NCBI GenBank assembly: GCA_900074885.1 | Contig: FJUW01000042.1 | Coordinates: 772,015-836,014, forward strand | From: Rhynchosporium graminicola | Lineage: Eukaryota; Ascomycota; Leotiomycetes; Helotiales; Ploettnerulaceae | Reading direction: 5' to 3' | Length of the DNA stretch: 64,000 nucleotides | Shown: positions 1 through 64,000 of the stretch, piece after piece | How the letters are laid out: every line of letters starts with the position of its first letter | How positions within the stretch are numbered: position 1 is the first letter of the stretch | The notes under the pieces: model-generated | What the model was told of the DNA's origin: nothing | Seen by the model: only the letters and a program-made list of their open reading frames with translations | The model's database searches: none | Made by a program: the position numbers and the translations under genes

Positions 1-279
1 TTGGATGCCGGAGACAGCTGGACAAAGTTGAGGTAGATCTGGAGACAAGACATTACAGAAAATGATGCGCGAAAGCCAAGTACTCGGTCACCACTCAGTG
101 ACAGGGTGGAACGCTGAGAGCCGCTCCTAATTGTATAAGGCATTAGTATTGATAGAGCCTGTCAATTCGCAAAGATATTGGTCATATTACAGCCCATCCC
201 ATCTCGCTTACTCCCATAACACCCTTATCCGTAATCCACCTCTTGATATAATACACCTTTACACCACCGTCCCGAAAAA
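1..279. other. 3' flank of SNF5, no gene seen
   Basis: This is the window edge and the downstream flank of the minus-strand SNF5 gene. I see no open frame, RNA gene or repeat here. Confidence 0.6.
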
Positions 280-2565
280 CTAACTCGACTGACCCACATT
301 CCCATCGGCAGCTTTCCTCGCATCCACCCTCTCCCTGTGCTGCCTATTCTTCAAATGAACCTCGAAATTGCCGACCGTTCTTTCCGGTCCCGGAGTATAC
401 AGTTTCCCAGGACAATCATGACATCTAATTCTAGGTAGATACATATATTTAATACCTTCTGGTATGGGACCGGGGGGAGGAGCGGAGCAAGGCATGTCGG
501 TGGCTGTGTTGACAGCGGAGTAACGCATCACGCCTTCAAATCTATCACCGGGGTATTGGGTTAGAAGGGAGGTGAGGCCGGCTGTTAGCCAGGCTGGAGG
601 CGGAGGCTGGGGTTTGTTAGCATGTAATCGAAGCCACATCGAGATTGAGAGTGTTTATAGCACCATTTCACGTTTTGTGATAGTAACCACTGGGGAATTT
701 GTACTAGCAGGAGCAGGATATATAGAAAGTAAGGGTTTACTCACAGGAACGTGAGGAGGTTGCCCTGGTGGAGGAGGGGGCGGTGCGTCGACTCGGCCGA
801 TTTGCCCGATAGCAGCTGGAGTACTCGAAGGTTGCAGCGATTGACTTGCAGGATTTGGTGTTGAAGGTGGTCCCATCGAACCTGTAGGAGCTACAGCACT
901 TGGAGCGGCTGGAGTCGATGGAGCAGCCGAAGTCCGACCAAGAGGCTCGGGTGGGTGTGACGACGAAGAACGGCCCGAAGTGAGACCTCTATGGAACTTC
1001 CTCATCCTTTCTCTTCCTGGTTTAAGTTTCACAATCAAAGATGGAGGTTCGCTATCTTCCCGAGTATCACGACCACCATGTCTCCTAGCCGAAGTCCTCG
1101 TTTCATGATGGTGAAGGGCAGCAGCTTCAGGCGTCTCTGATCTTCCTATATTTGCCATTCGTTGTTGCGCAGCCGTGGCAGCTCCGCGCATATTTCTCGT
1201 TCTTGCAGTTCCTTGTTGTAGTACTAGAGCAGGTGATTCGGGATTGGAGTCTTCGCTGTCTGATTCTTCCGAAAGATCTCCTTCGCGAGCTCCGGGACGT
1301 TTCGATTTTCCTCCAGGACCTACGTCACGTTTATATAGTCGACTATCCTCAACCTTCTCAGCTGATCCTGGAATGACCGAAGATATCACCAATGTCCGCA
1401 CTGTCCGTTGTCTGTCCTTCAGATCCGGTAATATTGGTCCACCTCTCCTATTCACAGAACGTTTCTGCCTCCTCTGCTCTCTCGAATATATAACCTCTCC
1501 ACGTTCCAGATCTGCCTCCGTCAATTCATACAAAATAGGCGTATATTCTCGCGCCTGCTGCTGGGGTCGGAAGACCGAGGGTAATGGAGAGGGTAGGAAC
1601 CCAGCAATCAAATCCGCGTCTTCCAGCGGCCGCCCATCAAACGGATGTCCAACAATGTACAAACTTCTCGTGAATAATTGGCACTGCTCACGTATAGAAT
1701 GTGCAATGGCCGTCGTGAACTCTCCTGATAACGATAACTCTCTGGCTAAACTAAGCGCAAATTCTTCTGGAGAGTTCGAAGGGTTGTTGATCTCCCATTC
1801 GAATTTATCCACCAGCGTAAACGGTCCGATGGTTATATTGAGCTTGATAAGGATACGCATCTCTTCGTTCTTGTAAGCCGAATAAGGTAATTCCGGGTCC
1901 AAGGCCTCCTCTCCACCATTCAGTTGAGGATAAAAGTCTATCAATTGTTCGCGCAATTGGTGCTGGATCTGCTCCATAACTGGTGTCTGGGCAGGAGGAC
2001 TCAATCCAAAATCCTCAACCATCTGAGCAGCAAATATCTCTGGGCTTATAATCCGATCGCGATAATTCCAAGTCAGGGTGTCCCGTAGCTTTATCTTGTC
2101 CCAATCAATCTCCAGCCGTATAGGAACCAATTCCTCATCCTGCTCCGCCTGCAATGCAACATCTTTGCGCTTCAGTCGTAATTTGGGCGCCTTTTTATGT
2201 CCCAATCTTGGTTTTTGGTGAGGATACAGAACATGCGGTGGACCATCTGTTCTCCCGTTTCCATAACCAGAGTAGCCAGGGCCAAAAAGTCGACTTGCTG
2301 TGAAGTATTGCCTGTAATCCTCGCGAACCTTTTTGTAATCCTCGGCCTGCTCCCGCATCAAGGTATAGTTCTTGACCAGGGTCTCCTGCGACTCCAGCAT
2401 CGCTGCAGTATGTACCAAGTCATGGTGGAGGTATTTTTCGAGTTGGATCTTTTCGAAATCTTCTTTTGTCCGTTCTCGATGGACTTTAGGAGAAGTAGGG
2501 TTCGGACGAGTGTCAATGGCATCGGTAGCCTGGGGATGTGAGGACGGCTGAGCATCGGGAGCCAT
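280..2565 (-). CDS. SNF5: SNF5/SMARCB1-family subunit of a SWI/SNF-type chromatin remodeller
   Basis: Core subunit of an ATP-dependent nucleosome-remodelling complex in the nucleus. Exons read 2565..745 and 606..280 on the minus strand, with a 138-nt intron (GTGAGT donor, TGCTAAC branch just before the CAG acceptor), giving 715 aa. Residues about 146-330 hold the two SNF5 repeats: one opens LVPIRLEIDWDK, the other ILIKLNITIGPFTLVDKFEW. The N-terminus (30-95) is charged and probably helical. Residues about 360-640 are low-complexity and Ser/Pro/Arg-rich. The second exon adds a C2H2-like finger (CHDC, then HLKNRQH) which I recall as typical of ascomycete homologues. It is divergent from the PA2G4-like gene across 397 bp. 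Whether this is the SWI/SNF (Snf5) or RSC (Sfh1) paralogue cannot be settled here. Confidence 0.93.
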
Positions 2566-2962
2566 GGCGTATGCATTCGCGACAGTTACGCGACACTTCT
2601 AACGATTCGGGAGAGCAGCCCTGAGGACTGAATGTTGAGATACTCGAGCTTCAAGTCGAGTGAAGCGCGATGTGGACGCGGTCAGACAGATTGGCTGGGG
2701 CGCAAAGAGTGTTTCGGTCACGTGTTGATGTTGATGTAAATAATCCCTGCAGCTTCAATCAACAGGCCGACGGGACGGGCGTAGGTGGTAGATCTTCGAG
2801 CACAGCGACAACCAGGAACTTCTGCTTTTCCCTCGCTAAAGTCCACCTGCCCACAGTCGAACCCCTCCCTGCCAAACAATCTCTACATCTGCAACATCTC
2901 ACTTTCCTTCATCTATTACGATTCCTTTTAAAGAAAAATCGACTGATTGAAATACCTTCATC
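2566..2962. promoter_or_regulatory. shared divergent promoter region SNF5 / PA2G4-like
   Basis: A 397-bp spacer between two start codons pointing away from each other, so both promoters must lie in it. The right half (about 2880-2960) is pyrimidine-rich, as is usual before fungal start codons. No specific site can be supported. Confidence 0.5.
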
Positions 2963-4469
2963 ATGGCAGACAAGAAGGAAATCACCGAGGAGATCGGTAA
3001 GTTCGTTCCAGATAAAAGTCTCTCGATGGAGGGGTATCTACCCCGCTATCAGCTCCAGAATACACAACGAGGAGATCAAGGACACTCGAGGGATGCTTGC
3101 TGATGCTTAATATTGTAGATTACACTCTCAGCAACCCCGATACCCTCACCAAATACAAGAGCGCTGCTACGATTTCCCAGAAGGTTTTGGAGGCCGTTAC
3201 TGCTCTTTGTGTTGCCGGAGAGAAGATCGTCACCATCTGCGAGCAAGGTGACAAGCTTTTGGAGGAGGAGATTGCTAAGGTTTACCGTGGAAAGAAGATC
3301 GCAAAGGGTACGAATATCTTGCCTTATCAATGATTTGAATACTTCTAACACGTCCAGGCATTTCCCACCCAACCACTGTCTCCCCATCTTCCTTTGTCAC
3401 ACCGTACACTCCACTTAAAACCGATGAGGCCGAAGCTGCCGTCGTATTGAAGGAAGGCGAGGCTATCAAGATCCAGTTGGGAGCACAAATCGACGGCTTT
3501 GGAACGATTGTCTGTGATACCATCATCATCCCATCTGCCGATAACAAGGGCGAGATCGAGGGTCGTGATGCTGATCTCCTACTGGCTACATACTGGGCAA
3601 ATGAGCTCCTATTAAGGTTGATGGTTCCACCCGGACTTTTGGCAACTGGAACAGACGAGGAGAAGGCAAAGGCAGCTAAGATCAAGGCACCAAGTCAGAC
3701 CAAGATTACCCAGCTTCTCGAAAAGGTGGTAAAGAGCTACGAATGCAACCTCGTTGAGCACACCACCAGTTGGCAATTCGAGCGAAACGAGATTGAGGGA
3801 AAGAAGAAGATCATTCTTTCGCCAGGTGATGGCACTAAGGGCGATGGCATTCCTGAGATCGGCGATGTATGGGGTGTTGAGATGGGTGTGAGTGCTGGAA
3901 CTGGAAAGATCAAGAGCTTCGAGAACAGAACTACGCTCCACAGACGTACGACTCTTACTTACGCTTTAAAGAGACCTAGTTCCAAGAAGGTTCTAAATGA
4001 GGTGGTTAAGAGATTTGGTGTCTTCCCTTTCAGTTTAAGACAATTGGAGGATGAGAGGGATGCAAAGGTTGGTGTTGTTGAGTGTGTACGTGGAAACGTC
4101 CTTCGTGCATATGAGGTTGCTGGAGATAAGGATGGTGCTGCTGTTGCAAGACTTTTGACAACCATTGGTGAGTTTTCCCCGGGGAATCGACAATCGATAC
4201 TACAACCGTTCGCGAATGTTCCAAAACTTTACTAACACCACTTAGCAATCACCAAGAACGGTCTTCAAAAGCTCGCCGCCCCTCCCTCCCCAGACCTCGA
4301 CAAGATCAAGTCCGACAAGAAGATCACCGACGAAGAAGTTTTGAAGATCCTAGAGCAGCCCCTAGCTAAGGAGGTCAAGGCCAAGACTAAGAGCAAGAAG
4401 AAGAAGCCAGCCAAGAAGGCAGCTGCCGCGGCTGCCGATGAAGAAGAAGAGAGCAGTGATGAGGATTAA
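2963..4469 (+). CDS. PA2G4/EBP1-type proliferation-associated protein (M24 fold)
   Basis: Homologue of human PA2G4/EBP1 and the fission-yeast curved-DNA-binding protein. These have the methionine-aminopeptidase fold without peptidase activity and bind ribosomes or rRNA-processing factors. Exons are 2963..2996, 3119..3307, 3358..4167 and 4246..4469 (418 aa); all junctions keep frame (phase 1 each). The conserved start DYTLSNPDTLTKYKSAA follows a very short first exon. The core has the family segments AIKIQLGAQIDGF and LLLRLMVPPG. The C-terminus is Lys-rich (KSKKKKPAKK) and ends in an acidic Glu/Asp tail. Length is close to the roughly 390-aa human protein. Nuclear/cytoplasmic ribosome biogenesis is inferred from the family. 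Confidence 0.93.
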
Positions 4470-7400
4470 ATTGGTGGATAAGAACGATTGCATGTATGTC
4501 ACGGCGGACGGGTCGAATGGAAGGAATTATGATGGTATGGGAGGACTTGCTCTGGCTGAGCATGGATGGATGAATGGGCATGGATTTGCATGGATTCCCC
4601 GATGTATCAAAGCTCACTCCAGATAGTCTGAGTGGGAAATGGAATTTCCTTCATTCGCGCATTCCTGAGGACCTTTAACATTCTTGAAGCTGTGTTTTTT
4701 GAGTGACAATTTCGGTAAAGGAGCCAGCCATCTACTTAAAATCTTGCTGTCCATATCTATTTTATAGACTCTTCTCACTGCTCGACGAAGTATCATACTT
4801 TCTGCATACCTCAGCAACCCGTAGCATTCTCACCCTATCACTAGAACTTCACATACTCTCTTGTTCTCTCAATATTATGCGAGGAAGGTGTGTTCAATAG
4901 TTTCTTGAACCATGGTTTGCCTTTTTCATCTGATACGGTATTACGGTTGGTTCGATAGCATATCCTTACCGAAGGATTGCAGGAATCTACTGAAGTGATA
5001 TTCTGAATTTCACGAAACTATTATATAAGTTTGGCGAAGGGGATTTGCAACGTGTATGAATGAAATTGTTTTGCAGCTTCGCTCGAGTGATAGTCTATTG
5101 TCTCAAGAATTTTACGGAATTTTGATGTGGTGATAGACCTATGTCATGGGATTTGCCGTAGAACTAATGTAAGACAAAATAGGTCGACATCGATGGAACT
5201 GACTCGGGTTCTGCAAGAAATGTAGCGCAGGGCAAGTATCGATGTTCGGATTTCTAGCTGAAAGGCGCTTGAATATTGGCGCTTGATGCTTTCGTGTCTT
5301 TTTGGGGGGAATTGGGGGGGGGGGTCCAGACTTTCTGTATTCGCTGGATATGGATCAACAAGATACCTGGTCTTCTCACCTCTCAATGTCTTTCGATAAT
5401 CAGGATTCAGAATTCTTGATCATAACGTAAGAATCCCCTCTCCTACTATCGAAGCGCCAACGGCACTACCTCCAGTTCCGCTCCTTACCGACCCAGGCAT
5501 GTCCAATTGAAACACTTTTCACTTCAGACTGACAGCACCGGTGGAAGCGTCGAGCAAGGATGTCAGCTTCGATATCGCTGGCAATACTACTTCGGAAATC
5601 AGAATCATGCCAGCCGTAACATCCAGCGTTGCAGAGGAAGGGAAGCAGAGAGCCGAGAGTAGAGGAAGGGAAAATGACACAGGAGAGATGGCGAGCGCAC
5701 GAGATTAGGGACAATTTCGAGATTGCAATGAAGATTAGAGAGTCTTATAAATGCTGCTTAGTTGTTTTGTCTTCTCGTTTCCTTTACCTTTTCAAGATCA
5801 CCGGCACGCCTAAGACTGCTGATCTGGAAGATATTGCACCTCCTCGGAAGTAGGACCAAAGAATCCGGATCCTACCCACCGAGTGAGGTCTGCTATTTAT
5901 GGTGAAAAGGACGAAAAGGTACGACGGGTCTTGCAATTTTGCTGGAGAAGAAGTCTGAAGTCATGACATAATCATGGGACATTAGTCGCGAGCCTCAGGT
6001 TCCGTTCCAAAGACAGGAAATGTAGTGAATTCGGATCGAAGTCATCTGACTAATCGTCGGTAAGCCCTCGAATCCAAGCATAGTATGTTTCACCGTTTCT
6101 GACGGAAAGTTGTGTCAGGTTCCTGCAGATGGATGGCCTATGCGATGGCCGAACTAAATATCTACACAAAGACAGTTCGGTTCTCCGGTCCTTTGTTCTC
6201 ACTCTAGAACACTGTTAGTATGGAATCACTTGAGATTCTTTTCGTAGGCTTGAAAGTCTTCGACGCTTATTCAGCTTGAGGTTGTACCAAATTGGCACAA
6301 TACACTTCACTATACCTTCACTTGGTTAAAGCTTTTGGAATCTTTGACTAATTTGCGAAGAGTAGTGCTGGATAGGACATTGAACTGGGCATCCATCTCG
6401 GGACTGCTGTCTCACTTTTCGCTATCAGTCGATGCTTTGTGCGTGGAAGTTATTACGCGTCACGCCGTCATGTGGCCGCCTTCATGGCCGCATCACAACA
6501 AAGGCAAATCGAACACGGACACATTCGCCTCGGATAAGGGTACCACAAAGAAATTCTCGAGACTTGAAAATTGGAGAAAGGTTTGAGGCTCGAGGATGCG
6601 AGTGGTATCTGACGATGAGTTCAGGTTCACTAACAATGCATTGAGCTTAGTGATGGGTTACGTCTGGGTTTGGTGAAAGTTCGCCTAATGGATACTGGCT
6701 TGGCAATGCTCGAGTGAAAAGGGGGCTGGTTAGATTTTCGAGTCTCGATGCATAACGTGAAATGTGCGAGATACTGCAGAAATAGACGTTTGAACTTGAT
6801 TATTACTCGTCGCAATAATTTCAATGTAGTAAAACGCACTCTGAGAAGCAGATATACCAGGGAGTTGATAAGAACTATATTTAGGTGTTCATTTCCGCGT
6901 CATAACAAAGAGACCTTCCGGCGGGAGTATCACTCTACAACATTGAAATCGACACAACATACCTATATACTCGGATGGGAAAGGGTGCCCGATTCTGCAG
7001 ATTCTTTGATGGTCCCCGGGGACATCATCAATATAAGTACTTACATCATAATTTCTTGTGTTGAGCGCATTCCTTCTGTGGCCACCCGCTTCCGAACAGG
7101 GGCAAGTCAACATATCTTGTGAGTCAGTCAGGACGCCACCTTCACCTGTAAATCAGTAACCCTCGTCAGCTTCACCTTGAAATGCTATCGCCTGAGGGCA
7201 GGAGTGATTGTTGATATGAATTTCAAAAGTGAGGCCAGCAGAGTGTGTGACGCACTCATGAAGAGCCAAAAGGGATGTGGTTGAGGTCTCTACAGGTGGC
7301 CTAGGTTCGCTTCGGTTATTCACCGTATTTCTTGGTACGCTGCTGCGTTGATTGATTTTTAGCGAAGCCCCTGAAGGGAACTGTTTATCTTTGCCTTCCA

Positions 7401-7898
7401 ACAACCCTCCCTGACCTGTATCCTCCGCAACATACTATGCCAACACGCAACAGCTGCGGACTTGTGACCTTATTTTTCGTCGCATCCGCGTCGCATCCGA
7501 GAAAAATATCAGTTTCTTACACAGTCGGTTACTGCAATATCCGTCTAGCCTTTTTTTCTCACTGAGAGAGCCCAAAGACCTCCATCGCCCAGCTTCTGCG
7601 GAGTTGGAGGCTTGAGGTGTGGTTTCTGATCACTTTCTCGGCTATTAGCGCGAAGTTCTTGATCCCTACGAGGAAGAGAAGCACCGTCAATACTACAACT
7701 ACGCGTGCCTATTGCGCCACCCCAACCACCATCAAATATCGTGTGCACGCTGTCGGGCTGTAGAGAGGTACCTCAACTCCCACTTCCATAATTGATTGCC
7801 CTGCTAACGAATTGATAGTCGTGCGCTGCATTCATCCAGGCGCGATCCTGAAGACCTAAGGAAGGAAGGTGCCTTCGAGAGCCTCGACAACAACAAAC
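4470..7898. other. 3.4-kb spacer without a recognisable gene
   Basis: No frame longer than about 120 codons has a recognisable product, and the longest ones lack ATG starts or look like chance. Positions 5304-5324 hold two G runs (6 and 11 G, separated by AATT). The last several hundred bases are probably the 5' leader or promoter of the Rco1-type gene. A non-coding RNA or heavily spliced gene cannot be excluded. Confidence 0.5.
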
Positions 7899-10800
7899 AT
7901 GAGTGCAAATCGACCCACGCGGTCGCGGATTTCCAGCCCTTTCATTCCGACACCCTCGATCGAAGTCGCAGACTCTGCTACGGAAGCGCGCTCTGGTGAT
8001 GCAATGCCGAAAGGGGCCTGGACGGAACCAACCCTTGCAGCGCCTCGCCCTTCCTATGCTGAGGCTGGCCACGAACGTCATGGAGTCGTTCTGAACATGA
8101 TGCCGCTGGGAGTGGGACCGAGTGCAAAGGTTTTGAAAGCTCTGGCCACCGTGGAGAAGCCGAAAAAGAGCGTCAGTTCAGTCTCTACCCCCGAAGTTGC
8201 GACACCTGAGCCGCAACAAATGCCAGAGATCGTAGAGGAAATCCCAGATGTAGCGGAAATAATAGAGACTACGGAGCACTCCATACCTACACAAACAATT
8301 GAGGAGGACGAGGTACTGCCAAAGACACCCAAGTCGGCTACCAGTGCACGAAAGAGTCCGTCGCGACAAAGTGTTGGACCTCAGAGCGCTGAAAAATCGG
8401 GTTGCGCCCTACAGAAATCTCCTATGAGTGTGGTCGGCGCGGAGTCAGTCACAGATGCACACCCTTGGATTCGATATTCTTCCGATTCCGCGACTCCTGA
8501 GCCTTCTCTTGGTCCGGATGGTCTTCCAATCATCAATCAGGAACTCACAGATAAGGTGGTTGAACACGCTGTCAATGAGGCTCTAGACCGCCATAAATGG
8601 CCTACTGCCTACGCTCTACGCCTCATGTATGACGAGGCTAGATCAGACCCAAGGATTGTTCGGCTCTTCGACGCTGTCTACAATGGATGGGCCAGCAAGT
8701 CTCAGATGGACGAATTTCGACGCGAATTGAAAATCAAGAAGAAGGAGGGCAAGAAGGGCAGGACTGGTGAATATTATTTCCACGGCGACGAACAAGCTCC
8801 GCCTCGACGTCAGTTCAGCAACGCTATGAGTGTTATCAGAACTCCTATTTCTACCTACCAGTCTGTTTATCAAACTCCATATAACACAGTCCCTCAATCA
8901 AGCACCGCCAGAGAATCATCGCAGCCACGTATTCGAGGGTCGATGACTGTTTCAGCATCGCCACAACCAGATCACGAGCACATCAGTAAGAAGCGACGAA
9001 GCAACAGTTTCCAGCCAACGAATGGGACTCTCATCGACGGAGGCGCATCGCTGAACGGGACGAGGAAGAGCCAGTCCCGAGGTGCCGTTTCTCCAGCAGC
9101 TGAGCCACGTCCAGAGGCTGATACAAATGGAGACTCGAATGCATCCCCCGGTGCACAGCGATCGCGATCCAACTCAACTTCATCTTCTTTGTCATCAGTT
9201 AATGAAGACTTGATCGAGAACGGGTTGGTGCTGTCGCCAGCCCGTCCAGTTCCTGGGCAACCTGCACCTCAACCAATATCTTCAGTACCTAATCATCTGA
9301 CCACCAGATACGGGCCCGTCTTGGGGCTTGGATTTGGTCCAGCGCAGCAACAGCAGACACCTCGTTTTGTGTCGCCCTACGCCTCTGCTGAAGGCTTCCA
9401 AGCCGTTGCGCTGAGTGCTGAGGCAGCAAGACATGCCCGACCAATCAGCCAGCCGGCAAAAGCGGGTCCCCAGAAATTTACCTTTTCGACGGCCCCTGCC
9501 TCCTCGCTCGCTCGTCCCTCATCCGCCGCCTCTGCTAGCAATCAACCATCTTCTTCATCCACACTTGCTGCACCATCGGTTCCCAACACCACGGCTGAGC
9601 CTCCTGCAGTCTCATCCATGGCTCCCACTATTCTTGCTCACGCATCATCCACAAATTCTTCTACCACATCCAGCAAGAAACATCCTCCTACATTTAGAAT
9701 CAAGAACACGAGTAAGGCTCAGCAGGCTCAGGCTCAGGCTCAAGTGACCCAAGAAGAGGTCGATGCAAGTAATCGGCTGAAGCGGAAGGCGAGGGACATC
9801 ACGGGCAAGACTTCGTCTGCCGAAAGCAATGAGCGTCATGAAGTGAAGCCCGTGAACACTGTCGCTGTTGTTGAAGAGCAAGGCAATCAATCGGATGGCG
9901 CTGATTCTATCGCTGTTAAGCCGACCAAGAAGAAGAAGAATCCTCCGAAGGTGCGACTCCTCAACAGGAATCGGGAGACACGTCAGAATTCTTCTCGATA
10001 TGCTTCCGACGAAGGAAGTTCACCTACTGAGCTAGCTTTCAAAGCGCCGTTCCCTCCAGGGGATTCTCTTCCTTCTTCTCGTGCTGGCACACCAACCACG
10101 GCAGCCAATCGACCAACAAGGAAGCAGAAGACTGGATCGGGTCTACGTGTCAAGACATCGTAAGTCGTCACTTTTCATTTCGCGGCATCACATCAGTTTC
10201 TAAGTCTTCGGGATTGTCGAGGTCCGGGTTCTGCTTTGAGCTCTCTCCTCGTTCTTCTCCTTCGTCGATTGGAACCTTCGTGATTGCTGTCGCACAACCC
10301 GAAGCACAATGCGACCGAGCTCAGACTCTTTCTTTCATCATTATTCTTCATTTCCCCATCATGATCGTATCACCCAGAACTATGCTTACCAGAAAATTAT
10401 TTACAGGCCGATGAAGAAAAAGGCTGGTACTTCAGCTGGCATTCCCAAGGATATGCGCAGTCCGACAAGCAACGGCGGTCCGATGACACAGGTAAGCTCA
10501 TTTTCTCTCGTGCGTGCAGTCTCACTGCCTCCGGATGACGTCGGACGTCATTCGGATATTTATTTGAGGATATGTTGAGCCGTTGCACCTTGGACGTGAT
10601 GGATTTTTGGTTTGATTTTTGGTCTTTGGGCGCTGTGGTGGCCTGAAAATGCAAACGCCCGCCGGCAATCTCTGCATTCCGCCCCTACCGGCGCCAAACC
10701 TTGTCAACCCACCCACTTCCCACGCACGTCCACCTCGGAACCTCCGCTACACGTTTCCTTTCCTGAAGCTTTCCATCCATAACTTTATTTCCAATTAGAT

Positions 10801-12342
10801 TCATCCTCACATTTCTGACCCATGCTACAGGACGGTGACAACGATGAATTCTGTTCTGCATGTGGAGGCAACGGTGATCTGCTCTGCTGCGATGGTTGCA
10901 CGAGGTCCTTCCACTTCAAGTGTGTTGATCCTCCCATGATCGAGGGCTCAGCCTCTCTTCCGGATGAATGGTTTTGTAATTCTTGCCTGCTCGGCCGGAA
11001 TGGTCGATACGACGATGAAAATGGCGGAGTTTGGGGACCATTGATCGCGGCATTCGAAAACAAGAACCCAAGATCTTTTCGTCTGCCCGAACCAATTCGT
11101 GAGTATTTTGAGGATGTCAAAACTGGTGCCGATGGAGAATACGAGGAATCGGTTCCGCCCAAGCCCAAGTAAGTTTACAATCCTTGGGTGTGACGTATAT
11201 CATGCTGACCTTCCAACAGAAATAACAAGGCAGGCTGGGAAGAAGCGCCTGATTACTTTCGAAAGAAGGATGCGAAGGGCAAAATTATTCTTTGTCATCG
11301 CTGTAATGGTGAAGCTTCAACACCGAATCGCATGATCATCCCCTGTAGCTTTTGTGGCCTGTACTGGCACCTGGATTGCCTCGATGTCCCTCTTGCGAAA
11401 GAGCCTGGGGCTGGTCGACAATGGCGCTGCCCCGCCCATGTCGATGATCTTCTGGCGATTCTTCCTGCTACTTTGGCTCCTGCTCATCGTTTCCGCAAGA
11501 TCAAGGGTGCTTCGGTTATCAAGCCAGCAGTCACTCGTGGCCTCAAGAACAATGGTCACATTGAAATTGAGAACGATGCCAGCGAAGACGAGGAGGAGCA
11601 AGGCTTCTATGAGTTGAGAGAATTTGGTCACGTATACAAGCTCCCAGAGACGAGTCTCAAACTCGATTTCATTTCTAGGTATGCGGCTCTATTCCCGACC
11701 TTCCCTTCATTTCTAACAACCATCCAGGGTAAAGCAGCAGCGTGGAAAATACGTTCCATCATTGCACGGCTCCAGTCATCGACGTCGCCATGTTCCGAAA
11801 CACTCTGCAGTCTCAACAGTGCCTACTGTACCATCAATTCCTAAAACGGACAGGCCATGGAACCTGCGCACCATTGCAGAGCAGCAAGCGGCGCTCAACC
11901 TCGCATCTCTTATTGCATCCAGTGACCCCGCTCCTGGTGATAAGACGGGACTCTTAATCAACACTCTTGTGGTACGTTTCATCCTCCATATCCCATGACG
12001 TAACTAGTGTCAGAATCGAAATAGCTAATGGTTCTTGTTTTGAAATAGGCTGAAGCTCCACTTTCTGTAATCTCCATGATGTCGCAAGGCAATGTAGAAA
12101 GTGTGAAGAAGGTCAAGATGAGCAAATTGGAGAAGCAGGGTATTCAAGCATTCTTCAATCTTCTCAAGGAGAAACTGGATAATGCGGAAAGCAGCAGCGA
12201 TGAGGACGGATTCGCTCCGGACACTCCACCTGTATCGACTGTGGAGCAGTCTCTGCTTCTAGAAGATGCCACGGCCGCTGTTGACAACTCGAAATTTGCA
12301 ACTGTTGAGTCTGTCACCGAGGACGAGGAAATGATCCTCTGA
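7899..12342 (+). CDS. Rco1-type double PHD-finger protein (Rpd3S-like histone deacetylase subunit)
   Basis: Exons 7899..10159, 10407..10491, 10831..11168, 11220..11678, 11728..11971 and 12049..12342 (1226 aa). I start at the first ATG; the frame upstream only offers GTG. PHD1 lies at about 790-838 (CSACGGNGDLLCCDGC, later HFKC and CNSC). A second, extended finger lies at about 921-965 (CHRC, then CSFCGLYWHLDC). Before PHD1 there is a 780-residue low-complexity region rich in Ser/Pro/Gln with one conserved-looking helical block around residues 215-300. Two PHD fingers spaced this way are the Rco1 signature; in yeast Rco1 recruits Rpd3S to transcribed H3K36-methylated chromatin. The second intron (339 nt) is long for this genome. 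The family is firm, the exact orthology less so. Confidence 0.88.
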
Positions 12343-14140
12343 TTTTGAGCTTTGACTTGATCTGATCTTCACTCCTCCGTATCACCGCTGCTTCGCACAT
12401 TCTCAGCTCCGACAGGTCAGATTCAGCCAAGTGCTTGGCCAAAATAGCTCACGTGATTCGGCTATCTCCCTGGCCAATCACGAGGATTGTGTTTCATAGC
12501 TCCAATTCGGAACTGCTCACATCAGGTCGCTGACCGCCCTTCCATTCGTTGTACCATTTCTCGCTGATTTACGCTGCCGTTAATCTGCTGTCTCGTTGGT
12601 TTTGTTCTTGCATGGATCGGAGAGGGAGGATTATCTGTGTAACATCACTATCGCTGGATTTTGGCCTTGTGTTTCTCAAGTTTACAGGCGTCTGGAGTAG
12701 AGGGAACCATGGGGAATCTACAACTGGATATTCTTGCTGAGGGTATAGGTTTGGCAGGGGCTCAAAACTCGTCACGGGATTTCAAGACTGAGGGGAGGTA
12801 GAATGGTTGGAGAATAAGGAGCGTTAAAGTGACTAAACGGCGAAGGGAAAATATGTCTACTTGTAGGCGAAGCGAGAAGGTTCTCAGCTTGAAGGGGAGA
12901 GGAGGGACTGAGGGTTCCCAATTTGAGAAAGAGCTGAGGCGAGGCGACAGAAGTGGAGGGAAGAGTCCTTGAGCAGCCACATTGTCTGGAGATTCCGCCA
13001 CACCAAATTGGCTAGTGAATGGTCTGGAGAAGCGGGGATCGAGAGAGAGCCGAAATAAAGAATTTTATCAAATTCCGCAACTCGTTGTTACCCTGCTCGT
13101 GATCCTGAATGAACCCGCCAGAGACGTGGGGAGAGTATGTGCCGTTCTACGATCGTGAACGTTACCGATGCGGCAAGGGAAATTTGCAAACACGTGACCA
13201 TTAAGCTTGATATGCACTCCAACCTCCCAATCAGCATGTTACAATCCCCAGCAAAGCACTCACTCACTTATCCAGCTCGCTCCATCCTTTTCTCTACTCC
13301 CTACATCATATCAAGTCAAATCATTTCCCTATCCCTTCCTAATCCTCCCTATCATTTCCCTATCCCCCACATCCACCCCCGTTTTCGATCCTCAATCCCA
13401 ATAAAAACGAAAGAACCCTTCTCATCGCCATCAGCCAGACAGAATTCTCTGTATCGGCAACCCTCCATGCAGTCAGCAAGAATAAGCCAAGTAACTAATC
13501 TAATACAATATGCAGTAATACATACATACATATGTACCTCCAGCCATGAATATCCTAGGAAAGTAAACGTCACCACCTCCACCGCTCGATGAACTGGCGT
13601 GTAGATGGTGAAGTTCCGCTCGCAATCACATGACGCGCCGATTCTCTTCTAGTTCATTTGCTGTGGTCGAAGCAGGTAGGTATTCAGGTCAATGTCTTGC
13701 TGCTGCTGTAATATCTTGTTGCGATCGAACCAGTGACTCCCTCCTGACTTGGGTTGGAGGGAGGGTATCAAACAAGGTCAGGGTTATATGGGAAAGGTTA
13801 TGGTACCCAGTGTCCTGAGACGATTAGGATCTGTTTTCTACTTGGAAGACGGTGGCGAATACTCCGAATTATGCCCGAGCTTTACAATGAAGAGCCAAAT
13901 GCACGATTTTTTCAAATAATGCAGGAGCCAAGATGTGTTTGATGGGTGGTGCAATTGTATAAAGCCATGCGATATAATTACAATTCATTAAAACCATGCC
14001 TGCCTGTTCATAAAAACATTATCCCATAATCCCTGCGCAAAACCTACTCCGTTCCATAACCCGTTTCGATGCCATTGCAGTTTCCATTACATCTTCCTCG
14101 ACCTCATATTTACCGGAAGAGAGCGAATTTGAGAGCGAAT
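12343..14140. other. spacer between convergent genes, no gene seen
   Basis: Intergenic sequence between the 3' ends of the Rco1-type gene and the small secreted-protein gene. Only short chance frames are present. A C/T-rich stretch at about 13250-13400 may belong to an unannotated leader, but nothing coding follows it. Confidence 0.5.
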
Positions 14141-14658
14141 TTACTTGCAAGTGGTGACCTTGTAATCGACGGTATCGTTGCCAGTCTTCCAGACCTTTGG
14201 CTTGAAATCAAGGTAGACCAGCTGTAACATCGTCAGCAAGACAAATATTGAAAGGTCCGAGTGATGGGAAACAGGTACATACCTCATTCTTCTCAGCAGT
14301 CCACTCGCCGTTGGTATCACGGTAGTAAACAACCTCTCCACTCTTGGCGTCCTTGACCTCGGCAGTTGTGTGGCTGATAGCTCCGTCGGTATCCCATTCG
14401 ATTTGGTAGCATGTAGACTCCTGAACGAGGAAGGGCTTGGTGCAGCGGATGTTGCCATCGGAATCAAGACATTTCTCGACGGCGAAGTCGAGCACTTTGC
14501 CGGATGAGACTTCGCTGCCTTCTGGACGGAGATTAGTGATTGATCTGGACGGATGGACCGGAGGAGTAGGGGAAAGGTAAGGACTTACTCTCGACGGTCA
14601 TGCAACCGGTCATGACAAGGCCGGCGGTGATGATCTGCTGAGCACTTGGAATGTACAT
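14141..14658 (-). CDS. small putative secreted protein, 129 aa
   Basis: Not a family I recognise. Exons on the minus strand: 14658..14589, 14521..14283 and 14221..14141; donors are GTAAGT and GTATGT. The product starts with a moderately hydrophobic stretch (residues 5-20, ending GCM) that may be a signal peptide or anchor. It is then polar with four Cys (KCL, IRC, STC, TTC) and ends in TTCK. The second exon can start after CAG at 14522 or after AAG at 14519; both keep frame and differ by one residue (KGS versus SS). The predicted leader carries a TGAT microsatellite. Secretion is inferred, and the N-terminal segment is weaker than a classic signal peptide. Confidence 0.72.
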
Positions 14659-14685
14659 CTTGATGAAGTTGAGATGATTTACTTG

Positions 14686-14686
<1 letters not shown>

Positions 14687-14720
<34 letters not shown>
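14687..14720. repeat. (TGAT)n microsatellite in the leader of the 14.1-kb gene
   Basis: About 8.5 perfect TGAT units, 29 bp upstream of the start codon of the minus-strand small-protein gene. It therefore probably lies in its 5' UTR or core promoter, where repeat number could vary between strains. Confidence 0.9.
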
Positions 14721-14721
<1 letters not shown>

Positions 14722-17110
14722 ATAGAAGAGTGAAGTGATTGAAGTTGATGGATCTGATGGTTGATTGTGTTGAAGAGTTGCTAATGAAGAGGGGAAATAC
14801 GAAGGAAAAGCTCACTTACATAGTCAAAACTGAGTCTGAGGCAATTGCGAACAGACACCCAAACAATGACGATGTGGCTGAGAAGGGAAGCGACAATGGA
14901 GATCATGATGACGATTGGGTTTAGAGATGTGCACGTGATATTTGCTATACTTGAAGAGGTTTAAGGCTAGCTGGTGCACTGCCACTTCTCATTCGCAAAC
15001 TAGAGAAGGTTCAGCCTCTCAGAATGGAGGAAGAAGGGGCGCGATGTGTAATTCGCGTCTGGGCGTGGAGGATCTGAGGATGTGCCTTGGAATATGAAGC
15101 CAGCTGCTACTACTCATTGTGATGATTTCTGTCACGTGATCTCACAACCGCGAAAATATGTTGAGAGAAAACCTGAAAAATAGATATTAATAGATTTTAA
15201 AGATTGCTGCTTGAGCTCTGATGTCTAGCTAGAAGATTAGGACCGCGCAGAGATTCTGTGGCTGTTTGCCTGTGTCAGTATAATTTAGTTCTGAAGCTCT
15301 TTGACCTGAAAGGTCTTGAGGTAATACTGAAAGTGATTCTACAATTGAAACGTTCGCGGAAAGTGCTGTAATAAAACACAAGCACAACCGGAAGAAATTT
15401 CATATAACTTTCGGACATTCTATTCCGGGATAGAGTTCCTGACCCGAAATCAAGAACAAGAGCACAGATGGAGGGATAGAAGGAGAATGGCCAATTTTCA
15501 TCAGGTTGTAATGTATGGATGTGTTGCAAATCCAACCAAGCCCCAATGCTGACTCGCATCTTCTTTCGTGAGTAGTCCTCTAACATTGATGTCACTCTGG
15601 GATTCAAGTCGATTCTGAACTAGGACCCTATGAAGTGAAGGCCTTAGATCCACAAAAAACAAGGATCAGCTACGGCCGATTGAATGAAGAGGAGGCTTTC
15701 CATCAGCTCTTGAAGGTGGATATCTTGAGAAGGTGCAGAGCTCTTGTTTGTGTTTGTCATTCCTGATGAGAAGCGTCTGCTGAAGACCTTCTTCGCGGTA
15801 CCAGTAAAGCTGACCCGTTACACGACTTCTCTTCATCTGAAGCAGTAAAAACGGAAGACGCGATAGGGCTTGATGTATACCCCGTGTCCAACTTCCAGTA
15901 TCAAAAAGAGCCTTGATGCCGCATATATTAACTGATGGCAACCCAGTCTCACATACGAGAAGGCTCAAGAGACATTCGGTATCGAGCAGCTTCTTTGGCC
16001 CATTAGCCCCAATATTGATGAAGGCGTCACTGTCAAGAGGATAGTCGCAGAGAAAGGAGCGCGAACTCGCGCAACGGCCCGAACAAAATCTATTCCTGGA
16101 GGAAACTCGCAACGTACTCAAGGCTCGTAAAAGCTAACTGTCCATTTCTGTGAGTATATAACGGTCTTTCGAATGGGTCAGAGCCTCGACTTGGTAACCG
16201 TGGCGGTCTGGAAATCCCATCAGACCCTGGGTGTCATAAAGAGGCGCGAGATCAAGATACGGAACCACCAAGCTTTGGAAACGGTGCTCTTCTGGCAAAC
16301 AAAGATGCTTCTTATGTGCGAATATATATATGACGATAGGTAGGCAGAAAGGAGAGGATAGAATTTTGAAGGAATCTTGGTTATTCAATGCAGTGAGGCG
16401 GCAGAACTGCATACATGTGTCTCCGCTCATTTGCATCACCATTCGAAATTTGATCACTCAAGCAGAGCGGATTTATGAATTTGCTTCCCTAGACACAGCT
16501 TTTGCAAGATTCGTTTCATCGTGTTTACCCCTCAAGATAAAGAAGAGGCGATCTGAGTCTCCCCCTACGGTCACCATCTTAGGACGCAGGTGTGCTGAAT
16601 GTTCCCTCGGTAGCAAGATCTTGCTTCACCTTAATCCGTCATCAAGGACGTCAGACAATGAATTGAAATTAGGTAAAGTTTATAATACACAGACTTAGTT
16701 CAATTTCATACATTGGATGCCATCAGTTTTCTCTATCGCATGGCCCGGAGTGCTCTTGCTCGCAAAATCGCTCATGTGCCTGACCTGGTCCATGGGAAAT
16801 TCCTCCCAGATACTAATCATGTAATCCGACAACGCCCAGAAAATCAAGTAAAGTCCGCTCGCTCTTGTATTACATTCAAGAAGCTACGATTCTGCTCTCG
16901 CTCGCAATCTAAGCCTTTTGCTCTGGCCTGTGCATCACCAACCGTGCCCCGAAAGTGTAAATCTTTGAGCATTCTGTGGAACATAAGAGCAGTCTTGATT
17001 TTTTGATGTATTAGGAAGAGATCAACGTCTGCATTTTCATTTTAATGACCGAATGCGAAGCTAGCTAGGGGGAAATCCATGCACTATCACAACATCGTAA
17101 CTCTCTCTAT
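14721..17110. other. spacer with unrecognised short frames
   Basis: Two minus-strand frames (15666-16121 and 16134-16457) are open for 107-151 codons and read fairly protein-like, but I recognise no domain. They lie in the same direction as the gene at 17.1-18.4 kb. They could be decayed exons or chance. Confidence 0.4.
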
Positions 17111-18367
17111 CTAGTTCTCCGTTCTGTCTTCGCCCTTTCGAGAAGAGAAGATGTTGCCTCGAGAATTTCTAATTCTGTTAAGGGTAGCACCAAACTTATT
17201 CCTGGAACCATCTCCAGCAAGAATCTCCTTGATAGCTTCTTTGTTCAACTCGGCTTTAACAATGTCCCACTGAATTCCGAGGGCAGCTTCAAAAAGAGGC
17301 GCGAGATCGTGAGCTGCACATATCTTATTCTGATTCTCTCGAGTGACTTTGCGATCTGTGAGCTGATCAAGTTTGTCTTTTACTGTGACCATACCCATTG
17401 GAAGAGCCAAGATCTTTGCGACGAAATCAGGTGAGAAGTAGTTGCCGCCAAGGAACTACATGTGATTTGTGGAGTTAAGACGCTCTTGTGCTTTCATGTC
17501 TTGGCCGAAGCATCTCAGATCTCTGATGAAGAGTTTGGAGAAGTTGTCGAAGTGAGGATCTTCTTTCAATGCATTTAGAGCCTGAGATCTTTGGTATGAA
17601 GACGTCTGACTTATGTCCCAAATCTGTTGGAACTCTTCTTTCCACGGGCCTCTCAGCAGAGAAGTAGTCCAGACATGGTTGTTCAGCGTCACTTCAACAG
17701 GGCGCCGGTTCTTGGTAAGGGATGTGACTTTGATCCCAGCTGCATCTTTCCCAGCAGTCATGATCTCTGAAGTGATCCAACCTTGTGACTGTTAGCTGGT
17801 TTCATCAATAACAGAAATGATTTCAGTCTTACCAAGAAGATACTCCTTGGAGAATGTTTCAGATTTTCCTCCGCCCAGATCAAGCGTGACTTTGTCACTT
17901 GAGTCGAGTTTGTTGATTGGACCAAGGGACAGAGTGTCCAGAGCAGATGTGATTTGAGACAATGGTGGACGAACGAAGATCTCAGAGACTGCTCTACGAC
18001 CCGACTGCTTGCGGCGATCTGCCAGAGATTGTTGATGACTCGAAGCTCGGGATGCATTGGGAGAAGGATCCTTATTTGGTCGAATGTGAATCGTCACAAC
18101 AGCATCTTTCTTGCAGTAAAGTTCCCAAGTGACTTTGATGCTCTGATCGGTGAGAAGCTGTACAGCAGCTGACATTGAGTTGGAATGAATCCAAAAGTTC
18201 TGATCCGAAACTTGCCCAGGCGCACGGGACGTTGTGAGCGCCTTCTGGAGCGTCAAGCCTTGACGCACAACCTCTGATAGAGGCAACCAGCCTTGCTGAT
18301 ATGGTGGGGACTTGGTGGATGGCTTGGTGCTCTCCCAGATGAAGAACCAGATTTGTTCTTCAGCCAT
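17111..18367 (-). CDS. CAAHDLAP-family protein of unknown function, interrupted by an in-frame TAG
   Basis: Unrecognised family. Exon 1 runs 18367..17833 and exon 2 17781..17111, with a 51-nt intron (GTAAGA donor, AAG acceptor, the only one keeping frame). I choose ATG 18367, since upstream sequence is C/A-rich like a fungal leader with a TTTAAATA box near 18525. The N-terminus opens AEEQIWFFIWESTKPSTK. The C-terminal part has KICAAHDLAPLFEAALGIQ, shared with the gene at 20537. After 286 codons there is a TAG at 17458-17456. The frame then continues without shift for 114 codons, and alignment to the paralogue also continues (DLRCF / DLRNF before it, NYFSPDF / PYFSAHE after it). No in-frame intron removes the stop. 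This is either a recent nonsense allele giving a truncated protein, or readthrough. No membrane segments or known catalytic motifs are seen. Confidence 0.6.
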
Positions 18368-18550
18368 GATGAACTTTGTTGAATTGGAGATATGTGGCTG
18401 GAGACGAGGAGTGTGATATGAGGCACTGTGGTTTTGGCTTGTTTTGTTATTGTGTTGTGGTGTTAGGATATGGGGGAGTTTTAGTGATGTGGAAGGTGTT
18501 GGTTTGGAAGGAAGATAGCAGTATTTAAACATTGAAATTGCCAGAAAATT

Positions 18551-18760
18551 GATGCCTTGAGTCACAGAATCCAAAAGTATATTTCACTAGATGATTCACG
18601 ACTATCCAAGTCTTCTTGCTTCCTGGAAAGTTGCCATGAGTCACAGAATCCGAAGGAAAAACTCACTAGATGATCCACGACTCTCCAAGTCTTCTTGGCT
18701 TCTTAAGATGCTGCCTTCATAGAATCTAAGAGGAATTTTCACGATTACTCAATCTTGTAC
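18551..18760. repeat. 80-bp tandem repeat upstream of the CAAHDLAP gene
   Basis: Two copies (about 18551-18630 and 18631-18709) share blocks such as TGAGTCACAGAATCC, CACTAGATGAT and TCCAAGTCTTCTTG at a constant 80-bp offset. A decayed third partial copy follows, with AGAATC and TTTCACGATTACTC. The array lies 183-390 bp upstream of the chosen start of the minus-strand gene, where a promoter is expected. Each copy contains TGAGTCA, the AP-1/Gcn4-type core. Confidence 0.8.
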
Positions 18761-20536
18761 TCTCTTTCAGGAAGCCATGTATGAAATCTATGCGCCTCAT
18801 CTAATACATGAATCAAGACTGCGTTTGAGTGTCTTCTAAATCAAGTATACGATCATTCTAGACGAGCAGATTTATGCCGATCCATGATAGGCACGCCATT
18901 CTAGTCCACATACGGCGATATATACATATGATTCTGTGTGAGATTTTGCTGACGAGATATTTAAAATTCGCTAGGAAACATTCGTATTGGCGTGACAGGT
19001 AGTGCTCTCCGATAAGGAGCTAAGCTCTAATCGAACTCTCACATACTTCCTAGCTACCTCTACGTACACACGTCTCTACCAGAGGCTTGAATATATATTA
19101 GTAGCTCGGATGGTATATTTAATATGTTACTATTCTGACAGCTGTAGACAGAATGCTCGTAATGATAAGCTCGGCTAAAATGCGAATTTTAGTCACAAAA
19201 AGTGATTGAAGAGAAATAATAGAGTGACATGTGAGCTGTACAATCCACAGAGTGAGCCAGAGTAGTAAAGGTTGCTGATTGGAAACCTAATTATCATAGC
19301 GCAGTGGTCTACTATAGAGAGATCCATCTTTACGTGACAAGGAAGCAGATTCTTTTAGTTGTTGAATCAAGATTTCTCACAGCGAGTTTGCAAAAGCCAT
19401 GTGTGGTATGAGGAATCAGCAATAATGATCTTGTTAGAGCACTATGCTATATTCTGGTTCTTCTCTGTTACTCATATAAACCTAGATCTCTGGCTATAAA
19501 AACCAGAAAGTCAAGGTAGGATCGCAGTTATGCCGAAAATTAAAACTACGCGAGAGCTCCTGTCATTTTCTCTTCTATTGTCAATCCGATAATAAGGGTA
19601 TCTTGATCGTACCTAGATACGTCGTAACTCAGTAGGTAGACCCAAAGCTATCTGCTATACTTCTACTACTGTGGTTTCTTACGAGAAAAAATGTCTTATA
19701 GCATGCTTTTCCCGTATTTTCAGATTTTTGATAATAATATCGCAGATGACAGCAGTCCTCTCGAATATAGCACAGCCCAGGAAATCCTTACCGGATATTA
19801 CACAGAGACACATGTAGAATAGCTATCGTGACTTAGTAAGTTCTTACTTTTTCACTTTCAACAAATAGCTTGCACGAGCGCTTGTCGTCTTACTCATCGT
19901 GAAATATGGTTGGGATATGTATGATGTGTGCGGATGTAGAAAAGACCCGACTCGAGGGTCAGCTTATACATAAGCGGGCCGAACACCAAGCTAGGTGGTG
20001 GACCGGCCATTGTTTGAATTTGTTTCTGCTGCTAGCGATCAGTCTACTTGATGTAGAGCGCCAAGATGTTTTAGATGATTATTTTCACTTTACTGTACCT
20101 AGTTTTTTCACCTAACGGTGCTAAACGACGGTGTTGGGGACAGGAGAAGGAGGGATTTGTGGTGAGTATACCTAGGTACTATTCCTAACCAGTCTTCAAT
20201 GTAACAAGAAAGAATCTAAAATCAAAACTTCGTCACCATATTACAAATGACAAATATACACCCCGTGGGCTTTTAATCCGCGACTGTCAAATGGAGAGTG
20301 CTGAAAATAATTGGTCGTTTTTAGTTTCATCATCTAACTCGGTAACGTTCACGTTGTGGCACATGACTGGAGACGTGACTCACTACTTATAACGCCACAC
20401 TAGCATCTTAGACCAGTCCAAATTCCAATCAATATTCTTATTGAATCCGAGCACTTTCTTCCTTGATTATAATACAATTCCAACAACGCAAAGACATCCT
20501 CCCCTCCAGCAGGACTGCGACTCTACTATAATCAAT
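18761..20536. other. AT-rich spacer between the CAAHDLAP genes
   Basis: No coding frame of note except a chance 69-codon frame at 19906. It must contain the promoter of the plus-strand paralogue. Confidence 0.5.
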
Positions 20537-21196
20537 ATGGCTGCTCTTATAACCTCTACTACAACGCTTCCTGAGCAAGAATCAACAATCACCACCTCTG
20601 TTCTCCCGACCATGGAACGCCTCAGCCTATCAACATCGGTAGAAGATCTCCGCAAAAATCAGGACTTGTGGTATAAACTTCATGTATTCTTATACGATCT
20701 CAGAAACTTTCGAGAAATCAAAGAATCGCATGACAGACTCGACAAAATCGCGGATGCCTCTTACATTGGCCTACCTTACTTCAGTGCCCATGAGGCACAA
20801 ACCCTTAAGTCGACTTTAATCACTCCACCAAAACCAAAGAACTACGCTGGGAAAAAAGCCACGGCAGAAAAGTCAGCAATTCAGAAAGTACTAGTGGAAG
20901 GTGTTGAGGAAGACGTTGGAGATGGGAAAACTCTAGAGATGTTGATTGAGGAAGAGTTAAATGAACGGCTGGAGAGGAGATTGAATAAAAGACAAGCAAG
21001 TGGCGACTTCAGAGTGTGTGCAGCTCACGATTTAGCCCCGATACTCGAAAAAGCATTCGACATCGATCCGAAACAGCTGTCGAAGGAAAAGACCTTTCTA
21101 AATCTTATGGCACGGTCAAGACTGAAACTCAAAGAAGGGGATGAGTGGAAAGGTTTGCCGAAGAAGTCTTTTGGGAAGAAGGGAGCGAAGAGATAA
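20537..21196 (+). CDS. CAAHDLAP-family protein of unknown function, 219 aa
   Basis: Single-exon gene starting at the first ATG of the frame (upstream only a TTG is available). The first 45 residues are Thr/Ser-rich. Residues about 45-90 include DLWYKLHVFLYDLRNF. A Lys-rich, helical middle follows. VCAAHDLAPILEKAFDID matches KICAAHDLAPLFEAALGIQ of the minus-strand gene at 17.1 kb, followed by a Lys-rich tail (KKSFGKKGAKR). No signal peptide or membrane segment is seen. Family, function and localisation are unknown. The shared motif and parallel segment order suggest an ancient local duplication with strong divergence. Confidence 0.72.
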   Translation: MAALITSTTTLPEQESTITTSVLPTMERLSLSTSVEDLRKNQDLWYKLHVFLYDLRNFREIKESHDRLDKIADASYIGLPYFSAHEAQTLKSTLITPPKPKNYAGKKATAEKSAIQKVLVEGVEEDVGDGKTLEMLIEEELNERLERRLNKRQASGDFRVCAAHDLAPILEKAFDIDPKQLSKEKTFLNLMARSRLKLKEGDEWKGLPKKSFGKKGAKR

Positions 21197-21651
21197 TGGT
21201 TAAGGTTTAACTGATTGCTAGACACTCTCATCGTTACTCCCATCGTCGTTATTCTCATCATCAATAAGCGGATGGAGTGCCAGGATCTGGGCTCGTTCTT
21301 TTAGCTTGATTACCTGTTCGCAAAAATTATCCTTAGTTTCTGGCTCCAAAACTGATCCTCTTTCTATGTGAAGCTCCAGATCTCATGTCCTCAAGGCTCA
21401 AGCGCGTCATAGATCTCAAGGAAGCACGATGATGTACAATAAATCTCTCCTCAAAAGCCCTCTTTATCGTTGGCATCGAGAACCCGAGCTTCCGTTATTC
21501 ATGAATCCAGAATAACCAACGGACTATGTTATAGCTTAATACCAAGCTCAATTCGTGGCTAGCGTCACTCACAAATAGACTATCTCTCATCACCGAAGAC
21601 TCAACACCTTTTAGCTCTCCTTGATTCCGAGCAAGCGTCACACAAGCGATC

Positions 21652-21660
21652 TTATCAGAT
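21652..21660 (-). promoter_or_regulatory. SreA-type iron-responsive GATA site (ATCTGATAA)
   Basis: The minus strand reads ATCTGATAA, an exact match to ATCWGATAA, the extended site bound by the fungal GATA repressor SreA on siderophore and iron-uptake genes. It lies 122 bp upstream of the transporter start codon. The motif is seen; its use is inferred from the gene it precedes. Confidence 0.6.
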
Positions 21661-21741
21661 CTCCATAAAATCTATTGCTACCTTGCCTTTCCTTTTTTTT
21701 CCACAATCTTATTTCTCATATCATGTAATCGAACCTCCACC

Positions 21742-21765
21742 ATGAACGCCAGCAACTCGTCTTGA
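21742..21765 (+). promoter_or_regulatory. upstream ORF of the siderophore transporter
   Basis: A seven-codon uORF (ATG to TGA) ends 17 nt before the main ATG at 21783. If transcribed, it would be the first start met by scanning ribosomes, so it could lower transporter translation. Confidence 0.5.
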
Positions 21766-21782
21766 AAGACAACAAGCTTGTC

Positions 21783-23874
21783 ATGACGACGAATACTACT
21801 CAGGTTAGACATGAGAATGGCGTCCAGCTAGACAGCCTAAAAAACCGCAGGCCTGAAGCTCCTGCTTCTACCGAACGAAGTGATCGCAGTAACTCTATCA
21901 GTGCGAACGGAGAGAGTGATACAAAAGACGTCGAACGAGTCGACGCCAAGTCGATCCCTAGTTCCGGTGCCAGCAACTCAGATGGAAGTGCACAGAATGG
22001 TGTCAAGAATATCGAAGCTGTGTCTATGACATGGACAAAATGGGGCTTGATTCTTGCATACTCCAGGTACGTATTCTCACCATGTGAATCTTGCTCGATA
22101 GAATTTAACCAGTTCCCAGTATCTTTCTCATGGCATTCTCCACTTCCCTCGAAGGCCAAGTCGTTCAGTCAGTGGCAGTCTTTGCGACGAGTTCATTCAA
22201 GTCGCACTCTCTGATCTCCACTGTCTTCGTCGTCCAAGGAGTTGTGAATGGTTCGTCACTTCTCCTCAATCCTCACACTATTTAACCACTTTCCTAGCTG
22301 TGATCAAAACTCCCATGGCAAAAATAGCAGACGTATTCGGTCGTCTCGAAGCCTTCTCCTTCAGCATCCTCCTCTACGTCCTCGGCTACATCCAAATGTC
22401 CGTCTCTTCCAATGTCGAAACCTTCGCCGCGGCTCAAATATTCTACTCAGCAGGAAACACTGGTCTTCAAATCCTGCAACAGGTTTTCATCGCCGACACC
22501 AGCGATTTGCTCAACAGAGCTCTCTGGTCCAGTTTACCGGATATACCGTTTCTGATAACAGTCTGGATTGGATCGCTAATTGGGAAGGACATTTTGAAGA
22601 CGAGTACGTGGAGATGGGGCTATGGAATTTGGTGTATTGTTTTGCCGGTTATGTTTATGCCACTTGCACTGACGCTGTGGATGAATAATCGAAAAGCGAA
22701 GAAGCTGGGCTTGACCACCGAGTCGCAATTTAAGGGTATGAAGGCAATGCAGGTTATAAAACACCTCTGGTCTGAACTCGATATTGGCGGGATTCTGCTT
22801 CTAACCGCAGCTTTTGCACTCGTTCTCATTTCTCTTACCATAGCTTCGAAACAAGCATCAGGATGGGCATCCGGGAAGATCATCGCCATGCTCGTCATTG
22901 GATTAGTCTGCTTCATCATCTTCCCTTTCTGGGAAAGCATCAAGAAGCTGGCTCCTCATCCTCTGATCCCCATGTATTTACTCAAGTCTCGCACATTCAG
23001 TGCAGGCTGCGCTGCTGGATTCTTTTACTTCAGTAAGTTTCCTAACCTTTCATAACCTTCCTCTTTTTCTGATAGGCGATCAGTGGCATTCTATCTCTCG
23101 GTCCAACCATACTTCTACTCGTACCTGATCATCGTCCACAGCGAATCCATCCCATCAGCCAGCCGAATCACCCAGACCTTCTCCTTCACAGCAACCGTAA
23201 CCTCGGTCATCGTATCCTTCTTCATCAAATATTCCAGATACTATAAGCCCTATCTCGTCCTCGGAACCTGTATCTACATCATGGGCATCGGTCTCATGAT
23301 CAAATATCGTACCATAGATGCCTCACGAGGTGCTTTAATCGGTTCACAGATCGCCGTCGGTATCGGTGGAGGAATGATCAATGTCCCCGCTCAACTCGGA
23401 GTCCAAGCCAGCACTGATCACCAACACGTTGCTGTCGCTACAGCTGTATTCCTAACATGTGTCGAACTTGGCGGAGCTGTTGGGTCAGCTATTTCCGGTG
23501 CAGTATGGAGCAAGAATATCCCCTCTAAGCTCCGCCTTTACCTCCCCGAAGCAGCGAAAGGAAATGCAAAAGCTATTTACGACAGCATCACTGAAGCCTC
23601 CTCCTTCCCTATGGGCTCACCTGAGCGCGAAGCTATCAATAGAGCGTATCAAGAGACCATGCACACGCTTCTCATTATTGCTATTTGCGTTACTGTACCT
23701 ATTTTGCTTTGCACTTTGCTGATGCAGAATTGTAAGCTTGATGAGATTAAGCAGGGTGTTAAGGGAAGAGTGATTGGTGGGGAGGTCAAGGATGGAAGGG
23801 AGATTGGTTTTGTTGGAGAGGAGCAAGGTGGTGGCAAGATGGGATTGAGAGGTGGCTGCAGTTCTCGAGGATGA
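21783..23874 (+). CDS. siderophore-iron transporter, MFS (Sit1/MirB type)
   Basis: Plasma-membrane H+-coupled uptake of Fe(III)-siderophores. Exons 21783..22066, 22120..22250, 22298..23032 and 23084..23874 (646 aa). Start: the first ATG in frame, after a TTG. A polar 85-residue cytoplasmic N-terminus precedes about 14 hydrophobic segments. Family landmarks: SLEGQVVQSVAVFATSSF, HSLISTVFVVQGVVNAVI, PMAKIADVFGRLEAF, LQILQQVFIADTSDLLNRA and FFYFMAFYLSVQPYFYSYL, the last formed exactly by the third splice junction. The C-terminus is Gly/Lys-rich. A perfect SreA-type site and a uORF lie upstream, fitting iron repression. Substrate siderophore cannot be read from sequence. No synthetase gene is adjacent. 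Confidence 0.93.
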
Positions 23875-24248
23875 TGAGCCTGCTAGAGTCACACCATAAA
23901 GTCGAGGCTTCCAACAACGAGCTATGATTTATATGAGGAAACGCTTCGACTACTTGAGTCTATATTTCTGAGCGTTTCGCAGCGTGGATAGACATAATCG
24001 AGAACTAAACTCTGTTGACACACATGTAAAGGAACAGCTTTGTGCTTCCAACCCAACAAACGCTGTTCCAGCTCACTGCATGATCCGAGTGCGTTCGAAA
24101 AACATGGCAATGTGCTTCAAGACAAGAGAAACGTTTGTAGAAAGACACATAGATGTCAAACCCCTCTCCTCACCATCAAAATATCTTCAATTCAATGTGG
24201 TGTATACTTCTCCGTAACCAGTTCTATCATCGTACTATGAGACCTTCC

Positions 24249-24441
24249 TGTTGGTCCATAGCCGCTAGGGCTGCTGGAACCGAACCGAGGTTTAGCCGGC
24301 CAGATATATCTCCCTGTTTCGGGTCGAGATATCTAGATTCTTCAGCCACAAATACAACTACTATTGAACCCTAATACTACTATATAACTGACTCACGTGA
24401 GACTACTTGATTGTACGTACCCACACAGAGTGATACTAACA
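24249..24441 (+). repeat. 5' LTR
   Basis: 193 bp, TG...CA ends, 191/193 identical to the 3' LTR. Both differences are A/T here against G/C in the 3' copy, the direction expected from C-to-T decay. Confidence 0.95.
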
Positions 24442-24960
24442 TTGATCAATAGACGCATAGATCAAATCACTCTTTTGAAGTAGCCAAATTCGTTTGACTA
24501 CCAAGAAAGAGCGCACGTTATTAGGTACTCGAAGAGTAAGACAGTTTCTTACTACGGCAGCACTTCAGTAGCAAAGAAAGACGCGGTCTCCTTTGTTACT
24601 GCTTTGAACTACTCAGATAATCACCAGAATTCTCCCTACGACGCGGTCAAAGGATCAGACTTCTAGCGCATTATACCACCCAAACTCTACGTACTTCGAC
24701 TACCCAACTACGCGCAACGCGCCCACAGCAGAAGCATTACTTCTGCTACTCCGGACTGCAATTTGACCGTTTTCCTCACCAAAATCGGGTCAGATTCGAA
24801 GCCCATGCGACAATTTTATGCGCCACGCTAGCGCTTCCGAGATCTCACAACCCAAGACTTCGGAATCAAACACTTCAAAGAATCTCGACAACCACTAATC
24901 GGAAACACCGCCAAACTGGATCAAATCGCTCCTCAGACTCCGGTCAACAAGAACATCAAC

Positions 24961-27900
24961 ATGCCGAACGTTGCTATCAACGCCGATAGCACTCCGGGTA
25001 CACCACGCCCGACCCTTGCGCCGAAGGCTCCGCTAGACCCTTCTGCGATTCCAAGATCTTCCAAAGAGGCACTCAAGACCGTCAAGAACTCGCCATACAC
25101 AGACAAAGCTCTATTGTCACTCTTTCAAGAGCAATACGATGGTTAGACCGAAGATTCTTTTATTTTAGTTCTCAAGTCAACAAACAACGATCTCGTGACA
25201 CACCTCCGCCACTCAGGTCTCTATACGCCGGACGAAAATAACCCCGCATACGAACTCGCCGCACTTCTTCATTACAACTGGAGAGATCTGAAGGCTCTGT
25301 GGACGGAGGATGCTCTAGTTGAGTTAGAAGGAGAAGATATACGCTCCAAGTAGTTGAAATCAGCAGTCGCTAAAGCCGTGGCTAATACTGCACATAAGAA
25401 ACAGCAACTAAAGGAGAAGGAGAAGAATATTACAAACGAAGAAGTTCAAGACCGTTAACCGGAGGAGACTGAGACCGAGACCGAAGAAGGAGAAGGAGCC
25501 ACGATCACAGTCACAGCCGCACAACTCTCCAAGCTCCGTGAGGACGTAAAGAACAAGGCGGAGAAGGAGGTTCGTGAAGACGCAAAGAAGATTACGGAGA
25601 AGGAAATGCTTGATCAACTGTCTTATGAACAAGACGAAGCTAAGATACTCCGCACAAAGAAGATATTTGAGGACAGAAAGAAAAGACGTCGAAGCACAAT
25701 ATTCCTTAATAAGGACATAGAAGAATTCGACCTCCGTAGCGACGCCTTATTACCTCCCGTACTAACTCCGACAGATAAGACGTGGGGAAAGGAGATCTCT
25801 GTCTTCACGAAGCTATACCCAGAGGAGATGAAGTTCAAGGGAGATAGCGATAGCTTCAGTAGCAAGATCAGAATCTTCCGTGATACCTGCTTACGGGCAG
25901 AGATTCCGCCTAAGGCATATATAAAAGCTTTCCCGTTGATCCTCAAGGGAGCTGCCTTAGAGCATTATTACTTCAATTTAAGCAGTACTCCAGGAGCTCC
26001 GCTGATCGTTGATTTCAATAGTATATACAGAAACTTCATCGAGCACTTCGAGAACGACGAATTCGCAAGAGCCTCACTTATAAAGTTCAACTTCCTCACG
26101 CTTGATATAGTCAAAGCTGAAAACCCTGGAAGGACTCTCTCCGAATGCTTCGATCTCTTAACTACGAAGGTCAGACAATTACGTTATAGTATACCGATCG
26201 AGATGCGTACGGAGCAAGTTATACTTAACAAACTCGTTATAGCTTACTAATAGACACCTGCATGTGCGATCGCATTAGCTATACCTCAATCTACGCTTGA
26301 GAAGACGATCTCTACGCTGAAGAACTATATCGTTACATACGAGCACTCACATCCCGCCGAGAGCTTCCCCGCCGGAGACGCCTTCTATACAGATAGACGC
26401 TTCCAAGGAAATAGAGCAGGTCAAGGAGGGAGACCCATACTAAGCCGGGACCATAGATCTCAGGGCAGATTCAATGGATCCAAGCCGAAGAAAGATAGAG
26501 AACTCAACCGACTTGATAAGAACGGAGAGAGATTAAAGTGCTAGGTTTGCGATAAGACGGATCACATGTTATAGGACCATTCAGCGGAGGAAAGATAAAG
26601 AGCGAAAGACGAATTTAAGAAGAAGAACGCTACGAAGTTCAATAATAACTACGGAAAAGCGTTTGAGCGAGCATACAGATAATTCGTTACAGAGTACGAA
26701 GGTACAGAGGAGCAATACTTAGCTAGCGCGTTTCTTCAATGCGAAGTCACCTCCGATAACATAAGTAGCGACAGCGACGGCGAAACGTTCATAACTTCTC
26801 TTGGAGAACTCTCAGCGTCGGCCGCGCAGCAGATCACTCAAAAGCTTGCAAATGCCGCCTTCACACACCCAATTTCAGTTTCCGAAGTACTCCCGGATAA
26901 TGCCGATCCAGAGACCGAAATCGAAGTTATGATGAGCAACCCGCGATATAACGCTTCGACCTTCCAAGGAATCATGATTGACACTAGAGCAGCGAAAGTC
27001 TCTACGGTTAGTAAAGGTCAGTACGAAGCTTATAAGGCTCTGTATAAGGCTAAACTCCTGCCATCCCGTGGAATTAGTATCAAATTTGGTGTCGGTAATA
27101 CTTCATCTATCGGAGTGCTAATCGTCCTATCTCCTATTGGAGAGATCCAATTTGAGGTTATGACGACAGATATACCGTTTCTACTATGTTTAGACGATAT
27201 GGACAAGCTCAAGGTCATGCTAGATAACCTTCGCAACGTACTTATCATACCAAACGGTGATGTGCCTATCATTCGAAAATGGGGCTATCCTTTCCTACTT
27301 TAGGAGTAATCCTGTGAAGCACTTGAAGCTTACGTCACAGATAACTTGACGAATAACGTACTTACGGAGGCTAATCTACGACGATTACATTATCGATTCG
27401 GACATCCCTCTGTACGAAAGCTAGAGAAGTTGCTAGAAGAATCTGGTCACGAGCACAACTCTGAGTTACTGAAGAAGCTTACTAAATTCTGTAAGCACTA
27501 TCAAATTCACGGAACATCACCTGGTAGATTCAAGTTCAAGCTCCACGACGACGTATCATTCAATCATACTATCATAATCGATATCATGCAGCTTAACGAA
27601 AGCCCAGTCTTACATATAGTTGACGAAGGTACTACGTTCTAGAACGGTGGTTTCTTGAAGAATATCTCCGCAGAGCACGTATAGGAGAGATTCAAGCAAC
27701 TGTAGAATAACACCTTCCTTAGTCCACCCGATTATATCGTTATAGACGCAGGTACGCAATTCAAGTTAAGAGAATTCGTACAGAGCGCAAAGATCGAAGG
27801 TTCAATAGTCAAGACTGTACCTGTTGAAGCTCACTATTCAATTAGTAAGGTGGAAAGATATCATGCACCTTTAAAGAAAGCGTATATGATCATTCGCAAG

Positions 27901-30132
27901 GAGCTACCGCATCTTGATAAGGAGATAGCTTTGCAGATAGCTTTCCACGTAATCAACTGTATTGCTGGACCTGAGGGAATTATACCTGTACTACTGGTAT
28001 TTAGAGCTTACCTAAGAATAGTTAAGATGGATACACCGTCACCGACTGTCTCCCAACGTGCTGCAGCTGTGCATAAGGCTACTAAGGAGATCAGAAAGCT
28101 ACGAGCTAGACGCCAAGTATAAGATACTCTGAATACACGAAATAGGCCAAGTTCTATAGCTATTAAGAGCTTACTATTGAACTCTCTCGTACTCGTTTGG
28201 AGAGAGGTAAGAGGAAACCCACGCAAAGGATTCTGGGACGGCCTATAGCTATTGATCTCTACAGACGGAGAGAACTACGTTATTAAGAACAACAGCGGTT
28301 TAACAACCTTCCGTTCTACGTCGATTAAACTATAGTACGAAGAATCAGACGATTCTGATGATTCTAGAGACGTTATTAAAGAAATTACGATCTCAACACC
28401 TCTAGCTATCTCGCTTAAGCCCTCGCTTACTACTAAATCCAAGAACGTCCTACTACTAAGGGAACAACCTCAACGTACTTGTCGAAAGCCTCTACGATTT
28501 AGAGACGAAGATACTGAAGTCTTCTTCGCCTATACGGAGGAGATATTCATTGGATTTCCTGTAGCAGAGCCGAAATACGCAGTATCAAGAAGAAAGGAAA
28601 TTGATAGGCTCATCGCAGTAGGCATCTTTGAATTAATCCATAAGGACGACTTACCGAAAGGAGCCAGAGTATTCAATACGAAGTTCATCGATAATACCAA
28701 ATTCGAGGGAACGCAGAAGGCTTACGAGAAGTCAAGACTCGTCGTACAAGCATATAACGATACTGGAAAGAAAGAAGTGCTTACTATATCACCCACAATT
28801 CAGCGTTGCAGTCACAGACTACTTTTAATATACGCAGTTATGCACCCTGAATTCAAGGTCTGCAGTCGTGATATTACTTAGGCTTACACCTAAGCTACGA
28901 CTCAGCTAGTCAGAGACTTCTTCGTACGACTACTAAAGGAAATTGTAGCATGGTTAGATTGGTTTCTACGCTGCGTTAGGCCAATGTATAGTGTACCGGA
29001 ATCAGCTAATTACTGGTTCGGAACCTACTATGGTCATAAGGTCAAGAAATTACTAATGATTCCGTCTACGTATGACGTCTGCCTATTATCAGTCTCAAAC
29101 CCAAAGATCGGTATAGGAGTTCTAGGTCTATAGATTAACGACACCTTCTTCGTAGGAGACGACCAATTCATTAAGAGCGAAGAACGAGAGCTCAAGAAGG
29201 CTAGTTTTACGTCGAACGAAAGAGAGCAACTTACCGTGGAGCACCCAATCGACTTCAATGGAGGTCATATAACACTTCACGCTGATAGCTCTATCACGCT
29301 CTCTCAGAACGCTTACGACAAGACTTTGAAGCTGATCGAAGATGAACCCGTCGATCTACTCAACTCCCGTGGAGGAGTAAGAAAAGGTCTAACGCAATTA
29401 GAGCAATTTACTGCTCAGAGAGCAAGAGGTTCATACCTTACAACTGTATCACAGCCGGAAGCTACGTTCGACATCTCCTTTGCTGCACAAACCATAGAAC
29501 CTATAAAGACTGACTTCGACCTGCTTAATAAAAGAATCGTATAGCAGAAGCTCAACTACGCTAAAGGTCTCAAATTCGTCAAACTCGACAAGAACTCACT
29601 CAAGCTTATCGTCTTTACTAATAGCTCATTCGCGAATTTGAAAGACTTCTATAGTCAAATCAGCTACATCTGCGTACTTACCGACAAGTACGAAAATGCG
29701 AACATTGTTCACTGGTCTTTTACCTGCTATAAGAGAGTTACTAGATCAGTACTAGCTTCCGAACTCTACGCAATATCGGAAGGATTTGATATGGCTAGCG
29801 CACTTAAAGCTACCATCGAGCAGATCATGGAAATCAACGTTCTACCTCTCGTTATGGCGACAGACTCCAAGTCGCTCTACGACTGCGTAGTCAAGCTCAA
29901 TACAACTCGCGAAAAGAGACTCATAATCGACTTAATGTGTCTCCGCCAAGCTTACGAAAGAAAGGAGATATCTGAGGTGATTTGAGTAGCAGGACTAGAC
30001 AACCCTGCTGACGCTATAACGAAGTCAAATTACAACACCGCTCTAAAGGAGCTACTTGATACTAATAAGTTAGTGATTAAGGCGATAGAATAGGTAGAGA
30101 GAGATAACTTAAAGCCGGAAGAGAGCCTGTGA
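24961..30132 (+). pseudogene. copia gag-pol frame with 23 premature stops, no frameshift
   Basis: One continuous frame of 1724 codons from ATG 24961 to TGA 30130. It would encode gag with a zinc knuckle near 26540 (C-x-VCDK-x-DH), aspartic protease near 26970 (FQGIMIDTRAAK, the catalytic DTGA now DTRA), GAG-pre-integrase (LHYRFGHPSVRKL), integrase (IDAGTQF, then KVERYHAPLKKAY), reverse transcriptase (KSRLVVQAYN; active site degraded near 29130) and RNase H (MATDSKSLYD; NPADAITKS). By my reading 15 TAG, 7 TAA and 1 TGA interrupt it, mostly where copia proteins have Trp or Gln (for example SAEHV-stop-ERF and DIT-stop-AYT-stop-ATTQ). All fit G-to-A or C-to-T transitions, as repeat-induced point mutation makes. 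No indel is needed. The product cannot be made as it stands. Confidence 0.92.
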
Positions 30133-30344
30133 GGGGTTTGCTTCAGTTATACGGAAACGAGAAGAATCTTCGCCGGTATTACGTGCGAACCTGTATACTA
30201 CTTCTTACTGCTTCTCACGAGAGTGCGATACTTCTAAGTATACTTCTCTAAAAGTCTGGAACTAGACACCTTTATTTAGTGCGTTTCTTATAGCGATTCA
30301 TAGAGAGAGAGGAGTAGTTTGGAGTTACTTTGAAGTACTCCTAG

Positions 30345-30537
30345 TGTTGGTCCATAGCCGCTAGGGCTGCTGGAACCGAACCGAGGTTTAGCCGGCCAGA
30401 TATATCTCCCTGTTTCGGGTCGAGATATCTAGATTCTTCAGCCACGAATACAACTACTATTGAACCCCAATACTACTATATAACTGACTCACGTGAGACT
30501 ACTTGATTGTACGTACCCACACAGAGTGATACTAACA
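30345..30537 (+). repeat. 3' LTR
   Basis: 193 bp, followed directly by the CTTCC target duplication. See the 5' LTR for the two differences. Confidence 0.95.
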
Positions 30538-31044
30538 CTTCCTTTTATTGAAAATATCGCCACTTCCCGAACCTATTCAATTTGTTGCACATCGCACAAT
30601 CCCTCCGAACTCACCGGTCGTAGTGGCGTTGGAAAGCGTGCGTAAAGCAAACACTTGCGGAGTGTTTTATCGAGGTGGTGGCGAATAGAATGGGTCGCGG
30701 GTCGGCTCGATGAAATCGACTACTACGGTGTAGTGCTTTAGTGTGCTTTGACAGGAGCGGAATATAAATTTGCTGGATAATGAGGACAAGGATGAGGATG
30801 TGTCGTGAACAGATTATAGGATTGGGGAATATGTGGTGAGATGCAGGTTATTACGGTGCTTGGAGATATGGATCGAGAGATCATGGAGATGCTTGATATG
30901 CAGAAAATACGTCCCTTGCGAAAGGTTCGCTAATTCTTCGCTAGGAGAGATGCGGAATGGGAATATGAGATTCACTATCATCTCTTCAATCTTTCTGTGC
31001 ACCAACTCCTTGATACAAATCCAAATATACCACTTTTCCATTCC

Positions 31045-33196
31045 CTACAACTCATCCTTTCTGCCCTCCTTCTTTACATTCCCCGTCCCCGTCCCCCTTT
31101 CCCCCGTCCCATCCTTAATCTTCACCTCGCTCTCTCTCCCCACATCTAGTAGCCCCCTCTTGACCACGCTCGTCAAAATCTCATATACAACCTGCGCCCC
31201 AGCAAGAGCCGTCTGTTCCCCAACACCATCATAAGCAGGCGCAACCTCCACCACATCAGCACCAACGACATTCAATCCCTCCACTCCCCTCAAAATCTTA
31301 ATCAACTCTCTACTCGTCCATCCTCCCGGCTCAGGTGTTCCTGTTCCTGGTGCTAGACCGGGGTCTAGGACATCGATATCCACGCTCAAGTAAACCGGAA
31401 TCTCCGTTCCAATCCGTTCAAGAATAGCAGAAATGACGCCCTTAGTCCCGAGATCATCTATATCATCGCTGGAGATGCGCAGAAAGCCTTGATTGGTGTC
31501 GTCTTCGTAATCAGCCCAATCATCCCCAGAAAGACGTGTTCGCAGACCAGCGTGCACAGAAGAACCATTCAGGATAAGCCCTTCGTTGGAGGCGAGCCAG
31601 AACATGGAACCGTGGTTGAATTGTGCTTGTTTACTTGGCCATGGAGAAGGGTATTTCTCGGGATGCCATGTATCGAGATGGGCATCGAAATGTAAAACTG
31701 CTATTGGTGATTTGTGGATCATTCTGAGTGCGCGGAGAGAGGCGAGCGCGAGGGAGTGGTCGCCACCTAGGGAAATTATCTTTGGATACGTGATGACTGA
31801 GGAGATGGGAGTGCGGTGTCCTAATTCTAAGTAGGCGGATGTCATTTGTGTAAGCGCTACGGCGTTATCGAGTGGTGTTACAGGGACTGTACGAGTCTTT
31901 AGTGCGACAAAACGTCTGAGGATTGGACTAGGATCAACAACGCAATTTTATACAACCCGAGATTATTGAGATCTAAGAGCGGGAAGTTACTTACTGTCGC
32001 CGCAGTCTAAAATGGACGCCCATGATGAGTACGGATTTATGGCTGCGCGGGCATTGAAGCCGCGGAATGAGGTTTGGCGGGAAGAGGCGGCGCGAATGGC
32101 GCGGGGGCCGAAACGAGCTCCTGTTATTGTTAGTATCTGGAAGTGAACGGCGGAGATGGAACGAAATAAGAAATGTACCTGGTCTATAAGATACTGCAGT
32201 ATCAAAAGGGACACCGAGGATGCCGATGTCGAATTGTCGTTCTGGATGAGTAAGACATTTGACATGTTCTAGATGGGCGAAGGAGTTCACGCCGTTGAAA
32301 CCCCACTATCAGAATCGTTAGTGATTACTTGTGATATAGCAGTTTATTGGAAGATGGGACTGTATGAACAGTCTCAAGGATGTATAGCTCTGAGGCTGTT
32401 CTTGGGCAGATATCTGGACAGCGAACTTCCCAAACACCAAGCAGGAGTTAGATGCAGACATCACATAGATCGATAGAAGTGGTAATATAATGCACACTAT
32501 AAGGGCTCTGCCACTTGACAACATTGATTTCTCGATGATTTGACTATTCTCGACAGCAAAGGAGACCTAGCACTTTCTCGCCCTCTCAGAAGTGGAATGA
32601 CCAAATCTATCACAAGAGCTCTGGCGAGGAAGTTTATCCTATCTCACATGAAAGCTTCCTCGTTCTATATGGCACAGTATTTGTAATATTTAATTTCAGA
32701 AGAATAGAGAACAGGCGGACGAACATGTACACCAAAAGATGAGCTTTCATCGTTTCGATAAAACAAGCAAGCTCCAAATCAAAACATGGGCCGTAATCTA
32801 CAGCAGACAAGCAACCTCCACCACATGGAAGAAAGACATCTCACACGAGTCCAAAGCCAAAACCTCATCCGCAGCTCATCTTCAGAATAAAGACCAATTA
32901 TAACAACACCCCCACCCTCGAAGCGAAACTTTTCGCTCCAGCTCGAAACGAACACAAAAGAGGAGAAAACCAAAACCCAAAAGCATCATCAGGAATACTG
33001 TAGCATGGAAAGGTGCAAAAAGAAAACGAACCTCAAAACCCCACTTCCGCTCCAGCTCCTCCGCAGAATCCTTCACAAACCCTCTCTCATGCAGCGGAGT
33101 CTGACTTTCCGCTGCATGTTCATGATGTCCTTGGGCAACCACCGAGCCGACCCCATAAAACGCAACAACAAGACCGAACGTTTTCGTGAGTCTCAT
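31045..33196 (-). CDS. agmatinase-type ureohydrolase with N-terminal signal peptide
   Basis: Mn-dependent hydrolase of the arginase/agmatinase superfamily, probably agmatine to putrescine plus urea. Exons on the minus strand: 33196..33032, 32305..32179, 32120..31995 and 31886..31045 (419 aa). Metal-binding motifs: [19 protein letters not shown] and [24 protein letters not shown] is formed across a junction. The first exon encodes a signal peptide ([22 protein letters not shown]) and a His/Glu-rich linker, then joins [12 protein letters not shown] exactly in frame. This predicts a secreted or vacuolar enzyme, as in other fungal members. The first intron is 726 nt, unusual here. An in-frame ATG at 33220 would lengthen the N-terminus by eight residues. 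The last exon splice uses the ACAG before CGD/IPVTP; the C-terminal tail is Gly/Lys-rich. Confidence 0.9.
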
Positions 33197-34164
33197 GGTG
33201 TAAATTTGGTGAACAAACATGCATGAAAAGGATGAAATTCTCAGCTAAGAAATTCAACGTTGAGGTTCCAGTATTAAAGATAGATGGCATGCCAACTTAC
33301 GTAATCCGTACTTGATAGCCCACCCAACAAGCGGGTTGTTGATGATGTCCAATCCCACTTTTGGCAATACGAGACCAAGTGTTTCACATATGTACAAAAG
33401 TTGACTTATGTCCATAGAAGTGAAGCCATGCTAGGAAATGGTTCTATGGTAGATATGTTTCCCCAGAATGTGGTTCGCGCCCAAGCACCTAGATACGTTC
33501 CGTGTTTCTTGAGATTGGGCGTCAGGATAGCAGTGAGTCTGCATTGGAAAACCTTGAGCTGGCAACTAGCCAGTGAACATCGACAGATCAAATCAGCAAA
33601 GGCCACAGAGGTGCGAATCGGGAATGGGGGGTATTTTCAACTCTCATTCGGTGTCAAACCTCATTGTAATACTCGAACGAACTCAAAAAAAAAAAAAGCC
33701 AGACCACGCCAAAAGTCCCTGATGGAAAATCCTATTCCGCTCACTTTGCATGACCCATACCGCATGCCACTCGCTGTTCTCTGTTTGTCCCCAAGCGTCC
33801 CATCTCTCCACTTCCCCCTAATCTTGCTCGCTATCTTTCCCAATGCAAGAAATCAAAGACACAAGACCAAAATATGCCCCAAACTCCCTGCTTTATCTCG
33901 TTCTTGTTTAATCAACCTGCCCTCGTTCCTCCCCCCTCCTCTCCTACCTTGCTGCTTCTGTGCCTCTCTGTTTGCATGCATGCCTGCCTACATCCCCTGA
34001 AATTGTTCGCGATGTTGTGAATTCAAATGGAATGTGATAGATGGAGTGTTGGGTGCTGGATGGGGTATTGACAGATCGTTGATGGTAATTGGGGGCAATC
34101 TCTTTCGTGCTCTCGTTCGTTATCGCAGAGTGATGTGCTTGATTGTGACTGTGATCGTCTTATC

Positions 34165-34970
<806 letters not shown>

Positions 34971-36157
34971 TGTTTTGTTGTCTGCCCTTCCTTCGTTCGA
35001 TCGAACACCAAGCTGAGACGACACTGCGCGACCACTGCTATGCAACACTCTCGGGGAAATCTATTTTCTGGCTGCTGCTACTACTGCTGCTGCGCACGGA
35101 AGAGATCGAGTCGGAGGTCGTCGGAGGATAATCAGGGAGATGGGCGACGTTGGGTTGTTACGACGAAACGAGTGGAATGCACCCGTATACTTATCCAAGG
35201 GTAGGGCCAGGGCGATAAGTAGGAGAGCTGACCATTTCGGGGTTGGCTGCGGCTACTGTAAAATAGCAAGCTAGCCGACTGGGTTGTTGCGCAGGGCAGA
35301 CTGGACCTGGACTTTCTCACCATAGCAGAGGAGATGTGTGAAAGTCAATAAAGCATTTCATGACTATAGCAATGCCACGAAAGTCATCTAAGGCTTTAAC
35401 CTGAAAAGAGGAAAATATATCCGGGTTACCAAATTGATTTCGCACTTCTACTATTTTCGGGACTAGTAGAAAGTCCGATAGAGCTGAATTTGACTACAAA
35501 GGACTCAGGACGACGGAGAAAGCAATACAACCAAGGCGAGAATATCATAGAAGACTTTGCTTAACTACGGTCCAGTGTCATGAAGACGTTTCATCGCACT
35601 CCATGACTTCTTTCTACCTAGGGACGGATCTAAAGTCACAAAATCGTGTTCTTCCTTCTCACTCACTAAGATAATGTTTTGTTCAGCATTGTCAAAGGGA
35701 TCCTAAAATAACTTCAGACTTTACCGCATTAGTATAGCAATATCACGATCAAGGTGCAGGAGGAAATGAGGACGATCTGGGGAATTGGAGGATCACATCA
35801 TGGGGAAACGAGAAACACGGACAGTGTGACACATCTGGGGGAACTTTATATCTCCTATTCCTTCTACCACTCTGTATAAAATTATCTGCTAACAAGCAGG
35901 ACATTCTACACGATAGCATCAATTTCATTTGTCTGGTGAAACTTCCCCATGTCGCTCTAATCAACACAATCCAAGCCCTGCACCAATTCAACCAATCCGT
36001 CTTTACTACATTGACGAGACATCCATGTCAGCATAAACGCGTCGCTCGCGTGCGAGGCACGTTCATATCAACCACGACTCACTCTAGCACTATAACCTTT
36101 CCTGCACTACCATATCATTACAGAGACCTCGGCCCGGATTAGATAGCCAGCTCGAAA
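34971..36157. promoter_or_regulatory. divergent spacer CDC42 / VMA22
   Basis: 1187 bp between opposite start codons. No coding frame of note; a GCT/CTG-rich stretch at about 35070-35100 lies near CDC42. Confidence 0.45.
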
Positions 36158-37044
36158 ATGGTAGCAGACTCTCAGCGCTTCTCCGACGAAATCGACCTCC
36201 TTCTCGGCCGCTATCTTCAGCTCTTAGACGAATATACATCTCTTCTTGTCACTCTGAGTACGCTCCAGTCTTCGGTATGGCCCTTTCCTCCGTGCTCCCC
36301 TAGTGTTCCATATACTTTACACCACAGCATGACGTCTTTGTCCCCGTCCCAGCATCCTCTATAATGATTCAATTTATGCGGGCACTTGCTGACGTCCCAC
36401 GCTAGATCTACTCAGACATTGCACGAGCCAACTTCCAAGCCGAGAGAGGCGTGAGCTATGGACGGGAATCCTATGATTGGAGGGCGATGCGGGTAGGAAG
36501 ATTGTGTCAAGTGAACGGCGATGTGGAGGAAGGGACTGCAGTATTTGAGGTTGAGAAGGTGGCTGCATCTGGGAAAGCTGGATCGGAGACTCCTGGGAAG
36601 AAGGCAGAGGGCGACAAAGGCAACATTCTAAGCGAGACAGAGGACATTGAGGAGGCTTTGAAAAACGTTACCGTCCAGGCCGACGAGGTTTCTGAAGCGC
36701 AGGGGCCGGAGGAAGATCAAGAGGAGAAAGATAAAACCAGCTCGCGCAAATCTACATCCTCAAAAGCCGACGACACACCAACCCCATCTCCGCCCCAGAC
36801 CAACCAGATCCCAGATCCGCTCCGCCTGTTCGGTTTCAGCATCCCCAGCGCTCTCCGCACAGCCCAATCTTCTTCAATGCAAATGGTCGAGACGTCTATC
36901 CCACGTCTCGCTACTGTGACTTTGCAAATGCGAGCGCTAGAGATACAGATACGACGGGCGAGGAAATATAGGACAAAGGCTCTGGCTGTGGAAGGAGGAA
37001 ACGGAGATGCGGAAAGGAGTTTAGAAAAGGAAGTTGCCGTGTGA
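36158..37044 (+). CDS. VMA22: V-ATPase assembly factor Vma22-like (CCDC115 family)
   Basis: ER-resident assembly factor for the V0 sector of the vacuolar H+-ATPase, working with Vma12 and Vma21. Exons 36158..36274 and 36406..37044 (251 aa). The N-terminus has the family helix LLLGRYLQLLDEYTSLL followed across the intron by IYSDIARANFQAERG and the YGRESYDWR segment. A Glu/Ser-rich disordered middle (about 75-165) follows. The C-terminal block PDPLRLFGFSIPSALRTAQ plus a basic helix (ALEIQIRRARKYRTKAL) is the second conserved part. No membrane segment, as expected for a peripheral factor. Confidence 0.82.
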
Positions 37045-38914
37045 GTGGTGATGGTGAAAGGAATATTGGGTGGGCGTAGAAGTGTGAATTATGTGTACCT
37101 TTATGACAGCCAGATGCTTCGGACTTTCACGCATGTACATGACGAGTTATGCGTGAGTATGCGTCTTAGGAAGGCGATCATGATACAAATTAGGCTCTCC
37201 TACGATAAAAGCCTTCCAATAAAAATCATGTCCAGACCTTTATCAATTGCCCTAACCAGAATTTGCTTTCAGCAACTGAGTAGGTATGCGAGCAACAGCC
37301 TCAGCCCCAATAGCCGATCGATCCCCAACCACTCAAAAAGCCTCAACTCAGCAATGTCAGTAACTACAAACAAATCACCAGCAGAGTGTAGAAAAGCTCT
37401 TCTCAGTCGTATCCTCCTTCTCTCCCCTTCTCCTCTCTTTCTCCCTTCATCTCCAAATCTCTCATATAGCAAGCAGCTTGAGCACGTTTACTCTTAAACA
37501 TGATCTCTGTCCCCTTTGTTCTGGGTCACGATCTGCTTCATTTGATCCCCTTCATACATGATAGATTCGCAGTCATGGTAAGTAAGATTCGCATCCTGTT
37601 GGGAGATAGAGAAGGGATGGGAAGAGGAAGGTGAGGCAGGGGCAATGTACGTATCTTGAATTCACAACCCGACTTTGAAAATCGACATTGTAGAATCGCG
37701 AGGCAAGATGTCCATCCTCTTAGGTCAGGGAGGGACTTTTGCCTTCGGCGGGTAGAATTGGATTATGAATACAAAGAGACCTTTCAATGCTAATTTTTCG
37801 ATAGTATCACAGTACATTTCGGGAACTTATACTTTCAAACCAGCTAATGTTTCGATAGCTAAGTAGCTTTCCTAGTGTAATAGTCATATCAGGGATGTTA
37901 TTGTTGACATTAAGGTACTCGTTTAATACCAGCGAAGATAAATATGCCTCGTCATCTGTCCTAGGTAGAATAATATTTGGGGTAGTATTATGCCTCGCAG
38001 TCTAAGTAATTCTAAATTGCAAAGTCAGGATAAAAGATCTAAGAAACTTATATTACCTCACCCCGCCCCCCACCTCTGCCTTCCTTTCCTCTTCCCCTCC
38101 TATCTCTATTTCCTAATAGGATTAGAACTTGATTTACGATAAACTATAGATCATATATAGGGAGACTAAAAGAAGGAACTCATATCGCGGAACAAAGTGA
38201 CGGACAAAAGACACTATCGCTCGGACCTAGTCATAATACTTTCATCTTCATGTTCTCTCATCTTTCCCCTCAAACTCATCGCTGTGGTGACCTTTCATCT
38301 CTGACTAGACCTTTCACCCTCATCGACATTGTCCGCTCTCATTACATACTGTCGAGCCATTCTCACCGAAACACGGCTGCAGGCTCGCTTTCCGCTTTGA
38401 GATTGCGCTTCAGTCCAACCTCTCGATTGCCGCTTCCAATAAGATGACATCTGAATTGCGCGAAGGGCGCAGGGGCAAGTTAGTGAGAGCCTCAGCCTCT
38501 TAACCTAGGATTGGGGGTTCGCATTAAAATAATGCTTCATTATATGTGAAGCGAAAGAGATCAATAAGGCCCCCAAGTGATGTGTTTGTGTTACTTGAAT
38601 TCCATCTCTTGCTCCTGGAGGTGCGCGTGACCTCTGTCCAACATCATCAAAATAAAACAAAACAAAATATTCGCTTAGTCGCAGAGAGTAATCCAACCTT
38701 CAACGCCGGAACCAGTGGCCGAAGCAGATGTCATCTTTATAAAGGCAAGGGATAGATCAAACTCACGACTTGGAGTTCTTTTTTCCAACTTCAAAGCTTT
38801 GTAAGACTCTGTGACACTACCTTATGTTAATCAAGTGAAACTTCTGGAATAATTTTTGACTTGGAAAGTTTCTAGTACTTACTCTGCCTAACTCTTTTGC
38901 TCTCCCGTAGAATT
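37045..38914. other. spacer downstream of VMA22
   Basis: No confident gene. A minus-strand frame at about 37500-37660 reads coding-like for some 50 codons, but I cannot attach a start or splice sites. At 38473-38530 there is a degenerate tRNA-like stretch with a box-B-like GGTTCGCAT but no folding T stem. Confidence 0.45.
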
Positions 38915-39490
38915 AACGTCAAAATTGGCATCAGTAACGCTTTGTTTGTTAATGTAAGAATTGCGTCTTCTCTGATGAGAGAGGTATAGTTTATGGTTAT
39001 AACTCCAGATAATGCCTTTCTAACTCTACTTAGACGACATATTGAGGCTGAGAAGTATACTAGATAACCTCTATAACGTCCTCGTTATACCTTCCCGAGA
39101 TGTACCTATTATTTGCCGATTCAGCTACCCATTTTTACTCAAGGAGGAGTCCCTTGAAAGCTATGTTCTAGAGTCTTTCTGGTCGGATATAAATATACTT
39201 ACAGAATCTGATTTACGTCGACTATACTAGAGATTCGGTTATTTATCTATACAGAAGCGATAGAAATTACTAGAAGAAGCTAGCTAGATCACGAACCTAA
39301 AGTACATAAGAACCCTACTAAGTACTATAAGTACTATTAGCTATACTGCGCATCTCCCGGTAGATCTAAATTAAAGCTACATGAAATCGTCGACTTTAAT
39401 TATATAAGAGTTATTAATGTTATATAATCATACGATGAGTGTAAGTCTTATGTATAGTCGATGTAAGTGCCACTTTCCAGAACAGAGGCC
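38915..39490 (+). mobile_element. decayed copia fragment (protease to integrase N-terminus)
   Basis: Colinear with 27080-27630 of the intact element at protein level: LRSILDNLYNVLVIP matches the element's LKVMLDNLRNVLIIP; PFLLKEESLE and ESDLRRLY-stop-RFGYLS match PFLL and EANLRRLHYRFGHPS. It contains stops and at least one frameshift near 39020, so it is older than, and from a different lineage than, the 24.2-kb element. No LTRs or target duplication seen. Confidence 0.8.
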
Positions 39491-42145
39491 TTGACTGGGA
39501 AGACTCCGAATTATGGATATGTTGTCGGTACTATATGAATATAAGGGAAGTGAGAGGTAAGGGGAGTAGTACAAGGATCAAAGAACTGCTATAAGGCTAG
39601 GGTTGGAGTAAAGTAAGTTTACCTGTCTCTCCCCTTATGCTTAACAAATGCCTCCTAGTTCAAAGACTCTATTTAAGAAAAGGGAAACAATACTTCGGCC
39701 CTAACTAGTCTCCCCGTTTATCTCTACTATATAATAACTCCGTAAAACACTTCCTCTGTATGCGCAATGATTTTCCCCTTCCGCTTCAGTTGACAATTGA
39801 CCCTAGCATTAGTAGTCGTGTGTGTAAATGGTTACAACCCATTACTACGAGTCATCCCCGTTCTATTCTAGGAGTGACTTATCATGTCAGACGTTACAGC
39901 TTAAACTTGACACCCAGCTGTTCTCTCTAACGAGCTGCATCGAAATATCCTATAGATCGTCTTCCATCTTCTCTAATATCTCTATATCTCACTTCGATGA
40001 ATGAAACCACTTTCGGAACCAAGCATCACTACGTAGATATGGCAGAATGAATGAGTGAGTCCTGGAACACTTCCGTGCCCTTAGTAATTCTCACCGCGAG
40101 GTGGACCTTTCGATTTCACAATTTTGTCGGCCACATATTCTTGCATCGAAATAGAATACCTCCCTTTACTTGTCCCATCCCTTACTTCGCATCATCTGTG
40201 AGATTACAGCACAATTCGGAATAACCTCCTCACCCTCTCTTCCTCGCAGTCTCTTCTCTATCTCGTCGATCTCTTGCTTGACAGCGGTGTTTTCCCTCGC
40301 TTTCATTAGTATCTATCCTCTTCGATGCTGATGCTTCGCTTTGTAACTTTCTCAGGGAATGAACGCACAACTTCATGTTCCAAAACGTTATAACTAGCCA
40401 TGCAACAGCCCCTGGTGTACTGGCAATGTCGTACGCCCTCTGCGGGTCCTCTTTCATCAAGACCCGAAAAGATCGATAAAGTCGAAAAAGTCGAAACATG
40501 TGAGTTACTATTTTTTGTACTCTAGCTTGTCTTTGGTAGCAGAAAGTCCTTTTCGCTCCTCTTCCTTGAGGTCCTTTAGTGTGCACTGTAGGTGGTCTCG
40601 CTGTCGTACGCTATTGTAAAGAAAAAAATTGTTAGTAGAATAAATTTTGGGGCGAAATGGAACGGGGTAAGGAGCGAATGTACAGAGATGGTCTATGTGC
40701 GAAACCTAGTCCTACTGCTATTGTTGTGATACCGAAATAGATCTTTGTAATCCTGAGGCGGGATGGATATGGCATTAAGTCCGTGGAGGGAGTTGAATAG
40801 GTAGTGTGGAGGTTTTTGCCTTGATGAGACTCGTCCTCTGCACGGTAGAATATATATGGATGTGTTTATGACTGCTTTTCAATACATTTCTGGTAGTGAA
40901 CAAGGAAATGTTATAATTATGTGGAATGAAAGGGGAAAGAATTATAAGCGGTATTCGGCATCTTTTTTCGGGTCTCGTGGTCAGTATGCCATGGGCAGAC
41001 ACTATTTACTTTAGTGTACCAAAGTTAACTGAACTTCACCCGTGCTAACCGACGACCGAAGGAATCATCAAACCAAGCTAGGATATATCTTACCTTGTCT
41101 GAAGTGAGGAGCATAATGCCTAGGTATGACATTATGCACTTATCCAGCAAAGGGCTTGCAGTGCTCATTGGACTGACCTTAATACTTTGTTTCTGCTGGA
41201 GGAAGAGCAGGTCTTCCGATCTCATGTCTAGCCGGGTCCGAGCAAAATAGCTTGACCTTGAGAATTCGAGGCAACGAGATGATTATCAGAATTTATTGAA
41301 CATGAGATTGAGCAGATCGTAAAAAGATCTGGACGTCTATGAGCTCAACTGTCCAAAACCACGAACTAATCCAGAACTTTCCTTTCTGAGACTATTGTAG
41401 GACACTTCGAAATTTCTTTTCCACTTCACTCGCTGCGGAATGCGCCAGCCGGTAGCGAAGACCATAACAGGTTATGATGGCTCATTGAAGCCACTCAAGG
41501 GACTTCCGAAGACTTTGAGACTGACTCTAACTCAAGATCACCATATCAGAGTGCTAAGAACGTTTCTGAAAATCAAGTTTCCACTTCTTAAAGTAGACAT
41601 CCCATGGGCGGTTCTGACTTCTGAAAAGGAAAAATTCCAGCTCGGCAATGTCTAAACTTACCTGGATCATTCTGCTACTAAATGTCCTGAGCTACTTCCA
41701 TGACTTCTTGGTAGCAGAGCGGTAGGATCGGACTTTTGTGTAGTTGAGGTCTCGATGTATTTCTCAGTCTCTCGTTCAGCTTGGGATAATGTATGGATTG
41801 GTTTGAATAGGTTGGAATAGGTCAGAATCTCCATGTAACGGATGGTACGAGAGACAGAAATGAGCAGCCATGATACAGAGCAGTGGTGCAGAAGTAAGGT
41901 ATTGTAGCCATTACATTGATCTAGCAGTCCTAGCTAGTAGCAGCTATGTATTCCCCCCTGTATAGTAAGCCCGTGACGCCTAGCTAGCCACTTAAGCAAG
42001 TTCTTACAATCCCGTGCGAAATTATATCATAATATCCGTAGCAGATTTCGTTTCCACGACCCCTGTCGCAACAAAACAAGTGAGCAACAAACAACCGACC
42101 AGCCACCACTTATCCTTACACAGCCACAAGTCTCCCAGCACCCGT
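39491..42145. other. spacer with one possible small gene
   Basis: AT-rich to 40.1 kb. Apart from the possible spliced gene at 40.2-40.8 kb and a chance 71-codon ATG frame at 41440-41655, nothing is recognisable. Confidence 0.45.
40230..40775 (-). other. possible small spliced gene, unrecognised
   Basis: From ATG 40775 the minus strand encodes SRLRITKIYFGITTIAVGL, like an N-terminal membrane anchor. A textbook 3' splice region follows (TACTAAC branch, T-rich tract, AATAG near 40611). Downstream one frame gives a charged helix (LKDLKEEERKGLSATKDKL) and later sequence another (KQEIDEIEKRLRGREGEE). I could not find donor and acceptor phases joining all parts, so the structure is unresolved. Alternatively the unspliced 89-codon ATG frame at 40499-40230 is used, or all is chance. 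Confidence 0.3.
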
Positions 42146-45143
42146 TCAATATTCAAAGTCATCGTCAACCGCCGGTCCCTTGCTCTTCGTAACGCTCTCT
42201 TGCTTCCTATACATCTCCACCACCTGTCTCGAACTAGTCGCCATATCCGGCTTCTTATCATCTCTGATCTTGATAAACCTCGGAAACCTCAAACTAATAC
42301 CCTTTTCTCCGCCACCCTCCAATCCTTCCTTGCAACCTGCCTTATATCTCGGACTCAGCGTCAAATCCGCAGTCTTTACCTCCCAAACCACCTTCGGTTC
42401 AAACCACACATCTGGTTGATGTGCGCCGCCCGAGGAGTGCGAGTAGAAGGGTTTGGGACGGTCGATGATTAGGGGGGAGAGAGATTCGTGGAGGGACATG
42501 AGGAGAGCTTCGGAGAAGCCGGTGCCGATATTGCAAATTGTTTCGTAGGTGTCGGTTGTGGGGTTGTGGCAGGCGAGGAGGAAGGCGCCAAAGACGGAGG
42601 TGCGTTTGCCTTTACCGTGGTAGGCGCCTAGGACGACCAGGTCCAGGGAGTCACCTATGCCAGAGAGGTAATCTTTTTTGATCTGTGTTCTCGCGTGAGT
42701 ATTAAGTTCCTTGCGTTCTTATGCCGCATGAAGATGAAAGGAAGGAGAAAGGACATACCTTCAGCCAATTCCTACTCCTCTTGCTAGGCTCATAGCCACT
42801 TTCCGCACCATCCAACATCTTAACCATCAAACCCTCACACGAAGCCTTGACACTTTCATCTAGGAAAGTCTGGATATCATCTATCTCCTGCCCATCCATA
42901 CTAGTTGCGAAAGTGAATTCTCCCTCTACTGGAATGAACGATCCATGCATAAGTTCCCTACGCTCCCTTAGAGGTTTACCTACGACAGCCTCCCCATTTA
43001 AGAAGAGCAAATCGAAAGCGAAGACGCAGACCTTGACTTTGACATCTTCGATCTTGACGTCCTTCTTCTTGCGGGTCATGAGTTGTTGGAAAGGAAGGAC
43101 TTTTTTCTCAACCATATCCCATGCTACAGTCTCACAGTCAAGCACGAAGCTCTTGGTATCCGCTTTAACCCACGTATTGAGTTTCGAGAGAATATCGGGG
43201 TATTTCTTTGAAAGGTCCTCTGAGTTACGGGAGAAGATTGCGGCGAGCCCACCGGTTTCGGTTTTGGTTGCTGTGGAAGCTGGACCCCGATACTGTTGAG
43301 GGGAATCTTTGGCAACGTAGTGAATTTGAGCTCGTTCGCCATCGTATTTGTATTCGCAAGTGAAGGTTTGGTTTTCGAATCGGTCTAGGACTTCGGTGAT
43401 AGCTTTGGTGGGTTTGGCTAACATGGGTTTGAGAGGTACACCGGGTTGAAGTTTACAATTATCTCGGAGATTGTAAATACCGTGTTCTAGCATCGCTGGA
43501 ATGATTACATCGTAACTTGGCAGTTCACTAAAAACGTCAGTAAAAGCAGAGTAATGCCAGGGGTCCCTTGGTACCTGTGAACAGCCTTCAAGATGGCTTC
43601 TCCCTTTGCCAACTGCTCTGTGCTTGGAACCTTTCCTGATTCCTTAGCTTCAATCTCATGACATACCATAGCTTGTGCAAGGGACACAAGTACAGTCTTC
43701 TCAGCAAGACCGAGACGCAGTTTTCCCTCCAGAAATCGTACGATGAACTTTGCTTCACTTGCTCCTCCCTTGTCCTTAGTGATATCGACTTTGCCAGACA
43801 TGTGCATATCAGCAGCTGCAAGCAATTTCTTGATTAAGTCGACCTTCCTTGTTTGAGCTCCGTCTCCAGATGTAGTGGCCACATCCATCAATCCCTTGTG
43901 GACCGCTCGGATCGTCAAAGCTTTTGGCTTGAACATTACTGGCTGGTTTGCTCTACTCTTCACAGCAACCAAGCCAAGATCTCCAATTTGCTTTTGGTCT
44001 TCCTTGATGATCGCCAGACTACGACCAGTACTGCCACCAATAGCTTTCATGATAAGTGACTCGCCAATACCAAGTTCGATTCCAGCGTAATCTGCCGCCA
44101 GTTTGTTGATCATGAGAAGAACAGTTGGGAGCATATCATCTGGCGTAAGTCTAAGGACTTGTCGGAGGAAAAGTGAACAATGAGCTGCTATGACCAGTCT
44201 CTTCGAAGTCATTTCGATGAGGGAGAATGTAGTGCAAAGAGCTGCATAGGGTACTGGTGCTCCAGGTTCCCAATCTGGAAATGGATCTTTGGCCTTGGAC
44301 TTCAAGGTTGTCTGAATCTTCTCTCGGGCTTTTGCTGCAACTTCTGGCTTTTCGTCATCCTCGTCCTCTTCCATTTCTTCGTCAACCTCAGAGACGGAAG
44401 AGGCATTTGATGCTCTTCGTTTCGAGCTTGAGCTTACTACCTCGAACTTCTCCTCATCCTCTTCCTGCTTCACTTCCTTCTTGCCTTTCTTTGCTGGCGA
44501 GGGGGTGGCCGACTTTGTAGGAGCTGCCTTGGTCTTTGATTTAGCCTCGGGTTCGGACTTCGATTTTGGTGTTGGCTTGTCCTCCTTTTGCATGGCATTA
44601 CGACGGGGCCGTTTGAAAACGGGCTCCTCATCATCATCTTCCTTTTCCTCGACAATCTCTTCCTTGATTTTCTTTTTCTTGTCTGGTTTGACTTCCACGG
44701 GGGTTGGAGATCTTGATCGCTTCTTGGACTCTATAGTCATAGGCTTCACGTTCTCCTTCTTGACTTTAGGCTTGGCTTCCTCATCAGACACTCCGTCCTT
44801 CTTGGCTGTTGAGCTGATTTTGGGCTTGGTTTCTGTATCCGGCTCTTCCTCCTTCTTCTTCTTCGATTCAATTTTAGACTTGACTTCCGTATCTGACTCT
44901 TCATCCTTCATCTCCGAATCCTCAATCTCCTTCGCGGCACTTGTATTCGGTGTAGTACTTGCTTTGCTGGAGAAAGCGAGCTTAGATTGCTTTGCGGGGG
45001 CACTCGTGCCGTTCGGTTTTCCAAAGAACTTTCTATTGAACATTGCTAATTAGCACTAACCCTCAGCGATTGGGAAGTCTGACCCACCCCAGGGTGGTTT
45101 GGGGATCTTTGACATACCCCAGCGTTGACTGTTTAGGAGGCAT
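42146..45143 (-). CDS. CDC9: ATP-dependent DNA ligase I (Cdc9/LIG1)
   Basis: Joins Okazaki fragments and completes excision repair in the nucleus. Exons on the minus strand: 45143..45118, 45032..43575, 43527..42759 and 42682..42146 (929 aa). The PCNA-binding PIP box (QSTLGKFF, residues 5-12) is created by the first splice junction. A 230-residue Lys/Glu-rich disordered region follows, then the DNA-binding domain, then the adenylation domain with active-site Lys555 in EYKYDGER, and the OB-fold with IRFPRF-like SLRFPRF and the C-terminal DDDFEY. Length fits fungal ligase I. It is divergent from asparaginyl-tRNA synthetase over 487 bp. Confidence 0.96.
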
Positions 45144-45630
45144 CTTGAATAATCTAAGGAGCGGCTTCTGCGTCAACAGAGTACTGAACAGTCGTCGAGA
45201 AGCCACAATGGTTGATTGAGAGGTTTCGAATTACGATAATTAATCGCATCAGGAGGCGTTGGGGATTTGCTTGTAAGGCAACAGTCGCGCGGATCTGGGA
45301 GGAGGGTTAAATTTAGAGATCAGGTGGTCCAGGTCGCGTTGGACGTTCTCAGTTCATCGCGTGATATAACGGGTGAGGGCGCAAATCATATAGCATATCA
45401 AAACAATCCTAGAAAACACACGGTCACGGTCATCGCTGCCTTGTCGCGTCGGACCGTGTTGAACCGCGTAAATGGATTGTGGCAGGTCACTAAAACCTTC
45501 GAGGTTTCGGATACTCCCACACCCTGAATCTGAAGAGGGGTGACTCAAAGCGAGGACTCACCGGTATCTCCCCCACCAAAAAGTCAAGATTTGTCAGTTG
45601 ATAACAACAACACACGATCAGAATACAAAG
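45144..45630. promoter_or_regulatory. shared divergent promoter region CDC9 / AsnRS
   Basis: 487 bp between start codons pointing apart. It contains ACGCGTTG-like and CGCG-rich short words (45285-45480), but no exact MCB (ACGCGT) site that I can see. Confidence 0.45.
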
Positions 45631-47438
45631 ATGGCCGCAATTCAAGAACTCGCAAGTCGAGCGAAGCTGGACACAATCTATGTCGACACAGACGCAGGCA
45701 CAGACGACCAAGCTGCAACTGGAGAGGAATCAAAACCATACAAGTCGCTGGCCTACGCATACATTCAACAGGGTGGTAGTGAGGGCAAGACATACCAATC
45801 GCGCGCATCTGTGACCGGTGCAGTTAGTGCAGATGGTGATCCAGCCGAGAGATTGGTGTGGAAAGAGCCTGCTAAAGCTGCAGTGAAGAAGGCTGTTGGC
45901 GCATTAGATGCACACAAGAAGAAAGTCCTAAAACAACAACAACAAGCTGCGCAGGAAGAGGAGAAAGAAAAGGCACGTCTGAAGACCCTCGAGGAGGCGA
46001 AGAAAATTGTTCTTACTGAGGATGAGAGTCTGCCGAAGGCTGTTAAGATCACAATTGGAGAAAAGAGCATTACACTGGGCGAGGGAGATGTTAAGGGCAC
46101 ACGGGTCAAGGTTTCTGGACGCATACACAGACTGCGACAACAGAAGCAAGCTACATTTCTTACTTTGATTGATGGATACGGACACTTGCAATGTGTGATC
46201 TCAGGAAACTTGACTAAGACCTACGAGGCTCTCACTTTCGCTCAAGGAACTTCATTGACATTGTACGGTGAGATGCGAAAAGTTCTAGCTGGACAAACTG
46301 CTCCCGATGATCGTGAGCTTCATGTCGATTTCTACAGAGTCATTGGTGCGAGTCCTTCTGATGCCGAAGCTATCACCAACAAAGTCTCCGCTCAACAGGA
46401 TCAATGGGATTCTGCTATGTTGGACAACCGTCACTTGGTCCTTCGAGGAGATACCGCATCATCAGTCATGAAGGTTCGATCAGCTGTTGAATGGGCTTTC
46501 GCAAAGGCATACAGAGAGCTCCGTTTCACCAAGATCAGCCCTCCAGCTTTCGTACAAACACAAGTCGAAGGTGGATCCACACTTTTCGAACTAGATTACT
46601 ACGGAGAAAAGACATATCTCACCCAATCCTCCCAACTGTACCTCGAGACCGGCCTCCCATCGCTCGGAAACGTGTACTGTATTGAGAAATCTTTCCGGGC
46701 CGAGAAATCATTGACCCGTCGTCATCTTTCCGAATATACCCATGTCGAAGCCGAGCTTGACTTCATTGATTTCGACGACTTGCTAGATCACCTGGAAGAG
46801 ATGATCAGTCGAGTCATCACCACCATTCTCGACGACAAGGAAATCGCCGGCTACATCAAGGAACTCAACCCCGAATTTGCACCTCCTACCCGCCCATTCA
46901 AGAGAATGCGTTACTCAGACGCCATAAACTGGCTCAACGAGCAAGATCCTCCCATCTTGAACGAAGAAGGTAACCCTCATGTGTTCGGAGACGATATCGC
47001 TGAGGCTGCTGAGCGTAGGATGACGGATATCATCAACTTGCCTATCCTCCTGACGCACTTCCCGGTCGAGATTAAGGCTTTCTACATGAAGAAGGATCCA
47101 AATGACCCAAGGGTAACGGAGAGTGTTGACGTGCTTATGCCGGGTGTTGGAGAGATTGTTGGTGGATCTATGAGAATGGAGGGGTACGAGGAGTTGATGG
47201 ACGCGTATAACAGGGAGGGCATCTCGCCCAAGGAGTACTATTGGTATACTGAGCAGCGAAAGTACGTATTGACCCAACCCTTCCCTCACAGATGTGCTAA
47301 CTCGGTCACAGGTACGGCACTTCTCCTCACGGTGGTTACGGATTGGGTCTTGAGCGCTTCATTGCTTGGATCTGCAAGCAGCATTCTGTTCGTACTTGCT
47401 GCTTGTATCCTCGATTCATGGGTCGCTGCAAGCCTTAG
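45631..47438 (+). CDS. DED81: cytosolic asparaginyl-tRNA synthetase
   Basis: Class IIb synthetase charging tRNA-Asn. Exons 45631..47261 and 47312..47438 (585 aa); ATG 45631 is the first ATG of a frame preceded by TTG. A fungal N-terminal module ([16 protein letters not shown]; later a Lys/Gln helix) precedes the OB-fold ([19 protein letters not shown]). Catalytic motifs: motif 1 region, motif 2 ([19 protein letters not shown]), and motif 3 [12 protein letters not shown], supplied by the second exon. [17 protein letters not shown] and [19 protein letters not shown] separate AsnRS from AspRS. Confidence 0.95.
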
Positions 47439-49884
47439 GTTTGTGGCTTTGTTATGTCACTTGCCGCATATATCAAGCTCTGTGCTTGGACAATCCTTAT
47501 CGCGAGATGGAAAGTCTTTGCTAGCCAGCCAATTGCTCAGATAGATAGATTTGCTTTAGTTTTGGGAGAGCGTTAACGATATCATCTCGTGCTTTCTCTG
47601 CACCTCGCAGTTCTTACGCTCACGCTTTATCTTCGTTGGTCCTAATCTTCCAATTCATGCCTGGAGTCCTAGCTATGGTCACGCGATCGCTCGGAAAGTA
47701 GATGGAACACAGATTCCTCAGGCAAGAAGCCAAAGCCAGCACTAGCACCTAGCAACATGAATAGTCAGGTGCATCGTACCTACGTACACATTTAACATCG
47801 GAAGCTGGGTGTACTCCGTAAGAAATAGAAAGAAGAAGCGGGTAATATGAAATGTCGAAAGATGCCACGAAGCTTTTCTTTTTCTTGCTCTCAGCGTCTA
47901 AATCGGGCTGTAGATCTGCATCTGATAAGCGAAACATCTCGGGGGCCCGGGTGGGTCAGGGGTTGTTTTGATTCAGGTTGACGGGGGCCTGGCTTGGCTT
48001 GGCTTGGCTTGGCTTGGCTTGACTTGGGAGGAAATTTGAAACGGCGCTGGCGTGGGCGAACAAGAAGAATATAGAGCGGGAATCGATGGGCAGGCACAGA
48101 GAGGATGAGATGATTTCTTTGGGTTGTTTTTGGGCATGGAATGCTTCTTGGATCATGGAGGCGTTTTCGATGTGTATGATGGGCTTGGGTGGATTGGTTG
48201 GGTTGGGAACAGCAGAGATGGGATGAGATTGAGATTATCCGGTTTGTTCGGAAGTGTGGTACTGTAGGAGGAGGGAAAGTGAAAGTCTAAGACGATGGAT
48301 TAAGACGATAGGATCTTCGATAGCTTCATCCCCATCGGACGGAAGGTTTATCAAACGTAACAAACACTCTGCACTCTGTCGTTCCTGACTTTGGCCGGAA
48401 ACTGATCCCGCCGGAATGTCTAGCTAGCTCTCAGGATTGTGGGGTTTCTCCGATGTCTATGATCTCAAACTTGACGGACGTGGTCTCGTGATTCGGAGGT
48501 TTGAGATGGTTGGGATGAGACTGCATGAGATGAGATAGTTCGGGCGAGTTGGTGATGTGAGAGAGGCACGATTGTTGGCTACTGACGTTTCTTGACTCTT
48601 GAGCCAGGAGATTGGTGAAGATGTTGGTTTTCGGTGCTACTGTGAGACCATTGCAGCTGGTATCTTGAGGGCGTCTATATTGTATGTAGTATGCGAGCAT
48701 AACTCAGTCTAGCAGAGTAGTACTGTAACTCTTAACATACCAAGATAAGATGGTTTGTTATATTGGTCTCCAAGGAATGTGATGGATCGTGGTAATTGGT
48801 GGTATGTGTTCCTGAAACATAGCTGGTGAATACTTCCTTCTCTTGTGAAGACTGTTGACACGCTTCTATACTCACTCACTCACTCACTCACACGTACTCC
48901 AACGATATGCTTCTTTCTACTCGTATTCCAACGACATGCTCATCTATGCCAAGGTTCACATGAACTTGTAACAGTTCAGAGTTCAATTGCTCAATCAATT
49001 AGAGGTCGACATTGCATTTTGATTGGCCGCATAGCTATTTTTAAAGAACACTCAAGGTGCCCGCTAAGCGATAAACAGCTAGCTCAGTTTCTCCTGTAAA
49101 ATTACCCAGCTCCTTATTTGGACTCGGCCGCCATGCCATCCTCTCCTGCCTGCCTGTCGTCTTGATTCATTCCGTACCGCTTTCTCCTTCTTCTCCAAAT
49201 CCCTCTTCGATTCCTCTCGTCCTCTCTTCCTCTCGGCTCTATTGCTCCTCATCCTTCTTCAACTCTTTTGCTTCCCCGGCTTCTTCTTGGCCACTTCTTT
49301 TTGTAGCCAGTCCCACGCTCATTATCGCTTCTTATTCCATTTCTTCCATCAATCCATTTACATACCATAAACTCTTTATTCCGGATCCTTCAGCCAACAA
49401 CCAAACCACACTCGCTCCCTCAGGCACATTCTCCCTATTCTTTGTTCTGCCAACCACTTGCACTACTCAAATCCCTCCTACAATCAACATCCTCCTCGAC
49501 TGAAGTCTGCGAAGCCCTTCTTCGAAATTCCGAACTACATCCGCCTGTTCGTTCTCACCTGCAATTTGGCCTGCATACTTTGTATAAACACTGCGGATAT
49601 CTAATCATACAAGAGCTTGTTTTATCAAAGATTCTCCCGGCAGACTTCCTTCGAAACCTACTCGATCCCACGAATCAAAACAGATCGAAATCCTTTGTAT
49701 GTAACGAACCCTTACAATCGATTGAGACCACGCAATCGAACCTTCTCCAGCCAGTTTACATCAATTAATCTTTGCCTTCAACCCCATAACTGGTGCCTCC
49801 TTTTGGCACTTTTAATCCTTCAAAACGGCTGTATTATCATCACTTGTGCGGGACAGCTCTGTCCTGCCACCTCATCTTCTCGGG
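47439..49884. other. spacer and probable long leader of the Nrd1-type gene
   Basis: No gene recognised. Holds (GGCTT)n at 47991-48020 and (CTCA)n at 48871-48891. From about 49150 the plus strand becomes strongly pyrimidine-rich, as in a long fungal promoter/5' leader with several short upstream frames before ATG 49885. Confidence 0.5.
47991..48020. repeat. (GGCTT)6 microsatellite
   Basis: Six perfect pentanucleotide units followed by a variant unit, in intergenic DNA. Confidence 0.9.
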
Positions 49885-52350
49885 ATGCAGGAAATACAGA
49901 CTCAAACTTCCCAGAACGGGCCAGGTACTGCGACTGCCAGCCGATTCCCTGGGCATGCTTCAAAGCCTTCCAACAGCGATACGGGATTCTCCCACGGAGC
50001 TTACAGCTCAAACCAGTTTTCCATGGGTGGCTACGGTGATAGACACCCGCGGAGAGCGAATATTCCTTCCATCAACACCCAGCCTATGAACACACAGGGT
50101 CAGAATGATATGCCTACTCCTGGTACCGCCTTCGACATGCAGTTCACCCCCTTGCTTCCATCTCAACTCCTGCTTGGATCACCGTTCGAGCCAGGTACTC
50201 CAGCCGCTTTCCAGAGCCCCCAATTCCAGAACTACGCCACGTTCCAGCAACACAACCAGCAGCAGCAACAGCAGAACATGGGCCCATTGTCTCCTGGACT
50301 GTACCAGACTCTTGTTTCCCCATCGACCTATGGAGCTCCTCAATTCTACAATCCCCAATCTCCAACGGGCGGTTTCGCGAACTTGAACAATCAGATGAGC
50401 CAGATGCAGATCCAGCCATCTTCCCCTGTGCAAATGTCTCCTGGATTAGTCTCAGGTACAAGCCGAACGGTATACTTGGGCAACATTCCCCCTGAGACAT
50501 CTGCGGAGGAGATCTTGGGACATGTTCGAAGTGGACAAATTGAGTCTGTTAGACTTTTGCCAGACAAGAACTGTGCTTTCATCTCTTTCTTGGATGGAAG
50601 TTCCGCTACACATTTCCATTCCGATGCTATCCTAAAGAAACTTTCTATTCGTGGTCAAGATATCAAGGTTGGATGGGGTAAACCCTCGCAGGTGCCAACT
50701 TCAGTTGCTCTGGCTGTTCAGCAGTCGGGTGCTTCCAGAAATGTTTACTTGGGTAACCTTGAGGAGACTGTCACTGAGGATGAGCTTCGTGAGGATCTGA
50801 GCAAGTTTGGCCCAATCGACACGGTCAAGATTGTCCGTGAAAAGGCAATCGGATTTGTCCACTTCTTGTCAATTGGGAACGCCATCAAGGCCGTCGCCCA
50901 ACTTCCGCAAGAACCAAAATGGCAGTCACCACGCCGCGTGTATTACGGAAAGGATCGATGCGCATATGTTTCCAAGACCCAACAGCAGAATGCTGCACAG
51001 TATCTTGGTATTGCCCCTGGGTACGCCCATGTCCTCAATGGAGCTGATCGTGATTTGATTTCCAACGCTTTAGCTCAGCAATCTGTTGCTGCTGCCGCAG
51101 TGGCCACTACCGCGGGTGGAATCAACAATCTTGGAAACAGAACTGTCTACCTGGGAAACATTCACCCCGAAACCACCATTGAGGAAATTTGTAACGTTGT
51201 TAGAGGCGGACTTTTACACCACATTCGATATATACCCGACAAGCACATCTGCTTCGTCACCTTTATTGATCCTACTTCCGCAGCTTCTTTCTACGCCTTG
51301 AGCAATTTGCAAGGTCTAATGATTCACAACAGGAGATTGAAGATTGGATGGGGAAAGCACTCTGGAGCACTTCCAGCTGCGATTGCTCTTGCAGTGAGCG
51401 GCGGTGCTTCGCGAAACGTCTATGTTGGAAACTTGGACGAATCATGGACCGAGGAGAGGCTGAGACAGGATTTCTCCGAGTATGGTGAAATTGAACTTAT
51501 CAATACCCTTCGAGAGAAGAGTTGTGCATTCGTCAACTTCACCAACATCGCCAATGCCATCAAGGCAATCGAGGCAGTCCGTGGCAAGGATGACTACAGA
51601 CGATTCAAGGTCAACTTTGGCAAGGATCGTTGCGGAAACCCACCACGTCAAGTTCAGCAATCTCAACAGCAACAGTCCCCTCGCAATGATGGTGTGAACT
51701 CTCCTCCTCCAAACAGCGGTGGTCTCCAGCCCAGCCAGAACGGTAGTTCGCCTACCAACTCTCAAGCTCCAGGATCTGCCAATGGTAGCACGCATTTTCC
51801 TGCCCAGACACCATCCACTATCCTCAACGCAGGTAGCAACAACCCATTGACGATGTATCTCAACCAAGTTTCGCAACAAGCTCATCAGCAACAACAGCAA
51901 CAACTTGATCCGTACTCCGTAGCCCAATTGCAACAACAGCAGCAACAAGTTCTCATTGCACAGCAGAATGCCTTGTATGGCAATGGATCCCAGAACCTGG
52001 ATGCTCTTGACATCCAAAACAATCAGGGTATGGGACATCAACAATCTGCAAGCATCAACGGATTTCAGAGTGGAAACTCTGGAGCGCCGATCATCAATGG
52101 TCTCCTTGCACCAGCACGCAGTCAACACAACCGTGCCGCCAGCTTGCCAGTCTTTGCTCAGCAGATCCAAGAGAACGGCGGCCAGAACGGGAACGGAGAC
52201 CAGAGGCGTGGACACCAATACCAAAACTCCCACTCGGGACATGGTAATGGTAATGGCTACTCGAATGGCTATGGACTTGCTATCCAAGACCATTCGGGCC
52301 ATATGAATGGATTGAATGGTTGGGCTGAGGAGGAGGTTGTTGGGAACTAG
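49885..52350 (+). CDS. Nrd1-type RNA-binding protein with four RRMs
   Basis: Homologue of fission-yeast Nrd1 (negative regulator of differentiation), which binds and stabilises target mRNAs. Single exon, 821 aa; ATG 49885 chosen because upstream only a GTG is in frame. A Gln/Pro/Ser-rich N-terminus (about 1-190) is followed by RRMs at about 195-265 ([12 protein letters not shown]), 285-360 ([12 protein letters not shown]), 418-490 ([12 protein letters not shown]) and 509-580 ([12 protein letters not shown]). GWGK motifs end several RRMs. The C-terminus (590-821) is Asn/Gln-rich with poly-Q tracts and a [10 protein letters not shown] segment, prion-like in composition. Intron-free, unlike its neighbours. 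Cytoplasmic mRNA regulation is inferred from the family. Confidence 0.92.
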
Positions 52351-53561
52351 GTGTGCGGGATGGGAGGTGGATGTTTGGAGAGCTCTTGGATAAATTTGAT
52401 CTGTGCATGGATATTGTGTTTTAATAACTTTTTCTTCTTTATTCTGTTTTGTTTATTTCACTTTCATCTGTCTTCATTCATTTGCAATTTTTTTTTTTTT
52501 TACAGAAGCTGTTTTCAGTCTTTGGATATGGCTCTATCTCTGGGGTTAGAGAAGAAGTGGAAAATCAAAAGCGTGGAACAGCTTGAGCGAGGGAAATGGC
52601 GGTGACAAATGCGGTATCCCCTGTGTATTTGTAGTAATTAGTGACAGTGTGGTATGTGACGTGCCGGGCGATGGGACATGGGATCTGGAGAACGGAACAC
52701 TTAGATCAAGCAATATACTTGTTCAGACCTATCTACTTACCCATTCGAGACTCTGTTGCAGTGTTTGATGAGGTATGTGAAGGTGAAATTGGATGGGCTT
52801 GATCATGTCCTTTGGTTATTTGACATGACATGTCAATCAGTACAATAGTAGTCGGAGATGTGTATACGTTCTTGTTCATCCGGTTTCGTCTAACCGACTC
52901 TTATTCGGTATTTCCAGTCTTACCGAGCCGCATACCTCAGGTGCCGTACGTAGTAACTCACCCCATCCGATTGACGCTAAGCAGTATTTTTCGCGTGGAC
53001 TGTCGTCCATCCTCTCCTCAGGTAACCTTCTACCACAACATTACTCGAGTGAAAGAATAGCGAGAGCGCGCACTTCCTGGTCTTGGTGAGTGAATCATAT
53101 ATACCTGTACCTATATCTATGTCTCCTGGTTTGCTGGGTATGGATGGGTATCATGTTCGTGTTTCGCGCTGCGCGGGGTTAATCTGATGGGATATGGATT
53201 TGAGTTGATTGTGCCTTTGTGTGTTTTTGAATTTTTATGTGGAGGGAGTGAGCAGAATCCGGTGGTGGCGCTGTATTTACTGCTGGCACTAAATGAATTG
53301 ATTTGGTGAGTTGGTGAGTTGGTATGGATTGTGGAGTTGAATAATTAAGGTAGACCAGCTGAAGATGGAAGAAAAAGGTGGCGGGTATTGAGAAGTTTAG
53401 AAACCTACCCACTTTTTTCCAAATATATACATATATATATGAGTAACTAAATCAGCATAGAACCATTCTGAGAGAATTATGATCTACCTTACAGGCAAGC
53501 CAAGGTGTAAAAAATAACCGTCAAGTACCGGTCTTTGGATGGTTCGGGATACAGATGAAGG
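52351..53561. other. 3' flank of the Nrd1-type gene
   Basis: No gene recognised. Contains a poly-T tract at about 52490-52501, likely in the 3' UTR, and a TA-rich run at 53425-53440. Confidence 0.5.
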
Positions 53562-53563
53562 TA

Positions 53564-53960
53564 TAATAAGGGAATCACCAGAGGACGGGTTCTCCTGCTA
53601 GTTCCTTCTTGAAAGAACTTAGAAGAACTATTCAAATTAGAGAACTATACTTCCTAGAGGGTAAAGAGTAAAGAATAGTCCTACATCGATACGGAATAGC
53701 AGATATAAAGCTAGAGCACAACTCTCTGAATTATCCCTCTTCAATTACCTTGGGTAATACTAGAAGCTATACTTACCTAGGGTATACTTTTGCCAAATCG
53801 ACTGATTATTAAGTCTTTTGAAGTACTACGTTAAAGTTGATAAGCTAGCGTTAATACAGAGTATTAACCTACTACTGAGTGTTTTCACTCCGAGTATTTC
53901 TTTAAGAAGGGACGGGAAATTCCCTAACCTAAGAACCGTCCCCTCGCGATTCCCTATTTA
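53564..53960. mobile_element. MITE-like element with about 30-bp inverted ends
   Basis: The left end (AGGGAATCACCAGAGGACGG then GTTCT, from 53569) and the reverse complement of the right end (AGGGAATCGCGAGGGGACGG then TTCT, ending about 53955) match over about 28 bp with few differences. TA dinucleotides flank both ends (53562-53565 and 53959-53960), as for a TA target duplication. The roughly 400-bp inside is non-coding. A further inverted pair (GGGACGG / CCGTCCC) lies near the right end. Superfamily unknown. Confidence 0.5.
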
Positions 53961-54554
53961 GAGGACCATTCATATCCGGAACTATCCTTCAACTGTCATC
54001 TGACTATTCCGTGCTATTCAAATACCCCTGCTATTGCCTCTAAGGTGTCCTTTGATATCTTCGCAATATTTTAGCACACTTAACCTGCGTGACGTGACGA
54101 CGGGCCAAAAATGTTCTACTCACCTCGAGATCTAGCGTCAAAATCGGTCAGGGATATTCCGATAGGGAGACTCGCAACCAGAGCGGTATATCTAATAGAC
54201 TCGTTGCCCTGCCAGGATACATACCGCACAAAGCAGCTGTAATTTAAATGGGTGGTAGTGAGCCATGAGGGATCTGAGGAATATAACCGTCACATTTATC
54301 CCATACTAGCTAGAAACTTCGTGCTTAGCTCAGAGATATAAGTAGTATTTCCATGCAGACTTCGTGACTAGCGAGGTTTCCGAGATTTGATCTAGTTACA
54401 ACCTCCCTAGCCCCAAGCCCAATTCTGCACTCGTGAAAACCCATCACGACAGTGCGCTACTTGATTGTCCATTAACCGCAATGTCCATCCCAACTCCACG
54501 CCAGGAGTTGCTGACAGAATCAGTTCTGCGTAGTTCTGTAACGGAAGGAATTAC
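53961..54554. other. spacer
   Basis: No coding frame or RNA gene seen between the MITE-like element and the small secreted-protein gene. Confidence 0.5.
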
Positions 54555-54856
54555 TTACTTTAGAAATGAGCTCACAGAATTACCTGCAGCGGTGCTTTGT
54601 CGTTGATGTGAGATCATCTATCTACATTCAATACAAATGGTTGACAATTCTATAGCAGGTACTTACAGACGCAAGTACTATTTCTGCATCTATCTCTAGG
54701 TGCACATTCGTCTTGTCTTGTTAGTACTGTATGCACCATGTGGAGAATATCATATCACTCACCACCTACACGCCGGATTCTTTGGATCTCTACCGCATGT
54801 GTGACGGCGAATAAGGCACTGAGCCCAAGGAAGAGTAGTGAGAAGACGTTGCGCAT
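54555..54856 (-). CDS. tiny secreted cysteine-rich protein, 55 aa (effector-like)
   Basis: Too short for ordinary ORF scans. Exons on the minus strand: 54856..54763, 54711..54667 and 54583..54555. Both donors are canonical (GTGAGT, GTAAGT), and the first intron has a perfect TACTAAC branch. Residues 1-21 are a strong signal peptide (RNVFSLLFLGLSALFAVTHA). The mature part has a basic segment (EIQRIRRVG), then four Cys in DECAPRDRCRNSTCVC; the last Cys is formed across the second junction. The final codons sit on a GTAAGT (54559-54554), so a further exon is possible. No family recognised. Small secreted Cys-rich proteins of fungi often act in host or microbe interaction, which is inference only. 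Confidence 0.6.
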
Positions 54857-56443
54857 TTTGAGAGCTTTTGAGATGGATTTGCGTGTTTGGATCGTGTAAG
54901 GTGAATGGGTGTTAGCCAGATAGTATGAGCCTCCAGGTGGGAAAGTTGGACATCTTTATCCATACGGAAAAGCCATCGTACTACTACTGTAAATACTGTC
55001 CCTCTCCCGGGCTTGAACGTCAATGTTCCAGCTGTGGTAGAGAGAATCAGGTTTAACGTTTAAACCGGGGGCGGGGATAGTAGCAACTTCGCACTCTCGC
55101 AAAGTGATGCTTTCAAGTTGATTAATTTATGAACTGTAATCTACTTACCCCTCACCGCCAGAGAATCAAGTTCAACCCACATTTCGAGAGATTATTCTTT
55201 TTTGATTAGCTAGAGGTCCCCTCGTGGATTGATTGTATGTACTCCACTGTGAAAATAACTCGGGGTAGGGGTGCTCTTTTACAGCAGGGTAAAGGGCTGA
55301 GAGGTAAAAATCCTTGCGGAGGTGCTGGGGTCAATGTGCTTTATAAATACGTGCAAGTTCCTAACTACCTTTTCCTGCTAACGATAATCATGACTTGAAA
55401 CCAGCTAAAGCAGACTCGCTTTACTAGTAGTTGGCCAGACTTGAGGGTTCTAAAAGTGAAAGGTGAGAGGTACGTCCTCGGTGACGAATGGGAGATTAGA
55501 CAATATATCAAAAGTGGGCCGTATAAGTTTACACCTAGGTAGGTAGCCCTACAGAGAATCCTTGATAGCTGAATGAAGTCATTACACAACTCATCGCTGC
55601 GCATAATGTAGCTTTGGTTCGGTTGGACTTGCACCCGAATTGCTTCGACGTCGTGGGATAAACATGCCGTGATATCCTACCTACTGGCCCTTCGTTGGGT
55701 GGTGCTGCTTGAAGAGAAGAACAAGCTAGGTACTATCGCTGGTGTTGTTTCTGTCTATCTAACATACCTTACGGAGGTACAGCGTTTACTTCGTTACGAA
55801 GTTAAGTGGTGTGTGTAGCCTGTCGTCTACTAGAGGTTTTGTTTTTTACGAAGTAGATAGTCAAGGTGGTGATATCCCCAGCACGCACTAACTCTTGTCC
55901 ACTAGGCTGGGCCCTGTATGAACGCTTTTTACAGAGGGTGCATAGAGATTTCTGCTGCCTATTACAGTTCTATCCAAGGTGAGAATATAAAATATATTTT
56001 ACTGCATACACAAGAAAAGTAACAGTTTAATTCCTGATTTGAGCGCAATCATCAGCTTAGGTTTCGACCTGGGGGCGGTAATCTGTGGCTAGGTAATCTC
56101 TTTAGACTCTTCTCCATGTACGCAAGGTAGATACCCAAGGTACGGTCAAAGCCGATCCATCCATCCACCCGCCCCTCTAAAAGACCTCGAAGGTCAACTA
56201 AGTCTAACACCTCGGTGTTATAGCACTTCTTCCGGTCCAGGCACTCACCGTAAACATCACCAAAATATACTCTGTAATCAATTGTCCACCTTAAAATATC
56301 CTTCCCCACCTTTCTCTCCTATTTTTCCCCTCTACCCCTCTCCCCCTCCTTCCCAACATCCGGAGCCAAATCGATGGTGATATCTGACTAAATAAGATGG
56401 CCGGCGCCATCAATTACTCACTCAGAAGGTGTTACACTCCACA
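54857..56443. other. spacer
   Basis: Several short frames without ATG starts; none recognised. Contains the promoter of the 54.8-kb gene and the 5' flank of the tRNA gene. Confidence 0.5.
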
Positions 56444-56583
56444 CCCTCGGTCGTCTAGTTGGTTTATGGCGTCCGGCTGTAAATGTCTATTATAGTCTAC
56501 CGGAATGTCGCGCGTAAGCACAGTGGAAATTTGCTCTCAGACAGCTGTTAACAGTTGTACAGGTTCGACTCGCGCCTGAGGGA
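56444..56583 (+). tRNA. tRNA-Tyr (GTA) with anticodon-loop intron and an extra T-arm insertion
   Basis: Folds as tRNA-Tyr: acceptor stem CCCTCGG (56444-56450) pairs with CTGAGGG (56576-56582; one G-U), discriminator A 56583. D arm has AGTTGGTTTAT with G18G19. Anticodon stem TCCGG (56472-56476) pairs perfectly with CCGGA (56500-56504), anticodon GTA at 56479-56481. A 16-nt intron (56483-56498) sits at the universal 37/38 site. T stem GCGCG (56510-56514) pairs perfectly with CGCGC (56571-56575), but 49 nt separate it from the T loop TTCGACT (56564-56570). The insertion (56514-56562) starts GTAAGC and ends ACAG, and its exact removal restores the T arm. A TTTT terminator follows at 56590. It is functional only if the insertion is removed. 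Confidence 0.85.
56514..56562 (+). other. spliceosomal-intron-like insertion in the tRNA-Tyr T arm
   Basis: 49 nt between tRNA positions 52 and 54 (the G at 53 is duplicated at the edges). 5' GTAAGC, internal GTTAAC resembling a fungal branch site, 3' TACAG, a length typical of fungal mRNA introns. Not at the site cut by eukaryotic tRNA endonuclease. Spliceosomal origin is inferred from ends and length. Confidence 0.6.
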
Positions 56584-57199
56584 CACAACTTTTAGCTCTG
56601 ACTTGTTCTTTTGCGATATTTTGGGGGTGGACGCGAGGGGGGAGGTGGGGGCTAGTTGGCAGGGAACGGTTTCGGAAAAGAAGATCTTGTCGAAGAGAAG
56701 AGGGTAATTCCTGTGCGGTGTAGACAGTGAGGTGGCACTTGAGTATCCCTGACTTCCTTTTTTTTTTCTCTTGTCTTTTGCGCACCTTCTTTCACCCTTT
56801 CTTCCTCTGTTGTTTCGAAACGAGGTTGTGGGGGACGGGAGCTGGCTGATACGGGGGATCTCGCTAGAGTTGGGGGCTGCTGTCGCTGTCTAATCGTGCC
56901 GTCCCTTCATGATGGCACGCTCGAAGGGAATCGATTATTTTCGTCATGAGGCCACAAGGTATACACACATGCCACACCAAGAGCTAGGCATGCCGCTTTT
57001 TCTCGCTTAATAATTGACTTAGTGAAATCGTACGAAAGTAGAGCTAGGGAGTAGTTCTAGCACTTTTATAACAGCGAAACTATGCCCTAAGAATAATTCA
57101 AAAATAGTATTCTTATCAGACTAGTCTAAGATTAATTATAGACTACCCTATCAAATAATTTAATCGCATATAAGAGAGTACTTTAAGATGTTAAATAAG
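56584..57199. other. spacer, AT-rich toward its right end
   Basis: Short G- and T-rich runs at 56620-56770. From about 57000 the sequence becomes AT-rich with many TA steps, like decayed transposon sequence. No gene. Confidence 0.45.
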
Positions 57200-57420
57200 T
57201 GTTAGAGGGGTATAACCCTATGTGGTGGTGCCTCTGATCGGTCTACATGGAACGCTGGTCCACATAGAACAGCTGACTAATGGCCGCTAAGGCCCCCATA
57301 CTATGCTACTGAAATTATGAAGCCATGACAGACTCAATCAATGCAACCGCATGCAATCGACGATATAACATTGATTTAATAGGATACACAATTTCCAGAT
57401 CATATCTTTAAAGTACATCA
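57200..57420. repeat. possible solo LTR (221 bp)
   Basis: Begins TGTTAGAGG, ends ACATCA (TG...CA), and is flanked on both sides by ATAAG (57195-57199 and 57421-57425), a 5-bp duplication as LTR elements make. It is unrelated in sequence to the LTRs at 24.2 and 30.3 kb. No second copy in the window, so identification rests on ends and duplication. Confidence 0.45.
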
Positions 57421-59123
57421 ATAAGCCCGGCCAGAGTCCTGCAAGAGACTAGTCTCTACAGAGTACGTCGAGAAGCGCGGAAGGGAGCTTAGTGCAGAGG
57501 AATACTTTTCGTGAATGAATATCGCGGAATATCTCTCGAGGTTCTCGCGGCTTCATACCTACTCTAATCTTGGTGGTATAGTAGAGGGCCTTGGCGGCCT
57601 ATTAGTTAGCTATTCCATATAGTAACCAGTGTTCTGTTGACCAGCGACACTAGAGGTAGGGTCGTGTGATTCACTTCATCTATTACCCCATCCGAAGGTC
57701 GGTGGCTCCGGCACGCTTACCTATCTGCTCTTGTTCATCGATGGGAAACGGAATTATGACACATGGAGAAGCGTGGCTATTTTCTGGTGCGTGTCTTCTT
57801 GGTCTTGATACAGGCATTCTGAGCAGACTATGGGTAGGTCGCTAGGTGGTCATGTTTCTGGCCAGTTTTGATGTCTGATGTTCCTGGTGACACATGGATC
57901 GGACGTGAGTGCGTGTCACCATTAACTGGATGATCATCGATCTTTGCAAATTTATGGGGAAGGGGAATGCAGGATGGGAAATAATTTGGAGGATTGAATG
58001 AATGAAATGGGTATTGAGGAGGTAGAAGGTAGAGTCATTTCGTTGCATGGCTCGGAGATGCATGGTCAGAGAGAGAATCAACCAGATATGATTGAGTTGA
58101 AGTGAGTTGAGCTGAGTGCTCTCTAAACTCCTCCGAGCCGTGCTTAGGTTGTTTTCAAAGTACTCTCGCCGTACCAAGTGACACATCAGGGTAGGGATCG
58201 TTTTCACGACGTTCCGTCGTAACGTCCTTCGCTAGATTGATATGTATTGCCTTCCTGCATACCCATGGAACTGAACGATGAGCGTGCCTGGGGGTAAAGT
58301 TATGTTTTGGAAGCCGAGAGTGATCAATTAGTAGCTCGAGAAGAAGGAGTTCATAATCGATTGCATACTCAGGATCCTAATCGCGTGTCGGATGTGGGAG
58401 TGATAAAACGATGTCGTTTTGAGGCCCACGAGAGCCTTCAGATTAGATGAATTGACTCGCGATTCTGATACCGGGAGTTGTTCGTCTGCTGAATCTGGAA
58501 AGTGCGCGAAATCGCTGTAGGAAGAACAATTGACACCACGTGAGTCTTACATAAGAGCAGGATTTCAACTCGGGGATGGCCATTCATCGAGATGGAACAC
58601 TGTAGCTTCTACGAGTTCCGAGGGGATGAGATTGTATTTGACGAATTGCCATGGACACATTCCTCGAATCGCTTCCTCGCGTGCTCATTCTCATCATCGA
58701 CGATCATCCGTTCTCGTCATGCATAATTCGCATTCGCGCCCAACTTTCAGGCCAACTCTGAGCGAGGTCAGTTAAGAAGTGAAGTGAAGTAGAGGGAGTG
58801 GAGAAATACGTTGAGAGTCTGCAAATGCCAGGCAAATCTAGGCCTGGGCCCTGCCTGGACACTCATCCCGTGCCGACCCGCCGTCGCTCGTCTCACAGCG
58901 TGCCGTACAGTACGTACAAACAAGTACGTCACTTCTGCCAAGTGTGGCGTGAGCTCGACCCGATGAGCGCTAGTCCCAGAGCGGTATGTGGCGCAGATCA
59001 CCAGGGTGGTTGATAGGCCCGATAGAAGTTAGATTCCTAATTGGCATTGGCATTGGCATGTGCATGTGCAAGCTGAGAAAAGCAAGTGACGCTGCGCTGC
59101 TTTCAAGGAAGTACTCCACGGAG

Positions 59124-59160
59124 GTAGAGTAGAGTAGAGTGGAGTGGAGTGGAGTGGAGT
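59124..59160. repeat. (GTAGA/GTGGA)n pentanucleotide repeat
   Basis: About seven pentanucleotide units that switch from GTAGA to GTGGA part way. Confidence 0.85.
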
Positions 59161-59622
59161 CATGCATCGAGACCGCGATGATTGATTGGAAGGGACTTCT
59201 TCCTCCGATATATCAATCTCTTCTTGAAGGCATCTTCAGCTCTTCACGACATTCCATATATACCAAGTATACATACAATTGTTGAGGTTTCTGTTCAGCT
59301 ATATTTAAATATAGCTAGCTAGCTCCAAGTCTTATCATACTTTGTTCTGTGGCGTGCAGTAGCTCAACTCATTTCGCCCTGCAGATCCACCAGTACAGTC
59401 AGGTGTAGTACAGTCCAGTGCAGCCTTGTCCGCAGCCTATTACGGGATTATCCAAGGAACTAGACGACAACAGGAGTTGAACTTGTGGACGACGTTGACA
59501 TCACTGGCAAAGACTGATTTTCCTCTCCATTGAACTTGATGGACTTGCCGGTGGACAACAAACCTCAATCTGTTCACGATTTTGAGATTGGAAGCCGCAT
59601 CTTTCTGATTAAGCCCGGAGAT

Positions 59623-59624
<2 letters not shown>

Positions 59625-59666
<42 letters not shown>
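59625..59666. repeat. (AT)21 dinucleotide repeat
   Basis: About 21 perfect AT units, about 400 bp upstream of the CBM48 gene start; likely length-polymorphic and cruciform-prone. Confidence 0.95.
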
Positions 59667-59668
<2 letters not shown>

Positions 59669-60061
59669 CTAGCAAGTGACGGGTTACACAACTTTGTGGC
59701 GTCGCGTGAGGGGTATGCAGCACACTTCTTTTGTCGTACTGTATGACTGGGACTACCGGATCGAGATGTCCTTGGGACTCCAATCGGACTTTCAAACTTG
59801 CAAACCTGAAATCTTCATATTGTCATGATCATAGGCTCCGCTAACAAATCGATCATCAATTCAGGCATGAACGGTTCCGACCTTATCGACTACCTACTAA
59901 TCAAAAGTGTGTTAACAGCTCCTTCCTCCCCTCCTCCAACTATACAACAGAAAAGCCCCATCTCTTCTCCAAAGCTCTGCGAAGACTCTCAACGCAATCA
60001 TCGCCCCTAGAAGCAAACCTCTCATCGATTATTGCGGTTCATAAGCCATCACCTTGCCATC

Positions 60062-62528
60062 ATGGCTCCCAAAACAGTCTCCGTCACAGTCAAGTACGCC
60101 GTACCGGGAACACAACCTCCCATCTTCCTCGCAGGCAGCTTCTCTGATCCAGCATGGGAGCCCCAAGAGATGCAATTCACAACCGACGAGAATAACGAAC
60201 ATGAGTTCTCCAAGGAAGTAAATGTCGAGCAGGGAAAGGAATACCAATATAAGTTTCGCATTGGATTGGGAGACTGGTGGATATTGAATGAGAATTCTCC
60301 TACAGGTATGTGACGTGACGTACCTACCCTTTCGAGCGAGCAAACGAGACCTGCTGCCTTTTTGTTTGACCGTTCCGTATCTTCACCCATTTCTTACCCA
60401 AAACATTAAACTGACATCTTCTTGCAATCAGGAACCGACAACGCAGGAAATCGCAACAACGTCTTGACTGCTCCTGTTGTTGACCATAAAACTGACGCAG
60501 CACCTACCGAGGAACATCGAGAGGAGGATTTCACCATGACGAAAAATCAGTGGGTGCATGATGCGCCATCAGGTACGAGAGAGGCTACACCTGAGCCCGT
60601 CGAAGAGGCAATGGGTACTAGAGAGACTTCTGATGTTCTGTTCTCCGACGAGATCGTCAAGGAGGATGAACTGCCAACGACCACCGGTTTACCAATGCCT
60701 CCTCATACGATTGAGCCTCTTGAGCCACATCCCACACCAGCAGCTGGTCTTGAGAAGAATGAGTTGGAATTTGGCCTGGGACTGAAGGATACAAATGCTT
60801 ACACCAAGATCGAGTCTGCAGAGCGTATCAAGCCTGCTGCAGTACCAAGTCCTGAAATTAGCTTGAAGGAGACCCTCCCGACTCCGTCAGAGGAGACGAA
60901 GCCAAATAGCGAGCACGTCGAGACCAAGGGTAAGGAAGATACTGCGGAATCATTACATGTCCCAGCCTTGGTGGTTGAGAAGGTCGACGATGAGCCCAGC
61001 TATGGTGACGACTTCGGACCTAATGCAACTACGGCCCAGAAGGATGCCCACAACCTGCGAAGTGAGGATGCAGAGCCAGATCAGACAATCATTCGAGACA
61101 CCCATACACCAGAGCTTGCAGATGTTGCAGCTGAAGTTGCCGACACTGCTGAGACTCTTGATCGAGGTGCTCCCACACCACCGATTTCTGACGAGGAAGC
61201 TGGCCGAATTGGCTACAGACGTTTGTCGGATACGCCAATTCCAGAGATTGCAAAGACAGCTGCGGAAGTTGCCGATGTTGCCGCTGTTCTTGACAGGAAG
61301 GCCCTTGTAAGTTGCTTGAGTTTCCCGCTTGTAACTTGACTGACGTGCTTAGGGTGATCTTCTTGAAGAGAGAGGATACTTTGCCATCATAGATGACGAG
61401 AGCATTGTTTTCCCAGAAACCCCAGCCGACGAGAAGGTTCCATTGTTTCCCCATGAACGTGGTTGTGATTCTCCAAAGGGCTCCAAGAACGGCAAACACG
61501 GTCCTGTCGATATCCCACGCAAACTTCAGAAAATCGATGACCAAGCTTTCTGGGATCCCAATGATCCATCTTTCAGAGACGGCATCCACGGCCTAGAAAA
61601 TCCAATTTCTCCTGGTATCACTCTCCAGGATCCATCTCCATCTCTTGATGCTATTACAGAGGACGAAGAGGAGAAGGATGAAGAGCAGGAAATACCTACC
61701 AACGGTGGAAATGTCAACGGTAACGGATCGGCCGGCCATAGCAGGGAGCCAACGGTTCAAGTCAATGGAATCAAGGACACCGAGAAGCCTGCCCAAGCAG
61801 AGAAGGAGAATGGTGTTGTGCCAACGATCTTGAGTCAAGGCGAAAATGCAAAGGCTGAGCCAGAGGTTGGAGGATTCCACAGGGAAATCCCGGCTCTTGC
61901 TGCTCAAAATATCCAACCGCTCATCAATCATTCAATAGGCCGAAGTTCGTTCGATGGTGTAGATGATAATCATTCCGCTACACCATCTGTCGAAACCCCA
62001 GCTATTGAAGTCCAGAGTGCGGAGCCAAAATTGACAAACCCAAATGATCGACCTGCAAGCACGGATGGCGAGCAATTATCCGAACCACAAATCCAAATCC
62101 CAGCAACACCCCTCATCGTTGGCAATCGTCAGCTTGGACACGAGGTAGAGGACGTCCAACAGATCACCACTAAATCTGGACTCAGCATTCAAGTCCAACC
62201 TGCCACGCCAAGAGGATCTACCGCCGAGTCAAGCGTCGGAAAGAGTTCTGCAATGGAGGACAAGAATGTTAATGGCAACCCCGAGACTCAGATCAAATCT
62301 CGGAAGAGACAACCATCGCCGACGCCGGATCGACCTCTTACACCAAGTTCGATGCAAGGAAAGGAGCAATCGAAGAATATCTTGAGGGCCATCTGGAGAG
62401 TCATTTTCGTGGAGTGGATTGGGGGATTTATTATGCGTCTTTGGTAAGTGTTTGATCGTGCGATGTGTTTGTGTGGCATGAGAGGCTAACCTTTGAACAG
62501 CAATGGTGGCAGAGGTCGCCAATCGTAA
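60062..62528 (+). CDS. CBM48 (AMPK-type glycogen-binding) protein with long disordered tail and C-terminal hydrophobic segment
   Basis: Exons 60062..60305, 60432..61306, 61353..62443 and 62501..62528 (745 aa); ATG 60062 preferred over an upstream TTG. Residues about 5-80 form the carbohydrate-binding E-set domain related to AMPK beta subunits (TVKYAVPGTQPPIFLAGSFS, then YQYKFRIGLGDWWI with the sugar-stacking Trp pair). Residues 85-715 are acidic and low-complexity with related AxxVADxAxxLDR blocks. Near the C-terminus AIWRVIFVEWIGGFIMRL may be a membrane segment or amphipathic helix, followed by the short fourth exon (NGGRGRQS). No catalytic domain. It may tether glycogen or starch-like glucans to a membrane, which is inference; the family is known from ascomycete genomes but its role is not established to my knowledge. 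Confidence 0.88.
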
Positions 62529-64000
62529 GCAATCTTACTTACTCAAATTGTTACTTGTCGCAGCATCCCTTTTCAAATCTTCGGAGCTTCAATGCTTCGG
62601 GTTTCCCGAGACTGTATCCTGTTACGAGTGCATCTTCTTCTTCTTTCGGTAGAATGTCAGGACTCCCTCCATCGACAATACTGATAGCTGTTCCCCTCAT
62701 ACAGGCTTTTCGCCGTTGGTGCTTTCGCACTCCTTGCTTCTACGCCAACGATGTATAGATTCTTCTTAGGCAGGTTGGTTGAGTCCAAGACGGGGAAAAC
62801 AGTACCGTAGGGGGCACATTTGATTTTGTTAGCATTGCTGGCGGTTCTTGTTTTGACGTGTCTGCTTTTCAAAAACGAATTATGATGGATTGGTGGATGA
62901 TTAATGGAAACTTGCTTCCTTGTTGATGGAAGCGAGGTGAGTTAAGAGAGGTTGAGTTGAGAGCGATTGAAATTGTTTTGGTGGTCGTGGCTCTGTATGA
63001 TATGTCGCTAGGCTGGAGTCGGTGGAGAATCAATTGAACTTTTGTATGAATTCGTCACTTCGGACTTATTTTAGTGATACTTACAGTACATCATGTGAAC
63101 TCTCGGCTTAGAGATGCCAGCGGTGGAGTGGTGGTATCATACTGAGCACGATTTCGAGGAAGCTTTCCTCGGTACCTACGTAACAGAAGTGATTCGTTCC
63201 CAGCGAGCAGACCGCTTTGGGAATTACTTCCGTTCACTCATCAACGCGAAAACTTGAGGATTACCTACCTCGTGTAAAGTATCTCCAAGTCATGATGTAA
63301 TCAACTGATGTCAATGAAATACCTGCGTCTAAATTTTTGAGGTTCTGGACTATGGAAATTCAGGTTCCACCTATTCTATAATACAACATGGTGTGATGTG
63401 TTGTGGTATGGCAGAGCCTAGCCTTGTTTGTTGGGTCCAAGCGAGAGAGAGAGACTTACTTGATAGGACGTGGAAGATGGAAGATGGAAGATGGAAGATG
63501 GTGATGCTGAAGGTCAAATAGGGAGGAGCGGAAGGTGTCAGGCAGACTTCCAAGCTAGCTAGTGGTGAGAGGAGTGGGTGGTATATCAAGAGGGTGTTGG
63601 GTAGGTAGCCTGCGATTAGGAGTGTATATTTTATGTACGTATATATATATATATATACATACGCAACTTTTTTCTTTTTATTTGGTGAACCTATTGACGA
63701 TGATACTGTTGAAATCATCGGGCCGTTTGTCTGGATCGTTACTCTTTCCATCTTCTCTCTTTGGCTTTGGCTTTTGGCTTTGTCTTTGTCCTTGTCTTGT
63801 TATTGTTGTTATTGTTGTTATTTTTCTGGGGATCCTAAACTTTCATACTGTCTAGTGATGATCTTGGTACGAACGGCGGACGGCGGACGACGGTTGACGG
63901 ACGACGTATGACGTATACTTCACGCTTGGTGTTTACTAGGCGGGATGATTTTTTGGGAGGGAGAGGGGCGGGGGATGAGGATCGAGGGGAGAGATTGGAA
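62529..64000. other. 3' flank and spacer to the window end
   Basis: No gene recognised. Holds (GGAAGAT)n at about 63472-63501, (AT)n at about 63640-63657, and T/G-rich tracts to 63830. Confidence 0.5.
63472..63501. repeat. (GGAAGAT)n heptanucleotide repeat
   Basis: About four tandem heptamers in intergenic DNA. Confidence 0.85.

Follow-up and report, generated by a model that had tools for sequence, protein, structure and literature searches.

On our best reading, at least 16 tRNA genes of the Rhynchosporium graminicola genome hold spliceosomal introns, and we consider it highly probable that, across the whole set, these introns lie in RNA polymerase III (Pol III) tRNA precursors and are removed by the spliceosome. 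Splicing is usually divided between two separate worlds: nuclear tRNA goes to the endonuclease-ligase pathway, and mRNA goes to the spliceosome, as do U6, U3, and some rRNA in fungi. Here, individual precursors appear to pass through both systems, and alanine, an essential isotype, seems dependent on this. The window, that is, the whole stretch of DNA that was analyzed, comprises 64,000 nucleotides (C18:772015-836014; handles of this kind denote contigs), and the genome searched comprises 55.3 Mb in 121 contigs.

Anatomy of the tRNA-Tyr gene

A first-pass annotation of the window had described a tRNA-Tyr gene with 49 extra nucleotides in its T arm. All of the tRNA-Tyr parts, as well as the extra 49 nt, were confirmed where it had placed them, and the features of the gene are as follows (window coordinates).

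56444..56482, + strand: tRNA-Tyr(GTA) exon 1, positions 1-37, with acceptor strand CCCTCGG and anticodon GTA (deletion scan, ARAGORN)
56451..56462, + strand: Pol III A box TCGTCTAGTTGG, positions 8-19, unbroken (sequence; limits following an excerpt of PMC3978253)
56483..56498, + strand: canonical tRNA intron, 16 nt, at 37/38 (sequence, deletion scan, ARAGORN)
56499..56513, + strand: exon 2, positions 38-52 (sequence, deletion scan)
56514..56562, + strand: spliceosomal-type intron, 49 nt, at 52/53, GTAAGC...ACAG (sequence, scans, motifs)
56548..56552, + strand: branch-site-like TTAAC, with its A at 56551, 11 nt before the intron end (motif comparison)
56563..56583, + strand: exon 3, positions 53-73, with T loop, 3' T stem, acceptor strand, and A73 (sequence, deletion scan)
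56562..56572, + strand: Pol III B box GGTTCGACTCG (sequence; limits following the same excerpt of PMC3978253)
56590..56593, + strand: TTTT, probable Pol III terminator (sequence)

Without its introns, the gene gives a full cloverleaf with the conserved bases and the anticodon GTA, as befits a nuclear tRNA-Tyr; its acceptor stem is CCCTCGG/CTGAGGG with a C1-G72 pair, and its T loop is TTCGACT. At the sequence level, both the internal Pol III promoter and a terminator are present. At the DNA level, the B box is unbroken, since the final G of the intron takes the place of G52; in the A box, tRNA position 9, usually a purine, is C.

The insert reads GTAAGC...TGTTAACAGTTGTACAG. In a motif-free scan of 6,561 deletions (20 to 100 nt, any start), the best product was unique and was the one obtained by removing GTAAGC...ACAG, which bears out the earlier proposal that this removal restores the tRNA; the three equal-best deletions are slides by 0 to 2 nt that give one product, and one of the three is GT..AG. 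The insert does lie in the T arm, but it had been placed after the 5' strand of the T stem, and the GT-AG cut falls at 52/53, within that strand. ARAGORN called no tRNA in the window, nor in the padded unspliced gene, and after removal of the 49 nt (A-padded, with a short tail) it called tRNA-Tyr(GTA) with a 16-nt intron. At its cut-off, Rfam gave no match for this gene in the window; at a lax threshold, its tRNA model matched exactly 56444-56583 with 21.5 bits (cut-off, 29) and an insertion of 55 letters at the T loop. The gene is probably a working one. A subthreshold MIR815 match beside it (24.8 bits; cut-off, 63) was taken as chance. The window also holds an asparaginyl-tRNA synthetase-like gene (Pfam; 45544-47544, + strand), lying some 9 kb away from the tRNA gene and with no sign of a link to it.

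Recurrence of inserts among nuclear tRNA genes

We surveyed 77 nuclear loci, consisting of the 45 nuclear loci among 59 matches to the Rfam tRNA model and 32 reached through box-B and D-arm patterns, with most pattern matches judged by eye from the matched text. In a uniform scan, the best score of each undeleted locus was compared with that after removal of a GT..AG segment (42 to 74 nt, with a branch motif) and with that after removal of segments with control end pairs. GT-AG removal raised the score by at least 2 in 16 of the 77 loci, a proportion that is not a frequency because the patterns were self-designed and many matches were unread, and it raised the score by at least 1 in no other locus. 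Control end pairs gave a gain of at least 2 in three of the 77; these three belong to the 16, and in each of them GT-AG removal scored higher. The 16 interrupted genes (two Tyr, three Ile-AAT, three Ala-AGC, one Ala-CGC, two Gln-CTG, and one each of Ser-GCT, Gly-GCC, Leu-TAG, Lys-TTT, and Pro-CGG) hold 17 inserts of 47 to 59 nt at many positions.

Pro-CGG, C42: inserts at 5/6 and after 46
Ile-AAT, C23: insert at 5/6
Ile-AAT, C18:671499 and C29: insert at 6/7
Gly-GCC, C69: insert at 8/9, cutting the A-box edge
Leu-TAG, C96: insert in the D loop, after 20
Ala-CGC, C35: insert at 21/22
Tyr, C59: insert at 27/28
Ala-AGC, C41, C52, and C116 (L116, L118, and L128): insert at 33/34
Ser-GCT, C45: insert at 42/43
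Gln-CTG, C28 and C116: insert after 46
Tyr, C18: insert at 52/53
Lys-TTT, C113: insert at 65/66

By our own parse, 13 of the 16 interrupted genes also carry the canonical intron at 37/38, those without one being the three Ile genes; Pro-CGG has three introns, since its canonical intron adds to the two inserts. Canonical introns measured 11 to 45 nt in the genes parsed, and the interrupted genes span 134 to 206 nt. Genes free of a spliceosomal-type insert were found for Gly-GCC (4 of 5), Tyr (1 of 3), Ile-AAT (1 of 4), Ser-GCT (1 of 2), and Pro-CGG (1 of 2), and inserts are carried by both of the Gln-CTG genes found and by the sole Leu-TAG and sole Lys-TTT found. The product of the Gln gene on C28 retains a T-T mismatch in the T stem. 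The five Lys-like T arms belong to Lys-TTT, three Lys-CTT genes, and one fragment. The genome matches read included no recognizable nuclear gene for Asn, Asp, His, or Ala-TGC; such genes may be absent, unread, or interrupted beyond the reach of our patterns. Two of the 17 introns (Gly at 8/9 and Tyr at 52/53) lie at the edge of a Pol III box; by rough reckoning, random placement would give similarly few, and we make no claim of box avoidance.

Insert boundaries and splice motifs

The boundaries were assessed in 17 motif-free deletion scans, one for each of 12 genes, two for Pro-CGG (each intron with the other removed), and three for the Ile genes, for which 21,114 start-and-deletion combinations were scored per gene. 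A single best product emerged from 10 of the 17, and in eight of these 10 it removes GTAAG...AG (Tyr C18, Tyr C59, Gly, Lys, the Pro acceptor intron, and the three Ile genes). The two other single-best products, those of Ala-CGC and Leu, are not GT-AG; the GT-AG product scored 0.4 lower, and both junctions are in the D loop. The GT-AG deletion tied with 8 to 137 others in five scans (Ser, the two Gln genes, and Ala-AGC on C41 and C52) and scored 0.5 under several tied others in two (Ala-AGC on C116 and the Pro variable loop). At those nine unforced junctions, the boundary was picked with splice motifs in view; for Ala-AGC, it was chosen also on account of the anticodon AGC and the G3-U70 pair (the mark of alanine tRNA), and because the three genes share identical exons.

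All 17 tRNA introns, and the two introns of the U6 gene described below, conform to GTNNGY...YAG with a YTRAY branch motif, the branch A lying 9 to 16 nt from the end. In this, the tRNA introns agree with U2-type spliceosomal introns, which have GT...AG ends, a 5' site resembling GTRAGY, and a YTRAY branch site close to the 3' end. Splice and branch motifs are present at 8 of 8 forced junctions, and the branch motif occurs in 8.8% of shuffled interiors (14 tRNA and two U6 introns). None of 19 canonical introns is GT..AG (20 control loci were given, of which 19 parsed with an intron). For comparison, 20 groups of presumed mRNA introns were drawn from joined long frames in the window; the five top-scoring, picked by frame and motif rather than from transcripts, begin with GTAAGT (four) or GTATGT (one) and measure 46 to 76 nt, compared with 47 to 59 nt for the tRNA inserts. 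Chance as the source of the inserts was rejected on the deletion scans, the shuffles, and the 77-locus scan. Self-splicing group I and group II introns were rejected as well, as 47 to 59 nt is too short for a catalytic core of hundreds of nucleotides.

Paralogous copies and exon conservation

The Tyr D arm matched the genome 52 times, and the three exact matches are the genes on C18, C39, and C59. The C39 gene has the canonical 12-nt intron only, and the C59 gene has a 50-nt insert (GTAAGC...GCTAAT...CCAG) at 27/28, without which it equals the C39 gene across the junction. Compared with C39, the window gene is changed on both sides of pairs 2-71, 29-41, and 31-39, all of which remain paired (by eye). 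The first-pass annotation had proposed to see whether every copy carries the insert, and for Tyr, given the C39 gene, this is not so; therefore, Tyr by itself does not force the conclusion that the insert is spliced, and the window gene could be dispensable or dead.

For Ala, every copy does carry one as far as our searches reach. A 22-nt pattern for the Ala 3' end, allowing up to three mismatches, matched the genome three times, at the three Ala-AGC genes. An Ala 5' pattern matched 17 times, and the 12 matches read are the three Ala-AGC genes, Ala-CGC, four Gly-GCC, Gly-CCC, one Pro, the uncounted locus L171, and a fragment lacking a T arm. In these pattern searches, with 12 of the 17 5' matches read, 4 of the 4 Ala genes found carry a spliceosomal-type insert.

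Exons are constant while introns have diverged. The three Ala-AGC genes are 100% identical over 72 nt of exon, and their inserts are 60, 55, and 48% alike (shuffled, 46%), their canonical introns 33, 56, and 46% (shuffled, 34%), and their 100-nt upstream flanks 48, 58, and 65% (shuffled, 47%), a few of these intron and flank identities exceeding the shuffled level. Only four letters, AGCA, stand between the two introns of these genes. The two Gln-CTG genes have their insert at a common position, and the inserts are 59% alike. Once their inserts are taken out, the Ile-AAT genes on C23, C18 (671499), and C29 are identical over 74 nt to an uninterrupted Ile gene on C58; their matches to the tRNA model had no good 5' acceptor strand because the genes are interrupted there.

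An interrupted U6 snRNA gene

The first-pass annotation had pointed out that fungal U6, itself a Pol III transcript, can carry spliceosomal introns, and the U6 gene of this genome has two. The U6 search gave three matches, and the one above the cut-off (L157, C66 near 344744) is interrupted twice. With borders marked by slashes, it reads GGACATTTGGT/GTACGT...ACTAAC...TATAG/CAATTTGAAACGATACAGAG...GGATGA/GTAAGT...ACTAAT...GCAG/CACGCTC, the exon borders having been set by eye against the known U6 sequence. Its introns, of 56 and 53 nt, lie on either side of the ACAGAGA region. In fission yeast, according to an excerpt of PMC8917221, U6 is a Pol III transcript and its intron is removed by the spliceosome.

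Proposed processing and alternative explanations

We propose that the precursor of the window tRNA-Tyr gene is made by Pol III with two introns of different kinds. The intron at 37/38 would fall to the tRNA splicing endonuclease and ligase. Guided by GTNNGY, YAG, and the YTRAY branch site of the pre-tRNA, the spliceosome would cut out the 49-nt T-arm intron as a lariat, so that the cloverleaf is restored. The spliceosome probably acts first and the endonuclease later, because the endonuclease reads the tRNA body, which most of the inserts disrupt. On balance, we also favor the broader reading that all Ala and some Gln, Lys, and Leu precursors are Pol III transcripts needing both mRNA-type and endonuclease-type splicing. 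There would then be no tRNA-Ala, and hence no translation, without the spliceosome, which, with a U6 gene that itself has two introns, would be an obligate tRNA processor.

The first-pass annotation had left a choice between two splicing systems acting on one precursor and an insert that disables the gene. The former is strongly favored, because inserts of the same kind occur at other positions in 15 other tRNA genes, among them every one of the four Ala genes found, as well as in U6. Were the latter true, the interrupted loci would be disrupted pseudogenes, that is, spare tRNA copies into which intron-like DNA was inserted and which are no longer made into tRNA. The Tyr, Gly-GCC, Ile-AAT, Ser-GCT, and Pro-CGG copies counted above, with at most a canonical intron, fit that picture; the presence of inserts in each of the four Ala genes found, in both Gln-CTG genes, and in the sole Lys-TTT and Leu-TAG genes found does not. 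Neither do the identical Ala-AGC exons beside diverged introns, the agreement of three Ile genes with the uninterrupted gene at 74 of 74 exon letters in spite of differing inserts, the three double-sided stem changes retained by the window gene, or the preserved splice and branch motifs. We judge pseudogenes improbable as an explanation of the set, and as the sole account they were rejected in view of the Ala genes, the Ile exons, and U6.

Ectopic bulge-helix-bulge (BHB) introns, cut by the tRNA endonuclease at nonstandard sites, are known from the red alga Cyanidioschyzon and from archaea, and many ectopic introns in Guillardia nucleomorph tRNA genes form no defined BHB (both from an excerpt of PMC3978253); a visible BHB is therefore not always required. 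Such an origin is nonetheless very improbable here, as 17 of 17 extra introns are of the form GTNNGY...YTRAY...YAG with lengths of 47 to 59 nt, against 0 of 19 GT..AG among canonical introns. To our knowledge, the fungal tRNA endonuclease cuts at 37/38 only. It is equally hard to credit that the loci belong to Pol II transcripts from which introns are removed as in mRNA or long noncoding RNA: spliceosomal introns are usual in such transcripts, but these loci preserve the tRNA exons together with the sequences of boxes A and B and are frequently followed by T-runs.

A further proposal, compatible with spliceosomal removal from Pol III precursors, concerns where the introns came from: they may derive from introners, intron-generating transposable elements, and be spliced by the spliceosome. 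The many insertions at different positions in a single genome speak for this, and among 120 pairs of 16 introns (14 tRNA and two U6), the best eight scores (22, 21, 18, 18, 17, 17, 16, and 16) are in slight excess over 400 shuffled pairs (maximum, 20; 1 in 120 at about 17), an excess that the common branch motif may partly explain. Against this, no near-identical pair occurs among those 16 introns (the 14 tRNA introns of the genes other than Ile and the two of U6), the lengths are ordinary, and the 49-nt insert of the window gene had no second copy in one genome search using that gene. We regard an introner origin as unlikely.

Relation to known introns

Spliceosomal introns in the nuclear rDNA of fungi, reportedly described in a 1993 paper on 18S rDNA that PMC11782384 cites, are likewise mRNA-type introns in a structural RNA, the RNA being rRNA. 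Canonical eukaryotic introns at 37/38 differ from the extra introns described here in position, length, GT-AG ends, and branch site. The U6 introns of Schizosaccharomyces pombe and other fungi are mRNA-type introns in an essential Pol III RNA, as described in the excerpt of PMC8917221; U6, however, is part of the spliceosome, unlike tRNA, and the tRNAs discussed here mostly also hold a canonical endonuclease intron. Fungal U3 snoRNA offers another small structured RNA with mRNA-type introns, albeit a different RNA, and the portions of the U3 intron literature consulted make no mention of tRNA introns. In Cyanidioschyzon merolae, the Guillardia nucleomorph, and archaea, tRNA genes are broken outside 37/38, some by several introns; excerpts of PMC3978253 and PMC4090602 treat those ectopic introns as of BHB/endonuclease type, whereas the introns here have spliceosomal splice and branch sites.

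Among the open-literature matches listed, none deals with a spliceosomal intron in a nuclear tRNA gene. Spliceosomal introns are known from Pol III RNA; their presence in nuclear tRNA genes, extending to every gene found for an essential isotype, is provisionally new. These precursors may serve as natural substrates for learning how the spliceosome finds introns in Pol III transcripts and how two machines are ordered, and they also bear on the origin of introns in RNA genes that tolerate exact splicing only.

Consequences for tRNA annotation

Presented with the joined products of 13 interrupted genes, ARAGORN called a tRNA in all 13 and gave the isotype reported here in 12. The Lys product was read as Ile(TAT) without an intron, and we assign it to Lys-TTT because of its tRNA body and the Lys-CTT paralogues. 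When the same 13 genes were left unspliced, eight were called, with introns of 67 to 77 nt, and five were missed; the isotype agreed with ours for Ser and both Gln genes and was another for the four Ala genes and Leu. The unspliced Ala-AGC genes, identical in their exons, were read as Thr, Val, and Ile with 72- to 77-nt introns, which is one source of wrong tRNA annotation. Among the Ile genes, the uninterrupted one and that on C23 were called Ile(AAT), and those at C18:671499 and on C29 were missed. Given such misses and misreadings of interrupted genes, tRNA counts may be wrong for some fungi.

Other tRNA-like loci

Several loci were kept outside the 77: the tRNA-like L130, L131, L143, and L171; the relics or fragments L140, L164, and L168; and L115, L117, L121, L123, L129, L141, L146-L154, and L167, which were fetched and in which no tRNA was visible. 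L171 (C19:19715-19950), a possible further tRNA gene, carries a GT-AG insert of 61 nt within its anticodon stem; without those 61 nt, it scores 32.2 versus 25.2, with one stem pair failing and an ambiguous isotype, and it was left uncounted. L143 and L035, the latter within the 77, are tRNA-like with mostly good arms and have about 90 to 105 nt in an anticodon loop without T33; the scorer gave no parse for L035. L164 and L168 (C40 and C74) are partial Lys tRNA copies that run into AT-rich DNA. Finally, contig C1, of 69581 bases, carries 14 of the 59 tRNA-model matches and is probably the mitochondrial genome.
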